The position numbers and the translations under genes were made by a program. Positions 1 to 64,000 of a stretch of DNA of 64,000 bases are shown here, in pieces. Origin of the DNA: Streptomyces sp. NBC_00250 (lineage in GTDB: Bacteria; Actinomycetota; Actinomycetes; Streptomycetales; Streptomycetaceae). Numbering within the stretch: position 1 is the stretch's first letter; every line of letters starts with the position of its first letter. Where the stretch lies: the NCBI RefSeq assembly GCF_036192275.1, contig NZ_CP108088.1, positions 2,853,501 through 2,917,500 on the forward strand, written 5' to 3'. The notes under the pieces were generated by a model. It had not been told where the DNA came from, did no database searches, and was given only the letters and a program-made list of their open reading frames with translations.

Positions 1-1239
1 CTTGCGCAGGATCAGGCTGATCCGGGGCACGGTCGCGTTGCAGTACGCGTACAGCAGCTTCGCGCCGTGGCGGATGATTCCACCGTGCTCCTGGTCGACG
101 CCCGGCAGGAAGCCGGGTACGTCCAGAAGGGTGATGATCGGGATGTTGAAGGCGTCGCACATCTGCACGAAGCGGGCGGCCTTCTCGGAGGCCTCGATGT
201 CCAGGACACCGGCCAGCGTCTGGGGCTGGTTGGCGACGAGACCGACGACCTGGCCGTCGAGCCGGGCGAGGGCGCAGATGATGTTGCGGGCCCAGCGCTC
301 GTGGATCTCCAGGTAGTCGCCGTCGTCGACGAGCTCCTCGATGACCTTGTGCATGTCGTACGGGCGGTTGCCGTCGGCCGGGACCAGGTCGAGCAGGACG
401 TCGGAGCGGCGGTCCGCCGGGTCCTCGGAGGCGACGGTCGGCGGGTTCTCGCGGTTGTTCTGCGGGAGCATCGACAGGAGGTAGCGGACCTCCGCGATGC
501 AGGTCTCCTCGTCGTCGTACGCGAAGTGGGAGACACCGGAGACACCCGCGTGGACATCGGCGCCGCCGAGGCCGTTCTGGGTGATCTCCTCGCCGGTGAC
601 CGCCTTGACGACGTCCGGTCCGGTGATGAACATCTGCGAGGTCTCGCGGACCATGAAGACGAAGTCCGTGAGGGCCGGGCTGTAGGCCGCGCCGCCGGCG
701 CACGGGCCGAGCATCACCGAGATCTGCGGGATGACACCCGAGGCGCGGGTGTTGCGCTGGAAGATGCCGCCGTAGCCGGCGAGGGCGGAGACGCCCTCCT
801 GGATACGGGCGCCGGCGCCGTCGTTCAGGGAGACCAGCGGGGCTCCGGCCGCGATGGCCATGTCCATGATCTTGTGGATCTTCGTCGCGTGCGCCTCGCC
901 GAGCGCGCCGCCGAAGATCCGGAAGTCGTGCGCGTAGACGAAGACCGTCCGGCCCTCGACCGTGCCCCACCCGGTGATCACACCGTCGGTGTACGGCTTC
1001 TTCGCCTCCAGGCCGAAGCCCTGGGCGCGGTGCCGGCGCAGTTGCTCGACCTCGTTGAAGGAACCGGGGTCGAGCAGCAGCTCGATGCGCTCGCGCGCCG
1101 TCAGCTTGCCCTTCGCGTGCTGGGCCTCGGTCGCGCGCTCACTCGGGCCACGCAGGGCCTGCTCGCGCAGGACGTGCAGCTCGGCCACTCGGCCACGGGC
1201 GTCGGCGGGCTCGCTCGGGATCTGATCCACAACGGTCAT
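1..1239 (-). CDS. pccB: Acyl-CoA (propionyl-CoA) carboxylase beta subunit, 3' end cut by window
   Basis: Carboxyltransferase subunit that moves CO2 from the biotinylated alpha subunit to propionyl- or acetyl-CoA, giving methylmalonyl- or malonyl-CoA in the cytoplasm. 413 codons are visible; family members run to about 530 residues, so the C-terminal part lies beyond base 1. ATG at 1239 opens a product beginning MTVVDQIPSE. It contains the carboxyltransferase core with GARIQEGV, the acyl-CoA oxyanion segment MLGPCAGGAAYSPA, and FLPGVDQEHGG close to the window edge. The neighbour upstream, GH101, is unrelated and separated by a terminator. Substrate choice (propionyl versus acetyl) cannot be settled from this fragment. 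Confidence 0.93.
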   Translation of the reverse strand, partial: MTVVDQIPSEPADARGRVAELHVLREQALRGPSERATEAQHAKGKLTARERIELLLDPGSFNEVEQLRRHRAQGFGLEAKKPYTDGVITGWGTVEGRTVFVYAHDFRIFGGALGEAHATKIHKIMDMAIAAGAPLVSLNDGAGARIQEGVSALAGYGGIFQRNTRASGVIPQISVMLGPCAGGAAYSPALTDFVFMVRETSQMFITGPDVVKAVTGEEITQNGLGGADVHAGVSGVSHFAYDDEETCIAEVRYLLSMLPQNNRENPPTVASEDPADRRSDVLLDLVPADGNRPYDMHKVIEELVDDGDYLEIHERWARNIICALARLDGQVVGLVANQPQTLAGVLDIEASEKAARFVQMCDAFNIPIITLLDVPGFLPGVDQEHGGIIRHGAKLLYAYCNATVPRISLILRK

Positions 1240-1694
1240 GTACCGACCCTACGAAGTCGGACAAGAAAACCCCGCCGTCGACTCCGTACAGTCTCCCGTG
1301 TCGATTCCTGGTGGGGCCGGACAGAACGATGACCCGACCAGCGCGAGTGAACAGCCAGGGACCCCTCGTGTTTGTAGGGTTCCGACACCGACCTCAGCGA
1401 GTCGGGATGATTCGGGCACTGCCCGTCCTGCCCATGGGCGGCGGATCGCCCCGGCCGTGTTCCACACCAGCATGGCATTCTCCGCGGCACCGCCGACCAG
1501 GTGGGCCGTCGCGCCGCGGCACCCCCGCCCGCTGAAAACGGGACACGGCGAGACGTATGTGCCGTCTCGCCGTGCCCTGTGAGGGTGGCCTGTGAGCAGG
1601 CCCGTACGGGTTGGCCCGTGCGGGTGACCTCCTCTGTGCACTCCGGTCAGCTCACGTCAGCGCATCCGGCTCGCGTCAGCTCTTCTCGGCCATT
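1240..1694. other. 455-bp intergenic region between pccB and the GH101 gene
   Basis: No credible gene is seen on either strand. It must hold the pccB promoter (reading leftward) and it contains the GH101 terminator hairpin at 1540-1577. Short open frames here lack ribosome-binding sites and recognisable products. Confidence 0.6.
1540..1577 (-). terminator. Rho-independent-like terminator of the GH101 gene
   Basis: CACGGCGAGACG (1544-1555) pairs perfectly with CGTCTCGCCGTG (1563-1574) across a 7-nt loop. On the minus strand the stem is followed by a short T4 run. It lies about 120 bp past the GH101 stop codon. Confidence 0.75.
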
Positions 1695-4600
1695 TCAGCC
1701 TCCGCAGTGGAAGCGGGCGTTCCCCCAGTCCGCGTGGTCGTTGCCGTTGCCGTCGCCTCCGTCGCCGACCACCAGGTCGACCCAGGTGGCGCCGGTGACG
1801 TCGGCGGTGAGCGACCAGGCCGTGTCGGTGGCCTTGAGGACCGGGGACTTCACCTTCTCCGTTCCGTCGGCGAGGACGCTGAACTGGACGCTGCCCCGGC
1901 TGGTCTGGACGTCGTCCACCCCGACCTCGGCGGTGAGGGAGGTGCAGCGGCCGCCCAGGTAGTAGCGGACCTTCGCGGGCGCGTGGCTGCCGAGGCCCTT
2001 GGCGTACGTCACTCCCCCGACGCGCAGCGGGGAGCCGTCGCCGGTGCCCGTCTCGCCGTTGGAGAGGTCGCGCTCGACGGGGCCCCAGCCGTTGGTGGCC
2101 GAGGTCCAGTCCAGGTCGCTGGCCCAGCTGTCGGCGGTGGGCGGCGGGGGCAGCGTACGGACGGTGGTGGCGGCGGTGAGCTTCCGCTCCCCTCCCCCGA
2201 CCCTGTAGGCGACGGAGGCGTCGAGCGTGTACGGCCGGTAGGCCGCGTCCACCGGAGGCGTCACCTGCCAGGTGGCGGTGGCCTTCCCGCCCGCCGCGAC
2301 CGTGCCCAGGGAGACGGGTGCGGCCGGTTCGGCGGTCCAGCCCGCCGGGAGGGTGAGTTCGGCCCGGGCGCCGGAGACCTCGCCCGCCTCGTCGTTGGCG
2401 AAGGTGGCCGTGACCTGGTTCGGGCGGCCCGGCTCCAGGGTCTCGGGCGCGGCGACGGTGAGCGTGCCGCAGGCGGCGCGCTCGGCGGCCGGGCCGAGGT
2501 CGGTGACGGTGAAGGCGTCGAGGACGAAGTCGGCGCCGTCCGGGGCGTCACCGCGCTTGCGCAGGCCCGTCCAGGTGTCGCCGCAGCCGGCCGTGACGGT
2601 CTCGGAGAAGTGCCCGTCGGCCCTCTGCTGCCCGAGGGGGGTGCGGCGGGTCTCCACGGAGGTCCCGTTCGCACGGTCGTAGCCGGTGACCCACTCGTAC
2701 GCGCCCGCGTGGCTCGATCGGTAGTCGTACTCGACGCGGTAGGTGCGGCCGTCCTTCATGGGGACGGTCCAGGGCGCGGTCCGGTAGACCAGTCCGCTGT
2801 TCTCGTCGTGGGACTTGAGGGACTCGGCGCCGCCGATGACGTCGTCGATCAGCTTCCCGTTCCAGCCGGCCTGGGTGTACGGGGCGTGCAGCTGGGCGAT
2901 GTGGGTGCGCGGGTCGGTCGTACCGCCGGAGTCGCCCTTGAGGAAGGGGCCCCAGCCCTGGTCGACGGCCTCGAAGTCCTCGTACACCAGCGTTCCGGCC
3001 TTGCCGGCGGGGGCGTTGGCGACGATCCGGACGTCGTCGATCCGGACGGTGGCGGCGCTGCCGCTCGCGGCCTGGATCCGCAGCGGGGTGCTGCCGCCGA
3101 CCGGTGCGGTGAAGGTGACCTTGGCGCGCTGGAAGCGGGTGCCGTTCCAGTCGGAGGCGGCGACCCGGTCCTGGAGCGAGGAGCGTTCGACGGTGACGGC
3201 CTGCCCGCCGATCGAGAGGGTGGTGGGCCGGGTGGCGCCCGCCGCGACCTCGATGAGGGCGGAGGCGGTGTACCGCTTGCCGGGGGTGAGTCCGGTGATC
3301 TGCTGGCGGACCGAGGCGGCGGCGGTGCCGGAGAGCGCGGCGCTGTTGCGGCCCTGCTCGTCGGTGTCACGGGCGACGGTGCCGGCCTTGGTCCAGCCGG
3401 TGAGCTTCGCGTCGTTGAAGCCGGGGTCCTTCACCGGGGTGCCCTGGCCCCACTTGGCGGCGGCCTGGTCGGGGGCCCGGTCGGGGTAGAGGACGTAGGG
3501 CTGCCCGGCGACGGCGTCGAGGGTGATCTTCCCGCCGGTGGGCCGCACGGTGGCGGTCTTCACGCGTCCGTTGTCGGTGAGCTTGTAGACGGAGTACGAG
3601 CCGGCACCGGCCGGGACGGCCCAACTGGTCGTGCCGCCGGTCTTGTTGTAGTGGTAGAGCTTCTTCCCGCCGTCCTTGCCGCCGTCTTTTCCGCCGTCCC
3701 AGGGCAGCAGGTAGTTCTCGCCGTCCAGGACCTTGCGGCCGTTGTCGTAGAAGGTGCGGCGGCCGTCCTCGACGGTGCCGCGGACCCCGCCGGTGAAGGT
3801 GAGGTCGTTGCCGTTCCAGCGGGTGATCTTCTGCTGCTGGAGGTACTTGGCGGGCAGGTTCCGCTGCCAGATGTTGGCAGTGAAGTCGTTCCAGTCGGTC
3901 TCGCCGGTCCAGCCCTCGAAGTCGACGAGGGCGGTCTGGCCGAGGACCGGGTGGTTGTTCCAGATGTCCTTCTCGCCGTTGCGGATGAAGCGGACGATCT
4001 GAGAGTTGATGCCCTTGTTGGTGGCGCCGCCGTAGTCGAGGTCGTTGGCCCAGTGGGACCAGAGGGAGGCCCTCTCGAACTTCTCGGACCACTCGGTGGC
4101 GACGTTCCAGCCCTGTGCCTGGACGGCGCGCATCGTCTCGTCGGCGATCCAGCCGTGGGTGTAGTAGACGTCGATGTAGAGCATGGAGAGGTTGCGGTCG
4201 GTCTCGTCGCGCAGCTGCTGGAAGCGGCGGGCGAGGTCGCCGCTGTTGATGTCGCGGCGCTGGTCGATGTAGTAGCTCTGGTTGAGCCAGTTCCAGCCGG
4301 GCTTCGTCTTGTCGACGAGGGTCTCGCTGAAGTTCTTCGCCTCGGGGTACGACTCGGTGGCGTTGACGTGGACGCCGAAGTCCGCGCCCCACTTCCGGCC
4401 CTCCTTGAGGAGGACGTTGAGGTCGGCGAGGCCGCCGGCCCGCTTGTTGTAGTTGCCGCCGTAGTCGGGGTGGGCGGAGTCGTGGCCCTCGGAGCCGTAC
4501 CCCTTGAGCAGCGCGAACTGGCCGAGTCCGTCGGTGGAGAGCGAGATCCGCTTGACGTCGTCGAGGGTGCGCAGGAAGGGGTGGGTGGCCTGGGAGGCGA

Positions 4601-5606
4601 AGTTGAACGGGATGTGGGCGACGACCCGGTCGGGGGTCTGCTCGCTACCGGGGGCCTTGATCCCGATCGTACGGAAGGCGACGGCGCCGTCCTGCCAGTC
4701 GGTGGCGCCGTCGGCGTTGGCGTCGGGGGTGACGACGACCTTGGCCCAGGGCAGACCGTCGCCGCTCGCGGGCTTCGGGGCACCCTCGCCGCGGTAGGTC
4801 CACTGGCCGGACCAGACGCCGACGCGGGTCTCGGTGCCGCTCTTGCGGGCCTGGTGCCAGAAGCGGGCGCCGTCGCGGGCGGACGCCCCGGTGGGCTTGT
4901 CGTAGCTGGAGTTGGACTCGACGGCGGCGGCGAGCTGCCCGGTGTTGACGATCGCGTAGCTCGCGCCGACCGGGTTCGCGTCGGCGGCGGTCGCGTCGGT
5001 GACCGGTGCGAAGACGTCGGCGGTACGGGTGGAGTCGGGGTCGAGCCGGGTGAAGGCGGTCGCCGCGCCGGCGTCCGAGGAGCCCACGGAGACCAGGTCG
5101 TGGCCCGGTATGTCGAGGGTGCCGACCCGGAAGCCCTCGGTGTCACGGACGGCGGTCACCTTGAAGGTGGTGGTCCGCCCCTCGACGCCGAGGCGCGCGT
5201 CGATCTCGACGCCGGGCAGCTCGGGGAAGGTGAGGGTGTACGCGGCGGAGGAGGCGGTCAGGACGGGGGCGCCCTTGGCCCGGACGGTGCGGGCGGTGCC
5301 GTTGAGGACGATCTCGGTGACCGGGGCCGTACTGCCGAGGAGGCGGGCACCGGTCGTGCGGTCGGTGTACGCGAGGACACGGGGGAAGTCCTCGGCGACG
5401 GCGACGGAGAGCTGGGGGGAGGCGATGACGGGGGCATCGGCGGCCGCGGTGGCGGCTGCGGCGCCTCCGGCCGGGGCGCCCTCGGCCGTGGCGCCCCCGG
5501 CCGCGGTGCCTTCGGCGAGCGCGGGCCCGGCCAGGGCGAACACGGCGGAGGAAGCGACGGCGAGCGCGCAGACTGCACGGATTCTTCGCGAAGGGGGGAG
5601 GGACAT
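1695..5606 (-). CDS. Secreted GH101 endo-alpha-N-acetylgalactosaminidase
   Basis: Releases Gal-beta-1,3-GalNAc (core 1 O-glycan) from mucin-type glycoproteins; acts outside the cell. The start is ATG 5606, which opens a clear Sec signal peptide (MSLPPSRRIRAVC, hydrophobic core, ALA cleavage site). An in-frame GTG/ATG extension to 5705 would bury that signal. The GH101 core has MLYIDVYYTHG, with Asp479 as likely nucleophile, and NVATEWSEKF, with Glu505 as likely acid/base; these assignments rest on motif position. Downstream come carbohydrate-binding beta-sandwich segments, a NEW3-type domain (near residues 1060-1140) and a C-terminal NPCBM domain containing YAKGLGSHAPAKVRYYLGG. It is about 1303 aa, monocistronic, with terminators on both sides. 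Such enzymes are best known in gut and host-associated bacteria, so its presence suggests foraging on glycoproteins. Confidence 0.9.
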   Translation of the reverse strand: MSLPPSRRIRAVCALAVASSAVFALAGPALAEGTAAGGATAEGAPAGGAAAATAAADAPVIASPQLSVAVAEDFPRVLAYTDRTTGARLLGSTAPVTEIVLNGTARTVRAKGAPVLTASSAAYTLTFPELPGVEIDARLGVEGRTTTFKVTAVRDTEGFRVGTLDIPGHDLVSVGSSDAGAATAFTRLDPDSTRTADVFAPVTDATAADANPVGASYAIVNTGQLAAAVESNSSYDKPTGASARDGARFWHQARKSGTETRVGVWSGQWTYRGEGAPKPASGDGLPWAKVVVTPDANADGATDWQDGAVAFRTIGIKAPGSEQTPDRVVAHIPFNFASQATHPFLRTLDDVKRISLSTDGLGQFALLKGYGSEGHDSAHPDYGGNYNKRAGGLADLNVLLKEGRKWGADFGVHVNATESYPEAKNFSETLVDKTKPGWNWLNQSYYIDQRRDINSGDLARRFQQLRDETDRNLSMLYIDVYYTHGWIADETMRAVQAQGWNVATEWSEKFERASLWSHWANDLDYGGATNKGINSQIVRFIRNGEKDIWNNHPVLGQTALVDFEGWTGETDWNDFTANIWQRNLPAKYLQQQKITRWNGNDLTFTGGVRGTVEDGRRTFYDNGRKVLDGENYLLPWDGGKDGGKDGGKKLYHYNKTGGTTSWAVPAGAGSYSVYKLTDNGRVKTATVRPTGGKITLDAVAGQPYVLYPDRAPDQAAAKWGQGTPVKDPGFNDAKLTGWTKAGTVARDTDEQGRNSAALSGTAAASVRQQITGLTPGKRYTASALIEVAAGATRPTTLSIGGQAVTVERSSLQDRVAASDWNGTRFQRAKVTFTAPVGGSTPLRIQAASGSAATVRIDDVRIVANAPAGKAGTLVYEDFEAVDQGWGPFLKGDSGGTTDPRTHIAQLHAPYTQAGWNGKLIDDVIGGAESLKSHDENSGLVYRTAPWTVPMKDGRTYRVEYDYRSSHAGAYEWVTGYDRANGTSVETRRTPLGQQRADGHFSETVTAGCGDTWTGLRKRGDAPDGADFVLDAFTVTDLGPAAERAACGTLTVAAPETLEPGRPNQVTATFANDEAGEVSGARAELTLPAGWTAEPAAPVSLGTVAAGGKATATWQVTPPVDAAYRPYTLDASVAYRVGGGERKLTAATTVRTLPPPPTADSWASDLDWTSATNGWGPVERDLSNGETGTGDGSPLRVGGVTYAKGLGSHAPAKVRYYLGGRCTSLTAEVGVDDVQTSRGSVQFSVLADGTEKVKSPVLKATDTAWSLTADVTGATWVDLVVGDGGDGNGNDHADWGNARFHCGG

Positions 5607-5679
5607 GCGCACTAGTTGGCCCCGCCCCGGCGGCACCGTCAACGAGATCGAGCCGCGCGGGCCCCTCCAGTCCAAGAAT

Positions 5680-5713
5680 CCCCTTCGGTTAGTCCAAGTG
5701 ACCACCGAAGGGG
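5680..5713. repeat. 10-bp inverted repeat upstream of GH101
   Basis: CCCCTTCGGT (5680-5689) and ACCGAAGGGG (5704-5713) form perfect arms around a 14-nt spacer. It lies between the M15-like gene's terminator and the GH101 start, so it could be a second terminator hairpin or a GH101 operator. Confidence 0.5.
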
Positions 5714-5731
5714 GTTCCTTGAGGCCGGCGG

Positions 5732-5757
5732 CCGGTCCGCGGACGATCCGCGGCCGG
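5732..5757 (-). terminator. Terminator hairpin of the M15-like gene
   Basis: CCGG-T-CCGCGGA (5732-5743) pairs with TCCGCGG-CCGG (5747-5757) with one bulged base and a 3-nt loop, immediately after the stop codon at 5769. Confidence 0.6.
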
Positions 5758-5768
5758 TCAGCGACCGG

Positions 5769-6278
5769 TCAGCAGCCGCCGCAATTGTAGAAGGTCACGT
5801 CCCAGTGGTTGCCCTCGTCGGCGTAGACGTTGCCCGCGCCGGACTTCCACTGCGGGGCGCCGTCCCCGCGGACACCGATGTACGTGAACGTGTTCTTCAC
5901 GTAGTTGGTGACACAGGTGGCCTTGCCGAAGTCGAGCTTGTAGCCGTTCCAGTGGGAGTACGTGCCGCTCGCGTGGCCCGTCTCGGTGCCTCCGGTGATG
6001 TTCAGGGCGCAGCCGCTGGCGCTCTTCAGGGTCTGGGCACCCTGGGCGGTGGCCAGGTTGAGCTGGTCGAAGGACGTGCAGGTGGAGACGTTGCGGTTGG
6101 AGCAGTTGCCGGACGAGCTCCAGGTGATCCCGGAGGACCGGAACATCGAGGTCGCGGTGGCGTGGCTGATCTTGGTGACCGCGTGGGCCTCGCCGGCGGC
6201 GGTGAGGACGCCGACGCCGGGCGCGAAGAGGGCGCCGAGGACGAGGGCCAGGGCGGTGAGGACGGAGCGGAACTTCAT
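5769..6278 (-). CDS. Small secreted Cys-rich protein with an M15-like metallopeptidase motif
   Basis: 169 aa with a signal peptide (MKFRSVLTALALVLGALFAP, cleavage near AHA33). The mature part has six cysteines (59, 67, 90, 122, 166, 169), compatible with disulfides. It carries SHWNGYKLD, matching the M15 zinc motif HxxGxxxD (His109, Asp116), and EGNH (Glu155, His158), matching the ExxH pair that supplies the catalytic base and third zinc ligand in D-Ala-D-Ala peptidases such as VanX. The ligand spacing is what I see; a peptidoglycan peptidase or lysin-like role is inference. Related proteins are usually annotated as hypothetical secreted proteins. It stands alone, with its own terminator. Confidence 0.75.
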   Translation of the reverse strand: MKFRSVLTALALVLGALFAPGVGVLTAAGEAHAVTKISHATATSMFRSSGITWSSSGNCSNRNVSTCTSFDQLNLATAQGAQTLKSASGCALNITGGTETGHASGTYSHWNGYKLDFGKATCVTNYVKNTFTYIGVRGDGAPQWKSGAGNVYADEGNHWDVTFYNCGGC

Positions 6279-6448
6279 CGGGAGTGCCTCCTGCTGGTGA
6301 CCGTGACGGTTGGGGACGGCAGTGCAGGTGGTGCCGGTGGCGCTGAGGGAACCGTGGCGCAGGGAGATGGTGCCGCAGTTCTACGCGCGTCCGAAAGGGG
6401 GCGTCGGCTTCCGGTTCGCCTCATCCGGATGAACATCTTCCCTAGATG

Positions 6449-6477
6449 TTGAAAATTGAACGGAATGCGTCTACAGT
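6449..6477 (+). promoter_or_regulatory. Vegetative-type promoter of the yceI gene
   Basis: TTGAAA (6449-6454) and TACAGT (6472-6477) are separated by exactly 17 nt and followed by an operator-like dyad and the YceI start. This is a good match to the HrdB/sigma-70 consensus. Confidence 0.7.
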
Positions 6478-6484
6478 CGTTCTC

Positions 6485-6498
6485 GTTGAAGGTTCAAC
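6485..6498. promoter_or_regulatory. Operator-like dyad (MarR-type candidate)
   Basis: GTTGAA-GG-TTCAAC (6485-6498) is a perfect inverted repeat placed just after the -10 element, where a repressor would block transcription. TTGAA/TTCAA dyads are typical of MarR-family sites, and YceI genes are often next to MarR genes. No MarR gene is seen here, so the regulator would act in trans. Confidence 0.55.
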
Positions 6499-6542
6499 AA
6501 GTACCGCTCAACAACAAATCTTCGATCAAGGAGCAGTCAGTC

Positions 6543-7154
6543 ATGGGTCTCTTCAACCGCAAGAGCAACGAGTCCGCCGTCGCCGTCGCCACCCTCCCCG
6601 TCGACCCGGCCCTGGCCGCCCTGACCGGCGACTACACCATCGACCCGGCCCACAGCAGCATCGGCTTCACCGTCCGTCACGCCATGGTCACCAACGTCCG
6701 CGGCACCTTCGCCGAGCACGAGGGCGCCCTCTCGCTGGACGGCGCGAACCCGGACGCCTCCACCGCCTCGATCGACATCAAGATCGCCTCGATCGACACG
6801 GGCATCGGCGACCGCGACGGTCACCTGCGCAGCGGCGACTTCTTCGACGCCGAGCAGTTCCCGCTGATGAGCTTCCGCTCCTCGGCCGCCGAGCAGCTGG
6901 GCGGCGACAAGTACCGGATCACCGGCGACCTGACCATCAAGGACGTCACGAAGCCGCTCGCCATCGACCTGGAGTTCAACGGCTCCGCGACGGACGTGTA
7001 CGGCAACGAGCGCGTCGGCTTCGAGGGCTCCGCCGAGATCCTGCGCTCCGACTGGGGCCTGACCTGGAACGCGGCCCTGGAGACCGGCGGTGTGATGGTC
7101 AGCGACAAGGTCAAGCTGAACTTCGACATCTCCGCGATCAAGAACGCCGCCTGA
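6543..7154 (+). CDS. YceI family protein
   Basis: 203 aa, beginning MGLFNRKSNES at ATG 6543, chosen because AAGGAG sits 9 nt upstream; the upstream in-frame ATGs lie inside the promoter and operator. The product shows the YceI lipocalin-like fold signatures: YTIDPAHSSIGFTVRH, GDFFDAEQFP, YRITGDLTIKDVTKP and GFEGSAEILRSDWGL. YceI proteins bind long isoprenoid or other amphipathic ligands. No signal peptide is present, so a cytoplasmic form is expected, whereas E. coli YceI is periplasmic. It is expressed from its own promoter with a bidirectional terminator after it. The exact ligand is unknown. Confidence 0.92.
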   Translation: MGLFNRKSNESAVAVATLPVDPALAALTGDYTIDPAHSSIGFTVRHAMVTNVRGTFAEHEGALSLDGANPDASTASIDIKIASIDTGIGDRDGHLRSGDFFDAEQFPLMSFRSSAAEQLGGDKYRITGDLTIKDVTKPLAIDLEFNGSATDVYGNERVGFEGSAEILRSDWGLTWNAALETGGVMVSDKVKLNFDISAIKNAA

Positions 7155-7191
7155 GGCTGATCATCCCCGGGGATCCTCCCCCGGTCACCCG

Positions 7192-7231
7192 AGCGCGCCC
7201 GCCCTCCGCCACAGCGGAAGGCGGGCGCTCG
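7192..7231. terminator. Bidirectional terminator between yceI and the serine hydrolase gene
   Basis: A long GC-rich hairpin (arms starting GAGCG at 7192 and ending GCTC at 7231, with GCCCGCC/GGCGGGC and TCCGC/GCGGA pairing) lies between the convergent stop codons at 7154 and 7251. Confidence 0.7.
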
Positions 7232-7250
7232 GCGTTGCGCGACGGCGCTC

Positions 7251-8408
7251 CTAGCTCTGACTCCCGACCGCCGCGGCCACCGCCGGGATCAGGCGGTCGT
7301 TCTCGGCGGCGCCTGGGCCGCCGCCGAAGGCGAAGCGGCGGCGGGTGTAGCTGTAGGCGAGGCCGGTGGCCGGGTCGGCGAAGGCCTGGGAACCGGGGGC
7401 GCCGCTGTGGCCGACGGCGGCGCGGGTGAGAGCCGGGTACCGGGTGGCCAGCGGGACGAAGCCGAGGCCGAAGGCGTTCTTCTCACCGGTCACCAGGTCC
7501 GTGCCGGAGGAGTGGATCCGGGCGACCTCGGCCAGGGTGTCCGGCTTCAGGAGCGGGGCGTGGCCGTCGAGCTCTCCGGCGATGGCGGCGTACATCCGGG
7601 AGAGGCCGCGCGCGGAGCCGATGCCGCCGCCGGAGAGCGGCGCCAGCGCCCGTACCGTACGGGAGTTGGCGTACGCGCAGCCGTCGAACGGCGGGTCCGC
7701 GTGGAGGTTGAACGCGATGGCCATGAGGCTGTCGGGGGCGATCGGGTTCTCCGCGAGGAGCGCCTGCTCGGCGGGCGTGGGCAGCATCGGCAGGGCCGTA
7801 CGGAAGCGGGGCTCCAGCTCCTCCGGCAGGCCGAGGTAGTAGTCGAGTGCGTACGGGGCGCGGACCCGCTCCTCGAACGTCTCCCGGATCGTCCGGCCGG
7901 TGGCCCGCAGGACGACCTCGCCGACCAGGGCTCCGATCACGAGGGCGTGGTAGCCGTGGGCGGTGCCGGGCTCCCAGAAGGGGCGCTGGCCGGCGAGCCG
8001 GGCGGCCACCACCCGGTCGTCGGCGAGTTCGTCGAGGCGGAAGCCTCCGTCGACGCCGATCACGCCGGAGCGGTGGGCGAGCAGCTGGCGCAGGGTCAGC
8101 CTCCCCTTGCCCTCGGCGGCGAACTCCGGCCACCAGGAGGAGACTTCGCGGTCCAGGTCGAGGGCGCCTTCCTGGACGAGGAGGGCGGCGACCAGGGCCA
8201 TGGCGCCCTTGGAGGAGGAGTAGAGGCCGAGGAGCGAGTCCCCGTCGACCCCGTCGCCGCCCCAGAGGTCCACGACGAGGCGGCCGTGGTGATGCACGGC
8301 GAGCTGGGCGCCGCCGTCGCGCGCCTCGTTCGCCACGACGGTGGCGAACTCCTCCCGTACGGCCTCGAATCCGGACTCCACCGTGCCGTGGACGCGGACG
8401 TCGCTCAT
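7251..8408 (-). CDS. Beta-lactamase-fold serine hydrolase (class C / EstB-like)
   Basis: 385-aa cytoplasmic-type protein of the beta-lactamase-related serine hydrolase family. The nucleophile motif SxxK is SSSK (Ser64, Lys67), followed by a YHAL segment in the position of the family Tyr motif and VGHSGAPGSQAF near the C-terminus in the KTG-loop region. The start ATG 8408 has AGGGGGAG upstream. No signal peptide is seen, which argues for an esterase or amidase rather than a periplasmic beta-lactamase. The natural substrate cannot be named. Confidence 0.87.
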   Translation of the reverse strand: MSDVRVHGTVESGFEAVREEFATVVANEARDGGAQLAVHHHGRLVVDLWGGDGVDGDSLLGLYSSSKGAMALVAALLVQEGALDLDREVSSWWPEFAAEGKGRLTLRQLLAHRSGVIGVDGGFRLDELADDRVVAARLAGQRPFWEPGTAHGYHALVIGALVGEVVLRATGRTIRETFEERVRAPYALDYYLGLPEELEPRFRTALPMLPTPAEQALLAENPIAPDSLMAIAFNLHADPPFDGCAYANSRTVRALAPLSGGGIGSARGLSRMYAAIAGELDGHAPLLKPDTLAEVARIHSSGTDLVTGEKNAFGLGFVPLATRYPALTRAAVGHSGAPGSQAFADPATGLAYSYTRRRFAFGGGPGAAENDRLIPAVAAAVGSQS

Positions 8409-8528
8409 CGCACTACTCCCCCTGAAGGCGGCTGACTTGTCTCAGACCCGGAACGATCGAAGGCACGCTTTCCTTCCCGGGCTCAGTCCCGGGCACCGTC
8501 CCGCATCCCGTCCCGCGTCCCGTCCCGC

Positions 8529-8543
8529 TTCAGGACGCCTGAA
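8529..8543. promoter_or_regulatory. 15-bp dyad upstream of the dnaN paralogue
   Basis: TTCAGG-ACG-CCTGAA (8529-8543) is a perfect inverted repeat about 50 bp before the clamp gene start. It is preceded by a run of CCCGTCCCGC-like repeats (about 8490-8530). Candidate operator; function not established. Confidence 0.4.
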
Positions 8544-8590
8544 CCTGCTGGTCGACGGCATTGTCAGTGGCGGCGGCTAGCGTCGGCGGC

Positions 8591-9694
8591 ATGGAATTCC
8601 GTATCGACAGCGGCGTGTTGACCGATGCCGTGGCCTGGGCCGCGCGCGTCCTCCCGGCCCGCTCCCCCATGCCCGTCCTCGGCGGCCTGCTCCTGGAGGC
8701 GGCGGACGGCCGGCTGCGCGTCTCCGGCCTCGACCACGAGGCCTCGGCCCGGGTCGAGGTCGAGGCCGACACGGACGTCGAGGGCCGGGCCCTGGTCCTG
8801 GGGCGGCGGCTGCTCGACATCTGCAAGGTGCTCCCCCGGGGCCGCACGGAACTCGCCGTGGAGGGCGCCCGCCTCTCGGTGACCTCCGGCGACGCCCGCT
8901 TCGGCCTCTCCCTGCTGCCCCTGGACGACTACCCGGCACCGCCCGCGCTGCCCGAGGTCCGCGGCGAGGTGGACGGGGACGCCTTCGCGGCGGCGGTCGG
9001 CCAGGTGGCGGTGGCGGCGGGCCGGGACGACTCCCTGCCGGTGCTGACCGGGATACGGCTCGCCCTGGACGGCACGACCATGACGCTCGCGGCCACCGAC
9101 CGCTACCGCTACGCGGTCCGCACCCTGGAATGGAAGCCGGGGGCGGACGGCCACGACGAACCCGCCGACGTGGTCGTCCCGGCCCGCCGTCTCACCGAGA
9201 TCGCCCGTTCCCTCACGGGCACGGGCGCGGCTCGGCTCGCCCTGGACGGCGGCTCGATCGGCTTCGAGAGCGGCGGCCTGCGCACCACCACCCGTCTGCT
9301 CGACGGCCGCCTCCCCCGCCACGACAAGCTCTTCGCCCTCGGCGACCACGCGCTGGCCACCACCGACCGGGCCCCGCTGACCGAGGCCGTGAAGCGGGTC
9401 GCGGTCGTCGCCGAGGGCGACAGTCCGGTCCAGCTGACCTTCACCCCCACGTCGATCCATCTCCAGGCGGGCTACGAGGACGACGTGGCCTCCCAGAACC
9501 TCCCGTCCACCCTCACCGGCCCGGACACCCTGACGGTCGCCTTCAACCCCGGCTACCTCCTGGACGCCCTGACCACCCTGGACTCCCCGAAGGTCCACTT
9601 CCACCTCCTGGGCCCCGGCCAGAGAGCCCTCCTCACCGACGGCCCGGACGCGCACCACCGCCACCTGCTGATGTCGGTGAAGCCGCTGGTCTGA
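8591..9694 (+). CDS. dnaN: DNA polymerase III beta subunit (sliding clamp) paralogue
   Basis: 367 aa starting MEFRIDSGVLTDAVAWAARVL at ATG 8591. It has the three-domain clamp fold: ARSPMPVLGGLLL, LDDYPAPP and LPVLTGIRLAL in domains 1 and 2, and a C-terminal HLLMSVKPLV with the diverged MPMRL-type terminus of clamps. No dnaA, recF or gyr genes are near, so it is not the oriC copy. Many Streptomyces carry a second clamp-like gene away from the origin, whose role is not settled. There is no Shine-Dalgarno sequence; TAGCGT 7 nt before the ATG suggests a leaderless message. Confidence 0.88.
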   Translation: MEFRIDSGVLTDAVAWAARVLPARSPMPVLGGLLLEAADGRLRVSGLDHEASARVEVEADTDVEGRALVLGRRLLDICKVLPRGRTELAVEGARLSVTSGDARFGLSLLPLDDYPAPPALPEVRGEVDGDAFAAAVGQVAVAAGRDDSLPVLTGIRLALDGTTMTLAATDRYRYAVRTLEWKPGADGHDEPADVVVPARRLTEIARSLTGTGAARLALDGGSIGFESGGLRTTTRLLDGRLPRHDKLFALGDHALATTDRAPLTEAVKRVAVVAEGDSPVQLTFTPTSIHLQAGYEDDVASQNLPSTLTGPDTLTVAFNPGYLLDALTTLDSPKVHFHLLGPGQRALLTDGPDAHHRHLLMSVKPLV

Positions 9695-9714
9695 GGGGCT
9701 GCCACGACACCTCT

Positions 9715-11067
9715 CTAGAACCCGCCCCCGCCGTCGAATCCGCCGCCCCCGCCGAAGTCGCCGCCTCCGAAGCCGCCGCCGTCGCCGAAGCCGCTGCCAC
9801 CGAAGTCTCCGGAGTCGAAGTCGGCGCCGGAGAAGTCGCCGCCGGAGAAGTCGTTGCCGCCGTACTCGGCCGCGTAGGCCGGGGTGGAGAGCATCGAGCC
9901 GAGGACGGTGCCCATCAGGAGGCCGGGGAGGATGCCGCCGCCGAAGTAGCCGCCCGCCCAGGGGCCGTAGGCCGGTCCCGCCTCCCAGTACGGGCGGCGC
10001 ACGCCGTCCGCGTCGACCGTGCGGGCCATCGGGTCCAGGCCGTCGTCGAGGCGGGCCGCGTCGGCGGCGCAGACCGGGACCTGGCGGGCGGTGCCGCCGG
10101 CCGGGGTCCAGGTGCGGTCCTCGGCGGAGGGGCCGTGCCGCGGGTCGAAGAAGCAGGGGGCGCGGCGCTCGGGGAGCGGCCGGGACTCGCGGCGGGCGGC
10201 GAGGACGGCGAGGGAGTAGCGGCCGTCCTCCAGGGCCTCGGTGACCGCGCGGACGTCATGGGGCCGGGCGGCGGAGGCCATCAGGGACTTCGCCTTGTCG
10301 TACGAGTCGAGGGAGCGTTCGTAGTCGCCGCGCATGGCGTCGTCGGCGCCCGCCTCCGCGGGGTGGAAGTCGAGGCGTTCGAGTTCTTCGCCGAAGGCGG
10401 TGATGTCCTCGTCGACGACGACCCGGAGCTTGTCGAGCGCGGCGCGCTCCTCGGCCTCCTTGCGGAGCCGGTTGCGGCGGACGACCGCGTAGGCGCCCGC
10501 GCCTCCGGCGGCGACCACGGCACCGAGGGTCACCAGGCCGGCGACGGGGACGCCCTCGTCGGTGCCGACGGAGCCCCAGCCGGCGGGGGCGGAGCCGCGC
10601 ATCGTGGGCAGGGCCTGGTCGACGAAGTTGTTGAGTTCGGTGGCCGCGTCGGCCCCCGGCTGCTTCACGGAGGTGACGAGGTTCCGCACGGCCTGCTGGG
10701 ACATGACCGCGCGGTCGGCGCCCGCGTCGAAGCCGTCACCGAGGCGGACCGCGTACAGGCCGGTGATTCCGGTCTGGGTCCGCAGGTTCTGGAGGAGGTT
10801 CTCCGGTGGGAACTGCGCGTTCGCGGGCAGGACCGCCACGAACAGCGGCTTGTCCGCGTCCTTGATCTTCTGGGCGAGGGCGTCCGCCTGGGGCTTCGAC
10901 AGCTGGTCGGCGGCGCCCGGGTCGACGTACACCGGGCCCTGTTTCAGGGCGGCGGCCGCGTCGGGTATCCCCGTGGCCCTGGCGCCCGCGGAGGGGGCCA
11001 GGGCCAGGAGCAGCAGGAGTATCAGCCCGCCGAGGGCCGACAGTACGGTGAGCGCCCTGGTCCTCAT
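9715..11067 (-). CDS. TPM-domain membrane protein with Gly/Phe/Asp-rich tail
   Basis: 450 aa. A signal or anchor segment (ALTVLSALGGLILLLLLALAP) precedes an exported TPM-like domain (about residues 35-160). A second membrane segment (VAGLVTLGAVVAAGGAGAYAVV) is followed by a charged cytoplasmic region. A third hydrophobic stretch (GGGILPGLLMGTVLG) leads into an extreme tail of GGDF/GGGF-type repeats. The product overlaps nothing and converges with dnaN, stops 20 bp apart. TPM proteins are linked to photosystem repair in plants but have no settled role in actinobacteria. The tail is low-complexity and probably disordered. Confidence 0.8.
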   Translation of the reverse strand: MRTRALTVLSALGGLILLLLLALAPSAGARATGIPDAAAALKQGPVYVDPGAADQLSKPQADALAQKIKDADKPLFVAVLPANAQFPPENLLQNLRTQTGITGLYAVRLGDGFDAGADRAVMSQQAVRNLVTSVKQPGADAATELNNFVDQALPTMRGSAPAGWGSVGTDEGVPVAGLVTLGAVVAAGGAGAYAVVRRNRLRKEAEERAALDKLRVVVDEDITAFGEELERLDFHPAEAGADDAMRGDYERSLDSYDKAKSLMASAARPHDVRAVTEALEDGRYSLAVLAARRESRPLPERRAPCFFDPRHGPSAEDRTWTPAGGTARQVPVCAADAARLDDGLDPMARTVDADGVRRPYWEAGPAYGPWAGGYFGGGILPGLLMGTVLGSMLSTPAYAAEYGGNDFSGGDFSGADFDSGDFGGSGFGDGGGFGGGDFGGGGGFDGGGGF

Positions 11068-11130
11068 GGTTCGACGCTACCTGAAGCGCGACAAACAAGA
11101 CATAGAGGGCCGCTCCCGGCATCGGGCGGG

Positions 11131-12747
11131 CTACTCGGAGGGGTCGATCCCGGCCCGCAGCACCCCGTACGTGAAGGCGTCCTCCAGGGCCTGCCAGGAG
11201 GCGGCGATGACGTTCTCGCCGACGCCGACCGTCGACCACTCCCCGTTGCCGTCGCTGGTGGTGATCAGGACGCGGGTCGTGGACTCGGTGCCGTGGCGGC
11301 CTTCCAGGATGCGGACCTTGTAGTCGACCAGCTCGAACTTGGCGAGCTGCGGGTAGATCCGCTCCAGGGCCAGGCGCATCGCACGGTCGAGGGCGTTGAC
11401 GGGGCCGTTGCCCTCGGCGGTGGCGACGATCCGTTCACCCTTGGCCCAGAGCTTCACGGTGGCCTCGTTGGCATGGGTGCCGTCGGGGCGGTCCTCGACG
11501 ATCGCCCGCCAGGACTCCGTACGGAAGTAGCGCCGGGCCCGGCCCTCGACCTCCTCGCGCAGGAGCAGCTCGAAGGAGGCGTCGGCGGCCTCGTACGTGT
11601 AGCCCTGGAGTTCGCGCTCCTTGACCCGCTCGACGACCCGGGCGATCAGGGCGCGGTCGTCGCCCAGGTCGACGCCGAGCTCCTTGCCCTTGAGCTCGAT
11701 GGAGGCGCGGCCCGCCATGTCGGAGACCAGCATCCGCATGGTGTTGCCGACCAGTTCGGGGTCGATGTGCTGGTAGAGGTCGGGGTCGACCTTGATCGCG
11801 GAGGCGTGGAGCCCGGCCTTGTGCGCGAACGCGGAGACGCCGACGTACGGCTGGTGGGTGGAGGGGGTGAGGTTGACGACCTCGGCGATGGCGTGCGAGA
11901 TGCGGGTCATCTCGGCGAGCGCGCCGTCGGGCAGCACCCTCTTGCCGTACTTCAGCTCCAGGGCGGCGACGACCGGGAAGAGGTTGGCGTTGCCGACCCG
12001 CTCGCCGTAGCCGTTGGCGGTGCACTGGACGTGGGTGGCGCCGGCGTCGACGGCGGCCAGGGTGTTGGCGACGGCGCAGCCGGTGTCGTCCTGGGCGTGG
12101 ATTCCGAGGCGGGCGCCGGTGTCGGCGATGACGGTGGCGACGACGGCCTGGATCTGGGCCGGGAGCATGCCGCCGTTGGTGTCACAGAGGATGACGACAT
12201 CGGCGCCGGACTCGTGCGCGGCGCGGACGACGGCCTTGGCGTAGTCGGGGTTGGCCTTGTAGCCGTCGAAGAAGTGCTCGCAGTCGACGAAGACGCGGCG
12301 GCCCTGGGAGACCAGGTGGGAGACGGTGTCCCGGACCATCTCCAGGTTCTCGTCGAGCGTGGTGCGCAGGGCGAGTTCCACGTGCCGGTCGTGGGACTTG
12401 GCGACCAGCGTGACGACGGGCGCGCCGGAGTCCAGGAGGGCCTTGACCTGCGGGTCCTCGGCCGCGTCGCCGCCGGCCCTGCGGGTCGCGCCGAACGCGA
12501 CGAGCTGCGCGTTCTTGAAGACGATCTCCTGCTGCGCGCGGGCGAAGAACTCCGTGTCGCGAGGGTTGGCTCCGGGCCAGCCGCCCTCGATGAAGCCCAC
12601 ACCGAACTCGTCGAGGTGCCGGGCGATGGTCAGCTTGTCCGCGACGGTGAGGTTGATGCCTTCACGCTGCGCCCCGTCGCGCAGCGTCGTGTCGAAGACA
12701 TGGAAGCTGTCGTCGAGGCGCGAGCTCTCGGCGTTCTCCGTGGTCAT
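11131..12747 (-). CDS. cimA: Citramalate synthase
   Basis: 538-aa enzyme of the DRE-TIM/2-isopropylmalate synthase family that condenses pyruvate with acetyl-CoA to citramalate, the threonine-independent route to 2-oxobutyrate and isoleucine. Start ATG 12747 (MTTENAESS) has AGGAG upstream; a longer frame to 12795 lacks this. It shows FDTTLRDGAQREG at the metal site, CTANGYGERVGNANL, and a C-terminal allosteric LeuA-dimer domain. One oddity: the family HxH metal motif reads HAQ (His217, Gln219). An attenuator and leader peptide lie directly upstream. A LeuA-type function is the alternative; the protein resembles actinobacterial CimA more. Confidence 0.88.
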   Translation of the reverse strand: MTTENAESSRLDDSFHVFDTTLRDGAQREGINLTVADKLTIARHLDEFGVGFIEGGWPGANPRDTEFFARAQQEIVFKNAQLVAFGATRRAGGDAAEDPQVKALLDSGAPVVTLVAKSHDRHVELALRTTLDENLEMVRDTVSHLVSQGRRVFVDCEHFFDGYKANPDYAKAVVRAAHESGADVVILCDTNGGMLPAQIQAVVATVIADTGARLGIHAQDDTGCAVANTLAAVDAGATHVQCTANGYGERVGNANLFPVVAALELKYGKRVLPDGALAEMTRISHAIAEVVNLTPSTHQPYVGVSAFAHKAGLHASAIKVDPDLYQHIDPELVGNTMRMLVSDMAGRASIELKGKELGVDLGDDRALIARVVERVKERELQGYTYEAADASFELLLREEVEGRARRYFRTESWRAIVEDRPDGTHANEATVKLWAKGERIVATAEGNGPVNALDRAMRLALERIYPQLAKFELVDYKVRILEGRHGTESTTRVLITTSDGNGEWSTVGVGENVIAASWQALEDAFTYGVLRAGIDPSE

Positions 12748-12849
12748 GACTGTGATGGCTCCTGTCGGATGTGGCTCCGGAAGGTCTGGATCCACTTGCC
12801 CCCATTCTCACGCGGCGTCCGCTTCCGGCATGGGTGGGGCCGGAAAACG

Positions 12850-12875
12850 AAAAAACCCCTCGCGGGTGCGAGAGG
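12850..12875 (-). terminator. Attenuator terminator of cimA
   Basis: On the minus-strand transcript CCUCUCGC pairs with GCGAGGGG (12856-12875; one U-G pair) followed by six Ts (12850-12855). It lies about 100 nt before the cimA start and about 55 nt after the leader stop codon. The U-G pair becomes a C-A mismatch on the plus strand, so the hairpin works for cimA's strand only. Confidence 0.75.
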
Positions 12876-12928
12876 TCTGCGCGCGGGTCTGGGGCACGGT
12901 GTCCACTGCCGCGGGGTTGTGCCGCGAA

Positions 12929-12970
12929 TCAGTGGCCACTGCGGACCGGCGCGCTGCTGCCGATAATCAT
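12929..12970 (-). CDS. cimA leader peptide (Ile-containing, 13 aa)
   Basis: Encodes MIIGSSAPVRSGH and then stops, 180 nt upstream of cimA and upstream of a T6-tailed terminator. Two Ile codons (ATT ATC) follow the start directly and a Val codon comes later. CimA feeds isoleucine synthesis, so these would be the control codons. An in-frame GTG at 12985 would lengthen it to 18 aa. No Shine-Dalgarno sequence is seen for either start. Leader-peptide attenuation is well known for branched-chain genes; for cimA it is my inference. Confidence 0.65.
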   Translation of the reverse strand: MIIGSSAPVRSGH

Positions 12971-13028
12971 CGTGGTAGCAAGCACGCCGGAAGTCTGACA
13001 CAGGTGGAAGATCAACGGGACGCCGGTC

Positions 13029-14357
13029 TCACGATACGGGCAGCTGGTCCCGCTTCTGTCCGGGCACGGCGGTGCCGTCCGTCCCGACCCGGCCCAGGTC
13101 GATGTCCCGGGTCTCCCGCATCGTGAGGTAGACGATCAGCGAGACGGCCGCGCAGCCCGCCACGTACCAGTAGAAGCCCGACTCGATCCCGGCGTCCTTG
13201 AACCAGAGGGCCACGTACTCGGCGGTGCCGCCGAAGAGCGCGTTGGCGATGGCGTACGGCAGGGCGACGCCGAGGGCGCGGATGCCGGTGGGGAAGAGCT
13301 CGGCCTTCACGCAGGCGTTGATGGAGGTGTAGCCGGTGATGACGAGGAGGGCGAGGAGGGAGAGCCCGAGGGCCGGCCAGAAGGAGCCCGCGTGCTTGAG
13401 CATGGTCAGGATCGGGACGGTGAGGAGCGTGGAGCCGACCGCGAAGGTGATGAGGAGCGGGCGGCGGCCGATGCGGTCGGAGAGCCGGCCGGCCAGCGGC
13501 TGGAGGCAGGCGAAGACGATGAGGGCGCAGAAGGAGACCAGGGTCGCGGTCTGCTTGGGCAGGCCGGCCGAGTTGGAGAGGTACTTCGTGAGGTACGTGG
13601 TGTACGTGTAGTACGCGACGGTCCCGCCCATGGTGAGCGCGATGACGAGGAAGGCCTCGCGGCGGTGCGCCCACAGGGCCTTGAGGGTCCCCTTCCGGTC
13701 ACTCTCGACCCCGTCGTCGGCGGAGGCCTCGTACACCTCCGTCTCCAGCATGGTGCGACGCAGATAGAAGACGACGGCCGCGCCGAGGGCGCCGATGACG
13801 AACGGGATGCGCCAGCCCCAGCTGTGCAGGGCCTCGGTGGACAGGGTGTGCTGGAGGATCAGCAGCAGGCCGAGGCCGAGGATCTGGCCGGCGGTCATCG
13901 ACACGTACTGGAAGCTGGAGGCGAAGCCGCGGTGCTCCGGGGCCGAGGCCTCGGTGAGGTAGGTGGCGCTGGCGGCGTACTCCCCGCCGACGGAGAGCCC
14001 CTGGAGGAGGCGGGCGATCAGGAGGACGGCGGCGCCGCCGTATCCGGCGACGGAGTACGTGGGCGCGACGGCGATGAGGAGCGCGGAGGCGGACATCAGG
14101 GTGACGGTGAGGGTGAGGGCGGCCTTGCGGCCCTTGCGGTCACCGACCCGGCCGAGCAGCCAGCCGCCGACGGGCCGCATGAAGAAGCCGACGGCGAAGA
14201 TGCCGGCGGTGTTCATGAGTTTGGCGGTGTCGTTGCCCTCGGGGAAGAACGCCCCCGCGAAGTAGGTGGCGAAGCTCGCGTACACGAACCAGTCGAACCA
14301 CTCGACCATGTTGCCCGCGGAGCCGACCCAGATCTTCTTCCAGTGCTCTCGTCCCAT
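13029..14357 (-). CDS. MFS metabolite:H+ symporter (MHS family)
   Basis: 442-aa, 12-TM permease of the MHS branch (KgtP, ShiA, ProP type), which imports organic acids or zwitterions with protons. Diagnostic pieces are GNMVEWFDWFVYASFATYFAG at the N-terminus, FFMRPVGGWLLGRVGDRKGRK (loop 2-3 motif), GEYAASATYLTEASAPEHRG and LAGRLSDRIGRRPLL. The upstream neighbour is a TetR gene (75 bp away) and then an agmatine deiminase operon on the same strand, which may indicate a nitrogen-containing or carboxylate substrate. The specific substrate is unknown. cimA's leader region begins right after its stop. Confidence 0.87.
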   Translation of the reverse strand: MGREHWKKIWVGSAGNMVEWFDWFVYASFATYFAGAFFPEGNDTAKLMNTAGIFAVGFFMRPVGGWLLGRVGDRKGRKAALTLTVTLMSASALLIAVAPTYSVAGYGGAAVLLIARLLQGLSVGGEYAASATYLTEASAPEHRGFASSFQYVSMTAGQILGLGLLLILQHTLSTEALHSWGWRIPFVIGALGAAVVFYLRRTMLETEVYEASADDGVESDRKGTLKALWAHRREAFLVIALTMGGTVAYYTYTTYLTKYLSNSAGLPKQTATLVSFCALIVFACLQPLAGRLSDRIGRRPLLITFAVGSTLLTVPILTMLKHAGSFWPALGLSLLALLVITGYTSINACVKAELFPTGIRALGVALPYAIANALFGGTAEYVALWFKDAGIESGFYWYVAGCAAVSLIVYLTMRETRDIDLGRVGTDGTAVPGQKRDQLPVS

Positions 14358-14432
14358 GGGCAGGAACCGTGCCGGAGCCGCCCTTCGGTCAACAAGGGTG
14401 CAGCGGACAACGATCCTGTGTACTTACGTGCG

Positions 14433-15056
14433 TTACGGTCGCGGCAACAGGTCCTGCTCGATGAACTCCCGTACGTGCGAAAGGACTTGCTCGCGACCGG
14501 TGCCGGGTACGCCGACCGCGACGTGCACGCTGAAGCCGTCCAGGAGGGCCCTCGTACGGGTGGCGAAGCGGTCCGGGTCGACCGGCCGGAACTCGCCGCG
14601 CGAGACCCCCTCGGCGAGGATCGCGACCAGGTCCCGGTGCCAGGCCCCCTCGATGGCGGCCTGGCGGGTACGGGCGTCGGCGTCGGCGTTCTGGGACCGG
14701 TTCCAGACCTCCAGCCACAGGATCCAGTGCGGATCGCGCGGGCCGTCGGGCACGTACACGTCCACGTACCCGTCGAGCCGCTCGCGCGCGGTCCCCGGCC
14801 GGGACAGCAGCGCACTCCGCTCGGCGCCGAGCCGTCCCTCGCTCCACTCCAGGGTCTGGAGCAGCAGCTCGTCCTTGGTGCGGAAGTAGTAGAGCAGGTG
14901 CCCACTGCTCATCCCGACCTGACGCCCGAGACCGGCCATGGTCAGCCCGTCGAGCCCCCGCTCGGCGATGGTGTCCATGGCGGCGGCGAGCAGCTCCTCA
15001 CGGGGAGGGGCGGCGTTGTTGCGTCGCCGGGGTGCGGCGGGGTCGATACGGGTCAC
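14433..15056 (-). CDS. TetR-family regulator (BetI-like C-terminal domain)
   Basis: 207 aa from GTG 15056. The N-terminal helix-turn-helix spans about residues 20-65 (REELLAAAMDTIAERGLDGLTMAGLGRQVGMSSGHLLYYFRTKDELL). The C-terminal ligand domain resembles the BetI type (PHWILWLEVWNRSQ). The gene is 9 bp after the unknown gene upstream and 75 bp before the MFS permease, so it probably controls this transport and catabolism group. No operator could be assigned with confidence. Confidence 0.85.
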   Translation of the reverse strand: MTRIDPAAPRRRNNAAPPREELLAAAMDTIAERGLDGLTMAGLGRQVGMSSGHLLYYFRTKDELLLQTLEWSEGRLGAERSALLSRPGTARERLDGYVDVYVPDGPRDPHWILWLEVWNRSQNADADARTRQAAIEGAWHRDLVAILAEGVSRGEFRPVDPDRFATRTRALLDGFSVHVAVGVPGTGREQVLSHVREFIEQDLLPRP

Positions 15057-15065
15057 TCGTCTGTT

Positions 15066-15506
15066 CTACCTCACGCTTCCGTCGGCGTTCCGTCCGAAGG
15101 CGGCGCCCAGGACGTCGGGGAGGTCCTCGGCGGGCACGGTCGCCCGCAGCTCCGCGAGGACGGGCCCGAACCGCTCGTCGTCGATCATGCCCAGGTACTC
15201 CTCGCGCAGCCCGCGGATGATCTCGACGAGCTCGGGTCTCAGCCGCATCCATCCCCGGGACGTGCGGATCTCCTCCGCCACGTGTTCCATGAACCAGCAC
15301 ATGACGTCGTACGGGATGCGGTGGTGGCCCGACACGGGGTCGACGCACACGGTCGGCTCCCGCGCCGGATCCTCGTCCGGTACGACCGCCGTGACGAGGG
15401 TCCTCCGGTCGGCGACGTGGTCCAGCTCCAGGTACCAGGCGTCGTCCGGTACGGAATACAGGATCTGGAGCGCGTAGGCGGCGCCTTCGTGGGTGATCAG
15501 CGGCAT
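15066..15506 (-). CDS. Protein of unknown function, 146 aa
   Basis: Not recognised. It begins MPLITHEGAAYALQILYSVP at ATG 15506. It is acidic, soluble, without signal or membrane segments, and rich in aromatic residues in the first 80 residues (DDAWYLELDH, YDVMCWFMEH). It sits between agmatine deiminase (43 bp) and the TetR gene (9 bp) on the same strand, so it is probably co-transcribed with them. The codon pattern is that of its neighbours. Confidence 0.75.
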   Translation of the reverse strand: MPLITHEGAAYALQILYSVPDDAWYLELDHVADRRTLVTAVVPDEDPAREPTVCVDPVSGHHRIPYDVMCWFMEHVAEEIRTSRGWMRLRPELVEIIRGLREEYLGMIDDERFGPVLAELRATVPAEDLPDVLGAAFGRNADGSVR

Positions 15507-15549
15507 GGCCGCAGGCTGTCACGCCGCCCGCGACCGCCGCCAAGGGGTT

Positions 15550-16566
15550 TCAGACCCTCGGCTGCTGCTGTGTGATGCAGTGGATGCCGCCCCCACCCGC
15601 GAAGATCGTGCGCGCGTCGACCAGGACGACCTCGCGTTCCGGGAAGAGGCGGCGGAAGATCTCGGCCGCCAGCTCGTCGTGCGGGTCGTCGAAGGCGCAG
15701 AGGACCACGCCGTCGTTGCACAGGTAGTGGTTGATGTACGAGTAGTCGACCCACTCGCCCTCCTCGTCCTTGAGGACGGTCGGGGCGGGGATCTCGACGA
15801 CCTCAAGGGGGCGGCCCTGGGCGTCGGTCTGGCCGCGCAGGATGTTCACGTACGTCCTGGAGCGCTCGTAGTCCGGGTGGGCCGGGTCCTGCTGGCTGTG
15901 GACGAGGACCGTGCCGGGGCGGGCGAAGGCGGCGACGATGTCGACGTGGCCCTGGGTGCCGTAGAGGCCGTAGTCGCCGGCGAGGCCGTTGGGGAGCCAG
16001 ATCGCCTTCGTCGTGCCGAGCTTGGCGTGGATCTCGTGCTCGACCTGCTCACGGGTCCACTCGGGATTGCGGCCGGCGCCGAGCTGGACGGTGTCGGTCA
16101 GCAGGACCGTGCCCTCGCCGTCGACGTGGATCGCGCCGCCCTCGTTGACGAGCGGGGAGGACACGACCGGGACTCCGGCCGTGTCCGCGACATGGCGGGC
16201 GATCTTGGAGTCGTGCTCCCAGCGGGCCCAGTCCTGGCCGCCCCAGCCGTTGAACACCCAGTCCACGGCCGCCAGTTCCGTGCCGTCGGTGACGAAGGTC
16301 GGGCCGATGTCCCGCATCCAGGCGTCGTCGAGGTCCCGCTCGACCAGGTCGACGTCCTCCCCGAGGAGGGCGCGCACGGACTCGGCGTCGCCGGGGCCGT
16401 GCACCATCGTCACCGGCTCGAAGCGGCGTACGGCGCGGGCCACGGACGCCCAGGCCGTGCGGGCCTCGGCGAGCTCGTCGGCGTTGGTGAAGGTGGGGTT
16501 GGGGCTGGGCCAGGCCATCCAGGTGCGCTCGTGCGGCATCCACTCGGCGGGCATGCGGTAGGTCAT
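15550..16566 (-). CDS. aguA: Agmatine deiminase
   Basis: 338-aa guanidino-group hydrolase of the PAD_porph family: agmatine to N-carbamoylputrescine plus ammonia, in arginine/polyamine degradation. Start ATG 16566 gives MTYRMPAEWMPHERTWMAWPS, the typical N-terminus. Catalytic features are WMRDIGPTFV, GHVDIVAAF (catalytic His) and the terminal GGGGIHCITQQQP with nucleophile Cys330. It follows ureC by 20 bp, so it is in the same transcript. The reaction does not make urea, so the pairing with a urease-like enzyme is not the usual agmatinase-urease logic. Longer open frames upstream are shadows of ureC. Confidence 0.93.
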   Translation of the reverse strand: MTYRMPAEWMPHERTWMAWPSPNPTFTNADELAEARTAWASVARAVRRFEPVTMVHGPGDAESVRALLGEDVDLVERDLDDAWMRDIGPTFVTDGTELAAVDWVFNGWGGQDWARWEHDSKIARHVADTAGVPVVSSPLVNEGGAIHVDGEGTVLLTDTVQLGAGRNPEWTREQVEHEIHAKLGTTKAIWLPNGLAGDYGLYGTQGHVDIVAAFARPGTVLVHSQQDPAHPDYERSRTYVNILRGQTDAQGRPLEVVEIPAPTVLKDEEGEWVDYSYINHYLCNDGVVLCAFDDPHDELAAEIFRRLFPEREVVLVDARTIFAGGGGIHCITQQQPRV

Positions 16567-16586
16567 GGTGACAGGTCCTAGAGGAA

Positions 16587-18269
16587 CTAGAGGAAGTAGA
16601 GGCGGTTGAGCGAGACGGAGTCGGCCGCCTCGGAACGGATCGGCGAGCCGTCGAGCGAGACGAGGCCGGTGTCGCCGTCGACCTGGACGTCTCCGGTACG
16701 GGAGTTGAGCCGCAGGTCGGCCGGACCGATGCCGCGTGTGCCGCGGACGGGGACGCGGCGGCGGCGGGTCGGCATCCTGTCGGCGCCGAGGTCGACGGCC
16801 GCCTGGGCGACGAACGCGACCGAGAGGTCGGCGGCCGTGGCGCCGTGCGCGCCGAACAACGGTCCGAGGACGAGCGGTTCGCAGGTGTCGGTGGCGGCGT
16901 TCGGGTCGCCCACGACCCCCCACGCCGGGAAGCCGGACTTCAGCACCAGCTGCGGCTTGGCGCCGAAGAACTGCGGCTTCCACAGCACGATGTCGGCCAG
17001 CTTGCCGACCTCGATCGAGCCGATCTCGTGGGCGAGGCCGTGGGCGATCGCCGGGTTGATGGTGAGCTTGGCCAGATAGCGGAGCACGCGCGCGTTGTCG
17101 TCGTGCGCGCCGTCGCCCTCCATGGGTCCGAGCTCGGCCTTCATCTTCCCGGCCATGGCGAAGGTCCGGCGTACGGTCTCGCCGGCCCTTCCCATCCCCT
17201 GCGCGTCGGAGGAGGTGATCCCGATCGCGCCGAGGTCGTGCAGGACGTCCTCCGCGCCCATCGTCCCGGCCCGGATCCGGTCGCGCGCCATGGCGGCGTC
17301 ACCGGGGAGGTCGGTCTTCAGGTCGTGGACGGAGACGATCATCCCGTAGTGCTCGGCGACGGCGTCGCGGCCGAAGGGGAGCGTGGGGTTGGTGGAGGAG
17401 CCGATGACGTTCGGCACGCCCGCCATCTTCAGGACGTTGGGTACGTGCCCGCCGCCGCAGCCCTCGATGTGGAAGGCGTGGATCGTACGGCCGTCGAGGA
17501 CGCGCAGGGTGTCCTCGACCGAGAGGCATTCGTTGAGGCCGTCGCTGTGCAGGGCGACCTGGACGTCGTGTTCCTCGGCGACCCGCAGGGCGGTGTCGAG
17601 GGCGCGCGTGTGGGCGCCCATGTCCTCGTGGACCTTGAAGCCGGACGCCCCGCCCTCGGCCAGCGCCTCGACCAGCGGTGCCGGGTCCGAGGACGAACCC
17701 CGGGCCAGGAAGCCGATGTTGACCGGCCAGGCGTCGAAGGCGTTGAACGCGTGACGCAGCGCCCACGGCGAGTTCACGCCGACGCCCCACACCGGGCCGA
17801 ACTCCTGCCCGATGACCGTGGTGACACCGCTCGACAGCGACGCCTCCATGATCCGGGGCGAGAGCAGGTGGACATGGGTGTCGACGGCTCCGGCGGTGGC
17901 GATCATGCCCTCGCCGGAGACGATCGAGGTGCCGGTGCCGACGACGACGTCCACGCCGTCGAGGGTGTCGGGGTTCCCGGCCCGGCCGATCGCGTGGATG
18001 CGGCCCTCGCGGATGCCGATCGACACCTTGCGGATGCCGAGGACGGCGTCGATGACCAGCACGTTGCTGATCACGACGTCGCACGTCTCGCGGACGGCCG
18101 CGGCCTTCAGGTGCAGTCCGTCGCGGGCGGTCTTGCCGAAGCCGGCCAGGAACTCGTCCCCCGGCTGCTGCGAGTCCGACTCGACGCGGACGACGAGCCC
18201 GGAGTCGCCCAGGACGACACGGTCGCCGGCGCGGGGGCCGTGCACGGATGCGTACTCGTACGGGTCCAT
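16587..18269 (-). CDS. ureC: Divergent urease alpha subunit-like amidohydrolase
   Basis: 560 aa, nickel-dependent amidohydrolase fold. By alignment to Klebsiella numbering the bimetal ligands are present: HVH (His132, His134), carbamylated Lys212 (GFKVHED), His241, His267, and Asp355 (TSSDAQGMGR). General-acid His315 and Arg331 are also kept. The mobile-flap Cys319 equivalent is Val314 (IVSVHDL instead of the usual MVCHHLD). The N-terminus (MDPYEYASVHGPRAG) also departs from typical UreC. It starts at ATG 18269, overlapping the ureAB stop as TGATG, so it is translationally coupled. No ureD, E, F or G gene lies in the window. It may be a real but weak urease, matured by proteins from another locus, or an enzyme for another amide. 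A frame running on to 19106 is not real. Confidence 0.85.
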   Translation of the reverse strand: MDPYEYASVHGPRAGDRVVLGDSGLVVRVESDSQQPGDEFLAGFGKTARDGLHLKAAAVRETCDVVISNVLVIDAVLGIRKVSIGIREGRIHAIGRAGNPDTLDGVDVVVGTGTSIVSGEGMIATAGAVDTHVHLLSPRIMEASLSSGVTTVIGQEFGPVWGVGVNSPWALRHAFNAFDAWPVNIGFLARGSSSDPAPLVEALAEGGASGFKVHEDMGAHTRALDTALRVAEEHDVQVALHSDGLNECLSVEDTLRVLDGRTIHAFHIEGCGGGHVPNVLKMAGVPNVIGSSTNPTLPFGRDAVAEHYGMIVSVHDLKTDLPGDAAMARDRIRAGTMGAEDVLHDLGAIGITSSDAQGMGRAGETVRRTFAMAGKMKAELGPMEGDGAHDDNARVLRYLAKLTINPAIAHGLAHEIGSIEVGKLADIVLWKPQFFGAKPQLVLKSGFPAWGVVGDPNAATDTCEPLVLGPLFGAHGATAADLSVAFVAQAAVDLGADRMPTRRRRVPVRGTRGIGPADLRLNSRTGDVQVDGDTGLVSLDGSPIRSEAADSVSLNRLYFL

Positions 18270-19027
18270 CAGTTGCCCTCCTCGTCGGACCGAGCGCCGT
18301 CGGACCGGCCGCCGTCGGACCGGCCGTCGTCGGACCGGCCGTCTCCGCTCTCGACTCCCAGGTAGCCGCAGGCCGCCGCGCGCCGCAGGGCCTCTTCCCT
18401 CGCGCCGGGCGCGTCGAGGGGTCCGTCGACCAGGCCCGCGAAGCCGATGGCGACCCGAGCGCCGCCGATCGGGACCAGGCCCACCTCGGCCTCGCCGCCC
18501 GGGTCGAAACGGAAGGAGGCGCCGGCGGGGATGGCCAGCCGCGTGCCGTAGGCGGCGGCGCGGTCGAAGTCGAGGCGCGGGTTGACCTCGAAGAAGTGGA
18601 AGTGGGAGGTGACGCTCACGGGGACGGTCGCCGTGTTCCGCACGGGGAGCGTGAGCGTCGGCTCGGACTCCGGGTGGCCGGGGCCGGGCAGCAGCGCGCC
18701 CGGCGCCGACCCGCCCAGACCGGCGCCGCCGATCGGGGCGGAGACGACCGCGAGCCGCGAGCCGTCGTCGAAGACGGCCTCGACATGGACCTCGGTGACC
18801 ACGTCGGCGACGCCGGGGAGCACGTCGTCGGGGCCGAGGACCGAGCGGGCGGCCTCGATCGCCTCGGCGAGTCGCTTGCCGTCGCGGGCCGCCTCGCAGA
18901 CCGTGTCCGCGATGAGCGCGGTCGCCTCGGGGACATTGAGCCGCAGGCCCCGGGCCCGGCGGGCGCGGGCGAGCTCGGCGGCGCCGAAGAGCAGCAGCCG
19001 GTCGCGTTCCGTGGGAGTCAGTCGCAC
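18269..19027 (-). CDS. ureAB: Fused urease gamma-beta subunit (UreA-UreB)
   Basis: 252 aa from GTG 19027, with a perfect AGGAGGTG eight bases upstream. Residues 1-100 are UreA-like (MRLTPTERDRLLLFGAAELAR, then DVLPGVADVVTEVHVEAVF). About 105-225 are UreB-like (TVPVSVTSHFHFFEVNPRLDFDR, AYGTRLAIPAGASFRFDPG). The last 25 residues form a tail of GRSD-type pentapeptides coded by 15-bp DNA repeats. Gamma-beta fusions are known in actinobacteria and Helicobacter. It is the first gene of the operon, directly downstream of one copy of an 18-bp regulatory element. Confidence 0.88.
   Translation of the reverse strand: MRLTPTERDRLLLFGAAELARARRARGLRLNVPEATALIADTVCEAARDGKRLAEAIEAARSVLGPDDVLPGVADVVTEVHVEAVFDDGSRLAVVSAPIGGAGLGGSAPGALLPGPGHPESEPTLTLPVRNTATVPVSVTSHFHFFEVNPRLDFDRAAAYGTRLAIPAGASFRFDPGGEAEVGLVPIGGARVAIGFAGLVDGPLDAPGAREEALRRAAACGYLGVESGDGRSDDGRSDGGRSDGARSDEEGN
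18283..18342 (-). repeat. Four 15-bp tandem repeats in the 3' end of ureAB
   Basis: CGTCGGACCG recurs at 18283, 18298, 18313 and 18328 with an exact 15-bp period, coding a GRSD-x pentapeptide array at the UreAB C-terminus. In-frame copy-number change would alter only the tail length. Confidence 0.85.
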
Positions 19028-19045
19028 GTCCGAAACACCTCCTGT

Positions 19046-19063
19046 TTGAGCGACACTCTAAAT
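19046..19063. promoter_or_regulatory. 18-bp regulatory element, copy 1 (ureAB side)
   Basis: TTGAGCGACACTCTAAAT. It differs at one base from copy 2 at 19115 and has the same orientation. It contains an imperfect dyad GAGCG-A-CACTC. It ends three bases from the ureAB Shine-Dalgarno, a position suited to repression. Confidence 0.6.
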
Positions 19064-19114
19064 GTTGAGACGCACTTCTCCAAGCATTGACGCGAGGCAC
19101 TGCCACAGGTCACA

Positions 19115-19132
19115 TTGAGCGCCACTCTAAAT
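19115..19132. promoter_or_regulatory. 18-bp regulatory element, copy 2 (permease side)
   Basis: TTGAGCGCCACTCTAAAT, 69 bp from copy 1. It lies between a possible promoter (TTGACG 19087-19092, 17 nt, TCACAT 19110-19115) and the permease ribosome-binding site. The shared element suggests that one regulator controls both the urease-like operon and the permease. Confidence 0.6.
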
Positions 19133-19160
19133 CTCGCCGCTAGCGCCCCCAGGAGGCCCC

Positions 19161-20582
19161 ATGCCGATCGAACAGCGCGGAGTCGACACCGTCCCCGAGG
19201 CCGAACGCACCAGTGGCCCCCGGGATCTCGTCGCGATCCTGCTCGGGTCCAACCTCTGCCTGGGGGTGATCGTCTTCGGCTGGCTGCCGGTCTCCTTCGG
19301 CCTCGGCTTCTGGGCCTCGGTGACCTCCGTCGTCACCGGCACCCTCGTCGGTGTCGCCGTCACCGCCCCGCTGGCGCTCGTGTCGCTCCGTACCGCCACC
19401 AACCTCTCCACCTCCTCCGGCGCCTTCTTCGGCGTACGGGGCCGGCTGGTCGGCTCGGTGGTCGGACTGCTGCTCTCGCTCGGGTACACCGCGCTGACCC
19501 TCTGGATCGGCGGCGACGTCATGGTCGGCACGCTCGCCCGGCTGACCGGCCTGCCGACCGGCGGCGCCACGCACGCCGTCGTCTACGCGCTGCTCGCCGC
19601 CTGCACGGCGGTCGCCGCGGTGTACGGCTACCGGCTGCTGCTCAAGCTGAGCAAGGCGCTCGCCGTCGGCATGACCGTGCTCCTGGCCCTCGGACTCCTC
19701 GCGTACGCCGGGGACTTCACGACGGCGGCGGTGCCGGACACCCCGTATCTGCTCGGCTCGTTCTGGCCGACCTGGCTGCTCTCGGCGGTCGCCGCGGGCC
19801 TCAGCGGACCGGTCGCCTTCATCACCCTGCTCGGCGACTACACCCGGTACGTCTCGCCGCGGCGGCACAGCGCGAAGACCGTGTGGCGGGCCACCTGTCT
19901 GGGCCTGGTCGTCGGGCTGCTGATCCCCCAGCTCTTCGGTACGTTCACCGCCCTGGCGGCGCGCGGCGGCCTCGACTACGCCGGACCGCTCGTCGCCGCG
20001 TCCCCGGTCTGGTACCTCGTGCCGCTGCTGATCGCGGCCACCGCCGGCTCCGTCGGCAACGCCGGTCTGATGCTCTACTCGATGGGGCTCGACCTCGACG
20101 CGATCCTGCCGAAGGCCACCCGCGCGCGTGCCACCCTCGTGGTCGCGGCGGTCGCGACGGCCTTCGTCTTCCTCGGCCACTTCGCCTCGGACGCGCAGTC
20201 GGCGATGACCTCGTTCGTCCTGCTGCTCACCGCGATCGGCACGCCGTGGGCGGTGATCACCCTGATCGGCCATGTGCGCTGCGGAGGGTCGTACGACCCG
20301 GAGGCGCTCCAGGTCTACAACCGGCGCTCGCGCGGCGGGATCTACTGGTTCTCGGCGGGCTGGCACCCGCGTGCCACCGCCTCCTGGGCGATCGGCGCGG
20401 CGGTCGGTCTCGCCGGGGTGTCGACGCCGCTGTACGAGGGTCCGCTGCTGGCCCTGACCGGCGGCATCGACTGCAGCTTCGTGCTGTCGGGGCTGGTGGG
20501 CGGGGCGCTGTACGCGGTCCTGACGCCGAACAGGGCCTCCGGGACCGTGACGGCCCCGGAAGCCCTGGCGCAGGCGGAGTAG
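19161..20582 (+). CDS. NCS1-family nucleobase/cytosine-type permease
   Basis: 473 aa with about 12 TM segments. NCS1 permeases import cytosine, purines, allantoin or hydantoins with H+ or Na+. Identifying features are an N-terminal GPRDLVAILLGSNLCLGVIVFGWL helix, SGPVAFITLLGDYTRYVSP in the central TM6-7 region, and GYRLLLKLSKALA. AGGAGG precedes ATG 19161. It is divergent from ureAB with a shared 18-bp element, so its substrate may feed the urease-like enzyme. It converges on ilvE across a hairpin. The substrate is not predictable from sequence alone. Confidence 0.88.
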   Translation: MPIEQRGVDTVPEAERTSGPRDLVAILLGSNLCLGVIVFGWLPVSFGLGFWASVTSVVTGTLVGVAVTAPLALVSLRTATNLSTSSGAFFGVRGRLVGSVVGLLLSLGYTALTLWIGGDVMVGTLARLTGLPTGGATHAVVYALLAACTAVAAVYGYRLLLKLSKALAVGMTVLLALGLLAYAGDFTTAAVPDTPYLLGSFWPTWLLSAVAAGLSGPVAFITLLGDYTRYVSPRRHSAKTVWRATCLGLVVGLLIPQLFGTFTALAARGGLDYAGPLVAASPVWYLVPLLIAATAGSVGNAGLMLYSMGLDLDAILPKATRARATLVVAAVATAFVFLGHFASDAQSAMTSFVLLLTAIGTPWAVITLIGHVRCGGSYDPEALQVYNRRSRGGIYWFSAGWHPRATASWAIGAAVGLAGVSTPLYEGPLLALTGGIDCSFVLSGLVGGALYAVLTPNRASGTVTAPEALAQAE

Positions 20583-20586
20583 CGAC

Positions 20587-20611
20587 CGGCCCGGCTCACC
20601 CGGCCGGGCCG
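20587..20611. terminator. Bidirectional terminator between the permease and ilvE
   Basis: CGGCCCGG (20587-20594) pairs with CCGGGCCG (20604-20611) with a 9-nt loop, in the 39 bp between convergent stop codons. Confidence 0.7.
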
Positions 20612-20621
20612 ACCCGTACGA

Positions 20622-21710
20622 CTAGCCCAGCTCGTGCATCCAGCCGTGGACGTCCTCGGCCTTGCCGGTCTGGACGGCGAGCAGCGCGTCGCGCAGCTTC
20701 ATCGTGATCTCGCCGGGCTCGCCGCCCGACTGCTGCCACTCGCCCCGCTCGGACTTGACCGTGCCGACCGGGGTGATCACGGCGGCGGTGCCGCAGGCGA
20801 AGACCTCGGTCAGGGTGCCGTTCGCGCTGTCGGCCTGCCACTGGTCGATGGAGACGCGGCCCTCCTCCGGCTCCAGGCCGAGGTCCGCCGCGAGCTTGAG
20901 CAGCGAGTCACGCGTGATGCCGGCGAGCAGCGAACCGGTGAGCGTGGGGGTGATCAGCTTGTTCCCGTACACGAAGTACAGGTTCATGCCGCCGAGTTCC
21001 TCGACCCACTTGTGCTCCACGGCGTCGAGGTAGGCGACCTGGTCGCAGCCCTTCTGGGCCGCCTCGGCCTGAGCGAGCAGGGAGGCCGCGTAGTTGCCGC
21101 CGGTCTTGGCGTCGCCGACGCCGCCGGGGACGGCGCGGACGCGGTTCTCCGAGAGCCAGATGGAGACGGGCTTCACGCCGCCGGGGAAGTACGGGCCGGC
21201 CGGGGAGGCGATGACGACGAAGAGGTACTCGTTGGCCGGGCGGACGCCCAGGCCGACCTCGGTCGCGATCATGAACGGACGCAGGTAGAGCGAGGCCTCG
21301 CCGCCGTGCTCCGGGACCCACGCCTTGTCGTGCTGGACGAGGACGTCACAGGCCTCGACGAAGGTCTCGACGGGCAGCTCGGGCATGGCGAGCCGGCGGG
21401 CGGAGGCCTGGAAGCGGCGGGCGTTGGCGTCGGGGCGGAAGCTGGCGACCGAGCCGTCGGGGCGGCGGTAGGCCTTCAGGCCCTCGAAGATCTCCTGCGC
21501 GTAGTGCAGGACGTTGGTGGCCGGGTCGAGGGCGAGCGGGCCGTACGGCACGAGCTGGGCGTCGTGCCAGCCCCGGCCCTCGGTCCACCGGATGGTGACC
21601 ATGTGGTCGGTGAAGTGGCGGCCGAATCCCGGGTTGGCCAGGATCGCCTCGCGCTCCGCGGCGGACAGCGGGCTGGAGGAGGGCTTGAGCTCGATCGTGG
21701 GCGTCGTCAT
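20622..21710 (-). CDS. ilvE: Branched-chain amino acid aminotransferase
   Basis: 362-aa PLP enzyme (fold type IV) catalysing the last step of Leu/Ile/Val synthesis and the first step of their breakdown. Start ATG 21710 ([10 protein letters not shown]) has GAAGGA upstream. Features are [32 protein letters not shown], the PLP lysine segment [16 protein letters not shown], and [15 protein letters not shown]. The longer open frame to 21812 lacks a Shine-Dalgarno and covers the promoter. leuB lies 258 bp upstream on the same strand, but a terminator separates them. Confidence 0.94.
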
Positions 21711-21819
21711 GAGTGCGTGTCCTTCACCGGTCGTGTGGGGAGGACCGCGCGCGCACGCCTGCTCTCGGAGACTGCTGTCCCTGACGAGGTGGACGTCCGA
21801 GCATGCCCGCATGCCGCGG

Positions 21820-21846
21820 CCCCACGTTCGATTATCGCTCGTGGGG
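21820..21846 (-). promoter_or_regulatory. Inverted repeat around a -10-like element upstream of ilvE
   Basis: CCCCACG (21820-21826) and CGTGGGG (21840-21846) flank GCGATAATCG, which on the minus strand holds a GATAAT -10-like hexamer. Candidate ilvE promoter with a symmetrical operator; no good -35 was found. Confidence 0.45.
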
Positions 21847-21913
21847 ACCGGTGCGGGAAACGGGTGAACGCGGTCCAGGTTCGATGGGGTGCACCCGGGG
21901 GCCGCGCATGGGA

Positions 21914-21945
21914 CAGCCGCCGGGCGTTGTGCGACCCGGCGGCTG
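21914..21945 (-). terminator. leuB terminator
   Basis: CAGCCGCCGGG (21914-21924) pairs perfectly with CCCGGCGGCTG (21935-21945) with a 10-nt loop, starting 24 nt past the leuB stop. Confidence 0.75.
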
Positions 21946-21968
21946 CTGTCGATGTCAGTAGGCGCGGG

Positions 21969-23009
21969 TCAGCTCGCTACTCGCGCGGCGAGCGCGTCGC
22001 CGATCTCGTCCGTCGTGCGGACGGTGTCGCCGCGCTCGGTGAGGTCTGCGGCGACGGCCTCCTCGACCCGCACGGCCTCGGCCTCGTAGCCGAGGTGGCG
22101 CAGCAGGAGCGCGACGGAGAGGACCGTGGCCGTGGGGTCGGCCTTGGCCTGGCCCGCGATGTCCGGCGCGGAGCCGTGGACCGGCTCGAACATCGACGGG
22201 AACTCGCCGCTCGGGTTGATGTTGCCCGAGGCGGCGACGCCGATGCCGCCGGAGACGGCCGCGGCGAGGTCGGTGATGATGTCGCCGAAGAGGTTGTCGG
22301 TGACGATCACGTCGAAGCGGGCCGGGTCGGTGACGAGGAAGATCGTCGCGGCGTCGACGTGCAGGTAGTCGGTCGTGACCTCGGGGAACTCGGCCGCGAC
22401 CTTGGTGAAGATGTTCGTCCACAGGTGGCCGGCGAAGGTCAGCACGTTGTTCTTGTGGACCAGCGTGAGCTTCTTGCGCGGGCGGGCCTGGGCACGGGCG
22501 AAGGCGTCACGGACGACCCGCTCGACACCGAAGGCGGTGTTGACCGAGACCTCGGTGGCGACCTCGTGCGGGGTGCCCTTGCGGATGGTGCCGCCGTTGC
22601 CCGTGTACGGGCCCTCGGTGCCCTCGCGGACCACGACGAAGTCGATCTCGGGCTGCCCGGCGAGCGGGGTGGCCACGCCGGGGAGCAGCTTCGAGGGACG
22701 CAGGTTCACGTGGTGGTCGAAGGCGAAGCGGAGCTTCAGGAGGAAGCCGCGCTCCAGGACGCCGGAGGGCACCGACGGGTCGCCGATGGCGCCCAGCAGG
22801 ATGGCGTCGTGCTTCTTGAGGGAGTCGAGGTCGGCGTCGGTGAGGGTCTCACCGGTGGCGTGGTAGCGCTTGGCGCCGAAGTCGTACTCCTCGGTCTCCA
22901 GCTTCACGTCCTGGGGAAGGACGGCCGCGAGGATCTTGAGGCCCTGGGCCACGACCTCCTGGCCGATGCCGTCGCCGGGAATGACTGCGAGATTGATGCT
23001 GTGAGACAT
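21969..23009 (-). CDS. leuB: 3-isopropylmalate dehydrogenase
   Basis: 346-aa NAD-dependent beta-decarboxylating dehydrogenase: 3-isopropylmalate to 2-oxoisocaproate in leucine synthesis. It starts [20 protein letters not shown]. Active-site pieces are [19 protein letters not shown] (substrate Arg residues), the catalytic Lys in [34 protein letters not shown] (metal Asp) and [14 protein letters not shown] (NAD site). The length is that of actinobacterial LeuB, shorter than enteric LeuB. It may also handle citramalate-derived 3-methylmalate in the CimA route, a known LeuB activity. Confidence 0.95.
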
Positions 23010-23100
23010 GTCGGCACCCTACTCTTCGTCCCATCGTCTGACACGTCACGTCCATCATGTGGACGAAGCGCCATCCGGGTGAAGACGTGTCGAAGGCGGG

Positions 23101-23232
23101 TCAGTGGCCGGTGGAGCCGCCGTTGTCACGGCGGTCGAGGGCGCGCTGGAGGGCGGCGGCGGCGTTCTGGCGGGCCTCGTCGCTGGGACGGTTGGCGGAG
23201 TGGCGGACGCGGGGGGCGGTCTGAGTTGCCAT
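23101..23232 (-). CDS. Small protein, 43 aa, upstream of leuB
   Basis: Starts MATQTAPRVRHSANRPSDE at ATG 23232 and ends NGGSTGH. CAAGGAG lies 11 nt upstream. The product is basic and helical with an Ala/Gln/Arg-rich centre (EARQNAAAALQRALDRR) and no membrane segment. It lies 91 bp upstream of leuB on the same strand, behind a tandem-dyad region. Function unknown. The ribosome-binding site and wobble G/C bias support it as a real gene. Confidence 0.72.
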   Translation of the reverse strand: MATQTAPRVRHSANRPSDEARQNAAAALQRALDRRDNGGSTGH

Positions 23233-23250
23233 GAGGGATCGACTCCTTGA

Positions 23251-23289
23251 GATCAGTGGTGATCCGAAGTGCGGAGATCAGTGATGATC
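23251..23289. promoter_or_regulatory. Two tandem GATCA-N4-TGATC dyads upstream of the 43-aa gene
   Basis: GATCAGTGGTGATC (23251-23264) and GATCAGTGATGATC (23276-23289) are dyads with a 25-bp period inside a longer direct repeat (GAGATCAGTG..TGATC..GAAG). They start two bases upstream of the Shine-Dalgarno. The rest of 23290-23461 holds no gene; GACAG/CTGTC arms near 23415 could fold in RNA. Confidence 0.55.
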
Positions 23290-23461
23290 GAAGGCGCCGG
23301 CAGGGGCGGGGAGCGCCGCCGCAGGGGTTGCCTGCACAGGGGCGTCGCGCTCTCGACCGCCATTCGCTGATGGAGCGAGACGTTCGGCTTCTACAAAGCT
23401 AGGACAGCTCTCCTCATCTGTCTCCACAATTACTCGGACTTCCTACTATCTGAGACGGCGA

Positions 23462-24355
23462 TCAGCGCGCCCCCGCACCCTCGCCGGCCCGCAGCTCCCT
23501 GATCAGCGCCCGGACGGCGAGGGATCGCCCCAGCTCAGGAGTGGTGACATAGCCGACCGAGCGCGTCGGGCGGGCCGCGCCGAGATCGGTGATCGCCACC
23601 GAGGGCGATGCTCCGACAAGGGACAGTTCCGGCATCACGGCCATCCCGAAGCCACTGCTCACCATCGAGAGCACCGCCCCGTCGTCCTCCGCCTCCACCG
23701 TCGCCGCCGGCAGCCACTCCTGGGCCGCCCACCACTCGCGGGTGTACGAGGTGCAGTTCTCCGCCCAGTCCACCAGCGGCAGCGTGCGCGGCGCCGGATG
23801 GCCCGCGGGGTGGACGAGCGCGTACCCCTCCTCGACGAGGACCCCGCCGATCAGCTCCGGCGGCACGGGCGAGGTGGTCCCGATGGTCGCGATGCCGATG
23901 TCGGCCCGCCCGTCGAGGACTTCACCAGCGGCGCCGCGCCCCACCTCCCGTACGATCCGCACCTCGGGCACGATCTCGGGGTGGCGGGCGGTCAGCCGCG
24001 CCAGGGCCCGGGGCAGCAGGTGCAGGGCGGCGCTGCGGAAGGCCGCGATGCGCAGCGGGCCGGCGATCCCGTCCGTACCGTCCGGTGAGACGCCGCCCCG
24101 GACCTCCGCCCCCATCACCTCCAGGAGCCGCAGCACCCGCCGCGCGTGACCGAGGGCCCGCTCCCCCGCCGCGGTCGGGGTCGCCCCGTTCCGGCCCCGG
24201 TCGAAGAGGACGGCCCCGAGCTTGCGTTCGCTCGCGCGGACGGAGTGGGACACGGCGGACTGGGTCATGCCGAGCGCGACGGCGGCGGCCGAGAAGCCGC
24301 CCTCGCTCCCGACGGCGACGAGGACGCGCAGCTCGCGGGGCGCGAGATCGGTCAT
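23462..24355 (-). CDS. LysR-family transcriptional regulator
   Basis: 297 aa from ATG 24355 (MTDLAPRELRVLVAVGSEGGF). A winged helix-turn-helix occupies residues 1-60 (ALGMTQSAVSHSVRASERKLG) and a periplasmic-binding-protein-like effector domain follows from about 95. It is divergent from an NAD(P)H oxidoreductase gene with a T-N11-A site between them, the classic LysR arrangement, so that gene is its likely target. The start at 24415 proposed by the longer frame would overlap the operator. Confidence 0.9.
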   Translation of the reverse strand: MTDLAPRELRVLVAVGSEGGFSAAAVALGMTQSAVSHSVRASERKLGAVLFDRGRNGATPTAAGERALGHARRVLRLLEVMGAEVRGGVSPDGTDGIAGPLRIAAFRSAALHLLPRALARLTARHPEIVPEVRIVREVGRGAAGEVLDGRADIGIATIGTTSPVPPELIGGVLVEEGYALVHPAGHPAPRTLPLVDWAENCTSYTREWWAAQEWLPAATVEAEDDGAVLSMVSSGFGMAVMPELSLVGASPSVAITDLGAARPTRSVGYVTTPELGRSLAVRALIRELRAGEGAGAR

Positions 24356-24375
24356 GGGGGCTCCCACCTCGGAGT

Positions 24376-24390
24376 ATGAGCGACATTCAT
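24376..24390. promoter_or_regulatory. LysR-type binding site (T-N11-A)
   Basis: ATGAGCGACATTCAT contains ATGA/TCAT arms and fits T-N11-A, in the 101-bp divergent region between the LysR gene and the oxidoreductase gene. Confidence 0.6.
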
Positions 24391-24456
24391 GGATCGGTCC
24401 GTTCCATGGGGCCAACCCTCTGCCCGGCCGCCGGATTCCTTCCTACGGTCTGCCCC

Positions 24457-25461
24457 ATGACGAACGACACCATGATCACCGTCCGCCAGACCGCCCGTCC
24501 GACCGGCTTCCCCACCCCCGACCTGTTCGACTTCGTCGAGTCCCCGGTCCCGGCGCCGGAGCCCGGCACCGCCCTCGTCGAGAACGTCCAGTGGTCGGTC
24601 GACCCGTACCACCGCGAGGCGATGGACTCGGACGAGATCTGGACCCTGAACTCCCCCATGGAGGGGCGCACCCTGGGCCGGGTGCTCGACTCCCGCGATC
24701 CCGCGCTGCGGCCGGGCGACCTCGTCCTGCACCGCAAGGGCTGGCGGACCCACTCCCTGGTGGCACCGGCCGAGGCGCGCAAGGTCCCGGACCTCGGCCC
24801 CGGCGTCCCGCTCGCCGCGCATCTGAGCCTGCTCGGCGGTACGGGCCTGTCGGCCTACGTGGGTCTGACCCGGATCGCGCGGCTCCAGCCGGGCGAGGAC
24901 CTGTTCGTCTCCGCGGCGGCGGGCGGGGTGGGCACGGCGGCGGGCCGGCTCGCCCGGCTGCTGGGCGCGGGACGGCTCGTGGGCAGTGCGGGTTCGGCGC
25001 GCAAGGTGGCGTACCTGACCGAGGAGGTCGGCTTCGACGCCGCCTTCGACTATCACGACGGCCCGGTCCCGGAGCTGCTCGCGAAGGCGGCTCCGGAGGG
25101 ACTCGACGCGGTCCTGGAGGGGGTGGGCGGCGAGCACCTGGAGGCGGCGATCGGCTCGCTGCGGCCGTTCGGGCGGATCGCCTGGGTGGGCGCGGTGGGC
25201 CAGTACCACTCGCTCTCCGCTCCCCCGCCGGCCCCGCGCAACCTCTTCGACGTGGTCGGCAAGAGCATCCGGCTCGAAGGCTTCCTGGTCCGTGACCACA
25301 TGGACGCCCTCGACGAGCTGTACGAGCTGGCCGTGCCGCACCTGCGCGACGGATCGCTGCCCCTGGACGTGACGGTCGTGGAGGGCTTCGAGCGGATCGT
25401 GAGCGCGTTCCTGGGGATGCTGCGCGGCGAGAACCTGGGGAAGATGCTGGTCGGGCGATGA
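24457..25461 (+). CDS. Zinc-independent MDR oxidoreductase (prostaglandin/leukotriene reductase-like)
   Basis: 334 aa starting MTNDTMITVRQTARPTGFPT at ATG 24457. It is a medium-chain dehydrogenase/reductase of the NADP-dependent alkenal or curcumin reductase group. Features are VQWSVDPYHREAMD, LSLLGGTGLSAYVGL, the nucleotide loop AAAGGVGTAAGRLARLLGA, and LEGVGGEHLEAAIGSLRPFGRIAWVGAV. No zinc ligands are seen. Likely reaction: NADPH reduction of an enone or enal. It is divergent from its presumed LysR regulator. A frame opening 850 bp upstream is antisense to that regulator. Confidence 0.88.
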   Translation: MTNDTMITVRQTARPTGFPTPDLFDFVESPVPAPEPGTALVENVQWSVDPYHREAMDSDEIWTLNSPMEGRTLGRVLDSRDPALRPGDLVLHRKGWRTHSLVAPAEARKVPDLGPGVPLAAHLSLLGGTGLSAYVGLTRIARLQPGEDLFVSAAAGGVGTAAGRLARLLGAGRLVGSAGSARKVAYLTEEVGFDAAFDYHDGPVPELLAKAAPEGLDAVLEGVGGEHLEAAIGSLRPFGRIAWVGAVGQYHSLSAPPPAPRNLFDVVGKSIRLEGFLVRDHMDALDELYELAVPHLRDGSLPLDVTVVEGFERIVSAFLGMLRGENLGKMLVGR

Positions 25462-25472
25462 GATCGGCCTCT

Positions 25473-25497
25473 CTACCTAGTTTGCATTCCTACCTAG
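25473..25497. promoter_or_regulatory. CTACCTAG direct repeat upstream of padR
   Basis: CTACCTAG occurs at 25473-25480 and 25490-25497, a 17-bp period, 20 bp before the PadR start. This is a plausible autoregulatory PadR site; TACCTAG could also act as a -10. Confidence 0.5.
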
Positions 25498-25516
25498 CTG
25501 GTGCTCCAATACACCC

Positions 25517-25858
25517 ATGGCCGCAGACCGCAGATCCAGCTGGCTCAAAGGAGTCCTCGACCTGCTCGTCCTCTCCCGCCTGACCGACGGGGAGAGCTAC
25601 GGGTACGAGATCGCCAAGGCACTCGCCGAGGCGGGACTCGGCGAGATCAAGGGCGGGACGCTCTACCCCGTCCTGAACCGCCTGGAGGAAGCCGGTCTGG
25701 TGGAAGCCGAGTTCCGCGCCGCCGAGCGCGGCCCCGGACGCCGCTACTACCGACTCACCGCGCGGGGGCGCGAGCACCTCGCCACCGAGAGCCGCGACTG
25801 GCTGCGCTTCCACCGCGCCGTCGAGACCACGCTCCACCCAGGGGGAAGCACCACATGA
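25517..25858 (+). CDS. PadR-family transcriptional regulator
   Basis: 113 aa, short (subfamily 1-like) PadR: SWLKGVLDLLVLSRLTDGESYGYEIAKAL, GTLYPVLNRLEEAGLVEAE and GRRYYRLTARGREHL give the complete winged helix. Its stop overlaps the next start (ATGA, 25855-25858), so the two are co-translated. PadR proteins usually repress their own operon. No good Shine-Dalgarno sequence is seen. Confidence 0.92.
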   Translation: MAADRRSSWLKGVLDLLVLSRLTDGESYGYEIAKALAEAGLGEIKGGTLYPVLNRLEEAGLVEAEFRAAERGPGRRYYRLTARGREHLATESRDWLRFHRAVETTLHPGGSTT

Positions 25859-26598
25859 CCACGGAATCCGACCGCTACTTCGCCGAGCTCACCGACGCGC
25901 TGCGCACCACGGGAGTGCCGGAGGAGCAGATCACCGCCACCGTCGAGGACCTGCGCGGGCATCTCTCCGGGACCGGGACGCGACCGGAGGAGGAGTTCGG
26001 GCCGGCCGCGGCCTTCGCCGCCCGGCTCGGCGGGCTCGCCCCGCTGCCGGGCGAGCCGGACGGGAAGGCGGAGAGCTGGACCTGGACGGCGGACCTCTTC
26101 AACGACCGCCGGATGCTCGCCGTCCACGGCGACCAGGGCTGGGAGGTGGAGTCCCTGGACTCCCTCGGCCGGTTCGTCTGCCGCCGCTCCGCGACGGCGA
26201 CGCTGCGCTGGGAGTACCGCCGCGAGGTCATCGGCGCCCGACGCCGCGCCAAGGTCCTGGCCGAGCTGGAGCCCGAGGGCTGGGAACTGTGCGGCGAGTG
26301 GCTGGTGTACGGCTACTTCAAGCGGCCGCGCGCGGCGACGGCGGGACCGGCGGGGGCCCTGGAGGCCCGGCCGGCCGCCCCGCACCGGTGGCTGTTCCTG
26401 AGCCGCCGCGGCAAGGTGGCGCTCGCGGTGTGGGCCGTCATCGTCGGCGGCGCGATGGCGATGTGCTTCATCGGGACGCTCGGCATGGGCGGGCTGGCGA
26501 TCACCGTCGCCCTGGCGTCGATGCTCTCCGCCCTGTTCACCTCGCACCTGGAGACGACCAAGGGGCGGGTGGACCAGGACCGCTCGAAGTCCTCCTGA
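25855..26598 (+). CDS. PadR-linked membrane protein with N-terminal HAAS-like region
   Basis: 247 aa. The N-terminus (YFAELTDALRTTGVPEEQITATVEDLRGHL) resembles the helical HAAS segment that accompanies PadR genes. A middle Trp-rich globular part follows (DLFNDRRMLAVHGDQGWEVE, LEPEGWELCGEWLVYGYFKRP). Two C-terminal TM helices span about residues 185-225. Coupling to padR suggests a signal-sensing partner or the regulated output. The molecular function is unknown. Confidence 0.75.
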   Translation: MTTESDRYFAELTDALRTTGVPEEQITATVEDLRGHLSGTGTRPEEEFGPAAAFAARLGGLAPLPGEPDGKAESWTWTADLFNDRRMLAVHGDQGWEVESLDSLGRFVCRRSATATLRWEYRREVIGARRRAKVLAELEPEGWELCGEWLVYGYFKRPRAATAGPAGALEARPAAPHRWLFLSRRGKVALAVWAVIVGGAMAMCFIGTLGMGGLAITVALASMLSALFTSHLETTKGRVDQDRSKSS

Positions 26599-26614
26599 CC
26601 CCCACCGCCCTCCC

Positions 26615-27151
26615 TCACATCACGTCGCCGTCCCGCCAGTCGAAGACGAGCGCGGCGGCCGGATCGGGCAGTGCCCGACCGGCCGCCGGGCGCAGGAAGA
26701 CGTACCCCTCCTCCTCCGCGAGGTGGACGATCCCCTCGGGCCCCATGGCTTCGAGGCGGCCTTCCCAGACCCGCCAGCCGCGTGCCCGGTAGAGCGCGGC
26801 CCCGGCGTCCGAGGCGCCGAGCGCCCCGAGGACGTACGCGCCGTCGATGACCCGCTCCAGCTCCTCCATCACGGCGCCGCCGAGCCCCTGGCGCCTGAGG
26901 TCGGCGCGGACGGCGACCCCTTCGACGTAACCGACGCGCAGGGAGCGGCCCCGGTGGAGGGCGCGGCGCATCACGACGGCGCCGTGGGCGGCGACGCCCC
27001 GCTCGTCCTCGACCCAGGCATGGACGCCACCGAGGGTGTGGTCCCAGTCGTCGTCGGAGAAGTCTCCGTCGAAGGCGGTGTCGAGCAGCTCGCGTACGGA
27101 GTGGAGCCGGCCGGCCCCGAGTTCATGGGTGGGCGCGATCCTCACGGTCAT
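26615..27151 (-). CDS. aac(2'): Aminoglycoside 2'-N-acetyltransferase-like GNAT protein
   Basis: 178 aa. The sequence follows the mycobacterial and Providencia AAC(2')-I family along its length: FDGDFSDDDWDHTLGGVHAWV, LRVGYVEGVAVRADLRRQGLG (acetyl-CoA loop), GAYVLGALGASDAGAALYRARGW, and a C-terminal VFDWRDGDVM, matching the family ending DWRxGDVW. AAC(2') enzymes acetylate the 2'-amino group of gentamicin and kanamycin B type drugs. The chromosomal versions in actinobacteria may have another native acceptor. It stands alone, converging on the PadR-linked gene with 16 bp between stops. Whether it gives resistance is not shown by sequence. Confidence 0.88.
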   Translation of the reverse strand: MTVRIAPTHELGAGRLHSVRELLDTAFDGDFSDDDWDHTLGGVHAWVEDERGVAAHGAVVMRRALHRGRSLRVGYVEGVAVRADLRRQGLGGAVMEELERVIDGAYVLGALGASDAGAALYRARGWRVWEGRLEAMGPEGIVHLAEEEGYVFLRPAAGRALPDPAAALVFDWRDGDVM

Positions 27152-27174
27152 GCGCCCAAGGCTCCCACACCCCT

Positions 27175-27261
27175 CTCTAACCCTTCATCGACCATTGACA
27201 GGTTAGCCAGCAGCTGATTGAGTCATCTCGTAACCAGTCACACGCACTTAAGGGGTTAGAG
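27175..27261. promoter_or_regulatory. Promoter region with four GGTTA/TAACC motifs before the alpha/beta hydrolase
   Basis: CTCTAACCC (27175-27183) and GGGTTAGAG (27253-27261) are perfect inverted arms; GGTTAG at 27201 and GTAACC at 27230 lie between them. TTGACA at 27195-27200 is a likely -35. The outer right arm ends at the ATG, so a bound protein would cover the ribosome-binding site. Confidence 0.55.
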
Positions 27262-28155
27262 ATGGCGACGACCGTGCTGCCGACGCACCACCGCACCGTC
27301 AAGGTCCGCGAGCACGAGATCGCCTATCGCGAGGCGGGCCCGGCCGACGCCCCCGTGCTCCTGCTGCTGCACGGCTTCCCCACCAGCTCGCACATGTTCC
27401 GCGACCTGATCCCGCTGCTCGCCGGGAACTACCGGCTGATCGCCCCCGACCACCTGGGCTTCGGCCGCAGCGCCGCCCCCTCGGCGGCCGACTTCGACTA
27501 CACCTTCGCCGAACTGGCGGCGCTCACCGCCGAGTTCACCGAGGCCCTGGGCCTCGACCGGTTCGCCCTCTACATCCAGGACTACGGCTCCCCCATCGGC
27601 CTGCGCCTCGCCCTCGCCCACCCGGAGCGGATCACCGCGATCATCAGCCAGAACGGCAACGCGTACGAGGAGGGCCTCGGCGCCGAGGCCTGGGCACCGG
27701 TCCTCGCCCTGATCGAGGAGCGCACCCCCGAGACCGAGGAGCCGGTCCGCGCCATCCGCTCCCTCGACGGCATCCGCTGGCAGTACGAGACCGGCGTCCC
27801 GGCCGAGTACCGCGACCTGCTCAGCCCCGACGCCTGGCACCACGACGCCGGCCTCATGGCCCGCGAGGGGCAGGACGACATCCAGCTCGGCCTGATCGCC
27901 GACTACGGCTCCAACTTCGCCCTCTACCCGGCCTTCCAGGAGTACTTCCGCACCAGCCGGGTCCCGCTCCTCGCGGTCTGGGGCGAAGGCGACCAGGTCT
28001 TCGTCCCGGCGGGCGCCGAAGCCTTCCGCCGTGACCTCCCGGACGCCGAGATCCACCTGCTCCCCACGGGCCACTTCGCCCTGGAGACCCACGCGCCGCA
28101 GATCGCCTCACTGATCGGCGACTTCCTCGCGCGGCACGTTCCGGTCAGGCCGTAG
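27262..28155 (+). CDS. Alpha/beta hydrolase (epoxide hydrolase / haloalkane dehalogenase-like)
   Basis: 297 aa. The nucleophile elbow reads IQDYGSP, giving an Asp nucleophile rather than Ser, as in epoxide hydrolases and haloalkane dehalogenases. HGFPTSSHMF supplies the oxyanion hole, WGEGDQVF the acid and GHFALETH the base His. A helical cap spans roughly 130-225. The start ATG 27262 has AAGGGG 6 nt upstream. Its 3' end overlaps the convergent 78-aa gene by 11 bp. Substrate unknown; dehalogenase and epoxide hydrolase cannot be told apart without the cap residues. Confidence 0.87.
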   Translation: MATTVLPTHHRTVKVREHEIAYREAGPADAPVLLLLHGFPTSSHMFRDLIPLLAGNYRLIAPDHLGFGRSAAPSAADFDYTFAELAALTAEFTEALGLDRFALYIQDYGSPIGLRLALAHPERITAIISQNGNAYEEGLGAEAWAPVLALIEERTPETEEPVRAIRSLDGIRWQYETGVPAEYRDLLSPDAWHHDAGLMAREGQDDIQLGLIADYGSNFALYPAFQEYFRTSRVPLLAVWGEGDQVFVPAGAEAFRRDLPDAEIHLLPTGHFALETHAPQIASLIGDFLARHVPVRP

Positions 28156-28381
28156 CCTTCTCCAGATCGCGGGCGACGCGCTCCACCCAGTCGGTGAAAT
28201 CCTCCCGACGGCCGGCCTCGCCCCCGCACAGGGCCGCGACCTGCGCGTCGGTGATCCGGTCGGGTCCCGTCGCCGTCAGCAGCCGACCCAGCTCCTTCAT
28301 CAGGGACGTCATGCGCAGCGCGTCGAGGTGCTCGACCGCGTCGGCTCCGTGCCCCGGCCGGATCGTCGTCGAACCAGGCAT
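28145..28381 (-). CDS. Small protein of unknown function, 78 aa
   Basis: Starts MPGSTTIRPGHGADAVEHLD at ATG 28381, preceded by a perfect AGGAGG at 6-nt spacing; the upstream in-frame GTG contains that Shine-Dalgarno, so it is not the start. The product is helical, without signal or TM segments (LRMTSLMKELGRLLTATGPDRITDAQ). It is not recognised. It converges on the hydrolase gene with an 11-bp overlap. Confidence 0.7.
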   Translation of the reverse strand: MPGSTTIRPGHGADAVEHLDALRMTSLMKELGRLLTATGPDRITDAQVAALCGGEAGRREDFTDWVERVARDLEKATA

Positions 28382-28435
28382 GTCGTGCCTCCTCACCGAA
28401 GCCCCCTCCCAGCAGCGTAAGCCCGCCGCATGAGA

Positions 28436-28477
28436 ACCGCCCCCGTCCTCAGTTGGGGGACCGAGGAGGGGGGCGGT
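28436..28477 (-). terminator. Distal terminator of the proline catabolic operon
   Basis: ACCGCCCCC (28436-28444) and GGGGGCGGT (28469-28477) form a 9-bp stem with further internal pairing (GTCC/GGAC). Confidence 0.6.
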
Positions 28478-28485
28478 GTCAGGGG

Positions 28486-28502
28486 GCCTCCGTGTCGGAG
28501 GC
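28486..28502 (-). terminator. Proximal terminator of the proline catabolic operon
   Basis: GCCTCCG-TGT-CGGAGGC is a perfect 7-bp stem with a 3-nt loop, 9 nt past the pruA stop. Confidence 0.65.
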
Positions 28503-28510
28503 GGGGGGCG

Positions 28511-30142
28511 TCAGCCCATGTGGGGGTAGCCGTACTCGGTCGGCGGAACCAGCGTCTCCTTGATGGCGCGGGTCAGCGTCCAGCGCATCAGGTTCTGCGG
28601 CGCACCGGCCTTGTCGTTCGTACCCGAGGCACGGCCGCCGCCGAAGGGCTGCTGGCCGACGACGGCGCCGGTCGACTTGTCGTTGATGTAGAAGTTGCCC
28701 GCGGCGAAGCGGAGCTTCTCCATCGTGTACGCGGCCGCCGCGCGGTCACCGGAGATGACCGAGCCGGTGAGGGCGTAGTCCGAGACCGACTCCATCTGGG
28801 TCAGCATCGCGTCGTACTGGTCGTCCTCGTACACGTGGATGGCCAGGATCGGGCCGAAGTACTCGGCCTTGAAGACCTCGTTCTCCGGGTCGGTGCAGGC
28901 GATGACGGTCGGACGGACGAAGTAGCCCACCGAGTCGTCGTACGTGCCACCGGCGACGATCGTGCAGGTCGGGTCGGCCGCGGCACGGTCGATCGCGGCC
29001 TTGTTCTTGGCGAACGAGCGCTCGTCGATGACGGCACCGATGAAGTTCGACAGATCGGTGACGTCACCCATGGTGATGCCGTCGACCTCGGCGGCGAACT
29101 CCTCCTTGAAGCCGTCGTTCCAGATGGAGGCCGGAACGTAGGCGCGCGAGGACGCGGAGCACTTCTGGCCCTGGAACTCGAAGGAGCCACGGGTCAGTGC
29201 GGTCTTCAGGATGGCGCGGTCGGCGCTGGGGTGCGCGACGACGAAGTCCTTGCCGCCGGTCTCGCCGACGATCCGCGGGTACGAGCGGTACTTCTCGATG
29301 TTGGTGCCGACCGTCTTCCACAGGTGCTGGAAGGTCTTGGTCGAACCGGTGAAGTGGATACCGGCCAGGTCGGGGTGGTTCAGGGCCACCTCGGAGACGG
29401 CGATGCCGTCGCCGGTCACCAGGTTGATGACGCCCTTCGGCAGCCCGGCCTCCTCCAGGAGCTCCATGAGGAGCACGGCGGAGTGGGTCTGCGTCGGGGA
29501 CGGCTTCCAGACCACCACGTTGCCCATCAGGGCGGGGGCGGTGGGCAGGTTGCCCGCGATGGCCGTGAAGTTGAACGGCGTGATCGCGTAGACGAAGCCC
29601 TCCAGCGGGCGGTGGTCCAGACGGTTCCACACACCCGGGGAGTTCGCCGGCGGCTGCTCGGCCAGGATCTGGCGGGCGTACGCCACGTTGAAGCGCCAGA
29701 AGTCGACGAGCTCGCACGGGGTGTCGATCTCGGCCTGCTGGGCGGTCTTCGACTGGCCGAGCATGGTGGACGCGGCCAGCGTCTCGCGCCACGGGCCGGC
29801 GAGCAGCTCGGCGGCGCGCAGGATGATCGCGGCACGGTCGTCGAAGGCCATCGCGCGCCAGGCCGGGGCCGCGGCCAGGGCCGCGTCGACGGCGTCCTGG
29901 GCGTCCTGCGTGGTGGCGCCGCGGAAGGTACCGATGACGGCCTTGTGGTTGTGCGGCTGGACGACCTTGAACTCCTCGCCGCCGCCGAGGCGCTTCACGC
30001 CGCCGATGGTCATCGGCAGCTCGCGGGGGTTCTCGGACAGCTCCTTGAGCTTGGTCTCGAGGCGGGCGCGCTCGGGGGATCCGGGGGCGTAGCTGTGCAC
30101 CGGCTCGTTGACCGGAGCGGGGACCTGGGTGACAGCGTCCAT
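28511..30142 (-). CDS. pruA: L-glutamate gamma-semialdehyde (1-pyrroline-5-carboxylate) dehydrogenase
   Basis: 543 aa. It oxidises glutamate semialdehyde/P5C to glutamate with NAD, the second step of proline degradation. It is an aldehyde dehydrogenase of the RocA/P5CDH1 type. The active site has Glu in VGETGGKDFVVAHPSADR and nucleophile Cys in FEFQGQKCSASSRAYVP; WNRLDHRPLEGFVYAITPFNFTAIAGNLP is typical. ATG 30142 has AAGGAG upstream. It lies 32 bp after the proline dehydrogenase gene, in one operon. Actinobacteria keep these as two proteins instead of fused PutA. Confidence 0.95.
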   Translation of the reverse strand: MDAVTQVPAPVNEPVHSYAPGSPERARLETKLKELSENPRELPMTIGGVKRLGGGEEFKVVQPHNHKAVIGTFRGATTQDAQDAVDAALAAAPAWRAMAFDDRAAIILRAAELLAGPWRETLAASTMLGQSKTAQQAEIDTPCELVDFWRFNVAYARQILAEQPPANSPGVWNRLDHRPLEGFVYAITPFNFTAIAGNLPTAPALMGNVVVWKPSPTQTHSAVLLMELLEEAGLPKGVINLVTGDGIAVSEVALNHPDLAGIHFTGSTKTFQHLWKTVGTNIEKYRSYPRIVGETGGKDFVVAHPSADRAILKTALTRGSFEFQGQKCSASSRAYVPASIWNDGFKEEFAAEVDGITMGDVTDLSNFIGAVIDERSFAKNKAAIDRAAADPTCTIVAGGTYDDSVGYFVRPTVIACTDPENEVFKAEYFGPILAIHVYEDDQYDAMLTQMESVSDYALTGSVISGDRAAAAYTMEKLRFAAGNFYINDKSTGAVVGQQPFGGGRASGTNDKAGAPQNLMRWTLTRAIKETLVPPTEYGYPHMG

Positions 30143-30174
30143 GGGTCGCGTGACTCCTTCTGAGGGGTGTGGGC

Positions 30175-31101
30175 TCAGCCCTTGGTGAGGATGGATCGGA
30201 CGAAGAAGAGGAGGTTGGCCGGCTTCTCCGCCAGGCGGCGCATGAAGTAGCCGTACCAGTCGGTGCCGTAGGCGGTGTACACGCGCATGCGGTGTCCCTC
30301 CGCGGCGAGCCGGTGCTGCTCCTCGCTCCGGATGCCGTACAGCATCTGGAACTCGTACTCGTCCAGCTTGCGCCCCGCACGGCGGGCGAGCTCCTGGCCG
30401 ACGGCGATGAGCCGCGGGTCGTGGGAGCCGATCATCGGGTAGCCCTCGCCGTCCATCAGGATCCTCATGATCCGGACGTACGCCTTGTCGATCTCGGGCT
30501 TGTCCTGGATGGCGACGGAGGCGGGCTCCTTGTAGGCGCCCTTCACGATCCGGACGCGGGAGCCGTTCGCGGCGAGGCGACGGGCGTCGTCCTCGGTGCG
30601 GAAGAGGTAGGCCTGGATGACACAGCCGGTCTGCGGGTGGGTCTTCCGCAGCTCCTCGTGGATGGCGAACATCGAGTCGAGGGTGGTGTGGTCCTCGGCG
30701 TCCAGGGTGACCGTGGTGCCGATCTCGGCGGCGGCCGCGACGACCGGACGGACGTTCGCGAGGGCCAGCTCGTGCCCGTTCTCCAGCGACTGGCCGAACA
30801 TCGAGAGCTTCACGGACATCTCGGCGCGCTCGCCGAGGCCGAGCTCCTTGAGGCGGCCGATGAGCTCCAGGTAGGCGTCCCGGGCGGCGTGCGACTGCTC
30901 GACGGTGGTGATGTCCTCACCGACGACGTCGAGGGTGACCTCCAGGCCGCGGTCGCTCAGCTCCTGGACGATCGGGACGACGTCGTCGACCGACTCACCG
31001 GCGATGAAGCGGGCGACGACCTGCTTGGTCCCGGGGGCGGCCGACACGAAACGGCGCATCTTGTCGCTGCGCGACGCGGCGAGGATCACGGGACCCAGCA
31101 C
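30175..31101 (-). CDS. Proline dehydrogenase (FAD-dependent)
   Basis: 308 aa. It oxidises proline to P5C and passes electrons to the membrane quinone pool. The start is GTG 31101 ([17 protein letters not shown]), supported by GGAGGT just upstream; longer frames read into the divergent promoter. The PRODH barrel features are [50 protein letters not shown] and the substrate-binding [18 protein letters not shown]. It is first in the operon with pruA and divergent from a PucR gene that is its likely activator. Confidence 0.94.
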
Positions 31102-31246
31102 GGGGACCTCCAGAAGGACAGGTGACGAAGAGTGCCGTACCCGATCTTTCGGAAGAAAACGGGAACAGCACGAAGAACCACCGTGAAACCTATGGATCGC
31201 TCCGATCGTCCGCCATCTACAGCTGTCACGCATCCGTGGGCGGCAT

Positions 31247-31264
31247 CTCATACATATGTCTGAG
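31247..31264. promoter_or_regulatory. 18-bp palindrome in the proline dehydrogenase/PucR divergent region
   Basis: CTCATACATATGTCTGAG is symmetrical except at one pair of positions (ACATATGT core, CTCA/TGAG ends). It lies 20 bp before the PucR start. Candidate PutR-type operator. An ATGGCGCTGTGA mini-ORF at 31276 overlaps the PucR start. Confidence 0.55.
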
Positions 31265-31283
31265 AGGGTGCGAGAATGGCGCT

Positions 31284-32396
31284 GTGAAGGGCGATTACCA
31301 AGAACTGGTGGACGAGATCTCCGCGCTCCTCGGTGCGCCGGCGACGCTGGAGAACCGCGATTTCGGTCTGATCGCCTTCGGCGCCCACGACAGCGACGAC
31401 GACACCGCGATGGACCCCGTCCGGACGCGGTCGATCCTGACCCGGAAGTCGACCCCGGCGGTCCGCGCCTGGTTCGAGGGCTTCGGCATCACCCGGGCGA
31501 CGGGCCCGGTCCGCATCCCGGCCGCCCCGGACGCCGGCGTGTTCCGGGACCGCCTCTGCCTGCCCGTACGCCATCGGGGCGTCGTCCTCGGGTACGTCTG
31601 GCTGCTCGACGCCGAGCCCGGCCCCACGCCCGACCAGCTCACGGCCGCGATGGAGGTCGCCACCCGGATCGGCGACCTCCTCGCCGACGAGGAGCGCGCG
31701 GACGCCGACCTCTCGCGCGAGTTCGCAGCGGTCCTGACCGCCGGGCGCGGCTGGCAGAGCGACATGGCCGTCGCCGCGCTCCGGGTGGCCCTGGGGCCCA
31801 GCGCGGACGGCCTGCACACCGTCGTCTGCGTGACCCCCTGGCAGGGCGAGGCACCTTCGATCCGGTCGGTCCCCGGCGCGGCGGCGGTCACCACGCTCCC
31901 CGAGGGCGAGTCCCTCGCCGTCCTCGTACGGCTGCGGACGGCCGAGGACCTCGCCCCCGCCCACACGGCCGCCGACCGGCTGCGCGCCGCCGCCCCGGCC
32001 GGCATCGCGAACCCCCGCCGGGGCCTCACCGAGCTCCCGGCGGCCTGGCGCGAGGCCAACACGGCGGCCCGCGCCGCCACGGCCCAGCCGACGCTCGGCC
32101 CGGTCGCGGAGTGGGCCGGGATCGGCCCGTACCGCCTGCTCGCGGCGCTCTACCACCCCGAGATCGACCCCGCCGTCGCACCGCTCATCGCCCCCGCCCA
32201 CGCCGAACTGGCCCGCACCGCCGAGGTGTTCCTCGACAACGCGGGCCAGGCGGGCCGCACGGCGGCGGCCCTGGGCATCCACCGCCAGACCCTCTACTAC
32301 CGGCTGTCCCGGGTCGAGCAGCTCACCGGCCTGGACCTGGACGACGGCGAGGACCGCCTGCTGCTCCACATGTCCCTGAAGTCGGCCCGGCTCTGA
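31284..32396 (+). CDS. PucR-family transcriptional regulator (proline catabolism)
   Basis: 370 aa from GTG 31284. The C-terminal PucR-type helix-turn-helix is clear: [38 protein letters not shown], about residues 305-345. The N-terminal 100 residues look like a sensory GAF-like domain. Divergent orientation to the proline dehydrogenase-pruA operon suggests it activates that operon, as PutR does in Streptomyces. The start is chosen because upstream frames have no ribosome site. It is also possible that it responds to P5C. Confidence 0.88.
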
Positions 32397-32405
32397 ACGG
32401 AGCCG

Positions 32406-33446
32406 TCAGGGACGCGCTCGGCGGCGCAGCTCCGGCTCCCCCAGCGCGGGCGGCACGTATCCGCCGTCCCGGGCCGACAGGTTCGTGCCCGGCGGCACGA
32501 TCTTGTCGATCCGGTCGAGGACGTCCCTGCTCAGCCGAATCCGGTCGGCGCCGAGCTGCGCCTCCAGCTGCTCGAAGGTCCGCGGCCCGATGATCGCCGA
32601 GGTGACGGCGGGGTGCTCCAGGACGAAGGCGAGCGCGAGCTGGACGAGACTCAGTCCGGCCTCGTCGGCGAGCTGCGCCAGCGCCTCGGCGGCGTCGAGC
32701 TTGGCTGCGTTCTCCGGGTCGGCGATGTCGAAGCGGGCGGCCTGGCGGTCGATCCGGCTGGACTGCGGCTGCTCCGCGCCCTTGCGGTAGCGGCCTGAGA
32801 GCCAGCCGCCCGCCAGCGGGCTCCAGGTGAGGACACCCAGGCCGTAGCGCTGGGCGACGGGCAGCACCTCGCGCTCGACGCCCCGGGCGAGCAGGGAGTA
32901 CGGCGGCTGTTCGGCGACGACCCGCTCGCGGCCCCGGCGCTCGGCGATCCACTGGCCCTCGACGATGGCGGAGGGCTCGAAGGTGGAGGTGCCGATGTAG
33001 CGGATCTTGCCCTGGCGGACGAGGTCGGTCAGGGCGCCGAGCGTCTCGTCGAAGTCGGTCTCCGGCTCGGGCCGGTGCACCTGGTAGAGGTCGATCCAGT
33101 CGGTGCCGAGGCGGCGGAGGCTGTTCTCGACCTCGCGGACGATCCAGCGCCGGCTGTTGCCGCGCTCGTTGGTGTCCTCGCCGAGGCTGCCGTGGAACTT
33201 GGTGGCCAGGACGACGTCGTCCCGGCGGCCGCCCGCGAGGGCCTTGCCGACGATCGTCTCCGACTCCCCCGCCGAGTACACGTCGGCGGTGTCGACGAAG
33301 TTGATGCCGGAGTCCAGGGCCCTGTGGATGATGCGGACGCTGTCGGCGTGGTCGGTGTTGCCGCGGGCGCCGAACATCATCGTGCCCAGGCACAGCGGGC
33401 TCACTCGGACGCCGGTGCGGCCCAGCAGGCGGTGTTCGGTGGTCAT
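32406..33446 (-). CDS. Aldo-keto reductase at the end of the sulfonate-type operon
   Basis: 346-aa NADPH-dependent TIM-barrel reductase. The catalytic tetrad can be read in NFVDTADVYSAG (Asp, Tyr), LATKFHG (Lys) and YQVHRPEPE (His). ATG 33446 overlaps the exporter stop as ATGA and has GGGAG upstream, so it is translated with the operon. A much longer frame running to 35894 is antisense noise within the exporter. Its role may be to reduce the aldehyde that a desulfonating monooxygenase releases; that is inference. Confidence 0.88.
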   Translation of the reverse strand: MTTEHRLLGRTGVRVSPLCLGTMMFGARGNTDHADSVRIIHRALDSGINFVDTADVYSAGESETIVGKALAGGRRDDVVLATKFHGSLGEDTNERGNSRRWIVREVENSLRRLGTDWIDLYQVHRPEPETDFDETLGALTDLVRQGKIRYIGTSTFEPSAIVEGQWIAERRGRERVVAEQPPYSLLARGVEREVLPVAQRYGLGVLTWSPLAGGWLSGRYRKGAEQPQSSRIDRQAARFDIADPENAAKLDAAEALAQLADEAGLSLVQLALAFVLEHPAVTSAIIGPRTFEQLEAQLGADRIRLSRDVLDRIDKIVPPGTNLSARDGGYVPPALGEPELRRRARP

Positions 33447-36400
33447 CGTGCACTCCCTTGTACGAGTCGGTCGTGGTGCTCCGCCGCCGCGGGGGCGGAC
33501 GGGGTGGTACGGGTGGTGGTGCCCTGCCGGTAGGCGTCCCAGAGACGGCGGTACGGCCCCTGGCCCGCGAGGAGCTGCGCATGCGTGCCGCTCTCCACGA
33601 CGGTGCCGGCCTCCAGGACGACGACCCGGTCGGCCCGGGCGGCCGTGGTGAGCCGGTGCGCGACGACGAGCGTGGTCCGTCGGCGGCTGAGCGCGTCGAC
33701 GGCGGCGGCCACCCGCCGCTCGGTGGCGAGGTCGAGCGAGGCGGTCGCCTCGTCGAGGAGCAGGACGTCGGGGTCGATGAGTTCGGCCCGGGCGAGGGCG
33801 AGCAGCTGGCGCTGCCCGGCCGAGAGGCCGTGGCCCCGCTCCCCCACCGGGGTCAGATAGCCGGCCGGCAGGGCGGCCACCGTGTCGTGGGCGCCGACCG
33901 CCCTGGCGGCGGCCTCCACCTCGGCGTCGGTGGCGTCCGGGCGGCCGTACGCGATGGCGTCCCGGACGGTGACTCCGAACAGGTGCGGCTCCTGCGGAAC
34001 GATGCCGAGCCTGCGGCGGTAGCCGGTCAGGTCGAGTTCGCGCAGGTCGTGCCCGTCCACCCGGACGACTCCGGCCACCGGGTCGTAGAACCGGGCGAGG
34101 AGCTTGACGACGGTGGACTTGCCCGCGCCGGTGGTGCCCACGAGCGCGACGGTCTCGCCGGGCGCGACCCGCAGCCGGACGCCGTGGAGCACGTCCCGTT
34201 CCCGGCCGCCCGCGTAGTGGAACGACACGTCGTCGAACTCGATCTCGCCGCGCAGCGAGGTCACCCGGCGCGGTGCCGCCGCCAGGGGCGTGGCGACGGG
34301 GGTGCGCATCAGGGCCCGCAGCCGGCTCATCCCGACGACCGCCTGCTGGTAGCCGTCGAAGACCTGGGAAAGCTGCTGAATGGGCGAGAAGAAGAGTTCG
34401 ACGTAGAGCAGGAAGGCGATCAGCGTCCCCGCCGTCAGCTCGCCGGAGCGCACCTGCCCCACGCCGACGGCGAGGACCGCGGCGGTGGAGAGCGTGCCGA
34501 GGAACTCCACGAAGGGGAAGAAGGTGCCCATGTACCGCTGGGCACGCAGCCGCGAGTCGCGGAACGACCAGGCGAGGGCGGCGAAGTGGGCGGCGTTGTG
34601 CCCCTCGCGCCGGAACGCCTGGGTGACGCGCAGCATGCCCACGTTCTCCTGGAGGCAGGCGTTGACCGTACTGATGCGCTCCCGGGCCTCCAGGTAGGCG
34701 GGGACGGAGTAGTGCCGGAACACGGCGGTCGCGCCGATGAGCAGCGGCAGCGCGGCGAGCAGGACGAGCGCGAGGCCGGAGTCGATGACGAGGAGCGCGG
34801 CCAGGACGCCGAGGACGGTGAGGAGGCTGACGACCGCGGTGATCAGCCCGGTCTGGAGGAAGGTGGACAGGGCGTCCACGTCGGTGGTCATCCGCGTCAT
34901 GATGCGGCCGCCCGGCTCCCCCTCGTAGTAGTCGAGGCCGAGCCGCTGCAACTGGGCGTACGTCTTGATCCGCAGGGTGTAGAGGAGCCGCTCGCCGGTG
35001 CGTCCGGTGGTGCGGACCTGGGCGACGCCGACGAGCCAGTTCAGCCCGACGACGAGGGCGGCCGCGGCGGAGGCCGCGAGGAGGACTCCCCGGGCCTGGT
35101 GGGCGACGCCGCCGTCGACCCCGTGGCGCACGAGGACGGGCACGGCGATCTGCGCGAGGGCGTCCACGGCGACCAGGAGCAGACCGGCGAGGAGCGACAG
35201 CCGGAACGGCTTCAGGAGGGTGCCGAGATGGAACCGGGGGTCGGCGGAGACCGCCTGCTCCAGCGGCACCCGGGGGTCGTCCTCGGGCAGCGGGAGCCGT
35301 TCGAGGGCGGCGAGGAGTTCGGGGGTCGGCGGTGCGGAGCCGAGGACGCCTCCCCCCGGTCCGCCGCGGCCCGGCCCGGCGGTGGCCGCGGCCTCGGCGA
35401 GCGCGTTGGCGGCCCGTACGGCCGTGGACTCGTCGTGGACGCGCCCGGAGTCCGCGGGGCGCCGCCACAGCTCCTCGGTGACGCCCCGCGCCGGGGCCGA
35501 GGCCTCCTCCGGCCGGCCCTCCTCCCCGTCGGCGGCCAGGAGCGAGCGGAACAGGGCCGAGCGGGAGCGCAGTTCGGCCAGGGTGCCGGTGTCCACGATC
35601 CGGCCGCCGTCCATGAGCGCGATCCGGTCGGCCAGTTCCAGCGTCGATTCGCGGTGGGCGACGAGCACGGTGGTGCTCCGGCGCCCGGCATCGCGCAGGG
35701 ACGCGTGGATGTCGGCCTCGACGCGGGCGTCGATCGCGGAGGTGGCGTCGTCGAGCACCAGGACCGCGGGGTCGCCGAGCAGGGCGCGGGCGAGGGCGAT
35801 CCGCTGGCGCTGGCCGCCGGAGAGCGTGAGCCCCTGCTCCCCCACGAGGGTGTCGTAGCCGTCGGGCAGCCGCTCGACGAACTCGTCCGCGCACGCGAGG
35901 CGGGCGGCCGCCCGGATCTCCTCGTCACCGGCGTCCGGACGGCCGTACGCGATGTTGGCCCGCACGGTGTCGGAGAGCAGCAGGCTCTCCTCGAAGACGA
36001 AGCCGATGCGGGAGCGCAGACCGGCCAGGGTGAGGTTGCGGACGTCGTGCCCGCCGACCCGGACCGTGCCCGCCGCCGTGTCGTAGAAGCGGGGCAGCAG
36101 GGCGACGGCGGTGGACTTGCCACAGCCCGCGGGGCCGATGAGCGCGAGGGTCTCCCCCGGGCGCACGTCCAGACTGAAGCCGCGCAGCAGGGGCTCGCCG
36201 GCCCCGTGGGCGAAGGTCACGTCGTCCCAGGCGAGCGCGGGAAGTTCGTCCGCGCCGGGGGCGCCCGGGGCGGTGGTGGACTCGGCGGGCAGGTCGCGGG
36301 CGGTCGGCGGGTCGGTGATCCCCGGCTCCTCGTCGATCACCTCGAAGACGCGCTCCGCGCCCGCCCTCGCCTGCTGCCAGACGGTGAGCAGGGTCGCGAC

Positions 36401-37360
36401 CTGGCGGACCGGGGTGACGAACGAGCCGAGGTACGCGGTGAAGGCGAGGAAGGTGCCGAGCGAGACCCGGCCGTCGAGCGCCAGCCAGCCGCCGAGGACC
36501 AGGACCGCCACCTGCCCGAGCGCGGGCACGGCCTGGAGGGCCGGGTTGTAGCGGCTGGTGAAGGCGACGACGCGCAGCCGCGAGGAGAACAGTCCCCGGA
36601 CCCGGCGTTCGAGTCCCTCCAGTTCGCGCCGCTCCTGGCCGAAGCCCTTGACGATGCGGACACCGGTGACCGTGGACTCGACGGCGGAGGCGACCTCAGC
36701 CGCCTCCTGCTGGGCGTGCCAGTTGGCGGGGAAGAGGGTGCGCCGGCCGCGCAGCGCGATCAGCCACAGGAGCGGGCCGACGACCAGGGCGACGACGGTG
36801 AGCAGCGGCGAGAGCCAGGCCATGAAGACCAGCGAGACGCAGAACATCAGGGCGTTGCCGGTCATGTTGGGCAGGAACTGCAGCAGCGTCTGGATCAGGG
36901 TGATGTCGGAGATGGAGCGGCTCACCACCTGGCCGGTGCGCAGGTCGTCCTGTTGTGCGCCGTCGAGCCGCAGGAGCGCGGCGAAGGCGTCGTTGCGCAG
37001 GTCGTACTGGACCCCGAGGGAGAGCCGGCCGGAGCAGTAGCGGCGGACGAAGCTCCCGCCGAAGCGCACCGCGCCGATGCCGGTGAGCAGCAGGATCCAG
37101 GGGGCGAGGGAGGTGGTGGTGGAGCCGGCGACGCCGTCGACGACGTGGCGGAGGACGAGGGGCAGCGAGGCGGTGGCGACGGCGGCGACGGCCGCCGCGC
37201 CGAAGGCGAGCAGGAGGTCGGTGCGGCGGCGGAGCGCGTACCCGCCGAGGCGGCGCGCCCAGCCGGGCCGCACCGTCCTTGGGTGCCCCGCCCCGCCCGC
37301 CCCGGTGGGTGCGGACGGTGCGGCGGCCGGGGCACCCCCGTGCGGGGGACAGTCGCTCAC
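33443..37360 (-). CDS. Single-chain ABC exporter with two TMD-NBD halves
   Basis: 1305 aa from GTG 37360, overlapping the monooxygenase stop as GTGA. The order is TMD1 (about 45-330), NBD1 (Walker A GPAGCGKST 409-417, signature LSGGQ 513-517, Walker B VLVLDD), a long acidic linker (about 600-710), TMD2 and NBD2 (GTTGAGKST, LSAGQ, LLLDEATASLD). NBD1 has Asp538 where the catalytic Glu sits, while NBD2 keeps Glu, giving one degenerate and one active ATP site as in heterodimeric exporters. Bacterial exporters of this kind are usually two genes; here the halves are fused. Location in an import and catabolism operon suggests efflux of a substrate analogue or by-product. Confidence 0.9.
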   Translation of the reverse strand: MSDCPPHGGAPAAAPSAPTGAGGAGHPRTVRPGWARRLGGYALRRRTDLLLAFGAAAVAAVATASLPLVLRHVVDGVAGSTTTSLAPWILLLTGIGAVRFGGSFVRRYCSGRLSLGVQYDLRNDAFAALLRLDGAQQDDLRTGQVVSRSISDITLIQTLLQFLPNMTGNALMFCVSLVFMAWLSPLLTVVALVVGPLLWLIALRGRRTLFPANWHAQQEAAEVASAVESTVTGVRIVKGFGQERRELEGLERRVRGLFSSRLRVVAFTSRYNPALQAVPALGQVAVLVLGGWLALDGRVSLGTFLAFTAYLGSFVTPVRQVATLLTVWQQARAGAERVFEVIDEEPGITDPPTARDLPAESTTAPGAPGADELPALAWDDVTFAHGAGEPLLRGFSLDVRPGETLALIGPAGCGKSTAVALLPRFYDTAAGTVRVGGHDVRNLTLAGLRSRIGFVFEESLLLSDTVRANIAYGRPDAGDEEIRAAARLACADEFVERLPDGYDTLVGEQGLTLSGGQRQRIALARALLGDPAVLVLDDATSAIDARVEADIHASLRDAGRRSTTVLVAHRESTLELADRIALMDGGRIVDTGTLAELRSRSALFRSLLAADGEEGRPEEASAPARGVTEELWRRPADSGRVHDESTAVRAANALAEAAATAGPGRGGPGGGVLGSAPPTPELLAALERLPLPEDDPRVPLEQAVSADPRFHLGTLLKPFRLSLLAGLLLVAVDALAQIAVPVLVRHGVDGGVAHQARGVLLAASAAAALVVGLNWLVGVAQVRTTGRTGERLLYTLRIKTYAQLQRLGLDYYEGEPGGRIMTRMTTDVDALSTFLQTGLITAVVSLLTVLGVLAALLVIDSGLALVLLAALPLLIGATAVFRHYSVPAYLEARERISTVNACLQENVGMLRVTQAFRREGHNAAHFAALAWSFRDSRLRAQRYMGTFFPFVEFLGTLSTAAVLAVGVGQVRSGELTAGTLIAFLLYVELFFSPIQQLSQVFDGYQQAVVGMSRLRALMRTPVATPLAAAPRRVTSLRGEIEFDDVSFHYAGGRERDVLHGVRLRVAPGETVALVGTTGAGKSTVVKLLARFYDPVAGVVRVDGHDLRELDLTGYRRRLGIVPQEPHLFGVTVRDAIAYGRPDATDAEVEAAARAVGAHDTVAALPAGYLTPVGERGHGLSAGQRQLLALARAELIDPDVLLLDEATASLDLATERRVAAAVDALSRRRTTLVVAHRLTTAARADRVVVLEAGTVVESGTHAQLLAGQGPYRRLWDAYRQGTTTRTTPSAPAAAEHHDRLVQGSAR

Positions 37361-38766
37361 CGGGATTCGACCAGACCGGTGCCGAGGTGGCCGCCGGGTG
37401 CCTCGGCGCCCTCGCTCCCGGCGCCGTCGAACAGCCGGTTGGCGGGCCGGGGAAGGCCGTAGTGGTCCCGCAGGGTGGTGCCGGTGTACTCGGTACGGAA
37501 CAGGCCGCGCTCCTGGAGCAGCGGCACCACCCGGTCGACGAAGGCTTCGAGGCCCGAGGGCAGGACGGCCGGCATGATGTTGAAGCCGTCGGCCGCGCCG
37601 CTGACGTACCAGTGCTCGATGGTGTCGGCGATCTGCTCGGGCGTCCCGGCGAACGTCCGGTGTCCGCGGCCGCCGCCGAGGCGTCCGATCAGCTGGCGCA
37701 CGGTGAGCCGTTCGCGGCGGGCCAGCTCCACGATCAGCGTGTAGCGGCTCTTCGCGCCCTCGATGTCGTCCTCGGTCGGGATGTCCTCGGGCAGTTCTGC
37801 GTCCAGGTCCAGCTCCTCGGGCGCGATCTTCAGCCGCAGGGCCAGCTGGCGCTTGGCGTACTCCGGCACGATGAGCCGGTCGAGTTCGGCGTCCAGTTCG
37901 CGGGCCTCGGCCTCGGTGTCGCCGATGACGGGGACGATGCCGGGGAGGATCTTGATGCCGTCGGGGTCGCGGCCGAGCGCGAGCGCCCGCTGCTTGACGT
38001 CCTTGTAGAAGGCGATGCCCTCCTCCAGGGTCTGCTGGGCGGTGAACACCGCCTCGGCGTAGCGGGCGGCGAAGTCCTTGCCGTCCTCGCTCGACCCGGC
38101 CTGCACCAGGAGCGGGTAGCCCTGCGGGGAGCGCTCGACGTTCAGCGGCCCCTCCACCCGGAAGAACTCGCCCCGGTGGCCGATGCTCCGGACCCGGTCG
38201 GCGCGGGCGTGGATCCCGCCCTCCTTGTCCGCGACCACCGCGTCGTCGGCCCAGCTGTCCCACAGCTTGGTGGCCACGTCGACGAACTCGGCCGCGCGCC
38301 GGTAGCGCTCGTGGTGCAGCGGGGTGTCGTCGAGGCCGAAGTTGCGGGCCGCGTCCGCTCCTGCGGTGGTGACGATGTTCCAGCCGGCCCGCCCGTTCGA
38401 CACGTGGTCGAGCGAGTTGAAGCGGCGGGCCAGGTTGAAGGGTTCGTTGTAGCTGGTGGACGCGGTGGCGATCAGCCCGATGTGCGAGGTGACGGCGGCC
38501 AGGGCGGTGAGGAGCACGGTCGGCTCCAGCTTGCTGACGGGCCGGCGGCCGGGATCGCCCTGCTGGACGGGGCTGTCGGCGAGGAAGACCGAGTCGAGCA
38601 GGCCGCGTTCGGCGATGCGGGCGAGGTTCTGGTAGTGCGCGATGCCGGTGCCGCCGTCGGCGGGGCTCTCGGGGAGACGCCAGGCCGCCTCGTGGTGGCC
38701 GACCGACATGAGGAAGGCATTGAGGTGGAGGGGCTTGCGGGCGGGGCGGTCAGACGTGTGCGGCAT
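37357..38766 (-). CDS. FMNH2-dependent LLM monooxygenase (NtaA/SnaA/DszA family)
   Basis: 469-aa two-component flavin monooxygenase of the bacterial luciferase fold. Family features are the N-terminal KPLHLNAFLMSVGHHEAAWRLP, GLIATASTSYNEPFNLARRFNSLDHVSNGRAGWN, VTTAGADAARNFG and PLLVQAGSSEDGKDFAARYAE. Members cleave C-S or C-N bonds in sulfonates, dibenzothiophene sulfone or nitrilotriacetate using FMNH2 made by a partner reductase, here at 41623-42126. It overlaps the ATPase gene by 17 bp. The exact substrate is unknown; cysteine-leader control favours a sulfur compound. Confidence 0.9.
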   Translation of the reverse strand: MPHTSDRPARKPLHLNAFLMSVGHHEAAWRLPESPADGGTGIAHYQNLARIAERGLLDSVFLADSPVQQGDPGRRPVSKLEPTVLLTALAAVTSHIGLIATASTSYNEPFNLARRFNSLDHVSNGRAGWNIVTTAGADAARNFGLDDTPLHHERYRRAAEFVDVATKLWDSWADDAVVADKEGGIHARADRVRSIGHRGEFFRVEGPLNVERSPQGYPLLVQAGSSEDGKDFAARYAEAVFTAQQTLEEGIAFYKDVKQRALALGRDPDGIKILPGIVPVIGDTEAEARELDAELDRLIVPEYAKRQLALRLKIAPEELDLDAELPEDIPTEDDIEGAKSRYTLIVELARRERLTVRQLIGRLGGGRGHRTFAGTPEQIADTIEHWYVSGAADGFNIMPAVLPSGLEAFVDRVVPLLQERGLFRTEYTGTTLRDHYGLPRPANRLFDGAGSEGAEAPGGHLGTGLVESR

Positions 38767-39607
38767 GGGGGTGGTCCTCCGGACGGGGTGCGGGGGCGAG
38801 CGGTGCGGAGTGCACGCCGAGCGCGGCGAGCAGGGCGTCGCGGTACTGCTGGAAGCGCGGGTCGCGCCGGTCGCGCGGGGTGGGGAGGTCGATGGCGAGG
38901 TCGACGGAGATCTCGCCCTCGTCGAGGACGAGGACGCGGTCGGCGAGTTCGACGGCCTCGTCGACGTCGTGGGTGACGAGGAGGACCGCGGGGCGGTGGC
39001 GTTCGTACAGTTCGCGGAGCAGGTCGTGCATCTTGATCCGGGTCAGTGCGTCGAGCGCGCCGAACGGCTCGTCGGCGAGCAGCAGTTCGGGATCGCGTAC
39101 GAGGGCGCGGGCGAGTGCGGCCCGCTGCTGTTCGCCGCCGGACAGTTCATGCGGCCAGGACCGCTCGCGGCCGGCGAGGCCCACCTCGGCGAGCGCGGTC
39201 AGACCGCGTTCACGGGCGCCGGGCCCGCGCAGCCCCAGGGTCACGTTGTCGAGGACCCGCAGCCACGGCAGCAGCCGGGAGTCCTGGAAGGAGAGCGAGA
39301 CCCGCTCGGGGACGAGCAGCTCTCCCGAGCCCTCGACGTCGTGGTCGAGGCCGGCCACGGCGCGCAGGAGCGTGGACTTGCCGGAGCCGCTGCGGCCGAG
39401 GAGGGCGGTGAACTCCCCCGCCGCCAGGGCGATATCGATCTCCTTGAGGACGACCCGGTCGCCGAAGCGGCGGACCAGGCGCCCGGCCCGTACGGCGGGG
39501 GGTGCGTCGGGGGCGCCGGGGCCGAGGGGCTGCCCGTCGGGTGCGGCCTCCGGCTCCCCGGGGCGCGGGGCGCGGTCCTTCGTCAGCCCGCCAGCGTGCG
39601 TCGCCAT
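38750..39607 (-). CDS. ssuB: Sulfonate-type ABC importer, ATPase (SsuB-like)
   Basis: 285 aa. NBD of the nitrate/sulfonate/taurine importer group: Walker A GRSGSGKST, Q-loop SFQDSRLLPW, signature LSGGEQQR, Walker B LLLADEPFGALDALTR. A Pro-rich 40-residue N-terminal extension precedes the domain. ATG 39607 overlaps the permease gene by 25 bp. The FQDxRLLPW sequence is characteristic of SsuB/TauB-type proteins. Confidence 0.91.
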   Translation of the reverse strand: MATHAGGLTKDRAPRPGEPEAAPDGQPLGPGAPDAPPAVRAGRLVRRFGDRVVLKEIDIALAAGEFTALLGRSGSGKSTLLRAVAGLDHDVEGSGELLVPERVSLSFQDSRLLPWLRVLDNVTLGLRGPGARERGLTALAEVGLAGRERSWPHELSGGEQQRAALARALVRDPELLLADEPFGALDALTRIKMHDLLRELYERHRPAVLLVTHDVDEAVELADRVLVLDEGEISVDLAIDLPTPRDRRDPRFQQYRDALLAALGVHSAPLAPAPRPEDHPHAAHV

Positions 39608-40512
39608 GACAGGGCCCTCCTCTCGACGGCGCGGACGAGGGCGTCGGAGGCGAACCCGAAGGTGCCGTAGGCCACCAGACCGACGATGATCACGTCCGAC
39701 TGGGCGTACTGCTGGGCCTGGAACATCATGTAGCCGATGCCGCTGGTGGCGTTGACCTGCTCGACCACGATCAGTCCCAGCCAGGACGAGGTGACGCCGA
39801 GCCGGAGCCCGACGAAGAATCCGGGCAGCGAGCCGGGCAGGACGACCTTGCGCAGGAACTGCAGGCGGCCCAGCTCCAGCACCTCGGCGAGCTCCACATG
39901 CCGGCTGTCGATGCTGGTCAGCGAGGCGTAGGTGTTGATGTAGACGATCACGGCGACACCGAGGGCGATGACGGTGATCTTCATCTGTTCGCCGATGCCG
40001 AGCCAGAGGATCAGCAGCGGCAGCATCGCGAGGGACGGAATGGCCCGTTTGATCTGGAGGGGCCCGTCGACGAGGTACTCGCCGGTGCGGCTGAGTCCGG
40101 CGATCACGGCGAGCAGCACACCGGAGGCGACCCCGAGCAGCAGACCGAGCCCGGCGCGCTCCAGGGAGACCAGCACATTGCCCTGGAGCCGCCCGTCGGC
40201 GATCAGCTCGACGGCCGTGGAGACGACCGTGCCGGGGCCGGAGAGGATGCGCGGGTCGAGATGGCCGGCCGCCGAGGCGGCCCACCAGAGGGCGACCACG
40301 AGCACGGGGCCGAGGAGCCGCCCGAAGGGCACGCTCCGGCCGGGGCCGAGGCGTCGCCGCCGCTGGATGCCGGAGCGGGACACCGGGAGGGTGGCGGGGG
40401 TCGCGGCGGCGGGCTTCCGGGCCTCGGGGGGCTTCGTGCCGTCCGCCTCACGTGGCGTGGCCGGTGCGGCCGCCGGGACGCGGGTGCGGACGTCGGTCAG
40501 GGAGTCGCTCAT
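39583..40512 (-). CDS. ssuC: Sulfonate-type ABC importer, permease (SsuC-like)
   Basis: 309 aa with about six TM helices. A proline/alanine-rich N-terminal tail (about 60 residues) precedes the first helix (LLGPVLVVALWWAASAAG). The EAA loop region reads ELAEVLELGRLQFLRKVVLPGSLPGFFVGLRLG, typical of SsuC/TauC. ATG 40512 overlaps the binding-protein stop (ATGA). It forms the import complex with the flanking genes. Confidence 0.9.
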   Translation of the reverse strand: MSDSLTDVRTRVPAAAPATPREADGTKPPEARKPAAATPATLPVSRSGIQRRRRLGPGRSVPFGRLLGPVLVVALWWAASAAGHLDPRILSGPGTVVSTAVELIADGRLQGNVLVSLERAGLGLLLGVASGVLLAVIAGLSRTGEYLVDGPLQIKRAIPSLAMLPLLILWLGIGEQMKITVIALGVAVIVYINTYASLTSIDSRHVELAEVLELGRLQFLRKVVLPGSLPGFFVGLRLGVTSSWLGLIVVEQVNATSGIGYMMFQAQQYAQSDVIIVGLVAYGTFGFASDALVRAVERRALSWRRTLAG

Positions 40513-41582
40513 GATCCCTCCCGGTACTGGGCGGGTACGGCCCCGGAGGCGAGGCCCTCGAAGCGCCGGTCGAACAGCGAGGCGGCGTCCACCTTCGGCA
40601 CGAACCCGCCTTCGGCCAGCAGGTCGGCGGTCTCCTGCTCCCAGGCGATGGCCTTGTCCCAGGAGACCGGGAACTGCGGTTTGGCGAGGGAGGCGACGAT
40701 GCGGCGGCCGTCGGCCTCCTTCACGCCCTGGTCCTTGACGTAGTAGGCGTCGATCCAGCGGTCGGTGTTCTCCCACGCCCACACCACGCCCTGGGCCCAC
40801 AGCGGGACGAAGCTGCGGACGGCCGCGGCCTTCGCCGGGTCGTTCAGCACCTCGATCGGGGCCCAGAGGACGGTCAGGAGGTCGATGACGTCGGTGGGCA
40901 CCCGGCGGGCGCCGTCCGCGGCGTACTGGGACAGGTACTTGGTGAGCGTCGGCTCGCCGAGCGGCGCCGCGTCGACCTGCTTGGACTGGAGCGCGGTGAG
41001 GAACTGGGTGCTCGGCAGTTCGACGAGGTCGACGTCGCCGTTGGCTATCCCGGCCTGCTTCAGGGCCCGCAGGACGACCACGCCCTGTGCCTGCCCCTGC
41101 GAGAAGGCGATCTTCTTGCCCCGGAAGTCCGCGACGCTCCGGACGGCCGAGCCCGGCGCGGTGGCGAAGACGTACGAGGGCTGCCTGCGCACCTGCACGG
41201 CGACGATACGGGACTCCACGCCGATGGCCTCGGCCTGGATCGGCGGAATTCCGGCATTGCTGGCCAGGTCGATGGAGCGCGCCCGGAATCCCTGGATGAT
41301 GTCGGGTCCCGCGCTCAGATTGGGCCACTCGGAGACGGTGAAGGGGAGTTTCTTCCCGATGCCTGATTCGGCGAATTGAATACGCGAACTGCGGACGGCG
41401 ACGGTCAGCGACGTACCGGTCGGCGGCGGCCCGGTGGGCAGTTCCTTCAGCGGTACGGAATGGGCGGCGTTGCTGGTCTGGGGCGCGCATCCGGCGGCGG
41501 CGAGGACGGCGCCGGACGCGAGGGCGAGGAAGCCTCTCCGCCCGAGGGCGGGGGACGGAGGCGGGTGCGGGAAAGAGGGCAT
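40509..41582 (-). CDS. ssuA: Sulfonate-type ABC substrate-binding lipoprotein (SsuA-like)
   Basis: 357 aa. A twin-arginine signal with a lipobox (GRRGFLALASGAVLAAAGC) predicts a Tat-exported lipoprotein on the outer face of the membrane. The binding domain resembles NMT1/SsuA: QGFRARSIDLASNAGIPPIQAEAIG, VADFRGKKIAFSQGQAQG and LKQAGIANGDVDLVELP. It lies between the reductase gene (40 bp) and the permease gene (overlap). Confidence 0.9.
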   Translation of the reverse strand: MPSFPHPPPSPALGRRGFLALASGAVLAAAGCAPQTSNAAHSVPLKELPTGPPPTGTSLTVAVRSSRIQFAESGIGKKLPFTVSEWPNLSAGPDIIQGFRARSIDLASNAGIPPIQAEAIGVESRIVAVQVRRQPSYVFATAPGSAVRSVADFRGKKIAFSQGQAQGVVVLRALKQAGIANGDVDLVELPSTQFLTALQSKQVDAAPLGEPTLTKYLSQYAADGARRVPTDVIDLLTVLWAPIEVLNDPAKAAAVRSFVPLWAQGVVWAWENTDRWIDAYYVKDQGVKEADGRRIVASLAKPQFPVSWDKAIAWEQETADLLAEGGFVPKVDAASLFDRRFEGLASGAVPAQYREGS

Positions 41583-41622
41583 CAGGGGAGTTCCTGTCGG
41601 GTGCGGTGCGCGGGCGAGGGGG

Positions 41623-42126
41623 TCAGAGGGAGTGGTAGCCGCCGTCGTGGAAGAGCAGCGGGCGCCGGTTCGCGTCTTGCCAGGCGTCCACGACGCGGCC
41701 GATGACGATGCGGTGGTCCCCGGCGGGGACGAGCTGCTCGATGTCGACGCGCAGCCAGCCGGTGACGCCGTCGAGGACCGGGTCGCCCTGGTCGAGTCGC
41801 CGCCAGCCGGTGGGCCGGGCGAACCTGTCGATCCCGCTGGTGGCGAAGCGCCTGGCCAGGTCCTCCTGTTCGGCGCCGAGGAAGTTGACGACCGCGGACG
41901 TGGCGCGCCGGATGTGCGGCCAGGAGGAGGAGCGGGTCGCGATGCCGAAGGAGAGGAGCGGCGGTTCGAGGGAGAGGGAGGTGAGCGAGGTGGCGGTGAA
42001 GCCGACCGGGCCGGATCCGGCGTCCGCGGTGACCACCACGACGCCGGCCGGATAGGCGCGGAACGCCTGCTTGAAGAGGCCGGGTTCGAGACCGGCCGCG
42101 GGATGCGAGGACAAGGAGACAGTCAT
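41623..42126 (-). CDS. Flavin reductase (FMN), partner of the monooxygenase
   Basis: 167 aa starting MTVSLSSHPAAGLEPGLFKQ at ATG 42126, with a G-rich ribosome site (GGGGGA). It has the flavin reductase-like split-barrel fold: AYPAGVVVVTADAGSGPVGFTATSLTSLS, LSFGIATRSSSWPHIRR, VNFLGAEQEDLARRFA, and a terminal DGGYHSL. It supplies FMNH2 to the LLM monooxygenase. First structural gene after the cysteine-rich leader. Confidence 0.92.
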   Translation of the reverse strand: MTVSLSSHPAAGLEPGLFKQAFRAYPAGVVVVTADAGSGPVGFTATSLTSLSLEPPLLSFGIATRSSSWPHIRRATSAVVNFLGAEQEDLARRFATSGIDRFARPTGWRRLDQGDPVLDGVTGWLRVDIEQLVPAGDHRIVIGRVVDAWQDANRRPLLFHDGGYHSL

Positions 42127-42293
42127 GTTTCCCCCGGGCGACGGAGAAGGACGGACAGGGCGGAGGACGGCACGCCGAAGCCGGACGGGGCGGCATGCGG
42201 GCACGGCGGCGGAAGAGCCGGAACGTCACGCGTGCGGAAAAGGGAACGCGTGGAAAGGGAAAGCGGAACCGGGAGCCGGGAAAACCGCTCGGA

Positions 42294-42377
42294 TCAACAG
42301 CCGCGGCAGGGACGACAGGAACGACGGACGCGTGCCGAATGCGGCACGTGGCGTCGGGTCCTCTGCGGGCTGCTCAT
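42294..42377 (-). CDS. Cysteine-rich leader peptide upstream of the sulfonate-type operon
   Basis: 27-aa reading frame (ATG 42377, stop at 42294) beginning MSSPQRTRRH and ending RRSCRPCRGC: three Cys codons in the last seven, the very last one before the stop. GGGAAG lies 8-9 nt upstream. It sits 168 nt before the flavin reductase gene. Peptides ending in clustered Cys codons upstream of sulfur genes are known in actinobacteria as cysteine-responsive leaders. The nucleotides after it can pair (ACGCGT copies near 42230 and 42245), but no T-tailed terminator is seen, so the mechanism is unclear. Confidence 0.7.
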   Translation of the reverse strand: MSSPQRTRRHVPHSARVRRSCRPCRGC

Positions 42378-42474
42378 GAATACATCTTCCCGTTCGCGAT
42401 CCGAGCGGGTCAACAATGCAACTTTCTGAATTAAGTCGGTATTCGCCAAGAGTACGGGCGGGCGCCCGCCGCCG

Positions 42475-43710
42475 TCAGGACACCGCGGGCAGCGCCGGCC
42501 AGGGGCCGAGCGGATCGTCGTGCAGGGCGCCGAGGGCGACGGCCGTTCCCGCCACGGCCAGGACCCGGCCGGTGAAGCTGCTCGGCACGACGGAGCGCTC
42601 GGGGTCGTCGCAGACCAGCGACCGTTCGGCCGTGGTGGCACGCAACTCGGCCAGGCAGGGCGCCAGTCGGCCGGCGCTCGGTTCGACCACGACGAGCACC
42701 TCGGGGTCGAACATGTCGAGGAGGACGGCTGCGGCCCGGCCGACGGACCGGGCCCGCCGGCGGAACACCGAGTCCGCCACCTCGTCCCCGTCCACCGCCC
42801 GCTGCAACAGCTCCGGGAAGGTCTCGGCGTACAGACCCCGCCGGGCGGCCCGGCGCAGCATCGCGGGCTCCGACACCTCGGACTGGAGGCAGCCGGGGAT
42901 GCCGCACTCGCAGGTCGTGCCGACGTCGCCCGTCCCCACCGGCAGATGGGCGATGTTGCCCGCCCCGAACCTCGGCCCCTGGTGGACCGCGCCGGAGGAG
43001 ACGAAGGCCGCGTCCACCACGTTGCCGACGAAGAGCACCACCGCACTCGCCCGGGTCGAGGCGACGCCGACGAGCTGCTCGGCGCGGGCGAGGGCGCGGG
43101 CGTGACTGTCCACGTGGACGGGGAGCCCGGTGGCCTCCGCGAGCACCTCCCGCACCGGGACGTCCCGCCAGCCCAGCTGCGGATGGTGGACGACGACCCC
43201 GGCGGCCGGGTCGACCCAGTGGCCGGTGGCCACGCCGAGCGCGAGCGCGGTCCGGTCGGAGCCCTGGGCGGCGAGCATCCGGGGCAGCCCCTCGGACACC
43301 CGGTCGAGCACCTCGGCGGGTTCGGTACTGGTGTGCGGGAGGCGCTCCTCGGCGACGAGGCGCCCCCGGAGGTCCATGAGGGCGAGCGTGGTGTGGGTGA
43401 CGGCGACGTGCGCACCGGCGAGGAGATAGCGCGCTGTGTCGATCTCGACGGGGATGTGGGGGCGGCCGAGGCCTCGCGGACCTGCCGTCTCCGGGCCCTC
43501 CTTGACGAGCCCCCGGCCGATCAGGGCGCCGCAGTGGCCGGTGACCGAGGCGGGCGAGAGACCGGTGAGGCGGGCGATCGTGCTGCGGGCGACCGGTCCG
43601 TGGTCGAGGATCGCCCCCAGGACGGCGCCGGTGCTGGCGGCGCGGCGCGGGGGGACGGCCGCGGAGGGGATGTCGGCGCGGCGCAGGGGGACGGGGCGGG
43701 AGGAGGACAT
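42475..43710 (-). CDS. ROK-family transcriptional regulator
   Basis: 411 aa from ATG 43710 (MSSSRPVPLRRADI); a GTG at 43722 with GAAGG upstream is an alternative. An N-terminal winged helix (GAVLGAILDHGPVARSTIARLTGLSPASVTGH) is followed by the ROK sugar-kinase-like fold and the zinc motif CECGIPGC. The usual GExGH signature reads GNIAH and the Glu of CxCGxxGCxE is Gln, so a kinase activity is unlikely. It lies upstream of the sulfonate-type operon and is itself preceded by a Cys-containing leader, so it is the likely local regulator. Confidence 0.85.
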   Translation of the reverse strand: MSSSRPVPLRRADIPSAAVPPRRAASTGAVLGAILDHGPVARSTIARLTGLSPASVTGHCGALIGRGLVKEGPETAGPRGLGRPHIPVEIDTARYLLAGAHVAVTHTTLALMDLRGRLVAEERLPHTSTEPAEVLDRVSEGLPRMLAAQGSDRTALALGVATGHWVDPAAGVVVHHPQLGWRDVPVREVLAEATGLPVHVDSHARALARAEQLVGVASTRASAVVLFVGNVVDAAFVSSGAVHQGPRFGAGNIAHLPVGTGDVGTTCECGIPGCLQSEVSEPAMLRRAARRGLYAETFPELLQRAVDGDEVADSVFRRRARSVGRAAAVLLDMFDPEVLVVVEPSAGRLAPCLAELRATTAERSLVCDDPERSVVPSSFTGRVLAVAGTAVALGALHDDPLGPWPALPAVS

Positions 43711-43989
43711 GCGCGTTCTGTCCACGAGGGCCTTCTTCGGGTCCGTTGCGGTGGTGCGTACAGCCGCCGCGCGGGGTGCGGCCGCCCGTCCCGCCGGGTG
43801 CGGCGGCGGGGAGGGACGGCGGACCGGAGGGACCGGACGGGCGGGGGCCGTTCCGGAGGCGGGCGGACGCGCGAAGCTCCCGGGCGGGAGCCGCTCTCGG
43901 CGTGCGCCGACGGGCCGCGGGTCCACTCCCCCGGAAGGCGCTCTCGGGCTGTCAGGGGGCCGCGCGGTCTCCGCCGTACGCTCGCGGAG

Positions 43990-44064
43990 CTACGGACACG
44001 CGGCGGAGCACACACGCTTCAGGTCGACATGACCTCGTGTCGTGAGAAGCGCGGAACGGTGCAT
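43990..44064 (-). CDS. Second Cys-containing leader peptide (HVDL type) upstream of the ROK gene
   Basis: 24-aa reading frame, ATG 44064, stop at 43990, containing HVDLKRVCSAACP. Streptomyces genomes carry many putative leader peptides with an R-HVDL-R-SA-C pattern near sulfur and sulfonate genes, which this matches from memory. The ATG lies about 9 nt after the -10 of a strong promoter, so the message is nearly leaderless. About 280 nt separate it from the ROK gene. Confidence 0.7.
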   Translation of the reverse strand: MHRSALLTTRGHVDLKRVCSAACP

Positions 44065-44072
44065 GGCGCGCA

Positions 44073-44101
44073 ACATAGCCCGACTGCCGCAAGACGGTCA
44101 A
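44073..44101 (-). promoter_or_regulatory. Promoter of the leader-ROK transcript
   Basis: On the minus strand TTGACC (44096-44101) and CTATGT (44073-44078) are 17 nt apart. Predicted start of RNA is close to 44066, giving a 5' leader of about 355 nt before the ROK start. Confidence 0.7.
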
Positions 44102-44129
44102 TCGACGGCCCGCATGATGGACGGCACCC

Positions 44130-44148
44130 GCCCGGGCCCTTCCCGGGC
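44130..44148 (-). terminator. TetR gene terminator
   Basis: GCCCGGG-CCCTT-CCCGGGC, a perfect 7-bp stem with a 5-nt loop, 22 nt after the TetR stop. Confidence 0.65.
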
Positions 44149-44170
44149 TCCCGGCGCCCCTGACGTGACG

Positions 44171-44752
44171 TCAGCTCCGCTCCCCCATGAGCACCTTGAG
44201 CCCCTCCGTGAGGTCGTCCGCCGTCGGCGCGGTGTCGGGGTCCACCATCCACTGGATCATGACGCCGGCCGCCAGGGCCTGGCAGAGCAGGCCCGCGACC
44301 CGGGCCTTCTCCGGGTCGACCGCCGGGTCGATGCCGAGCATGCCCTCGGCCATCCCGAGCCGGCCCTCCCGCTGCGGCTCCTTGATGGCATCGCGCAGCT
44401 TCTCGTCGTCGTCGAGCCGGGTGACGACCTCGGTCTGGAGCTTCCAGACGGGCCGGCTCGCCTCGGCGGCGGCGATGACCTGCTCCCAGACGTCGTGGAA
44501 GCGCTGGTACGGGTCGTCCGGCAGCTCCCGCTTCGCCTCGCCCGCGGCGGCGGGGCCGACCCGCTCCCCCCACTCCTCGGTGAGCGCCAGGAACGCCTGC
44601 TGGAGCAGGGCGTCCTTGGAGCCGTAGTGGTAGCCGATGGAGGCGAGGTTGGTGCCGGAGGCGGCGACGATGTCGCGGGCCGTGGTCCGCCCGTACCCCT
44701 TCTCCAGGAGGCAGCGCTTGGCGCCTTCGAGGAGGTCTTCCTTGTGTCCCAT
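44171..44752 (-). CDS. TetR-family regulator
   Basis: 193 aa. Helix-turn-helix in residues 5-50 (DLLEGAKRCLLEKGYGRTTARDIVAASGTNLASIGYHYGSKDALL), with an all-helical ligand domain after it. It lies between serA and the ROK leader, alone on its transcript. A 51-bp near-perfect palindrome is immediately upstream. TACAGT six bases before the ATG suggests a leaderless start. Target genes are not evident. Confidence 0.88.
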   Translation of the reverse strand: MGHKEDLLEGAKRCLLEKGYGRTTARDIVAASGTNLASIGYHYGSKDALLQQAFLALTEEWGERVGPAAAGEAKRELPDDPYQRFHDVWEQVIAAAEASRPVWKLQTEVVTRLDDDEKLRDAIKEPQREGRLGMAEGMLGIDPAVDPEKARVAGLLCQALAAGVMIQWMVDPDTAPTADDLTEGLKVLMGERS

Positions 44753-44761
44753 GACAGCACT

Positions 44762-44812
44762 GTACCCGGCGGATAGACGCTTGTGTAAGACGGGCGTCTA
44801 TCGGCCGGGTAC
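44762..44812. repeat. 51-bp near-perfect palindrome between serA and the TetR gene
   Basis: The outer arms are GTACCCGGC (44762-44770) and GCCGGGTAC (44804-44812); the inner arms are GATAGACGC (44772-44780) and GCGTCTATC (44794-44802). One mismatch in 19 bp, 13-nt loop. It starts 17 nt past the serA stop and ends 9 nt before the TetR ATG. It could therefore end serA transcription and also contain the TetR promoter and operator. Confidence 0.75.
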
Positions 44813-44829
44813 GGAGCTTCGGGGGTGCG

Positions 44830-46419
44830 TCAGATCAGGTTGACCGAGCGGGCCGAGGCCGCGCCGATCTCGGCCGAGATCTCCGCGAGCACCGCCGCCG
44901 GGACGGTGTCGTCCACGGTGAGGACGACGAGCGCCTCGCCGCCCTCCTCCGCGCGCGCCACCTGCATGCCCGCGATGTTCAGACCGGCCTCGCCGAGGAT
45001 CCGGCCGACCGTGCCGACGACACCCGGGCGGTCCTCGTAGCGCAGCACCACCATGTGGTCGGCGAGCGCCACGTCCACGTCGTAGTCGCCGACCGCGACG
45101 ATCTTCTGGAGGTGCTTGGGGCCGGCGAGCGTGCCGGAGACCGAGACCTCCTCGCCGTTCGACAGGGTGCCGCGCACGGTGACCACGTTGCGGTGGTCGG
45201 GGGACTCGCTGGAGGTGGTCAGACGCACCTCGACACCGCGCTCCTGCGCGAACAGCGGGGCATTGACGTACGACACCGTCTCGTCGACGACGTCCTCGAA
45301 CACGCCCTTGAGCGCGGAGAGTTCGAGCACCTTCACATCGTGCTGGGTGATCTCGCCGTAGACCTCGACGTCGAGACGGGCCGCGACCTCGCCCGCGAGG
45401 GCGGTGAAGATCCGGCCGAGCTTCTCGGCGAGCGGCAGACCCGGCTTCACGTCCTCCGCGATGACGCCGCCCTGGACGTTGACCGCGTCCGGGACGAGCT
45501 CACCGGCGAGCGCCAGGCGCACCGAGCGGGCGACGGCGATGCCGGCCTTCTCCTGGGCCTCGTCCGTGGACGCGCCGAGGTGCGGGGTGCAGACGACCTG
45601 GTCGAGCTCGAAGAGCGGGGAGTCCGTGCAGGGCTCCTTCGCGTACACGTCGAGACCGGCGCCGGCGACCCGGCCCTCCTTGAGGGCGGAGAACAGCGCC
45701 GCCTCGTCGACGATCCCGCCGCGCGCGGCGTTGACGATGCGGACCGACGGCTTGACCTTGTGCAGCGCCTCGTCACCGATGAGACCGAGGGTCTCGGGGG
45801 TCTTCGGCAGGTGGACGGTGATGAAGTCGGCGACCTCCAGGAGCTCGTCCAGGGCCAGCAGCTTCACCCCCATCTGGGCGGCGCGGGCCGGCTGCACGTA
45901 GGGGTCGTACGCGACGATCTTCATGCCGAAGGCCGACATGCGCTGGGCGACCAGGACGCCGATGCGGCCGAGGCCGACGACACCGAGGGTCTTCTCGCTC
46001 AGCTCGACGCCCGTGTACTTGGAGCGCTTCCACTCGCCGTTCTTCAGCGCGGTGTTGGCCTGCGGGATGTTGCGCGCGGTGGCGACGAGCAGACCGCACG
46101 CGAGCTCGGCCGCGGTGACGATGTTCGACGTCGGCGCGTTGACGACCATCACGCCGGCCTTGGTGGCGGCGGAGACGTCGACGTTGTCCAGACCGACACC
46201 GGCGCGGGCGACGACCCGCAGCTTGTTGGCGGCGGCGATGGCCTCGGCGTCGACCTTGGTCGCGGACCTGACCAGGATCGCGTCCACGTCGGCGATGGCG
46301 GGCAGCAGTTCGGCGCGGTCCGCGCCGTTGCAGTGCCGGATCTCGAAGTCCGGGCCCAGGGCGTCGACGGTGGCGGGCGACAGCTCTTCAGCGATGAGTA
46401 CGACGGGTTTCGAGCTCAC
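44830..46419 (-). CDS. serA: D-3-phosphoglycerate dehydrogenase
   Basis: 529 aa. First step of serine synthesis: 3-phosphoglycerate to 3-phosphohydroxypyruvate with NAD. The start is GTG 46419 (SSKPVVLIAEELSP) with GAGGA upstream; another GTG lies at 46431. Domains: NAD-binding GLGRIGVLVAQRM, VNAARGGIVDE (Arg), DVYAKEPCTDSPLF (Glu), CTPHLGASTDEA (His), then the intervening domain of long actinobacterial SerA, and a C-terminal ACT domain (VLRYEDRPGVVGTVGRILGEAGLNIAGMQ) for serine feedback. It is downstream of ilvC but separated from it by a strong terminator. Confidence 0.96.
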   Translation of the reverse strand: MSSKPVVLIAEELSPATVDALGPDFEIRHCNGADRAELLPAIADVDAILVRSATKVDAEAIAAANKLRVVARAGVGLDNVDVSAATKAGVMVVNAPTSNIVTAAELACGLLVATARNIPQANTALKNGEWKRSKYTGVELSEKTLGVVGLGRIGVLVAQRMSAFGMKIVAYDPYVQPARAAQMGVKLLALDELLEVADFITVHLPKTPETLGLIGDEALHKVKPSVRIVNAARGGIVDEAALFSALKEGRVAGAGLDVYAKEPCTDSPLFELDQVVCTPHLGASTDEAQEKAGIAVARSVRLALAGELVPDAVNVQGGVIAEDVKPGLPLAEKLGRIFTALAGEVAARLDVEVYGEITQHDVKVLELSALKGVFEDVVDETVSYVNAPLFAQERGVEVRLTTSSESPDHRNVVTVRGTLSNGEEVSVSGTLAGPKHLQKIVAVGDYDVDVALADHMVVLRYEDRPGVVGTVGRILGEAGLNIAGMQVARAEEGGEALVVLTVDDTVPAAVLAEISAEIGAASARSVNLI

Positions 46420-46615
46420 GTGAGTCCTCACAGATCCAGTGCGGACGGCCGTCCCGACGGCCGCAGGCGGTGGAGGGGGCTTGCCGCGTGAAAGCGCACG
46501 ACGCTGTGGGCCTGAACGCGAATGTTGTTGAGCAGTGTAGTGGTGCGTCGGCGCAGTTCATGCGCCTCGTTGGAAGGATCACCCGTCCGTGGTTGGACGG
46601 GGTGTCCAACGATGT

Positions 46616-46650
46616 GGACAGGGGCCGGACACACCGTCCGGCCCCTGTCC
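46616..46650 (-). terminator. ilvBNC operon terminator
   Basis: GGACAGGGGCCGGAC (46616-46630) pairs perfectly with GTCCGGCCCCTGTCC (46636-46650), loop ACACC. 15 bp of uninterrupted stem 8 nt past the ilvC stop. A smaller inverted repeat GTTGGAC/GTCCAAC follows at 46592-46610, in the serA upstream region. Confidence 0.88.
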
Positions 46651-46657
46651 CGAAGGC

Positions 46658-48320
<1,663 letters not shown>

Positions 48321-48361
48321 GGTGTGGGTCTCTTCCTTTTCGCTCTGCTTCGTTCCGCGCT

Positions 48362-50206
48362 TCAGTCGTCTTCGCCGTCGCCGAAGTCGGGGCGGACGCC
48401 CCGAGCGGCCATGACCTCGTCGTTCGAGGTGCCGGCGGCGACCATCGGCCAGACCTGGGCGTCCTCGTGGACGATGAAGTCGACCACGACCGGACGGTCG
48501 TTGATGGCATTGGCCTCGGCGATGACCTTGTCCAGGTCGGCCGGGTCCTCGCAGCGCAGGGCGACACAGCCCATGGCCTCGGACAGCTTGACGAAGTCGG
48601 GGACGCGGGTGCCCTTGTTCGCCTGGACGTCGTCCGGGCCGGAGTGCAGGACGGTGTTGGAGTAGCGCTGGTTGTAGAAGAGGGTCTGCCACTGGCGGAC
48701 CATCCCGAGGGCGCCGTTGTTGATGATGGCGACCTTGATCGGGATGTTGTTCAGGGCGCAGGTGGTGAGCTCCTGATTGGTCATCTGGAAGCAGCCGTCG
48801 CCGTCGATCGCCCAGACGGGGCGGTCGGGCTGACCGGCCTTGGCGCCCATCGCGGCGGGCACCGCGTACCCCATCGTCCCGAGGCCGCCGGAGTTCAGCC
48901 AGGTGGCCGGCCGCTCGTAGTCGATGAAGTGGGCGGCCCACATCTGGTGCTGGCCGACGCCCGCGGCGAAGATCGTGTCGTCGGGGGCGAGCTGGCCGAT
49001 GCGCTGGATGACCTGCTGCGGCGAGAGGCTGCCGTCCTCCGGCAGGTCGTAGCCGAGCGGGTAGGTCTCGCGCCAGCGGTTCAGGTCGCTCCACCAGGCG
49101 GCGTAGTCGCCCTTGTTGCCCTCGCTGTGCTCGGCCTGGACGGCCTGGACCAGGTCGGCGATGACCTCGCGGGCGTCACCGACGATCGGGACGTCGGCGG
49201 CGCGGTTCTTGCCGATCTCGGCCGGGTCGATGTCCGCGTGGACGATCTTGGCGTAGGGGGCGAAGCTGTCGAGCTTGCCGGTGACGCGGTCGTCGAAGCG
49301 GGCGCCGAGGGCGACGATCAGGTCGGACTTCTGCAGCGCCGTGACGGCGGTGACGGCACCGTGCATACCGGGCATGCCCACGTGCAGCGGGTGGCTGTCG
49401 GGGAAGGCGCCGAGGGCCATCAGGGTGGTGGTGACCGGGGCGCCGGTGAGCTCGGCGAGGATCTTCAGCTCGCCGGTGGCGCCGGCCTTGAGGACGCCGC
49501 CGCCGACGTACAGCACGGGGCGCTTGGCCGCGCTGATCAGCTTGGCGGCCTCGCGGATCTGCTTGGCGTGCGGCTTGGTCACCGGGCGGTAGCCGGGCAG
49601 GTCGGTCTGCGGCGGCCAGCTGAAGGTGGTCTTCGCCTGGAGGGCGTCCTTGGAGATGTCGACCAGGACCGGGCCGGGGCGGCCGGTGGAGGCGATGTGG
49701 AAGGCCTCGGCGATCGTCCGCGGGATGTCCTCGGCCTTGGTGACCAGGAAGTTGTGCTTGGTGATCGGCATCGTGATGCCGCAGATGTCCGCCTCCTGGA
49801 AGGCGTCCGTGCCGATCGCCTTCGAGGCGACCTGGCCGGTGATCGCGACGAGCGGGACCGAGTCCATGTGCGCGTCGGCGATCGGGGTGACGAGGTTGGT
49901 CGCGCCCGGACCCGAGGTCGCCATGCAGACGCCGACCTTGCCGGTCGCCTGGGCGTAGCCGGTCGCCGCGTGTCCGGCGCCCTGCTCGTGGCGGACCAGG
50001 ATGTGGCGGACCCTCTGCGAGTCCATCATCGGGTCGTAGGCGGGGAGGATCGCGCCGCCGGGGATGCCGAAGACGGTGTCGGCGCCCACTTCCTCGAGAG
50101 AACGGATGAGGGACTGCGCACCCGTGACGTGCTCGACGGTGGTGGCGGGCTGCGCGCCGCTACGGGGCCGCGGCTGCGGATGGTGCCCGGTGGCCTGGTC
50201 GGTCAT
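48362..50206 (-). CDS. ilvB: Acetolactate synthase large subunit
   Basis: 614 aa. TPP-, FAD- and Mg-dependent condensation of two pyruvates to acetolactate, or pyruvate with 2-oxobutyrate, the shared first step for Val/Leu/Ile. Key parts: catalytic Glu in [38 protein letters not shown], and the TPP motif [29 protein letters not shown]. The start is taken as ATG 50206 ([10 protein letters not shown]), 6 nt after AAGAG; ATG 50212 is possible. It is preceded by a leader peptide and attenuator. Citramalate-derived 2-oxobutyrate from CimA would enter here. Confidence 0.97.
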
Positions 50207-50258
50207 CAGCATCTCTTCTCGAAGCAGAGGGTTTTTGCGAGGTGTTTTGCGAGGCTTT

Positions 50259-50284
50259 GCACCGACTTCGAGGTGAGTCGGTGC
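50259..50284 (-). promoter_or_regulatory. Hairpin between the ilvB attenuator and ilvB
   Basis: GCACCGACT (50259-50267) and AGTCGGTGC (50276-50284) form a perfect 9-bp stem with an 8-nt loop, directly after the T6 of the attenuator. Its role is unknown; it could protect or pause the read-through RNA. Confidence 0.5.
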
Positions 50285-50287
50285 AAC

Positions 50288-50321
50288 AAAAAACCCCTCG
50301 TGCCGTGAGGCAAGCGAGGGG
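50288..50321 (-). terminator. ilvB attenuator terminator
   Basis: Minus strand: CCCCTCG/CGAGGGG stem (50294-50300 with 50315-50321) with an inner TGCC/GGCA helix and GTGA-type loop, then six Ts (50288-50293). It lies 45 nt after the leader stop, before ilvB. Confidence 0.85.
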
Positions 50322-50365
50322 AGCGCGTCGGGTGCGTTTCAAGCGGGGCCTACGGTGGCCCTGCT

Positions 50366-50407
50366 TCAGCCGACGCGCTTTCCAAGTACGAGAATTCGGG
50401 TGCGCAT
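50366..50407 (-). CDS. ilvB leader peptide (MRTRILVLGKRVG)
   Basis: 13 residues with ILVL in the centre and V near the end, covering all three branched-chain amino acids that the operon makes. It is followed by an attenuator. The promoter spacing puts the RNA start on the A of its ATG, so it is translated without a leader. This is the classic peptide-attenuation layout known for actinobacterial ilvB. Confidence 0.85.
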   Translation of the reverse strand: MRTRILVLGKRVG

Positions 50408-50414
50408 GGCACTG

Positions 50415-50443
50415 ACCCTCCCTCTCAGCCCTCACCACTGTCA
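50415..50443 (-). promoter_or_regulatory. ilvB operon promoter overlapping the cdgC stop codon
   Basis: Minus strand TTGACA (50438-50443), 17-nt spacer, GAGGGT (50415-50420), then 7 nt to the leader ATG. The TGA inside TTGACA is the stop codon of the upstream diguanylate cyclase gene. Confidence 0.7.
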
Positions 50444-53400
50444 AGTGGGTGGGACGGGCGTCTCAGTATTTGAGCGGAACGGGGGATGGTTTCCGACACG
50501 GACGGGGACCGCTCCGGGCAGCGGGTACTCGTCCCGTACGAGCGCCCTGCGCAGCCGGTACTCGTCGAGCGGGCCCGAGAAGGCCATGCCCTGGGCGTGG
50601 CTGCAGCCCATGGCCCGCAGCGCGACGACCTGCTCCGGTACGTCGACGCCCTCGGCGACGGTCTGCATCCCGAGCTCGCCGGCGATACGGAGCACCCCGC
50701 GGGTGATCTTGCGGAGCCGGGCCGACTCGACCACGCCCTCGACGAGCCCGCGGTCCAGCTTCAGTATGTCGACGGGAAGCCTCCGCAGGGCGTTGATCGC
50801 CACATGTCCGCTGCCGAATCCGTCGAGCGCGATCCGCACCCCGAGACGGCGCAGGGCGACCAGCCGCTGTTCCAGCTCGTCGAGCGGGATGCGGGGGTCG
50901 CTGTCGGCGAGCTCGACGATCAGCGAGCCCGACGGCAGGCCGTGCCGGGTGAGCAGCGACTCGATCGAGCCGAGCGGCAGCGAGCGGTCCAGGAGCCGGC
51001 GGGCGGAGAGCCGGATGGACACCGGGGCGCGATGGCCGATTCCCGCCCGCTCGGCGGCCTGCTCGACGGCCTCCTCCAGAAGCCAGCGGCCGAGCTCCGC
51101 GGTGCGCTCGCTGTCGTCGGTGACCCGGAGGTACTCGGCGGGGGTGAAGAGGATGCCCTGGGTCGAGCGCCAGCGCGCCTGGGCGCTGACGGCGGAGATC
51201 CGGCCGGTGGCGAGGTCGACGACCGGCTGGTGGAGCAGGGCGAACTCGCCGTCGTGGAGCGCCGTGCGCAGGCGGGCGGCCAGTTCCGTGCGGCGTACCA
51301 CGTCGGCCTGCATCTGGGGCGCGTAGAGCTCGACCCGGTCCTTGCCGGCCGCCTTGGCCCGGTACATGGCCAGGTCGGCGTTGCGCAGGAGGTCGCCGGC
51401 CTCCATGCCGGGCTCGGCGAAGGCGACGCCGATGGAGGCGGCGACCCGTACCTCGTTGCCCCCGTCGACGCGGTACGGCCGGGAGAGCGTGAGCCGGAGA
51501 CGGTCGGCGATCTCCTGGACCTGGTTCCGGCGGGCCGCCTGGTCGCGGCCGCCGTCGCCGAGGATGAGGGCGGCGAACTCGTCGCCGCCGAGCCGGGCGG
51601 CGGTGTCCCCGGCGCGCACGGAGTCGTGGAGGCGGCGGGCGGCCTGGACGAGGAGGTCGTCCCCCGCCTGGTGGCCGAGACGGTCGTTGACGCCCTTGAA
51701 GCCGTCGAGATCGATGAAGAGCACGGCCGTGCCGGGGTCGGAGGCACGGCGACCGCCGAGGGCCTGCCGGACCCGCCGGGTGAAGAGAGCCCGGTTGGGC
51801 AGGTCGGTGAGCGGGTCGTGCTCGGCGTTGTGCTGCAACTGCGCCTGGAGTCGCACCCGTTCGGTGACGTCACGGCTGTTGAAGATCAGACCGCCCTGGT
51901 GCCGGTTGACCGTCGATTCGACGTTGAGCCAGTCTCCCCCGCTCTCGGCTCCGCTCGAGCGGGAGGTACCCCCATGGCCCGAGCGGAAGCGGCATTCGAT
52001 CCGGGTGGTGGGCTCCTCGGCGGGCGAGACGGCCAGGAAGCGCCGTACCTCGTGGACGACGGCGCCGAGGTCCTCGGGGTGGATGAGTGAGGCCAGCTCG
52101 GAGCCGATCAGCTCCTCCGCGTCCCGTCCGTACACCCCGGAGGCGGCCGGGCTGACGTAACGGAGTATCCCGTTCGGCGCGGCGATCATGATGACGTCGC
52201 TGGAGCCCTGCACGAGTGACCTGAAGTGGTTCTCCTTCTGGGCCAGTTCATGGGTCAGGGCGATGTTGTCGAGGAGCATGATGCCCTGCCGTACGACCAG
52301 GGCGAGGACCACCGTGCAGCCGGTGAGGACGACGACGCGGTCGACCCTGCGCCCCTCCACGACGTTGTAGAGGATGCCGAGGGTGCAGACCGCGGCGGCG
52401 AGGTACGGGGTGAGGGCGGCGAGCGAGCCGGCGACCGGCCTGCTGTGCAGCCACGGTCCACGCGCGGGGGCGGCGCTGTCCGGGAGACGGCGCGCCCCCC
52501 AGGGCGCGTAGGCGAGCAGGAGGGAGCCGGCGAACCAGCCGGCGTCGAGCAGCTGCCCCGAGGCGTAGTTCTCGCGCAGCAGCGGCGAGGTGAACAGGGC
52601 GTCGCACAGGACGGTCAGGGCGAGGGCGGCGATCGCGGTGTTGGTCGCCGAGCGGTTCGCCTGCGAGCGCCGGAAGTGCAGGACCAGGACCATGCTCACC
52701 AGCACGATGTCGAGCAGCGGGTACGCGAGCGACAGCGCGGCCTGGGAGACGGACTCTTCCTGGAAGTGGGCGGTGCGGGCGAGGGCGAGGCTCCAGGAGA
52801 GCGTCAGCAGCGAGCCGCCGATGAGCCAGGCGTCCAGTCCGAGGCAGACCCAGCCGGCCCGGGTGACGGGCTTCTTGGCCAGGACGAGGAGGCCGACGAT
52901 GGCCGGCGGCGCGAAGAGTAAGAAGAAGAGGTCGGCGACGGAGGAGTCGGGCACCTCCGTGCGGAGCACGACCTCGTACCACCCCCACACGGCGTTGCCG
53001 GCGGAGGCCATGAACGAGGAGAAGGCGAAGAGCAGCCAGGCGGGGCGGGCGCTGCCGCGGTGAGCGCGGCCGTAGAGGAAGCAGGAGACCGCGGCGGTGA
53101 GGGCGGCGGCGCTGAGTCCGAAGTCACCCATGAAGAGCGCGAGTTCCGGTGAGCCCCAGCCGAGCGAGGCGCCGGTCGTGTAGCCCGCGCAGATCAGCCC
53201 GAGGGCGATCTGGGCGAGGACGCCGCCGGCGCCGGGGCGGCCGGGGTCCCGATGGCCGGAGTCGCCGCCGCTGACGGGGCGGCGCGTGAGGACCGCCCCG
53301 GGCGCGCTCACCGGGCCCTCCGGCGCCGGGCCACCGCACCCTGCCGCGTCGTGCGGGCGCGCCGGCGGCTCGTCGGTGCGCCCGGGTGCGTGCCCGTCGC

Positions 53401-53938
53401 AGTCGTGGGGGCCTGCCGGGTCCCGTACGGCATCGACCTTCCGCCCGACCGGGGCGGCCGGCTCCGGTACGACGCCCGACCCCGGCTTCCGCGCGCCAGG
53501 GGCGAGCGGTTCCGGTACGACGCCCGACTCCGGCTTCCGCACGCCAGGGGCGAGTGGTTCCGGCACGGCGGCGCCGGAGGCCGCGCAGGCCCCGTAGGCG
53601 TGGTTCGGCGCGTGGGCGCCGTGGGGCGGGGGGCTCCCCTGAGGATCGCCGGGGCCCGGTGGTTCGGCACCGTGGCCTTCGGCTCGGGAGTCCGGTCCGG
53701 TGCACGGTCCGGCGCCCTGCCCGGCCTGCGTACCGGCGCCCGCCCCGCCCTCCGGTCCGGCGCCCGGCGGCTCGGTGGCGCGGGGCGCGCGGTGTGGCGC
53801 GGCCTGGTCCGGCACGGAATGCGCGAGGCCGGTGGTGAGGCGCGGAAGGCTTGCCGGCGGCGGCGTCGCCGCGTCGGATCGTCGGTCCTCCGGCCGTGCT
53901 TCACCCGTCGCCCCCCTCGGAATCTGATGACCCGTCAC
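50441..53938 (-). CDS. cdgC: Membrane PAS-GGDEF-EAL protein with intact GGDEF and degenerate EAL (CdgC-like)
   Basis: 1165 aa from GTG 53938. A long Pro/Gly/Ala-rich N-terminal region (about 1-235) includes a repeated VPEPLAPG-RKP-SGV unit. About ten TM helices follow (about 240-560), then a PAS sensor (about 575-690), GGDEF (RLGGDEF, 784-788, intact) and EAL (about 880-1130). The EALxR signature reads SAQAR (918-922), the metal Asn is Arg (VSIRLSAR) and DDFG is LDGFG, so phosphodiesterase activity is unlikely. It should make c-di-GMP, a controller of Streptomyces development. Its place beside ilvB fits the CdgC orthologue as I recall it. The true start may lie further in, since the first 200 residues are low-complexity. 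Confidence 0.85.
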   Translation of the reverse strand: MTGHQIPRGATGEARPEDRRSDAATPPPASLPRLTTGLAHSVPDQAAPHRAPRATEPPGAGPEGGAGAGTQAGQGAGPCTGPDSRAEGHGAEPPGPGDPQGSPPPHGAHAPNHAYGACAASGAAVPEPLAPGVRKPESGVVPEPLAPGARKPGSGVVPEPAAPVGRKVDAVRDPAGPHDCDGHAPGRTDEPPARPHDAAGCGGPAPEGPVSAPGAVLTRRPVSGGDSGHRDPGRPGAGGVLAQIALGLICAGYTTGASLGWGSPELALFMGDFGLSAAALTAAVSCFLYGRAHRGSARPAWLLFAFSSFMASAGNAVWGWYEVVLRTEVPDSSVADLFFLLFAPPAIVGLLVLAKKPVTRAGWVCLGLDAWLIGGSLLTLSWSLALARTAHFQEESVSQAALSLAYPLLDIVLVSMVLVLHFRRSQANRSATNTAIAALALTVLCDALFTSPLLRENYASGQLLDAGWFAGSLLLAYAPWGARRLPDSAAPARGPWLHSRPVAGSLAALTPYLAAAVCTLGILYNVVEGRRVDRVVVLTGCTVVLALVVRQGIMLLDNIALTHELAQKENHFRSLVQGSSDVIMIAAPNGILRYVSPAASGVYGRDAEELIGSELASLIHPEDLGAVVHEVRRFLAVSPAEEPTTRIECRFRSGHGGTSRSSGAESGGDWLNVESTVNRHQGGLIFNSRDVTERVRLQAQLQHNAEHDPLTDLPNRALFTRRVRQALGGRRASDPGTAVLFIDLDGFKGVNDRLGHQAGDDLLVQAARRLHDSVRAGDTAARLGGDEFAALILGDGGRDQAARRNQVQEIADRLRLTLSRPYRVDGGNEVRVAASIGVAFAEPGMEAGDLLRNADLAMYRAKAAGKDRVELYAPQMQADVVRRTELAARLRTALHDGEFALLHQPVVDLATGRISAVSAQARWRSTQGILFTPAEYLRVTDDSERTAELGRWLLEEAVEQAAERAGIGHRAPVSIRLSARRLLDRSLPLGSIESLLTRHGLPSGSLIVELADSDPRIPLDELEQRLVALRRLGVRIALDGFGSGHVAINALRRLPVDILKLDRGLVEGVVESARLRKITRGVLRIAGELGMQTVAEGVDVPEQVVALRAMGCSHAQGMAFSGPLDEYRLRRALVRDEYPLPGAVPVRVGNHPPFRSNTETPVPPT

Positions 53939-54165
53939 TTCGCTCCCCAGCGTCAGCCCGTACTCGACGCAGTCCCCCCGCTCCGGGACGATACACCAGG
54001 ATGGTCACTCAGGGACAGGGTCGCAGTACTCTGCGTGACGACCAAGGGGCTTGCAGGCGGCGCGTGTCGGGGGCGCGTACCACCCGACCGGCCCATCGCA
54101 GCCGTCCGGACGGCCCATCGCCGGTCGCGTCCCGGTCGCGGCCCCCGAAGCGGCCCGGGTGCGGC

Positions 54166-55131
54166 TCAGCCGGTGGTGAGCAGCACGTTGGCCAGCTCCT
54201 CGCCCGCCGCGAACCGCCTCAGCTGTCCCGCGATCAGCCGCTTCGCCCGCGGCATGAAGGCAGAAGTGGAACCTCCCACATGGGGACTGATCAGGACACC
54301 GGGAGCGTGCCACAACGGGTGCCCGGCCGGCAGCGGTTCCGGGTCGGTGACGTCGAGCGCGGCCGTGATCCTCCCGCTCTCGACCTCCTTGAGCAGCGCG
54401 GCCGTGTCGACGACGGGCCCCCGGGCGACGTTCACGAGGAGGGCCCCGTCCTTCATGCGGCCCAGGAACCCCGCGTCGGCGAGATGCCTGGTCGCGGGCG
54501 TGAGCGGCGTGGAGAGCACGACGACGTCCGCATCCGGAAGCAACGCGGGCAGCTCGGCCAGGGGGTGGACCTCGCCGCGCGCTGTGGTGCGCGCGGAGCG
54601 CGCGACGCGGGACACCCGCGCGCACTCGAAGGGCGCGAGCCGGTCCTCGATGGCGGCGCCGATCGATCCGTACCCGACGATCAGGACGGACTTGTCGGCG
54701 AGGGCCGGGTAGAAGCCGGCCCGCCACTCCTCGGCGTCCTGGCCGCGCACGAAGCCGGGGATGCCGCGCAGGGAGGCCAGGATCAGCGCCAGGGTGAGTT
54801 CGGCGGTGCTGGCCTCGTGGACGCCCTTCGCGTTGCAGAGGGCGACGCCGGGGGGCAGCGAGTCGATGCCGGGGGTGACGTGGTCGATGCCCGCGGACAG
54901 GGTCTGCACGGCCCGGATCGAGGTCATCGCGGCCAGCGGCCGGACGGCGATCTCGGAGCCCTTCATGTACGGGACGACGTAGAAGGCGCAGCGCGCCGGG
55001 TCGGCCGGGAACTCCGGTCCGCCGTCCCAGAAGCGGTAGTTCAGGCCCGACGCGCCCGGTTCGGGGAGATCGTCGATCTCGTCCGCGGGAATCGGAAGCC
55101 ACACGTCAGCGGTCGTGTCCTCGAATCTCAT
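54166..55131 (-). CDS. D-isomer-specific 2-hydroxyacid dehydrogenase
   Basis: 321 aa. Likely glyoxylate/hydroxypyruvate-type reductase. The Rossmann loop is VGYGSIGAAIEDRL; the catalytic residues are in VNVARGPVVD (Arg), DVTDPEPLPAGHPLW (Glu) and ISPHVGGSTSAFM (His). ATG 55131 has no Shine-Dalgarno, but TAGCCT lies 7 nt upstream, suggesting a leaderless message. It is divergent from an aldo-keto reductase gene (75 bp). It is not serA: it has no ACT domain and low similarity. Substrate unknown. Confidence 0.88.
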   Translation of the reverse strand: MRFEDTTADVWLPIPADEIDDLPEPGASGLNYRFWDGGPEFPADPARCAFYVVPYMKGSEIAVRPLAAMTSIRAVQTLSAGIDHVTPGIDSLPPGVALCNAKGVHEASTAELTLALILASLRGIPGFVRGQDAEEWRAGFYPALADKSVLIVGYGSIGAAIEDRLAPFECARVSRVARSARTTARGEVHPLAELPALLPDADVVVLSTPLTPATRHLADAGFLGRMKDGALLVNVARGPVVDTAALLKEVESGRITAALDVTDPEPLPAGHPLWHAPGVLISPHVGGSTSAFMPRAKRLIAGQLRRFAAGEELANVLLTTG

Positions 55132-55206
55132 GAGCGGGAGGCTATGCGAAGAATCCCGTGCGCCATTGGTTACTTTGGGGGACGGCACAGGGAGGGGTAC
55201 CGGCAG

Positions 55207-56229
55207 GTGGAGCGCAGGACTATCGGGGCGACGGCGCTCGACGTGGGTGCGATCGGCCTGGGGTGCATGCCGATGAACTGGGCGTACAGCCGTTCGGAAC
55301 AGCGGGGTGACCGCTCGCTGCGGACCGTGCACGCGGCGCTGGACGCCGGGGTGAGCCTGCTCGACACCGCCGACATGTACGGACCGTTCACCAACGAGCT
55401 TCTGTTGGGGCGGGTGTTGAAGGAGCGGCGGGCGGAGGTCTTCGTCTCGACGAAGGGCGGACTGCTCGTCGGTGACGGCGGCGGACGCCGGCACGTGGTC
55501 GCCAACGGCAGGCCGGGGTACGTGCGTCGGGCCTGCGACGCCTCGCTGCGGCGGCTCCAGACCGATGTGATCGACCTGTACCAGCTGCACCGGGCGGACC
55601 CCGAGGTGCCGGTCGAGGAGACCTGGGGCGCGATGGCCGAGCTGGTCTCGGCGGGCAAGGTGCGGGCGCTCGGACTGTGCGCCGTCGGCAGCCGGTCGGC
55701 CCGCCGGGGCGCGACCGGTGTCAGCCGTGACGGATACGAGGGAACGATCCGCCAACTGGAGCGGATCCAGCAGGTGTTCCCGGTGGCGGCGGTGGAGGCC
55801 GAGCTGTCGGTGTGGTCCCAGGAGGCGCTGGTGCGGCTGCTGCCGTGGTGCGCGGCGCGGGGCGTCGGCTTCCTGGCGGCGATGCCGCTGGGGAACGGCT
55901 TCCTGACCGGGACGCTGACCCCGGGCGGCGGGTTCGAACCGGACGACCCACGGGCCCGGCACCCCCGGTTCACCGCGGAGATGATGGCGGCGAACCAGCC
56001 GCTCGTGGCGGGTCTGCGGCGGGTGGCCGCGCGGCACGGGGCGGAGGTCACCCCGGCCCAGGTGGCCCTCGCCTGGGTGCTCGGGCGGGGGCGGCACGTC
56101 GTGCCGGTGCCGGGGGCGAAGCGGGAGCGCTGGGCCGTGGAGAACGCCGGGGCGGCCGGGCTGCGGCTGACGGCGGCGGACCTGGCGGAGATCGCCGTGC
56201 TGCCGGCGCCCCGGGGGTCCTGGGACTGA
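55207..56229 (+). CDS. Aldo-keto reductase
   Basis: 340 aa from GTG 55207 (ERRTIGATALDVGAIGLGCMPM), with AGGGAGGGG upstream. The tetrad can be read in SLLDTADMYGPF (Asp, Tyr), FVSTKGG (Lys) and YQLHRADPE (His). The NADPH site lies near HVVPVPGAKRERWAVENAGA. It belongs to the AKR13/YajO-like group and is not closely like the AKR at 32406. It is divergent from the hydroxyacid dehydrogenase gene; both may share a detoxification role (inference). Longer frames back to 53851 are antisense. Confidence 0.88.
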   Translation: MERRTIGATALDVGAIGLGCMPMNWAYSRSEQRGDRSLRTVHAALDAGVSLLDTADMYGPFTNELLLGRVLKERRAEVFVSTKGGLLVGDGGGRRHVVANGRPGYVRRACDASLRRLQTDVIDLYQLHRADPEVPVEETWGAMAELVSAGKVRALGLCAVGSRSARRGATGVSRDGYEGTIRQLERIQQVFPVAAVEAELSVWSQEALVRLLPWCAARGVGFLAAMPLGNGFLTGTLTPGGGFEPDDPRARHPRFTAEMMAANQPLVAGLRRVAARHGAEVTPAQVALAWVLGRGRHVVPVPGAKRERWAVENAGAAGLRLTAADLAEIAVLPAPRGSWD

Positions 56230-56341
56230 GGGCTCCACGGGTCTCCGAAGAGGGTTGTCGCGGCGGTCGGGAACCTGATCGCGTCGGGCGGTGTATCAAG
56301 GATGAAGGGATGCCGCTCGACTCGTCGAAGGGGACCGTGCC

Positions 56342-57490
56342 ATGAGCCGTCCTGCAGTTGTGAAGGCCCTGTGGGGTGCCGCCGTGCTGGTCCTGGTGGC
56401 GGGCTGCTCCTCGGGGGGTACGGAGGATCGGCCGGGTACGTCCCCGCCGACGGCGGCGTCGGCGTCCGCGCCGACCGCCGTCTCGGCCGGCCCGTCCGGG
56501 TCCGCCACCGCTTCCGCCGGTGGGCGGGTGACGGTGTCGGGCACGCTCACCGAGGGGTTGAAGTCGCCCTGGGGGCTCGCCGAGTCGCCCGGCGGGGATC
56601 TGCTCGTCTCCTCGCGGGACGAGCGGACGATCACCAAGGTCGACGGACGGACCGGGGCGAAGACCTCGCTCGGCGAGGTGCCGGGGGTGGTGCCCGGCGG
56701 TGAGGGCGGACTGATGGGCCTCGCCGTGCACGACGGCTGGGTGTACGCGTATCTGACCGCCGAGTCGGACAACCGCATCGTGCGCATGCGGTACGGGGGC
56801 GCGGAAGGCGACCGGCTCGGGGCGCCTCAGCCGGTGCTGACGGGCATCCCGAAGGGGCTCGTGCACAACGGCGGACGGATCGCGTTCGGGCCGGACGGGA
56901 TGCTGTACGCGGGGACGGGCGAGACGGGCCGGACCGGTCTGGCCCAGGACCGGGAGTCGCTGGGCGGGAAGATCCTCCGGATGACGCCGGAGGGCAAGCC
57001 GGCGCCGGGCAATCCTTTCCCCGGGTCGGTGGTCTATTCGTACGGGCACCGCAATGTGCAGGGGATCGCCTGGGACGCGGAGGGTCGTCTGTGGGCGGCC
57101 GAGTTCGGGCAGAACACCTGGGACGAGCTGAATCTGGTCGAGCCCGGCAGGAACTACGGCTGGCCGGAGACCGAGGGTCGGGCGGGAAAGGCCGGGTTCG
57201 TGGACCCGGTGGCCCAGTGGCCGACCTCGGAGGCCTCCCCCAGTGGGATCGCGTACGCGCGGGGCGCGATCTGGATGGCCGGGCTCAGAGGCGAGCGGTT
57301 GTGGCGGGTCCCGCTCTCCGGCGCGGAACGCTCAGGGGACCCCGAGGCGTTCCTGACAGAGGAGTACGGACGCCTGCGCACGGTCCTCGCGGGGGGCGGC
57401 GGGCGGCTCTGGCTGGTGACCAGCGAAACCGACACCCGGGGCACACCCGGGCCAGGGGACGACAGGATCCTCCGGCTGGAGGTGAGCTGA
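56342..57490 (+). CDS. PQQ-dependent sugar dehydrogenase-type lipoprotein
   Basis: 382 aa. A lipoprotein signal with lipobox (LWGAAVLVLVAGC) is followed by a Ser/Thr/Ala linker and a six-bladed beta-propeller of the glucose/sorbosone (aldose sugar, Asd/YliI) dehydrogenase type: SPWGLAESPGGDLLVSSRDE, GGEGGLMGLAVHDGW, PKGLVHNGGRIAFGPDGMLYAGTG, SYGHRNVQGIAWDAEGRLWAAEFGQNTWDELN and GRNYGWPETEG. It acts outside the membrane. The start has AAGGGG nine bases upstream. Streptomyces rarely makes PQQ, so the cofactor may be scavenged or absent. Confidence 0.9.
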   Translation: MSRPAVVKALWGAAVLVLVAGCSSGGTEDRPGTSPPTAASASAPTAVSAGPSGSATASAGGRVTVSGTLTEGLKSPWGLAESPGGDLLVSSRDERTITKVDGRTGAKTSLGEVPGVVPGGEGGLMGLAVHDGWVYAYLTAESDNRIVRMRYGGAEGDRLGAPQPVLTGIPKGLVHNGGRIAFGPDGMLYAGTGETGRTGLAQDRESLGGKILRMTPEGKPAPGNPFPGSVVYSYGHRNVQGIAWDAEGRLWAAEFGQNTWDELNLVEPGRNYGWPETEGRAGKAGFVDPVAQWPTSEASPSGIAYARGAIWMAGLRGERLWRVPLSGAERSGDPEAFLTEEYGRLRTVLAGGGGRLWLVTSETDTRGTPGPGDDRILRLEVS

Positions 57491-57504
57491 AGGAGCTGGT
57501 GACC

Positions 57505-57822
57505 GTGTTCGACCCGTTGGCGGAGCTTTTCACGCCCGGCCGCAGGCACACCGAGGAGGAGCTGCGCAGGCAGGCCCTGACCAGGGAGGACCCGGGCGAT
57601 GCCGACCCGTCGCGCGGGCCGATAGACCTCACCTCGGGCCGCGTGACGATACGGGCCCCCCGCCCGGCGGCGGGGGACGCGGCGGCCGACGGCGGGCCCG
57701 GTGGGTCAGAGGGGCGTGTCGAGGAGGTGGAGGCGGTGGGCCAGGGCGGCGGCCTCGCCCCGGCCGGCGACGCCGAGCTTGGCGAGGATGTTGGAGACGT
57801 GGACGCTGGCCGTCTTGGGTGA
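57505..57822 (+). CDS. Small protein resembling the DUF6191 group
   Basis: 105 aa from GTG 57505, with AGGAG nine bases upstream; an earlier GTG at 57499 is too close to it. The N-terminal half ([43 protein letters not shown]) recalls short Streptomyces proteins of a DUF6191 type, a match from memory. The frame runs on 117 bp antisense into the LAL regulator gene; the last 35 residues are unlike the family and may not be conserved. It follows the sugar dehydrogenase gene by 14 bp. Confidence 0.6.
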
Positions 57823-60762
57823 GATGAAGAGTTCCTCGGCGATCTGACGGTTGGTACGGCCGGCCGCGACCAGGCCCAGGACGTCCTGCTCGCGGGGGGT
57901 CAGGCCGAAGGTGTCGTCCCCGGGCTCCGCGGGTGCCGGGGCCTGCTTCTCCGCAGCCAGGGAGAGGCGGGCGCGGGCGGCGAGGAGCTCCACGTCCTCG
58001 CGGAGCGGGCGGGCACCGAGGCGGACCGCGGTGGCGTGGGCCTGACGGAGCAGGGCCGTGGCCTCCTCGCGGCGGCCGCCCTCGACGAGCAGGGCGTCGG
58101 CGAGGCGATGGCGGGCGCGGGCCAGCTGGTGGGGGCGTTCGAGCGGTTCGTAGGCGGCGACGACCTCGGCCCAGCGGGCGGCGGTCTCGCGGCCTTCGGC
58201 GCGGGCGATCTCCTCGGAGACCTGCCGGGAGTGGGCCTCCCAGACCGGGGCGGGGGTGGCGAGGCGGCGGACGCTGCGGCGGACGACGTCGAGCGCCTCG
58301 GCGCGGCCCTCGGCGGCGGCGGGCAGTCCCCGGCTGTCGGCCTCGGCGGTGACGGCGGTGAGGACGAGGGGCCAGCCGTAGCGGTGGGTGCCGGGCGGGA
58401 AGCCCGCCGCTTCGGCGGCGGCCAGCTGGGTCCGGACGTCCTCGACGCGTCCCTCGGCGGCGGCCACGGCGATCTCGACCTGTGCCATGGGCAGGACGTA
58501 CTGGGGGATCGTGTCGCGGCTGCCGTAAGCGGTGCGGGCTTCGGCGAGGTGGCCGCGCGCCGCGTCGAGTTCGCCGCGGGCGACCGCGAGCTGGGCGAGG
58601 CGGAGGGAGGCCGAGCCGCGGGGCTTGCTGCTGGTGGCCGAGCGGAGCAACCGTGTGGCGATCTCCCCGATCTCGTCCCAGCTGCCCAGGGAGAAGAGGG
58701 ACTCGGCCCGGTTGGCCTCGACCCAGCCGATGCTGTCGACGAGTCCGTAGGAGCGGGCGACGCGGATGCCGTCGTCGGCGAGTTCGACGGCCTCGCGGGA
58801 GCGGCCGAGGGATTCCAGGGCGGAGGAGATGTTGATGTGGGCGCGGGCGGTCTCGGTGAACTGGCCGAGGGCCGTGGTCCGTTCCCGTACCGCGTGCATC
58901 TCGGCGAGACCGGCCTCGACGTCGCCGGCCGCGGTCATGAGGGTGCCGAGGGTGAGCCGGGCGTTGAGTTCGATCGACTCGGCGTTGACGAGCCGGGCGT
59001 ACTCGACGGCGCGTTCGGCGGCGGTGAGGGCGTCGGGGCCGGGGTTGCGGAGCATGCCCCAGCCGGCGGCGCCGACGAGGACCACGGCGTGGACGGCGGA
59101 CGGGGGGAGGCCCTTGACGAGTTCCTGGGCGCGGGCGATCTCCTCCCAGCCGTCGCCCCGGCCGAGGTTGGACTGGAGGCGGGCCCGCTCGGTCCAGAAC
59201 CAGGCGGCGCGCAGGGGGTCGTCGGACTCCGCGCTGTCGAGGAGGCGCAGTGCCGTCCTGCAGATCTTCAGGGCGCGTTCGCGGTCGCCGCTGAGCCGGG
59301 CGGCGACGGCGGCCTCGGCGAGCAGGTCGAGGTAGCTGAGCGCGGCGGTCTCGGGGTCGCAGCCGCAGGGCGGGTAGGCCTCGGCGTAGTCCATGGGCCG
59401 GAGTGAGCCGCGGGTCTCGGCGGGGGCCTCGTCCCAGAGTTCCATGGCCCGTTCGAGGAGCCGGAGTTGCTCGGCGTAGGCGTGGCGCTTGCGGGTGGCG
59501 ACGGAGGCGCGGAGGACGGCGGGCAGGGCCTTGGCCGGGTCGTGCGCGTGGTACCAGTAGGTGGCGAGCCGGTTGGCGCGTTCGTCGGCCCGGACGAGTG
59601 CGGGGTCGGACTCCAGGGCTTCGGCGTAGCGCCGGTTGAGGCGGGAGCGTTCGCCGGGGAGCAGGTCGTCGCTGACGGCCTCGCGGACCAGGGAGTGGCG
59701 GAAGCGGTAGCCGTCGCCGTCGGGGACGGCGAGCAGGAGGTTGGCGCCGACGGCGGCCCGCAGGGCCTCGATGAGTTCGTCCTCGCCGAGCCGGGCGACG
59801 GCGGCGAGCAGCCCGTACTCGACGGTGGAGCCGCCCTCGGCGACGATCCTGGCGACCCGCTGGGCGTCCTCGGAGAGCGTCTCGACCCGGACGAGCAGCA
59901 GGTCGCGCAGGGAGTCGCTGAGCTGGCCCGGGGCGCAGCCGGCCTCGTGGGAGACGACGAGTTCCTCGACGAAGAAGGCGTTGCCGTCGGAGCGTTCGAA
60001 GACTTCCTCGACGAGGCCGGGGTCGGGTTCGGCGGCGAGGATGCCGGTGAGCTGGCGGTGCACCTCGGTGCGGGTGAAGCGGGCGAGTTCGATGCGGCGG
60101 ATGGTGCGGAGCCGGTCGAGTTCGGCGAGGAGGGGGCGCAGCGGGTGGCGGCGGTGGATGTCGTCGGCGCGGTAGCTGGCGACGACCACGATCCGGCCGC
60201 GGCGCAGGGTGCGGAGGAGGTAGGTGAGGAGGTGCCGGGTGGAGGCGTCGGCCCAGTGCAGGTCTTCCAGGACGAGCACGATCGTACGGTCTGCGGCGAG
60301 CCGTTCCAGGAGCCGTACGGTCAGTTCGAAGAGGCGGGCGGTGGAGTCCTCGTCGGAGGAGTCGTGGCTGCCGGGGTCGCCCAGTTCGGGCAGCAGCCGG
60401 GCGAGTTCGGCCTCCTGGCCGTCGGCGGCGGTGGTGAGTTCGTCGGGGAGCCGGCGGCGGAGCGAGCGCAGTGCGGTGGCGAAGGGGGCGAAGGGCAGAC
60501 CGTCGGCGCCGAGTTCGACGCAGCCGCCGAGCGCGACGACGGCGCCCTGTCCGCAGGCCGTGTCGAGGAACTCCTCGATGAGCCGGGTCTTGCCGACTCC
60601 CGCCTCGCCGCCGATGAGCAGGGCCTGGGGCTCTCCCGCGGTCGCGCGGGAGAGCGCCTCGGTGAGGGCGGTGAGTTCGCCGGCGCGGCCGACGAAGACG
60701 GGACTGACTGACCTGGTCTCCACGGCGCCGAGCATCGCACAGGCATCCGTGCCGTCGCTCAT
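57706..60762 (-). CDS. Large ATP-binding LuxR-family (LAL) regulator
   Basis: 1018 aa from ATG 60762 ([10 protein letters not shown]). The N-terminal AAA/STAND ATPase has Walker [10 protein letters not shown] (51-59) and Walker [12 protein letters not shown], with sensor [11 protein letters not shown] long helical TPR-like middle (about 400-900) follows. A LuxR helix-turn-helix closes the protein ([47 protein letters not shown], about 950-1000). LAL regulators control secondary metabolism or sugar use in Streptomyces. Its 3' end overlaps the convergent small gene. No ligand can be named. No Shine-Dalgarno is seen; ATG at 60735 is an alternative. Confidence 0.9.
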
Positions 60763-60769
60763 ACGGGGG

Positions 60770-60967
60770 TCACGCGGCCCGGACGAAGCGGCCACGTCCG
60801 CCGTCGCTCACCCGCCCCTCCGCGTCCTGGCTGCCGCTCCGGCGGCCGAGGCGGCGCAGGCCCCGGGCGGAGCCGACCGTCTCGGCGGCCTCGTGGGACA
60901 GACGCTGGGCGGCGGCCTCACGGACGAGCTGGGCGTGGTTCATGCGGTGGAGTTCGTACTCGAACAT
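60770..60967 (-). CDS. Small protein, 65 aa
   Basis: Begins [20 protein letters not shown] at ATG 60967, with AGGGAG seven bases upstream; longer frames have no ribosome site. It is Arg-rich and helical, with no TM segment. The N-terminus recalls a common Streptomyces small-protein type (MFEYE-, H-A-LVR-A). It ends 7 bp before the LAL gene start, so it may be co-transcribed with it. Function unknown. Confidence 0.72.
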
Positions 60968-61115
60968 CGGATGCTCCCTGGTTTCCTCGGTTTCGGTATC
61001 GCTCCTTGCGATGCCTCTACTTTCGTTTCCCAGGGGGTGCGGCCACATCGGGCGAGTGCCGCATGTTCGGAGTACGGGGGTCCTTAGGCGGGTCCTAGGG
61101 ATGCCTTAGACGGGT

Positions 61116-61700
61116 TCAGGATCCGGCGCTGGGCAGGCTCAGGAACAGGTCGAAGTAAGTACCGGCCGACAGGAGCAGCCCCAGGCCGCCGAGGACGGCA
61201 CCGGCGACGGCGACCGAGCGGACCCAGGTGGGGCGCCCGGGCAGGATGAGCACGAGGACGGCGACGAAGAGGGCGACGAGCGAGAACACGCCGTTCACCA
61301 GGGCGGTGCTGTGCCAGGCGTCGCCGTAGATCTCGGAGATCTGCTGGGCGGGGGTGCCGGCCCCGGAGGTCTTGATCTGCCCGACGAGGGTCTCGCGCTC
61401 GGAGACGACCTTGCCGGTCCAGGTGCCGGTGAGGGCGACGACCCCGAGAGCGGCGGAGACGACGGCCGCGGCGGCGCCGCCGATGCCGGCGGAGGCGGGA
61501 GCGGGCGCCGCCTCCGCGAACAGCTCGTCGTCCTCGTCCTCGTCCTCGGCTTCGTCGGCCGACTCGTCGTCCTGCTTGTCGAGCAGGACGACGGCCGTGT
61601 CCTCGGCGGGCGCGGCGGCCTCGGCGGTCTTCACGCTCTCCGCGGTCTCGGCGGTCTCGGCGCTCTCGCCGGTCTTCTCGGTCGTCGTCTTGGTGTCCAT
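61116..61700 (-). CDS. Membrane protein of unknown function, 194 aa
   Basis: Start ATG 61700 (MDTKTTTEKTGES). The first 70 residues are Ala/Glu/Thr-rich and very acidic (DEDEDDELF). Three TM helices follow: IGGAAAAVVSAALGVVALTG, STALVNGVFSLVALFVAVLVLI, VAVAGAVLGGLGLLLSAGTYF. An extracytoplasmic stretch between helices 1 and 2 has GQIKTSGAGTPAQQISEIYG. It is not recognised. It lies alone between the 65-aa gene and the GNAT gene, same strand. Confidence 0.75.
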   Translation of the reverse strand: MDTKTTTEKTGESAETAETAESVKTAEAAAPAEDTAVVLLDKQDDESADEAEDEDEDDELFAEAAPAPASAGIGGAAAAVVSAALGVVALTGTWTGKVVSERETLVGQIKTSGAGTPAQQISEIYGDAWHSTALVNGVFSLVALFVAVLVLILPGRPTWVRSVAVAGAVLGGLGLLLSAGTYFDLFLSLPSAGS

Positions 61701-61748
61701 GCGCCGCACGCTAGGCGCCTCGTATGAGAACCGTATGAGGAAAGCGGG

Positions 61749-62315
61749 TCACGAGGGTGACGAGGTCTTCGCCGCGCGCCACTCCGGGGCGAGGACGGCC
61801 CAGACCTCGGTGTCGGTGCGGACGCCGCGGTGCGGGTAGTTCTCGCGCAGTACGCCCTCGCGCGTCATGCCCAGGCGGCGGGCGACGGCGATGCTCGGCC
61901 CGTTCTTCGCGGAGGCGTGCCACTCGACGCGGTGGATGCCGCGCTCCTCGACCGCCCAGTCGATGATGACCCGGCAGGCCCGGGTGATCAGGCCCTTCCC
62001 GGCGGCGGAGGGCTCCAGCCAGCAGCCCGCCTCGGCGGTCCCGTACGTCACGTCGAAGGTCCGGAAGAGGACGCCGCCGACGAGCGTGCCGTCGGTCCAG
62101 ATGCCGTAGATCCGTCCGGTGTCGTTCGCGGCCTTCTCGGCGTACGAGCGGAGGAAGGAGCGGGCGGAGTCGAGGTCCGTGACGACGTCGGCGAGGACGA
62201 TGTGCTCGCCGATGAACTCGCGTCCGCGGTCCATGTGGGCGAGGAACTCCTCGGCCTTCGAGGGATCCAGGGGCCTCAGCTCGGCGCCGTCGTCACCCAG
62301 CGATATCGCGAACAT
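61749..62315 (-). CDS. GNAT N-acetyltransferase (RimJ/RimL/SpeG-type)
   Basis: 188 aa. It has the RimL-like fold: RPLDPSKAEEFLAHMDRGREFIGEH, IYGIWTDGTLVGGVLF, WLEPSAAGKGLITRACRVIIDWA (acetyl-CoA loop) and RVEWHASAKNGPSIAVARRLGMTREGVLR. ATG 62315 lies within the 3' end of the transporter gene (23-bp overlap), so the two are translationally linked. Acceptor unknown; ribosomal N-terminal or small-amine acetylation are options. Confidence 0.88.
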   Translation of the reverse strand: MFAISLGDDGAELRPLDPSKAEEFLAHMDRGREFIGEHIVLADVVTDLDSARSFLRSYAEKAANDTGRIYGIWTDGTLVGGVLFRTFDVTYGTAEAGCWLEPSAAGKGLITRACRVIIDWAVEERGIHRVEWHASAKNGPSIAVARRLGMTREGVLRENYPHRGVRTDTEVWAVLAPEWRAAKTSSPS

Positions 62316-64000
62316 CGTCGTTCCTCTCCTCCGCGGCCGGGGCCGCGGTCGCCGTCCCGGCCGTCACACGCTGAGCGGGTATTTTCCCACGTGCGTCGGC
62401 GGCCTCGCGGCACTCGGGCGTTTCGATGCTGATCCGGGGAAGCAGCCGGTCGAGCCACTTCGGCAGCCACCAGTTCGCCCCGCCGAGCATGTGCATGAGG
62501 GCGGGGACGAGGAGCGTCCGCAGGACGAAGGCGTCGAGGGCGACGGCCGCGGCGAGCGCGATGCCGAACATCGCGATGACCCGGTCGCCGGAGAGGACGA
62601 AGGCGAGGAAGACCGCGATCATGATCACGGCGGCGGAGTTGATGACCCGGCTCGTCTCGGCCAGGCCGACCCGGACCGCCCGCCGGTTGTCACCGGTCTC
62701 CAGCCACTCCTCGTACATCCGGCTGACCAGGAAGACCTGGTAGTCCATGGAGAGCCCGAAGAGGACGGAGACCATGATCACGGGGAGGAAGGGTTCGATC
62801 GGCCCGGCACTGCCGAGACCGAGGAGTTCGCTCCCCCAGCCCCACTGGAAGATCGCCACGACCACGCCGAAGGCACCGGCGACGGCCGCGACGTTCATGG
62901 CGGCGGCCTTGAGCGGGATGCCGATCGACCGGAACGCGAGCAGGAGCAGCAGACAGCCGAGGGCGATGACGACCCCGACGAAGAGCGGCAGCTTGCCGAT
63001 GATGATCTCTGCGAAGTCGTCGTACGAGGCGGTGACACCGCCCACGTGCACCTGCAGGGAGCTGCCGGCCTCGGCCTCCGGGATGACGTCCGTACGGAGC
63101 CGGTCGACGAGCTCGCTGGTGGCCTTGGACTGGGGCGAGGACTCGGGGACGACGGTGAGGACCGCGGTGTCGCCGGAGCTGTTGTAGGTCACCGGGGAGA
63201 CGGAGGCGACGCCGCGGGTCGCGGAGAGCGCGGCCGGCAGCTGGTCGAGGGCGACCCGGTCGTCGGCGCCGTCGAGCCCGGCGACCAGGGTGAGGGGGCC
63301 GTTCGTACCGGGGCCGAAGCCTTCGGCGATCAGGTCGTAGGCCTGCCGCGTGGTCGCGGTGGCCGGGCCGTTGCCCTGGTCGGAGGTGCCGAGGTGGAGC
63401 GAGAGGGTGGGCAGCGCGAGGACGCCCATGACGACGGCGGCGACCAGCCCGAGGAGCTTGGGGTGCCGCTCGACGAAGGCGGACCAGCGGGCGGCGAAGC
63501 CGGTGGGCAGCTCGGGCTGCGGCCCGTGCTCGGCGAGCGCCCGGCGCTCGCGCCGGGACAGTGCCCGCATGCCGATGAGCGAGAGCAGTGCCGGCAGCAG
63601 GGTGACGGAGGCGGCGACCGTGAGGACGACGGTGAGGGAGGCGGCGATGGCGACGCCGTTGAGGAAGCTGAGCCGCAGGATCAGCATGCCGAGCAGGGCG
63701 ATGCAGACGGTGGCCCCGGCGAAGACGACGGCGCGGCCGGTGGTGGCGACGGCGGTCTCGGCGGCCTCGGCGACGGAGAGCCCGCGTTTCAGGCCTCTGC
63801 GGTGCCGGGTGACGATGAAGAGGGCGTAGTCGATGCCGACGCCGAGGCCGACGAGCATGCCCAGCATCGGCGCGAAGTCGGCCACGGTCATCAGATGGCC
63901 GAGGAGCACGATCCCGGAGTACGCGATGCCGACGCTGACGAGCGCGGTCGCGATGGGGAGCGCGGAGGCGGCGAGGGAGCCGAAGGCGAGGAAGAGGACG
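62293..64000 (-). CDS. MMPL/RND-superfamily membrane transporter, 5' end cut by window
   Basis: 569 codons are visible; the frame stays open to base 64000, so the N-terminal part is missing (family about 700-750 aa). The diagnostic GxxxDY(D)-type motifs appear twice, in GLGVGIDYALFI and LFGLSMDYQVFL, each in a proton-relay TM helix. An extracytoplasmic domain sits between them (about SLHLGTSDQGNGPATATTRQ to YDDFAEIII). These proteins export lipids or drugs with the proton gradient. The 23-bp overlap with the GNAT gene suggests a two-gene unit. An internal ATG at 63909 is not the start. Confidence 0.9.
   Translation of the reverse strand, partial: VLFLAFGSLAASALPIATALVSVGIAYSGIVLLGHLMTVADFAPMLGMLVGLGVGIDYALFIVTRHRRGLKRGLSVAEAAETAVATTGRAVVFAGATVCIALLGMLILRLSFLNGVAIAASLTVVLTVAASVTLLPALLSLIGMRALSRRERRALAEHGPQPELPTGFAARWSAFVERHPKLLGLVAAVVMGVLALPTLSLHLGTSDQGNGPATATTRQAYDLIAEGFGPGTNGPLTLVAGLDGADDRVALDQLPAALSATRGVASVSPVTYNSSGDTAVLTVVPESSPQSKATSELVDRLRTDVIPEAEAGSSLQVHVGGVTASYDDFAEIIIGKLPLFVGVVIALGCLLLLLAFRSIGIPLKAAAMNVAAVAGAFGVVVAIFQWGWGSELLGLGSAGPIEPFLPVIMVSVLFGLSMDYQVFLVSRMYEEWLETGDNRRAVRVGLAETSRVINSAAVIMIAVFLAFVLSGDRVIAMFGIALAAAVALDAFVLRTLLVPALMHMLGGANWWLPKWLDRLLPRISIETPECREAADARGKIPAQRVTAGTATAAPAAEERNDDVRDIAG

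Follow-up and report, generated by a model that had tools for sequence, protein, structure and literature searches.

Ureases are textbook enzymes, each defined by a single substrate, a single metal and an invariant chaperone set. In Helicobacter mustelae, the iron urease UreA2B2 acts on urea and is independent of accessory proteins. A further point of comparison is provided by the ureido amidohydrolases, among which AguB is of the nitrilase type. The urease-like proteins of the Streptomyces locus described here, UreAB2 and UreC2 (together UreABC2), share with the canonical nickel urease UreABC (Klebsiella aerogenes, Sporosarcina pasteurii) the fold, the six metal ligands and residues H219, H320 and R336, while differing from it in a loop that is four residues shorter, in the exchange of the flap Cys-His-His for Val-His-Asp, in the replacement of A363 by Gly, and in having no UreG in the locus or, for many carriers, in the genome. 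With the H. mustelae enzyme (PDB 3QGA), the likeness would lie in a urease fold combined with a non-nickel metal; from that enzyme UreABC2 is set apart by its changed pocket and its deiminase partner.

In the AguA-AguB and AguA-AguY systems, as presented in the relevant passages of PMC12283126, a deiminase gene adjoins a ureido amidohydrolase gene, as it does here, and the loci sometimes carry polyamine transport genes; UreABC2 is urease-derived, whereas AguB and AguY (the latter possibly derived from GatA, according to the same passages) are not. The word urease is absent from the main text of that paper. The same gene pair, likened to ours by its description, forms the ure(AB)C-only clusters of S. 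coelicolor and S. avermitilis, which the corresponding passages of PMC2492869 note as being without accessory genes and treat as urease, with neither a deiminase link nor an altered pocket in those passages. In a passage of PMC4991794, SCO5526 is named as part of nrdABS, probably through a misprint. Within the open PMC subset, we found no paper tying a urease-like enzyme to a deiminase.

The features of the locus are collected in Table 1, where positions refer to the window, the whole 64-kb stretch of DNA that was analyzed. The gene calls agree with the initial annotation in placing the UreC-like gene upstream of and co-directional with an agmatine-deiminase-like gene, and the locus divergent from an NCS1 permease. 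Since the ureAB stop codon overlaps the ureC ATG (TGATG), the minus-strand genes from ureAB through the MFS transporter gene look like a single operon, which runs on past the deiminase gene into that of a 146-aa protein, then a BetI-like TetR regulator and finally the MFS transporter. The 146-aa protein has no Pfam or NCBIfam match and is present in three of 20 Streptomyces loci, the window's included; the MFS transporter occurs at five of the 20. UreAB2 scores 317.1 bits against NF009671 (cut-off 243), and UreC2 passes the broad urease subunit alpha subfamily NF009686 (744.5 bits, cut-off 354) and misses the equivalog TIGR01792 (641.9 bits, cut-off 680).

Table 1. Coordinates of the features of the UreABC2 locus in the window.
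Feature	Position	Strand	Basis
ureAB2, fused urease gamma/beta-like subunit, 252 aa	18269..19027	-	Pfam PF00547 (Urease_gamma) + PF00699 (Urease_beta)
ureC2, urease-alpha-like amidohydrolase, 560 aa	16587..18269	-	Pfam PF00449 (Urease_alpha) + PF01979 (Amidohydro_1)
PAD_porph deiminase, agmatine-deiminase-like	15550..16584	-	PF04371, 383.9 bits
146-aa protein, family unassigned	15066..15506	-	
TetR-family regulator, TetR_C_6, BetI-type	14433..15056	-	Pfam/NCBIfam profile matches
MFS transporter, nearest metabolite/H+ symporter group	13029..14357	-	NCBIfam models below cut-off
NCS1-family permease (Transp_cyt_pur), divergent	19161..20582	+	PF02133, 294.9 bits
Remodelled pocket loop codons, UreC2 residues 154-167, GQEFGPVWGVGVNS	17769..17810	-	Alignments
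Codons Val314-His315-Asp316 (Cys319-His320-His321 in ureases)	17322..17330	-	Alignments
Operator-like palindrome GAGCGACACTC	19048..19058	.	
Second palindrome copy GAGCGCCACTC	19117..19127	.	

Residues K212 to D355 of UreC2 (Met = 1) align without gaps to the Yersinia urease and to canonical UreCs. Klebsiella UreC numbers are used here, and the +5 offset between the two proteins itself depends on these numbers. Several of them (K217, H134, H219, H320 and C319) are confirmed by PDB titles. The ungapped +5 register proposed initially holds from K212 to D355 and fails upstream, where His132 and His134 stand at +2 because a four-residue deletion, with a compensating +1, intervenes. The alignments place this deletion, which the initial annotation overlooked, in the pocket loop at residues 154-167, the one bearing Ala167 in urease. 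The flap reads VHD against the CHH of ureases, with Val314 at the Cys319 position as first noted and the second flap His lost, and Ala363 (Klebsiella numbering) is Gly.

The earlier observation that the metal ligands are all retained extends to all the UreC rows compared: H134, H136, K217, H246, H272 and D360 are kept in 95/95 variant (non-CHH) and 75/75 canonical UreC rows, and H219, H320 and R336 likewise in all 95 non-CHH rows, 93 of which carry the A363 to Gly change. These rows include repeats (L032/L047, L046/L048, L050/L069, L120/L166; L026/L049, L031/L051); repeats among the variant loci were removed before the neighborhood tallies given below (85 variant, 55 canonical loci). Substrate-pocket residues that differ from those of urease could suggest a degenerate, non-catalytic paralogue with a structural or regulatory role, a reading made very improbable by the conservation of ligands and catalytic residues in every variant row across phylum-wide divergence, and by the lack of internal stops among the variant UreC matches listed.

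Val314, which the initial annotation took as the mark of an altered enzyme, is ruled out as the diagnostic change. The Cys319 position holds V in 66 of the 95 non-CHH rows, A in 15, S in 8, C in 4 and T in 2, and a UreC with Val at this position and an ordinary loop (L044) falls inside the canonical branch and is adjoined by ureG (L187). The marks of the family in the alignments are instead the four-residue deletion with the rewritten pocket loop, a flap without its second His, and Gly at the Ala363 position; the pocket-loop deletion matters more than Val314. An AlphaFold2 model of UreC2 (mean pLDDT 83.7) superimposes on the ten best solved ureases at 2.3-2.6 Å, and its sequence identity to solved ureases is 42-45%; for the canonical nickel urease, the fold comparison gives a TM score of 0.95 at 2.3-2.5 Å. 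Confidence is low at residues 160-163 (numbered without Met), within the rebuilt loop, and the predicted structure is informative for the fold of UreC2 only.

Most variant UreCs group in a single deep branch, separate from the canonical ureases, which unites 30 of 36 variant rows with a support of 100/100. UreC2 was found in 61 of the 101 Streptomyces genomes examined, at an identity of at least 79% and with one partial match (G041), a count made by hand from the match listing. Among 392 genomes, at least G094, G500 (completeness 91%), G535, G573, G622 and G772 are candidate Streptomyces with UreC2 as their only urease alpha-like protein (one match, E 0); G088 has a disrupted canonical ureC alongside intact UreC2 and deiminase genes. 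The genome of the window carries a second orphan ureC copy (locus 2), which also lies beside deiminase genes. L004 just attains the cut-off for the urease N-domain, with a match spanning 49 positions.

UreD and UreG have a single match each in the window's genome, both belonging to a canonical cluster located at 7.67 Mb; the UreABC2 locus is therefore an orphan, in keeping with the accessory genes having been reported as absent nearby, and a second, canonical ure cluster with ureD and ureG does exist in the genome. More broadly, UreG adjoins 0/85 variant loci vs 53/55 canonical ones. These and the other neighborhood tallies come from BLAST with a fixed query set, from which distant genes could escape, and from hand-picked Streptomyces loci, with shared descent among the Streptomycetaceae loci, and what gene neighborhood says about function is indirect. 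Genome-wide, UreG above cut-off is missing from 7 of 14 chosen UreC2-positive Streptomyces and from 23 of 30 other variant genomes, a survey that left aside the partial match G1115 and in which G1015 has a contig-edge UreG fragment just under cut-off. The 14 comprise the six UreC2-only candidates named above, G017 and G088, chosen for a UreD missing or below cut-off (UreD was searched in G000 and 32 other genomes), and six comparison genomes including G000.

UreABC2 might simply be another urea-hydrolyzing urease, with the accessory proteins encoded in the canonical cluster activating it in trans. Its identity to solved ureases, its full ligand set and its match to NF009686 agree with this, as do the ureD and ureG of the same genome, the UreG found elsewhere in the genome of 7/14 chosen Streptomyces (one copy, in G622, with an internal stop) and 7/30 other carriers, and the listing of S. 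coelicolor SCO5525-5526 as urea-utilizing in PMC3293853. We nevertheless consider it unlikely, as intact UreC2 occurs in genomes without UreG over cut-off, no variant locus has UreG beside it, the urea-pocket loop and flap are rewritten, and a deiminase is constant at the Streptomycetaceae loci examined. Where a carrier has UreG elsewhere, trans activation may still take place. That many carrier genomes lack UreG over cut-off speaks against ordinary nickel loading, and in the Ni amidohydrolase first proposed the nickel is an assumption.

The window's deiminase, for which ATG at 16566 is the likely start, scores 318 bits against the agmatine deiminase model TIGR03380, below its cut-off of 381.8, and for this reason the name agmatine deiminase is a family-level call only. 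It has the WxRD, EGG, GHVD and GGGxHC motifs, aligned with 2JER and 1VKP (one row, L186_8653, was in a wrong frame and was disregarded), and the PAD_porph set of catalytic Cys, His and Asp/Glu. In the passage of PMC6447857 on MtAIH, Asp220 anchors the amine of agmatine; the window's deiminase has Gly at this position and the locus-2 copy (L006:3914-4978) has Glu. A PAD_porph gene lies within 4 kb of the variant UreC at 20/20 Streptomyces and 13/13 other Streptomycetaceae loci, at 17 of the 52 variant loci outside Streptomycetaceae, and at 0/55 canonical loci. The remaining 35 of the 52 have no deiminase within this distance, and a few of their contigs start or stop at UreC (L074, L077, L082 and L162); L153 is among the 35 even though its close relatives L147-L152 have the deiminase. 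The deiminase gene is oriented opposite to the urease-like genes at L160, L161 and L164. At the genome level, PAD_porph is present in 7/7 chosen UreC2-positive vs 1/10 chosen UreC2-negative Streptomyces, and both urease-like orphan copies of the window's genome adjoin a deiminase. AguB (TIGR03381) was above cut-off in none of 11 genomes, the best score being 263.2 bits against 410.25 and that of the window's genome 256.8.

The loss of the amine anchor in the window-type deiminase would suit a chainless substrate, and the divergent carrier belongs to a family that handles small polar compounds. Both points fit a pathway in which the deiminase converts free guanidine to urea and UreABC2 is the urease for that urea; this is quite improbable, with the pocket changed at the very site that holds urea and UreG missing from many carriers. 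A further point against it is that the search for a guanidine riboswitch gave no match in the window between 10000 and 25000 (E up to 0.1), nor one at gathering level in eight related loci, and control by such a riboswitch is rejected. The only RNA-family match of this stretch, 5_ureB_sRNA (31.9 bits, gathering score 40), lies within ureC and is most simply explained as coding similarity.

The NCS1 permease, which scores 38.8 bits against TIGR00800, far under its cut-off, was tied to the enzyme in the initial annotation, which suggested mapping whether Val314, NCS1 and aguA go together. Of the two genes, the aguA-like one recurs more widely: NCS1 genes occur at 13/33 Streptomycetaceae variant loci and 0/52 others, which rules out an obligate partnership, and Val is not constant either. 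The annotation's main proposal was a ureide hydrolase for an NCS1-imported compound (allantoate, a hydantoin product or biuret), with the deiminase as a bystander. The divergent permease with its paired palindromes and an NCS1 gene in line with deiminase-UreAB-UreC at L056 (27% identical to the window's permease) speak for it; the permease is nonetheless missing at 20/33 Streptomycetaceae and all 52 outside loci, and the deiminase is present at 33/33 of the former. Another NCS1-family gene of the window's genome (L192), about 21 kb from the nearest urease gene, lies beside PAD_porph, tying NCS1 to deiminase chemistry too, and we regard the proposal as unlikely. The palindrome GAGYGNCRCTC occurs just twice in the window, both copies (19048 and 19117) falling within the 133 bp that separate the divergent genes, and the permease and the urease-like operon are probably under common control. 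The operator motif is not universal, occurring upstream of ureAB in 8/16 locus-1 and 0/6 locus-2 loci. With TetR matches at 13/20 Streptomyces and 9/13 other Streptomycetaceae loci, the TetR protein of the operon is a candidate regulator of the module.

We favor, with somewhat better than even confidence, the reading of the locus as a version of a module, found in actinobacteria, that couples a guanidine-modifying deiminase to a urease-derived enzyme acting after it. The deiminase would convert R-NH-C(=NH)NH2 to the ureido compound R-NH-CO-NH2 and NH3, and the UreAB-UreC enzyme, its pocket altered through the shortened loop and the loss of the flap Cys-His-His, would hydrolyze this substituted urea to R-NH2, CO2 and NH3. 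NCS1, APC, MFS or ABC carriers would import the guanidino or ureido compound, and at the window's locus the TetR repressor, bound at the paired palindromes, would govern both directions. The bimetal center would be assembled without UreD/F/G, and the enzyme may for that reason not use nickel. In locus 2 and some relatives, the likeliest case would be agmatine to N-carbamoylputrescine to putrescine; at the window's locus, R is probably not that of agmatine. With the usual nickel-loading genes lacking at its loci and a guanidine-cutting enzyme as a frequent neighbor, the remodelled urease, which many actinobacteria carry, probably acts on substituted ureas rather than on urea. The initial view that it is not a general urease probably holds, though the argument from Val314 fails; the genome has its other ure cluster, complete with ureD and ureG matches; a guanidine- or ureide-use module, also suggested there, stays the best reading.

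There is, in our estimate, about an even chance that these proteins make up a widespread, undescribed urease-fold family of chaperone-independent, possibly non-nickel amidohydrolases for N-substituted ureas, completing a new degradation route for guanidino compounds in Streptomyces and drawn into polyamine-type catabolic operons in other actinobacteria. If so, a chaperone-free, pocket-rebuilt branch would reveal how a urease can alter its specificity and its metal and would offer natural proteins for probing which metal the urease scaffold acquires unaided, many database entries named urease subunit alpha would need correction, and a gap in how Streptomyces uses nitrogen from guanidino compounds or agmatine would be filled. 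At a Kribbella locus, ABC genes (TOBE_2, SBP_bac_8), which are presumably of the polyamine type, and a deiminase gene are divergent from the genes for UreAB and UreC, which are accompanied by the beginning of a class-III aminotransferase gene. Such an ABC set occurs at 10 of the 52 variant loci outside Streptomycetaceae, one of which (L084) also has a deiminase, and an Amidohydro_3 gene is found at 16 of the 52; in view of these neighbors, the variant enzymes may have several substrates between them.

The AlphaFold2 model of the window's UreC2, a urease-alpha-like protein with a rebuilt pocket and no CHH flap, has ureases as all ten of its best solved relatives (42-45% identity), with deviations of 2.3-2.6 Å across 565-569 columns. 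The protein retains the full set of metal ligands together with the catalytic His and Arg; the urease pocket loop GGGTGPADGTNATTxTPGPW becomes GQEFGPVWGVGVNS-PW with four residues deleted, Cys319-His320-His321 becomes Val-His-Asp, Ala363 is replaced by Gly, and HEDWG reads HEDMG. An alignment of 95 UreC rows that lack the CHH flap, with some repeats among them, shows no change in the six ligands or in H219, H320 and R336. At position 319, V stands in 66 rows, A in 15, S in 8, C in 4 and T in 2, and the commonest residues at position 321 are G (34) and D (29). The Val at flap position 319 emphasized by the initial annotation is present, but it is a poor marker: two of the 95 rows (loci L044 and L038) keep the ordinary pocket loop with ureG adjoining, and L044 groups with canonical ureases in the tree, so that a flap Val alone says little.

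UreC2 is a real, conserved branch of the urease family. In a maximum-likelihood tree of 73 UreC rows, 36 of them variant, a single branch supported at 100/100 gathers 30 of the variants; two further deep branches (L048 with L055; L087, L088 and L090) lie between it and the canonical ureases, and the sixth variant row outside it is L044. The tree was rooted at its midpoint and thus gives no direction of change. When the variant UreC profile was run on a class-wide draw of 394 genomes, full-length variant matches scored at least 790 bits and the rest at most 662, including a match at the end of a contig that is probably an incomplete variant (660 bits). The pocket loops of the deep branches read TAGFEEP, and AQGSGGVWDLGVNP or GMGYGHVSDLGVNP; UreG was not found at these five loci, and at L055 a deiminase stands in line. 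At L049, L051 and L089, UreC carries the loop GGGLGPV---TVGI with a CHH or CHN flap, a possible further pocket variant, and UreG adjoins it in all three, so that this form is apparently served by chaperones.

Within the fetched loci, UreG is found at 0/85 variant loci and at 53/55 canonical ones, the two exceptions being short contigs. Genome-wide, UreC2-positive Streptomyces were represented by 14 genomes (six apparently UreC2-only, two without UreD over the cut-off and six comparisons), and in seven of these (G094, G500, G535, G573, G772, G088 and G017) no UreG match exceeds the curated cut-off; among the three of the seven searched for UreD, none was found in G094 and G017, and G088 holds a sub-cut-off fragment. 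Outside Streptomyces, UreG over the cut-off is absent from 23 of 30 variant genomes, counting G1015, where a UreG fragment at a contig edge scores 199.7 against a cut-off of 204.2. Judged from these UreG searches and the UreD searches in three genomes, UreC2 may not depend on urease chaperones. Help in trans may still occur in carriers that encode UreG elsewhere, namely the other 7/14 Streptomyces and 7/30 other genomes (one copy with an internal stop), including the window's own genome; the seven Streptomyces and 23 other carriers without UreG over the cut-off speak against it as a general explanation. The iron urease of H. mustelae is reported to need no accessory proteins. That enzyme (3QGA, by its title) is a precedent for a urease fold holding a metal other than nickel. 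The canonical urease cluster of G088 (L054) is decayed, its ureC being split and bearing an internal stop; UreC2 and the deiminase of this genome are both whole.

A constant neighbor of UreC2 in Streptomycetaceae is a deiminase of the PAD_porph family, which among the fetched loci lies within 4 kb of variant UreC at 20/20 Streptomyces and 13/13 other Streptomycetaceae loci, at 17/52 loci outside the family, and at 0/55 canonical urease loci. It adjoins both orphan urease copies of the window's genome, and PAD_porph genes occur in 7/7 chosen UreC2-positive Streptomyces genomes versus 1/10 chosen UreC2-negative ones. The commonest order is UreAB-UreC-deiminase, and deiminase-UreAB-UreC is found at L055, L056, L057, L067, L068, L174 and L175; this variation argues for a link kept by selection rather than by mere descent. 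AguB over its cut-off was found in none of 11 genomes, the best match in the window's genome scoring 256.8 against 410.25.

In the alignment, the deiminases split into kinds. Those of the window kind carry NEGG, [YF]GTxGHVDI or L and, in most, YSYINH, with Gly at the site of the acidic residue of agmatine deiminases; the kind found at the second orphan copy (locus 2) keeps the acidic residue (TETDGHVDG). Going by the alignment and the residue numbering, Asp220 of MtAIH is presumably the residue before TNGH. Because this acidic anchor is kept at locus 2 and replaced by Gly in the window, agmatine is a likely substrate of the former and an unlikely one of the latter; in MtAIH, according to an excerpt of PMC6447857, Asp220 bonds the amine of agmatine. 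In the window kind, Arg often follows the Gly site (TRGHVD; Gln in the window protein), and one might guess that it suits a carboxylate-bearing substrate.

UreC2 probably constitutes a novel functional branch, and the reaction proposed for it would be hydrolysis of the deiminase's ureido product. The urease-like enzyme of the initial annotation is better supported than its author could have known, on grounds other than the flap Val. Clusters of ure(AB)C alone were already noted in S. coelicolor and S. avermitilis (PMC2492869, in excerpt), and in PMC3293853 SCO5525-5526 are classed as urea-utilizing, with SCO5527 given as a homologue belonging to the arginine decarboxylase route; these genes are likely orthologous to those of the window. 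No paper joining the deiminase with the urease variant was found in the open PMC subset, subscription papers lying outside this scope, and the word urease is absent from the main text of PMC12283126, on the AguA-AguY pathway.

The window (positions 2853501-2917500) belongs to a genome of 9.27 Mb, placed in Streptomyces by what its nearest proteins are named. The 146-aa protein of its operon has no family match and is present at 3/20 Streptomyces loci. The operator-like motif GAGYGNCRCTC occurs twice in the divergent gap, its sole copies within 64 kb. It lies within 200 bp upstream of ureAB at 7/15 other loci of the window type (8/16 with the window) and at no other place in these 16, and it is absent upstream of ureAB at the six locus-2 loci.

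Features of the orphan urease locus in the window
Feature	Position	Strand	Arrangement
Operon	19027 down to 13029	-	5' to 3': ureAB fusion (gamma/beta), ureC-like, PAD_porph, short gene, TetR, MFS carrier
NCS1 permease			divergent from the ureAB fusion gene
146-aa protein	15066-15506		between the deiminase and TetR genes

The NCS1 permease is not an obligate partner in the wider survey: NCS1-family genes occur at 13/33 Streptomycetaceae loci and 0/52 others, against a deiminase at 33/33 of the former. Since NCS1, SBP_bac_5 and APC genes each occur at only part of the loci, the carriers differ and the deiminase is what stays constant in Streptomycetaceae. SBP_bac_5-like genes are found at 5/33 of these loci (four with locus-2-like copies and one in Kitasatospora, where an APC permease directly follows UreC), and at L056 a distant NCS1 gene (27% identity) is in line with deiminase-UreAB-UreC. 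Another distant NCS1 gene, at 1.64 Mb of the window's genome, adjoins a PAD_porph gene; roughly 21 kb separate it from the second orphan urease. Five of the seven PAD_porph genes of this genome lie within about 36 kb around that urease (L006, L192-L194; G000:C1 ~1.640-1.676 Mb); four of the group bear N-terminal twin-Arg or lipoprotein-like signals by eye, one adjoins an NCS1-family permease and one an APC permease, and they are possibly secreted deiminases with matching uptake.

Outside Streptomycetaceae, an ABC set with a binding protein occurs at 10/52 loci and an Amidohydro_3 gene at 16/52. At L071, L072 and L073, none of the query genes (deiminase, UreG, NCS1 and others) adjoins the variant UreAB-UreC, and the neighbors scanned are an S1-domain protein (L072) and a protein of no family (L071), so that their context gives no clue. 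At the Kribbella catacumbae locus, the beginning of a class-III aminotransferase gene comes after UreAB-UreC; divergent from UreAB-UreC lie a deiminase and an ABC set (TOBE_2 ATPase, SBP_bac_8 and permeases) that we take to be of the polyamine type. A separate operon of actinobacterial MAGs (L109, L119, L120, L123 and L165, with L109 and L123 ending at contig edges) combines a B12-dependent diol dehydratase and its reactivase with Amidohydro_3, UreAB and UreC, as well as AAT-family and DAO oxidase enzymes and an ABC carrier of that type; some of these MAGs bear lake or pond isolate names.
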